From positions 1 to 6,302 of the forward strand of contig JAFGLK010000092.1 in NCBI GenBank assembly GCA_016928125.1: a stretch of DNA of 6,302 bases, read 5' to 3'. Each line of letters begins with the position of its first letter. Within the stretch, counting starts at the first letter, position 1. The position numbers were made by a program, and so were the translations under genes. Shown here piece after piece: positions 1 to 6,302 of the stretch. The notes beneath the pieces were generated by a model. That model was not told where the DNA came from, did not search any database, and was given only the letters and a program-made list of their open reading frames with translations. The DNA comes from Anaerolineae bacterium. Its GTDB lineage: Bacteria; Chloroflexota; Anaerolineae; UBA1429.

Positions 1-917
1 ACGATCGCCAGCGCGCCAACTCCCCCCGCAAGCAGTCCCAGTAGGCCAGCCTCCGGCCCAAAAGGGCCCCCGGTCCACAGGGCCGGCCCTGCCTGGCGAA
101 TGCTGAGCACCGTAGCCTGGGTCAGATCAATGCCGCTGACGGGGAAGCCGAACACATTCCCCTCAAAGAAGTTCCAGGTGATGTGTAACCCAATCGGGAT
201 CGCCAGGTTGCCGGTCAGCACGAATCCCAGACCGAGGAACATGCCCGCCAGCATCAGATAGAGGGTGCTGACGAGCGTCGCGTTCGGGTTGTTGGCATGC
301 ACCCAGCCAAAGAGCGCAGAGGAGATCAGCCAGGCCAAGGCGACAGCCCAACGAGGACTGACCGGTTGCAGATTGAGGCCTTCCGCCAGATTTGTGAGCA
401 GGTACCCGCGGAAGGTCACCTCCTCGCTGATGCCCACGAACACAAAGAGACTGAGCGGCCCCAGAAGGGCGAGGAGAAAGGGCTGATCGCCGCCCCGCAC
501 ATGCAGCGCATCGCGTACGGTCACCCAGCCCAGCCCCCACTGGACGGCAAAGATGCCAGTCATTAGACCGGCCCCCAACGCCAGGCCAAAGCCGAAATCG
601 CGCCACCAGCGTCGGTCGAGGTGGAAACCGAAATCGGCCAGAGGACGACGATCCAGCAAGCGCCCGGCCAGCCACAGAGCTACGCCAAGGGGTACCAATC
701 CAAGAAGTGACCACACCAGCGAGCGCGCCGCAGTAAGTGCTACCCTGCTCAGCAGTTGGCCAAGAGCCAGTTCAGCCAATGCCATGGCCAGCCAGGCGAG
801 CACCAAGCGCCAGAGGGCCCGAAGCCGGCGCTCGTGGCTGTTCCAGAGCGGCAGCGTGACCAGACGCCATGCGCGGCGCCAGACGCCCACGGATGTGCCT
901 CGGCTGGGCCCTTGCAT
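1..917 (-). CDS. CPBP-family intramembrane metalloprotease (CAAX protease/Abi-like), C-terminus beyond the left edge
   Basis: Reading the minus strand from the ATG at 917 gives 305 codons with no stop before the window edge. The protein is hydrophobic and probably has about eight membrane helices. It carries all three conserved CPBP motifs: EEVTFR at residues 165-170 (EExxxR), FGWVH at 203-207 (FxxxH) and HITWN at 245-249 (HxxxN). In this family these Glu and His residues form a metal-dependent active site within the membrane. RPLADFGF near residues 90-97 is also typical of such proteins. A strong purine-rich ribosome site (GGGGAGGGGGA) lies just before the ATG, which fixes the start. The known part is already about full length for the family, so few residues should be missing. 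Family members include prenyl-CAAX proteases, bacteriocin self-immunity proteins and many of unknown target; the substrate here cannot be read from sequence. The small exported protein gene lies upstream on the same strand. Confidence 0.9.
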   Translation of the reverse strand, partial: MQGPSRGTSVGVWRRAWRLVTLPLWNSHERRLRALWRLVLAWLAMALAELALGQLLSRVALTAARSLVWSLLGLVPLGVALWLAGRLLDRRPLADFGFHLDRRWWRDFGFGLALGAGLMTGIFAVQWGLGWVTVRDALHVRGGDQPFLLALLGPLSLFVFVGISEEVTFRGYLLTNLAEGLNLQPVSPRWAVALAWLISSALFGWVHANNPNATLVSTLYLMLAGMFLGLGFVLTGNLAIPIGLHITWNFFEGNVFGFPVSGIDLTQATVLSIRQAGPALWTGGPFGPEAGLLGLLAGGVGALAI

Positions 918-1140
918 GCTTCCCCCTCCCCGCGACTTCACGGCCTTGTTGTACTGCCGAATGGTCCGCAGGGCAAGGACGAGTGCGCAGGCTGCTCGGG
1001 CTGATCGGAACTGCGAACCACGTCATGGGAACACCACGTCCGCTGCACAAGATGCGGCAGCAGAAACGCGGCTCAATGGGGCGTGCCGGCTAGCAGCCTG
1101 GAACGACTGAGAGGGGGAACGCAAACGACGCGGCCCGGCG
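918..1140. other. Intergenic region between two minus-strand genes, with an 8-base direct repeat
   Basis: These 223 bases separate the stop of the small exported protein gene from the CPBP protease start. They contain the protease ribosome site, a weak candidate promoter, and two exact copies of ACCACGTC at 1017-1024 and 1033-1040, a 16-base period. No convincing hairpin followed by a T-run, and no tRNA or other RNA gene, was seen. Confidence 0.5.
948..976 (-). promoter_or_regulatory. Candidate sigma-70-type promoter for the CPBP protease gene
   Basis: On the minus strand a TTGCCC -35-like hexamer (976-971) and a TACAAC -10-like hexamer (953-948) are separated by exactly 17 bases. Each matches four of six consensus positions. 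Transcription would start near 941, giving a leader of about 24 bases that contains the ribosome site. It is plausible from spacing but weak by match, and it would make this gene independent of the upstream minus-strand gene. Confidence 0.35.
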
Positions 1141-1560
1141 TTAGTCGCTGTCCCAGCGCGCGGCATAGTGGCCGTAGGCCTTGGCGAGGGCGATCTTGAG
1201 CTTCCACTCGCCAGCCACGGCAGTAAAGGCGCGACTCACATCCAGAGCATCAGGGCCTGTGATCTGGTTCGTCCAGCGCACCTTTCCATGAGGGTCGAGG
1301 AGGACCCAGGCTAGAGCGCCTGAGCCGAGCTCTGACTCGAGACGGAGAGTCACCCTCCTAACGCCATGATGAACCGCAAAGAGGCACGTCGTCACATCGG
1401 TGGTGCCGCTCAAGCTGACCACGTCATCACCAGGGGCATCTGCCGCGTAGATGGCGCCACCAGCCAGGACGGGGCGTGCCCAAGTGGCGGACCTGGCGGC
1501 CACACAGGCAACCACCAGCGTCATCAACAGCAAAGAGAATCCCAGGGCGCGGCGTCCCAT
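1141..1560 (-). CDS. Small exported or lipoprotein-like protein of unknown function
   Basis: A 139-residue protein of no recognised family. The N-terminus looks like a secretion signal: two arginines at 3-4, a hydrophobic core (residues 6-18), then VVAC with Cys19, which fits a lipobox. Lipid anchoring outside the membrane is possible; cleavage by signal peptidase I nearby is the alternative. The mature part has alternating hydrophobic strands, a second cysteine (Cys59), and an ending that reads GEWKLKI then GHYAARW. That resembles the last strands of a small beta-sandwich of the pre-peptidase C-terminal or P-domain type, but this is only an impression. A GGGGGAGG ribosome site lies about six bases before the ATG and supports the start. 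The gene is divergent from the HTH-kelch regulator and upstream of the CPBP protease on the same strand, so it is a candidate target or partner of either. Overlapping plus-strand frames look like shadows. Confidence 0.72.
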   Translation of the reverse strand: MGRRALGFSLLLMTLVVACVAARSATWARPVLAGGAIYAADAPGDDVVSLSGTTDVTTCLFAVHHGVRRVTLRLESELGSGALAWVLLDPHGKVRWTNQITGPDALDVSRAFTAVAGEWKLKIALAKAYGHYAARWDSD

Positions 1561-1618
1561 CTCGAGCCTCCCCCGGTGTGCCCACCCATCACCGAACCTG
1601 AGTCACCTGTCCATGTGC

Positions 1619-1627
1619 ATGCTAGCA
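1619..1627 (-). promoter_or_regulatory. Weak extended -10 candidate for the small exported protein gene
   Basis: Read on the minus strand, the sequence TGCTAGCAT has the TGn extension followed by a TAGCAT hexamer (four of six consensus). No clear -35 element lies 17 bases upstream. Transcription would start near 1612, about 50 bases before the start codon. This is only a tentative call. Confidence 0.22.
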
Positions 1628-1737
1628 GAATCGAGTGGCCCCGGCATCAGACAGCCGGTCGGACTGGCCCTGGACAGATGAAGGGTCTGGAAGCCCGGTC
1701 AGTTGGCCAGGTGATGTGGTGTATGGCTCGCCTTTGT

Positions 1738-1766
1738 TTGTGAGGCATTCCTAGCTATGGTAGAAT
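1738..1766 (+). promoter_or_regulatory. Extended -10 promoter of the HTH-kelch regulator gene
   Basis: TTGTGA (1738-1743, four of six to the -35 consensus) is followed after 17 bases by TAGAAT (1761-1766, five of six to the -10 consensus). A TGn extension at 1758-1760 precedes the -10. Transcription should begin near 1773. That leaves only about six bases before the upstream ATG at 1779, but about 21 bases, including a ribosome site, before the ATG at 1794. The promoter therefore supports the later start. Confidence 0.6.
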
Positions 1767-1793
1767 CGACGCGAATTCATGACAGAGGATCAC

Positions 1794-3155
1794 ATGGCCG
1801 AGCCCGCCCCCAATCCATTGAGTGCCCGCGAGATCGAGATCCTGGAGCGCGTCGCCACTGGTGCGACCAACCAGCAGATCGCCGTTGACCTGGACATCAG
1901 CATTAACACCGTCAAGGCGCATCTGCGCAACATCTTTGCGAAACTGGAGGTCGAATCGCGCACCGAGGCGACTCTCTACGCGATCCAATTCGGTCTGGTC
2001 GAGCTTCCGGGCACCGAGGGCGAGAGAGGGGCAGGCGAGGCAGGCGCTGAGGCTTCAGATGAAGCGGCGGGCCAGAGGCTGACGGCTCTCCGACGTGCGT
2101 GGCCGGTCAGTCGAGCGCAGCAGATTTTTGCGGTGCTGGTGATGGTCCTGGTGGTGGTCGTGAGCATATGGCCCACGCGGGCCACCACATCCCCTGCCCC
2201 TATTTCGGGGCGCATGGTGGACGTGCCAGCTCCTTACGCGGGAGCGAACCAGGCAGAGAGTGAAGATCGCTGGCAGGTACGTGCGCAGATGCCTACACCC
2301 CGAGGGCGTTTCGCGATCGCCACGCTGGATGAGAGCGTCTACGTCATCGGCGGTCTGGGGGCCAATGGCTGGACCTCTCGGGTGGAGGTGTACGATGCCC
2401 AGCAGGATCTGTGGGGGCGCCGCGCGGACAAGCCTACGGCGGTGGCCAATGTGGGCGCTGCCGTGGTCGATGGCCTCATCTATGTGCCTGGGGGATTGGA
2501 TCAGAACAATGCCGTTCGCGATCTGCTCGAGATCTATGATCCGATCCAAGACCGTTGGTCGCAAGGTCCCGCACTGCCTACATCACTCTGCGCCTATGCC
2601 ATGGCGCCCTATGGTGCAGGATTCTACCTTTTTGGGGGCTGGGACGGGGAGCGCTATCTAGACACCGTCTACTACTATGATGCCGCGAAGCGCCTTTGGC
2701 AGACGGGCTCTGCTCTGAAAATCGCAAGAGGTTTTGGCGCCGCAGCGACGGTGGGGGATCGCATCTATCTTTTGGGCGGCTATGATGGCACCGTCGAGTA
2801 TGCGCTCTGCGAGTCCTACGACCCCACCCGGGCGGCGAGCGGCGCCGAGCCCTGGCTGACCCACACGCCGATGCGGATCGGCCGCGCGGGACACAGCGTT
2901 AGCATCGTGGAGAACAGCCTCTATGTGGTGGGCGGTGGCTGGGACCAGCCGTTCAGCTACAACGAGCGCTACGATCTGCGCAACGACATCTGGTCTACCC
3001 TGCCTAGCCCCCTCACCGGCGAATGGCGGACGCTGGGCACAGCCGGCTTGACGGCGCCGGAAGGCTCGAGCTTGTATGCCATCGGCGGATGGCACGACGG
3101 CTATCTGAACGTCGTATACGCCTATCGGGCCACATATCGGGTGTTCCTGCCCTAG
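1794..3155 (+). CDS. Membrane-anchored LuxR/GerE-type HTH regulator with external six-bladed kelch propeller
   Basis: This 453-residue protein joins three parts. Residues 9-69 form a complete GerE-type helix-turn-helix (LSAREIEIL, then NQQIA, then INTVKAHLRNIFAKL). A Gly/Glu-rich linker (71-93) and a basic stretch (RRAWPVSR, 100-107) lead to one membrane helix at about 110-127. The basic residues predict the DNA-binding end inside and the rest outside. Residues 158-453 form kelch repeats, with glycine pairs at 186, 233, 281, 328, 380 and 431, tyrosines before Asp at 200, 248, 295, 342 and 393, and tryptophans at 207, 255, 302, 354 and 400. The early DRW strand (158-160) probably closes the sixth blade. 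No receiver or kinase domain is present, so this looks like a one-component membrane regulator, similar in logic to ToxR or CadC but built from other domains. I chose the ATG at 1794 because AGAGGA lies five bases upstream and the promoter leaves almost no leader for the ATG at 1779. Ligand and target genes are unknown. Confidence 0.88.
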   Translation: MAEPAPNPLSAREIEILERVATGATNQQIAVDLDISINTVKAHLRNIFAKLEVESRTEATLYAIQFGLVELPGTEGERGAGEAGAEASDEAAGQRLTALRRAWPVSRAQQIFAVLVMVLVVVVSIWPTRATTSPAPISGRMVDVPAPYAGANQAESEDRWQVRAQMPTPRGRFAIATLDESVYVIGGLGANGWTSRVEVYDAQQDLWGRRADKPTAVANVGAAVVDGLIYVPGGLDQNNAVRDLLEIYDPIQDRWSQGPALPTSLCAYAMAPYGAGFYLFGGWDGERYLDTVYYYDAAKRLWQTGSALKIARGFGAAATVGDRIYLLGGYDGTVEYALCESYDPTRAASGAEPWLTHTPMRIGRAGHSVSIVENSLYVVGGGWDQPFSYNERYDLRNDIWSTLPSPLTGEWRTLGTAGLTAPEGSSLYAIGGWHDGYLNVVYAYRATYRVFLP

Positions 3156-3233
3156 ACCGGGTCTGAATGTGGACAGCAACCCAAAACCACAACATTGCGG
3201 AAAGGATCACAGCCCTTGGCAGAAGAGAGTCAG

Positions 3234-3659
3234 ATGGATGCCCAAGTCAGATGGGTCACGGGCCTGCAATTCGTCGGTCAGGCCAGCGTAACCAACATTG
3301 CCCTGGTGCTGGATGGGGCCGCCGAGTTCGGTGGCCTGGATGGCGGTGTGCGCCCCATGGAGGCCCTACTGATCAGTCTGGCCAGCTGTACGGCCATGGA
3401 TACCTTGTCCATCATGCTCAAGAAGAAGCAGCGAGTGACGGGCTTTCACGTCAACGCCCATGCCCAGCGGGCCGAGGAGCACCCGCGGTCATTCCAGCAT
3501 ATAGAGCTCGAGTTCATCGTGCGGGGCCATGACATCTCGGCGGCGGCGGTCGAGCGCTCGATCGAGCTCTCACAGACCAAGTACTGCGCTGTAACCAGCA
3601 GCCTCAAGGCGCAGGTTGTGTATGGCTATCGCATCGAACCGGAAGAGGAAGCGCGCTAG
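3234..3659 (+). CDS. OsmC-family protein (YhfA-like), possible thiol peroxidase
   Basis: The 141-residue product matches the OsmC/Ohr superfamily along its length: an opening VRWVTGLQFVG strand, RPMEALLISLASCTAMD (residues 40-56) with the first conserved cysteine at 52, RAEEHPRSF (79-87), and IELSQTKYCAVTSSL (110-124) with the second at 118. Studied OsmC and Ohr proteins use these two cysteines to reduce organic hydroperoxides and are recharged by dihydrolipoyl groups. The CTAMD form of the first motif points to the YhfA-like branch, whose function is less certain. I chose the ATG at 3234 because family members usually begin just before this strand; its ribosome site (AGAGAG, close spacing) is modest. 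A TTG at 3216, preceded by AAAGGA at 3201-3206, would add six residues and is a real alternative. The gene ends with TAG directly against the ATG of the lipoamide dehydrogenase gene, so the two are probably translationally coupled. Confidence 0.88.
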   Translation: MDAQVRWVTGLQFVGQASVTNIALVLDGAAEFGGLDGGVRPMEALLISLASCTAMDTLSIMLKKKQRVTGFHVNAHAQRAEEHPRSFQHIELEFIVRGHDISAAAVERSIELSQTKYCAVTSSLKAQVVYGYRIEPEEEAR

Positions 3660-5069
3660 ATGGCGTCCCCATACGATCTCGCGATCATTGGCGCCGGCCC
3701 TGGGGGCTATGTGGCCGCCATCCGCGCAGCTCAGCGCGGGGCTCGTGTGGCTTTGATCGAGAAGGACAAGCTCGGGGGGACGTGCCTCAACCGGGGCTGC
3801 ATCCCCACCAAGGCGATGGTTCAAGACGCCGAGATGTTCGCGGCGGCCAGCTCGGGCATCTACTGTATCGAGGCAGACACGCCACTCCGCGTGAACTTTC
3901 CGCGTATGATGGCGCGCAAAAGAGAGGCCGTCGCCGGCCTCGTGGGCGGCATTGAGCACCTTCTGGAGACTTACCAGGTTGATCGGATCTCCGGGCACGG
4001 GCGCATCATGCGGCCCGGTCACGTCCAGATCGATGGACCCGACGGGCTGGCGACGATCGAGGCCACGGCGATCATCGTTGCGACCGGGTCGGTTCCAGCG
4101 CGGCCGCGCATCCCAGGCCTGAAGCTGCCGGGCGTGCTCACCTCGGACGAGCTCTTGGAAATCGAGAGGCTCCCCGAGAGCCTGGTGGTCATCGGGGCCA
4201 GCGTAGTCGGCATCGAGTTCGCCTGCATCTTTGACGCGCTAGGGACCAAGGTGTCCGTCTTGGGGCGCCAGACCTTTCTCAAGGGCGCCGAGCCGCAGTT
4301 GGCCAAGCGCTTCCAGGCCATGCTCTCTCGTCGTGGGGTCTCGGTCACCATCGGTCTCGATTTCGATCGCATCGAGCGCACACCTGAGGGTCAGTTGCGC
4401 GTCCATTACTCGAGGCGAGGTCAGGCGGCCTTTGCCGAGGGTGAGCTTGTGCTTGTATCCACGGGCCGGCGCCCGTTTGCCGAAGGGCTGGGTCTCGAGG
4501 ATCTGGGCGTGCGCATGCATGGGCCGGCCATCGCTGTCAATGAGGTTCTGGAAACCTCCGTCCCTGGGATCTATGCCATCGGTGACTGCATCGGAGGCTA
4601 CCTGCTGGCCCATGTGGCCTCATATGAAGCTGAAGTCGCGGTGGACAATATCCTGGGGGTGCGGCGCCAGGCGGACTATGCCGTGGTGCCAAACTGCATC
4701 TTTACTATGCCCGAAATCGCCGGCGTGGGCTTGACGGAAGCCGAAGCCAAGGAGAAGGGGCTCGATTACCGCGCCACGCGCTTTCCCTTTAGCGTGAATG
4801 GGCGAGCGGTGGCCATGGGCGAGTCGGAGGGCCAGGTGCGCCTGATCTGCGAGCGCACCGCCGCCGGCAAGGCGGGGCGTGTGTTGGGGGTGCACATCAT
4901 GGGGCCGCGCGCCAGCGATCTCATCGCCGAGGCAGGGCTGGCCATGCGTTTGGGGGCTACGGCCGAGGAGATTGCGCAGACGATTCACGCCCATCCCACC
5001 GTGCCCGAGGCCTTGATGGAGGCCGCCATGGCGCAGACGGTGGGCGCCATTCACTACCAGAATCGCTAG
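3660..5069 (+). CDS. lpdA: Dihydrolipoamide dehydrogenase-type pyridine nucleotide-disulfide oxidoreductase (E3-like)
   Basis: A full-length 469-residue flavoprotein, predicted cytoplasmic, that would oxidise dihydrolipoyl groups with NAD or the reverse. In order it has the FAD-binding GAGPGG (11-16), the redox disulfide C42 and C47 in GGTCLNRGCIPTK, ATGS (141-144), an NAD-binding fold at 176-187, the second FAD motif GIYAIGDC (303-310), and a dimerisation domain ending in HAHPTVPE with the catalytic pair H445 and E450. These residues favour a true lipoamide dehydrogenase over mercuric reductase or soluble transhydrogenase. The NAD motif is odd: it reads GASVVG with Ser181 where the second glycine of GxGxxG is usual, a variation also remembered from mercuric reductases. 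The start abuts the osmC stop; a GGAAGAGGAA stretch upstream can serve as ribosome site. No E1, E2 or glycine-cleavage gene is visible, so the partner may be the OsmC protein or an unlinked complex. Confidence 0.93.
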   Translation: MASPYDLAIIGAGPGGYVAAIRAAQRGARVALIEKDKLGGTCLNRGCIPTKAMVQDAEMFAAASSGIYCIEADTPLRVNFPRMMARKREAVAGLVGGIEHLLETYQVDRISGHGRIMRPGHVQIDGPDGLATIEATAIIVATGSVPARPRIPGLKLPGVLTSDELLEIERLPESLVVIGASVVGIEFACIFDALGTKVSVLGRQTFLKGAEPQLAKRFQAMLSRRGVSVTIGLDFDRIERTPEGQLRVHYSRRGQAAFAEGELVLVSTGRRPFAEGLGLEDLGVRMHGPAIAVNEVLETSVPGIYAIGDCIGGYLLAHVASYEAEVAVDNILGVRRQADYAVVPNCIFTMPEIAGVGLTEAEAKEKGLDYRATRFPFSVNGRAVAMGESEGQVRLICERTAAGKAGRVLGVHIMGPRASDLIAEAGLAMRLGATAEEIAQTIHAHPTVPEALMEAAMAQTVGAIHYQNR

Positions 5070-5111
5070 CCGAGATCCGAACCTGCGTCCATGGAAGGGG
5101 AGATCGAACCG

Positions 5112-5396
5112 ATGGTGGTAGGAATCTGCACGCTGAGCCTACGCATCGCGGGCAGCCGCTCCCTCAAAGACAAGCGCCAGGTGCTGCGTTCCATCCAGGC
5201 GAAGGTACGCAACCAGTTCAACGTATCGATCGCCGAAGTGGACAACCAGGATAGCTGGCAGTTGGCGACCTTGGCCTTGGCGTGCGTCTCCTCAGATCGC
5301 GGCTATGCCCACGCCTTGTTGGAGCGTGTGGTGCAGTTCGTTGACAGCGGGCGGTTCGACCTGGAGCTTCTCGACTATGAGACCGAGTTCCTCTGA
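5112..5396 (+). CDS. DUF503 (YlxP-like) family protein
   Basis: The 94-residue product is recognisable as DUF503. It begins MVVGICTLSL, then has SRSLKDKRQVLRSI (15-28), FNVSIAEVD (36-44), NQDSWQLATLALACVSSD and a C-terminal LELLDYETEFL. Family members are small cytoplasmic proteins with a ferredoxin-like fold. YlxP is encoded within the nusA-infB-rbfA region of Bacillus, hinting at a link to ribosomes or translation, but the molecular role is not settled. The ATG at 5112 fits the usual family start and is preceded by AAGGGGAG (5095-5102) with nine bases of spacing. The in-frame ATG at 5091 has no ribosome site and would add seven residues, so I rejected it. The gene follows the lipoamide dehydrogenase gene after 42 bases and is probably in the same transcript. 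No translation-factor genes surround it here. Confidence 0.92.
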   Translation: MVVGICTLSLRIAGSRSLKDKRQVLRSIQAKVRNQFNVSIAEVDNQDSWQLATLALACVSSDRGYAHALLERVVQFVDSGRFDLELLDYETEFL

Positions 5397-5492
5397 AGTC
5401 AGGCCAGGTCGCGCCCTTGGGCCTGCCAGCGGCGATGGGTGCAGGGGTCACCTTGGCTGTATCTGACTTGTTGGTGTCAGGAGGCTTGCCTG
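5397..5492 (+). other. Gap between the DUF503 gene and the small membrane protein gene
   Basis: Ninety-six bases without a recognised gene. It holds an AGGAGG ribosome site at 5479-5484 and a small inverted repeat, CTGAC (5463-5467) with GTCAG (5476-5480), whose right arm overlaps the first two bases of that site. No T-run follows any hairpin, so read-through from the upstream genes is likely. Confidence 0.4.
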
Positions 5493-5795
5493 ATGTTCTT
5501 CCAAGTTCTGGGTGTGTCGGCCCATGTAGCCACGATTCTGCTTGCCCTGGAGATCATGGTACTGGGACTGGTGCCCTTGTTCATTCTGCTCAAGATCACC
5601 CAGGGACTGCGACGCCTCATGGCCTGGCTCGTGCCGGCCATGCGGACCGTTCAGGCCAGGACAATCCAGGTACAAGCGTGGATCGAACGCGCCATGGGAA
5701 TCGTGCGTGCCCCATTCGTGTGGGGCAATAGGATTTCCGCCCAGGTGCACGCGAGCGTAGAGAGCATTCAGCAGCCCTTTTCTCGAAGGAGGTGA
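5493..5795 (+). CDS. Small single-pass membrane protein, unknown function (possible YtxG/DUF948-like role)
   Basis: A 100-residue protein with one strongly hydrophobic segment at about residues 12-33, containing one glutamate (Glu20). After it comes a basic, helix-prone tail with little hydrophobicity (KITQGLRRLM onward) that ends in SRRR and is probably cytoplasmic. I recognise no family with confidence. A membrane helix followed by a long helical tail, beside a glycine-rich one-helix partner, recalls the ytxG (DUF948) and ytxH pair of Bacillus, but similarity is only architectural. The start at 5493 is set by a perfect AGGAGG at 5479-5484 with eight bases of spacing; the in-frame ATG at 5439 lacks one and would prepend cysteine-rich sequence. 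Its stop codon lies within the next gene's ribosome site, so the two are probably made together. Confidence 0.72.
   Translation: MFFQVLGVSAHVATILLALEIMVLGLVPLFILLKITQGLRRLMAWLVPAMRTVQARTIQVQAWIERAMGIVRAPFVWGNRISAQVHASVESIQQPFSRRR
5786..5795 (+). promoter_or_regulatory. Near-perfect Shine-Dalgarno overlapping the upstream stop codon
   Basis: AAGGAGGTGA is fully complementary to the usual 16S rRNA 3' end. Its last three bases are the TGA stop of the 5493-5795 gene. Six bases separate the GGAGG core from the TTG start at 5799, which explains how a weak start codon could be used and suggests coupled translation. Confidence 0.8.
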
Positions 5796-5798
5796 AAC

Positions 5799-6017
5799 TT
5801 GAACGATCGCTTACGCTATGTCGCAGGTGGCGCTGCTTTGGGCGCTGTGGTTGGCGCATTGGCGGGACTGATCGTGGCGCGATCGCATGGCCCTGAGCCA
5901 GCTGCCGAGGGTGAGCGCGCCGTCCCTGCCAAGCAACGCGAACTGGATACCGGGCGCATCTTCCGTCTGGGCGCCTCGGTGATCGGCGTGGTTCGCCAAA
6001 TCCTGGAACTGGCCTGA
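5799..6017 (+). CDS. Small glycine-zipper membrane protein (YtxH-like), TTG start
   Basis: A 72-residue protein with one membrane helix at about residues 8-27. The helix carries glycines exactly four residues apart (11, 15, 19, 23), a GxxxG glycine-zipper pattern that favours tight helix packing or oligomers. A charged linker rich in Glu, Ala and Pro follows. A second amphipathic stretch (LDTGRIF, then LGASVIGVVRQILEL, residues 49-71) could lie along the membrane or bind a partner. YtxH-type stress proteins share the glycine-rich N-terminal helix, but assignment to that family is unproven. Translation starts at TTG 5799, set by an exceptional Shine-Dalgarno that overlaps the previous gene's stop. 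It appears to be the last gene of the unit that begins with osmC or lpd. The long antisense frame across this region looks like a composition artefact. Confidence 0.72.
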   Translation: MNDRLRYVAGGAALGAVVGALAGLIVARSHGPEPAAEGERAVPAKQRELDTGRIFRLGASVIGVVRQILELA

Positions 6018-6097
6018 GATCGGGGGCGATGATCCCCAGCGCAGCAGCCTGAGATGGAATCGCGTCTGTAGCGCGGCTCGGCCAGCGAACGTTTCCT

Positions 6098-6133
6098 CCC
6101 TGGGCGGCTTTCAGGGTCGCCCGGAAGTTGTTT
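6098..6133 (+). terminator. Weak hairpin, possible terminator of the osmC-lpd unit
   Basis: GGGCG (6102-6106) pairs with CGCCC (6118-6122), followed by a moderately T-rich GTTGTTTGT. An alternative, mutually exclusive pairing is CCCTG (6098-6102) with CAGGG (6112-6116). The stem is short, the loop long and the T-run interrupted, so this is a poor factor-independent terminator at best. Confidence 0.2.
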
Positions 6134-6155
6134 GTGCTGGATTTCACAAAGCCAT

Positions 6156-6183
6156 TTGACAGTCCTCGGCCCATGCCTATACT
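6156..6183 (+). promoter_or_regulatory. Near-consensus sigma-70-type promoter for the right-edge gene
   Basis: TTGACA (6156-6161, perfect -35) and TATACT (6178-6183, five of six to TATAAT) are 16 bases apart. This is the best promoter in the window. Transcription should start near 6190, giving a leader of about 70 bases to the GTG at 6262. It marks a separate transcription unit from the upstream genes. Confidence 0.75.
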
Positions 6184-6261
6184 GACAAAGGCTTTGGCCG
6201 GGCTCGCCAGACCGGATGGCGTATCCCGCATGTCCCCATTCCTTGCCTGAGGAGGCAGTTC

Positions 6262-6302
6262 GTGTTCACGATCTTATCCAAGACGGCCTTGACGCCTGTC
6301 TC
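6262..6302 (+). CDS. Start of a gene cut by the right edge; product uncertain
   Basis: A GTG start follows a strong GAGGAGG (6249-6255) at six bases of spacing, downstream of a near-consensus promoter. Only 13 residues are visible: a start Met, then FTILSKTALTPV. This start loosely resembles FAD/NAD-binding subunits of the NfnA or dihydroorotate-dehydrogenase electron-transfer type, which often open with a phrase like MFKIVEKRELAPG. Thirteen residues are too few to name the product, and the resemblance may be chance. That a gene begins here is much surer than what it encodes. Confidence 0.6.
   Translation, partial: MFTILSKTALTPV

Follow-up and report, generated by a model that had tools for sequence, protein, structure and literature searches.

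In Bacteroidota, regulators of the Reg_prop/Y_Y_Y type carry an extracytoplasmic propeller that is joined via one helix to a LuxR-type helix-turn-helix (HTH) domain. CadC and ToxR are described as having a cytoplasmic DNA-binding domain, a linker, one helix and a periplasmic sensor that work together with no chemical modification (PMC6320335). A survey of transmembrane transcription regulators (TTRs) took as such any protein that joins a DNA-binding domain to one or more transmembrane regions; about 56% of its entries are single-pass, and Chloroflexota are named in it for hybrid TTRs, while its main text mentions neither LuxR nor GerE, kelch or propeller (PMC10269533). Among LuxR-type proteins, DadR, HcdR and CadR of Eggerthella lenta are described as 12-TM activators, in which 10-12 helices at the N-terminus precede an HTH at the C-terminus (PMC9734109).

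Here we analyse a 6,302-nt window, by which we mean the whole stretch of DNA under study, that encodes a protein combining a GerE HTH, one hydrophobic helix and a kelch propeller.

The gene, its start and its promoter-like site

An uninterrupted frame runs from 1779 to 3155 on the + strand and ends with the stop codon TAG at 3153-3155. It holds in-frame ATG codons at 1779 and 1794, and the second is probably the start of the regulator (1794..3155, + strand), because a Shine-Dalgarno-like AGAGGA (1784..1789, + strand, read directly from the sequence) stands 4 nt before it, because a promoter-like site leaves ATG 1779 nearly leaderless, and because its methionine hardly varies across 30 aligned homologues. 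The same start had been chosen in an earlier sequence-only reading of this DNA, and is backed by these three observations. The promoter-like site is of the sigma-70/A type (1738..1766, + strand), with TTGTGA at 1738-1743, a 17-nt spacer and the extended -10 TGGTAGAAT at 1758-1766; it has 9 of 12 matches and TG ahead of the -10, and one such site was found where shuffles expect 0.5. A strong extended -10 was also present in 32/80 non-redundant orthologue upstream regions, compared with 8.3 in mononucleotide shuffles, by a score chosen after the sequences had been seen. Beyond this promoter pattern, no evident separate palindrome that might act as an operator was visible by eye in parts of 59 of these 80 upstream regions.

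Domain architecture and predicted fold

Residues are given in the 458 numbering unless stated, the AF2 model having 453 residues. The N-terminal GerE/LuxR-type HTH (residues 13-68; 1815..1982, + strand) matched PF00196 with an E-value of 1.6e-20 and 72.9 bits (curated cut-off 23.5). It is followed by a hydrophobic 19-residue segment at residues 113-131 with a Kyte-Doolittle (KD) mean of 2.4, the next best segment elsewhere in the protein reaching 1.42, which we annotate as a single predicted transmembrane signal-anchor helix (2115..2171, + strand). The remainder is a six-bladed kelch propeller with a C-terminal R-x-[YF]-x-P tail (2271..3152, + strand), for which Kelch_1 gave E 8.7e-42 and 140.7 bits against a cut-off of 20.1, five stretches passing singly. 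In the AF2 model (81 aligned sequences, mean pLDDT 89.6), four HTH helices are followed by a long helix at 112-130 (458 numbering) and then by strands that we read as six blades, while pLDDT is partly below 50 in the linkers flanking the helix (78-101 and 130-136 in the 453-residue model). Both the repeated kelch motif and propeller closure were recovered (Pfam, model and Foldseek), and in the model it is apparently the first strand d, near residue 165, that completes blade 6. The best Foldseek match of the propeller was SAKe (TM-score 0.87), followed by Keap1/KLHL proteins (about 0.80-0.85, all by target length), and the top phmmer match was KLHL20 (E 5e-57). The protein belongs neither with the NanM/YjhT mutarotases (NANM 36 bits against 45; TIGR03547 33.4 bits against 256.35) nor with the NarL/FixJ response regulators, the Pfam scan having returned no receiver domain and the HTH being N-terminal.

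Pfam, hydropathy and the AF2 model thus confirm the GerE HTH, the one hydrophobic helix and the six kelch units that the sequence-only reading had seen in one frame, with domain bounds correct to within a few residues; the structure prediction proposed there as a check gave a helix where the hydrophobic segment lies, followed by strands read as six blades. That reading had further likened the final YRVFLP to C-terminal endings of exported Chloroflexota proteins. The motif is kept within the regulator family (P458 in 205/209 and R454 in 172/209 aligned proteins), but YRVFLP as a general ending of exported proteins is not supported, a related core occurring in the last 25 residues of 5/900 neighbouring ORFs and not above its frequency in protein interiors. 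A YLP-type C-terminal tag was rejected on the same count of ORF tails, which showed no enrichment over protein bodies.

A probable single-pass topology

Although its sequence drifts, the segment between HTH and propeller has a KD value above 1.6 in 206/209 aligned proteins, the exceptions being L028 (1.35), L022 (1.57) and P0103, a protein of 331 residues with no GerE domain. Mean pairwise identity, taken over 3000 random pairs, stood at 71.5% in the HTH, 46.6% in the propeller and 29% across the helix, and fell to 28% and 18% in the two linkers that flank the helix. The flanking charge agrees weakly with an N-inside topology: lysines plus arginines within 20 residues of the helix numbered 2.18 before and 1.84 after it in the 209 aligned proteins, with more before in 91, fewer in 56 and a tie in 62. 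We also inspected six further proteins whose propellers are related, and five of them (L159-L163, not L164) begin with what we read as signal-peptide- or lipobox-like sequences. We consider it likely that the protein is a single-pass, membrane-tethered regulator with its propeller outside the membrane. The hydrophobic segments and the export-like starts support the earlier proposal of an HTH tethered to the membrane, its propeller probably lying outside, and the segment of mean 2.4, modelled as a helix, speaks for the stable membrane helix that this proposal needs.

Family, distribution and domain order

A protein search returned 2200 proteins at E<=1e-3 among the best 7993 candidates scored. 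GerE stood beside kelch profiles in 117 of the 120 matches listed, by our own count, and the hydrophobic segment was present in 117/117 proteins of at least 400 residues, the window's regulator included; the recurrence of the family is far above chance. A scan in which every bacterial or archaeal species was represented by a single genome gave 159 confirmed stretches, of which the best 80 were examined (L001-L080). In the first 32 of these (L001-L032), all with Chloroflexota titles and mostly from Anaerolineae, both HTH and propeller were matched, the matches of L030 and L031 reaching only residue 358 and 369.

Within Anaerolineae, the class of one member genome, 259/396 genomes had a match at E<=1e-40, mostly one copy each. 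For the full architecture this figure is a maximum, as the weakest matches may be propeller only; it may also miss some members, as four candidates per genome were scored. Among the matches listed, all span HTH and propeller except those of G198 and G084 (propeller part) and of G212 and G085 (end cut). Two full-length copies were listed in each of G082 and G295, and exactly one in 16/16 genomes picked for holding the gene. In the class represented by a Dehalococcoidales genome, HTH and propeller together were found in 0/148 genomes, and the 6/148 that matched did so through the propeller alone. This is the taxonomic spread that the sequence-only reading had proposed to plot for GerE, helix and kelch in combination, and from sequence comparison the regulator is a conserved family, widespread in Anaerolineae. 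That reading had also named, as evidence that would speak against it, many characterised proteins of the same architecture; homologues are many, and we found no characterised one. Nor did searches of the open-licence PMC literature with kelch terms return a publication on the GerE-TM-kelch architecture.

The order of domains is, by homology, unusual among GerE relatives. In 47/48 of the next GerE relatives, whose frames were read (L033-L080), the HTH is C-terminal; in the 48th, L033, it comes first and the frame runs into the contig end, so that L033 looks like a contig-cut member of the regulator family. An N-terminal GerE domain with a helix occurred in 0/10 longer GerE frames chosen from three genomes, a sample that set aside the kelch members already known and most of the frames about 900 aa long. 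Since the HTH is N-terminal, a single uncleaved helix can set HTH and propeller on opposite sides of the membrane.

A conserved propeller face as a candidate ligand site

We assigned loop classes from the strands of the model and compared conservation between the two faces of the propeller. The DA and BC loops, which form the face used by Keap1, were more conserved than the AB and CD loops (mean information 2.40 vs 1.49, permutation p 5e-5), also when GG, W, G and P were left out (2.07 vs 1.35, p 1e-4). Part of this conservation is, on comparison with exported propellers, generic to kelch. Arg175 and Arg369 recur in 5/5 exported propellers compared and an arginine at 317 in 4/5, and because these arginines are common to exported propellers, much of the basic ring appears to be generic kelch; as a special site for an anionic ligand, the ring was in large part rejected. 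More specific to the family than the arginines are Tyr273, Trp416, Tyr293 and Asp336, as well as Asn395, which had one match in the five exported propellers. A redox switch formed by a Cys271-Cys344 disulfide was also rejected, for the two cysteines do not co-vary (both in 118, the first only in 46, the second only in 32 and neither in 13 of 209 proteins; Fisher p 1.0).

Some of the related propellers belong to very large proteins: L159:4495-10824, L161:2893-9903 and a giant frame in L160 encode exported-looking proteins of about 2100-2340 residues, and the two that were scanned, L159 and L161, contain Peptidase_S8, DUF11 and kelch.

The osmC-lpd-DUF503 cluster and other neighbours

Downstream of the regulator, on the same strand, lies a gene for an OsmC-family, YhfA-like protein (3216..3659, +; probable start TTG 3216; PF02566 E 2.3e-16, PRK10738 below cut-off), which begins 60 nt past the regulator; no + strand terminator was found. 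A gene for dihydrolipoyl dehydrogenase, lpd (3660..5069, +; TIGR01350 481.7 bits, cut-off 408.8), follows directly after the osmC stop, and then one for a DUF503 protein (5112..5396, +; PF04456 E 9.1e-32), whose ORF is listed from 5091, relatives suggesting ATG 5112 as its start.

We compared 93 regulator loci, which correspond to 87 distinct ones as six regulators are present twice. In the 11 distinct window-like loci, defined by at least 48% identity to the window's regulator (L001-L008, L026, L032 and L091), tblastn found both osmC and DUF503 downstream on the same strand in 11/11, and lpd in 9/11, the two without a match being L004 and L026. All three genes are present in L019 (44.4% identity), and L011 (45.5% identity) has lpd and DUF503 without osmC. 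The other 79 loci (74 distinct), some of which have little downstream DNA, showed no osmC or lpd at E<=1e-4, and L135 a DUF503 match only. ORF clustering put osmC and lpd in 9 loci each, an undercount relative to tblastn, and neighbour clustering over the 93 loci found no neighbour conserved family-wide. The osmC-lpd linkage is, among the loci compared, restricted to the window's clade.

In one studied case, Ohr of Xylella is reduced by lipoylated proteins and functions in a lipoamide dehydrogenase assay, whereas the activity of YhfA is described as unknown (PMC5962072). The OsmC protein of the window is closest to YhfA by NCBIfam. We therefore infer, rather than observe, an OsmC-Lpd redox pair.

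The divergent small exported protein suggested as a target in the sequence-only reading is not supported, having had no tblastn match at E<=0.01 in the loci compared; it is encoded at 1141-1560 (- strand) and has a hydrophobic N-terminus and no Pfam match. As a putative target of the regulator, the osmC-lpd-DUF503 cluster is better supported by gene order, in the window's clade alone.

The window also encodes, at 3-941 (-), an intramembrane protease of the CAAX type (Rce1-like), whose weak matches to myxosortase stay below cut-off. At 5439-6017 (+) lie two small membrane-type proteins, the first resembling, by eye, a 93-residue protein downstream of the L004 regulator and the second having a weak Gly-zipper match below cut-off. 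Further downstream in L032 (11238-13597, +) are NfnAB-like subunit genes (FNR-like and GltD-like, named from L032 alone), which clustered in 7 and 8 loci. In 21/93 loci (19/87 distinct) a protein with a tyrosine-recombinase fold is convergent with the regulator, for example at L012:2465-3517 (-), L027:1409-2323 (-) and L109:5896-6855 (+). When compared with the residues that we take to be catalytic in recombinases, 21/21 are without the first arginine (mostly TGIKK-E) and without the LGH histidine, and 0/21 have a tyrosine at the usual place, two having one elsewhere in the tail; this neighbour looks like a conserved pseudo-recombinase. Relatives of it, active or not, occur in 328/396 Anaerolineae genomes at E<=1e-50.

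Discussion

Domain content, the hydrophobic helix, the fold prediction, conservation, distribution, gene order and the promoter-like site were computed, whereas topology, a sensing role, dimerisation and targets are inferred. As a whole, our best explanation, which we hold to be moderately probable, is a type II transmembrane regulator of the one-component kind, sensing an extracytoplasmic cue and, in the window's clade, controlling its own osmC-lpd operon. The GerE HTH would stay cytoplasmic, the one helix would serve as signal-anchor and the kelch propeller would lie outside the membrane. A cue would bind the conserved face formed by the DA and BC loops and change the dimerisation or conformation of the regulator, and this change would be relayed by the helix and by a flexible linker some 40 residues long, such that the HTH would bind DNA as a dimer; neither kinase nor phosphotransfer would be needed. 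The likeliest target in the window's clade would be the regulator's own operon, regulator-osmC-lpd-DUF503, in which case an envelope signal would adjust the OsmC/lipoamide-dehydrogenase redox pair. Autoregulation of this operon in the window's clade is quite possible, although we would not count on it, as a gene order common to one clade may be plain inheritance.

A broader reading, which we regard as possible if rather doubtful, makes the protein a class-wide, near-core sensor of Anaerolineae that arose by an ancestral fusion inverting the GerE order, so that an outside kelch propeller would drive a LuxR-type HTH directly, with a face reading one common envelope or surface ligand and an operon rewired between clades, osmC-lpd being its form in the window.

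Regulated proteolysis, in which the anchor would keep the HTH inactive until cleavage in or near the membrane frees a soluble GerE fragment, seems unlikely. The low-confidence, poorly conserved linkers flanking the helix would suit it, but they show no conserved site for cleavage; likewise, the window does encode an intramembrane protease, whose relatives among the loci compared are limited to L004, a place that also appears as L084. Moreover, CadC is described as dimerising on its signal, with no cleavage mentioned in the account drawn on here (PMC6320335).

We think it quite unlikely that the protein is anchored but non-sensory, in which case the propeller would serve for assembly or as a scaffold, and the HTH would tether the chromosome to the membrane or repress constitutively. 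A place at the head of a metabolic cluster in one clade argues against such a role, even if one copy in most genomes and no family-wide neighbour are what a housekeeping factor would show. Kelch propellers often bind proteins, which favours a scaffold; the conserved loop face is what one would expect of a ligand site, yet it would look no different if it bound proteins. Finally, a wholly cytoplasmic protein with the hydrophobic segment as a buried linker helix is highly improbable, for although the positive-inside bias is weak and two of the 209 proteins that carry an HTH fall below KD 1.6, the segment reaches 2.4 here, exceeds 1.6 in nearly all relatives and has low-confidence model stretches on both flanks.

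Anaerolineae are a large, mostly uncultured class. If our preferred explanation, that of an extracytoplasmic sensor and one-component regulator, holds, this mostly single-copy protein, present in as many as 65% of the sampled genomes (259/396), is a candidate core way for Anaerolineae to read their surroundings, and its family-conserved propeller face offers a concrete site for ligand fishing. It would also widen the range of TTRs to include kelch propellers and LuxR-type HTH domains placed at the N-terminus.

Comparison with known systems

The regulator probably shares its working layout with ToxR-like proteins (ToxR, CadC and TcpP), the order of HTH, membrane helix and propeller and the single helix being observed (Pfam, hydropathy and AF2) and the location of the propeller outside being predicted; it differs from them in having a GerE HTH and a kelch sensor instead. 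The DNA-binding domain of ToxR is a winged helix, and Trans_reg_C is absent from the 16 Pfam matches of the regulator, which, because the winged helix is missing, is not a member of the ToxR family. The ToxR/CadC-like, kinase-free action suggested in the sequence-only reading would thus hold by analogy, with unrelated domains. With the NarL/FixJ and MalT-type proteins the regulator has the HTH family in common, but in those the HTH is C-terminal and the proteins are mostly soluble, so that the order is reversed here. The propeller has the same six-bladed kelch fold as designed SAKe propellers and as Keap1/KLHL proteins, which are eukaryotic BTB-kelch ubiquitin-ligase adaptors, and no functional kinship is implied. 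The Reg_prop/Y_Y_Y regulators have another propeller family and the opposite domain order. In keeping with the structural definition of a TTR, the regulator joins a DNA-binding domain to a transmembrane helix predicted by hydropathy and model, and unlike the Chloroflexota TTRs named in PMC10269533 it is not a hybrid. It shares a membrane-spanning LuxR type with DadR, HcdR and CadR of E. lenta, for which no propeller is described in the parts of PMC9734109 drawn on here.
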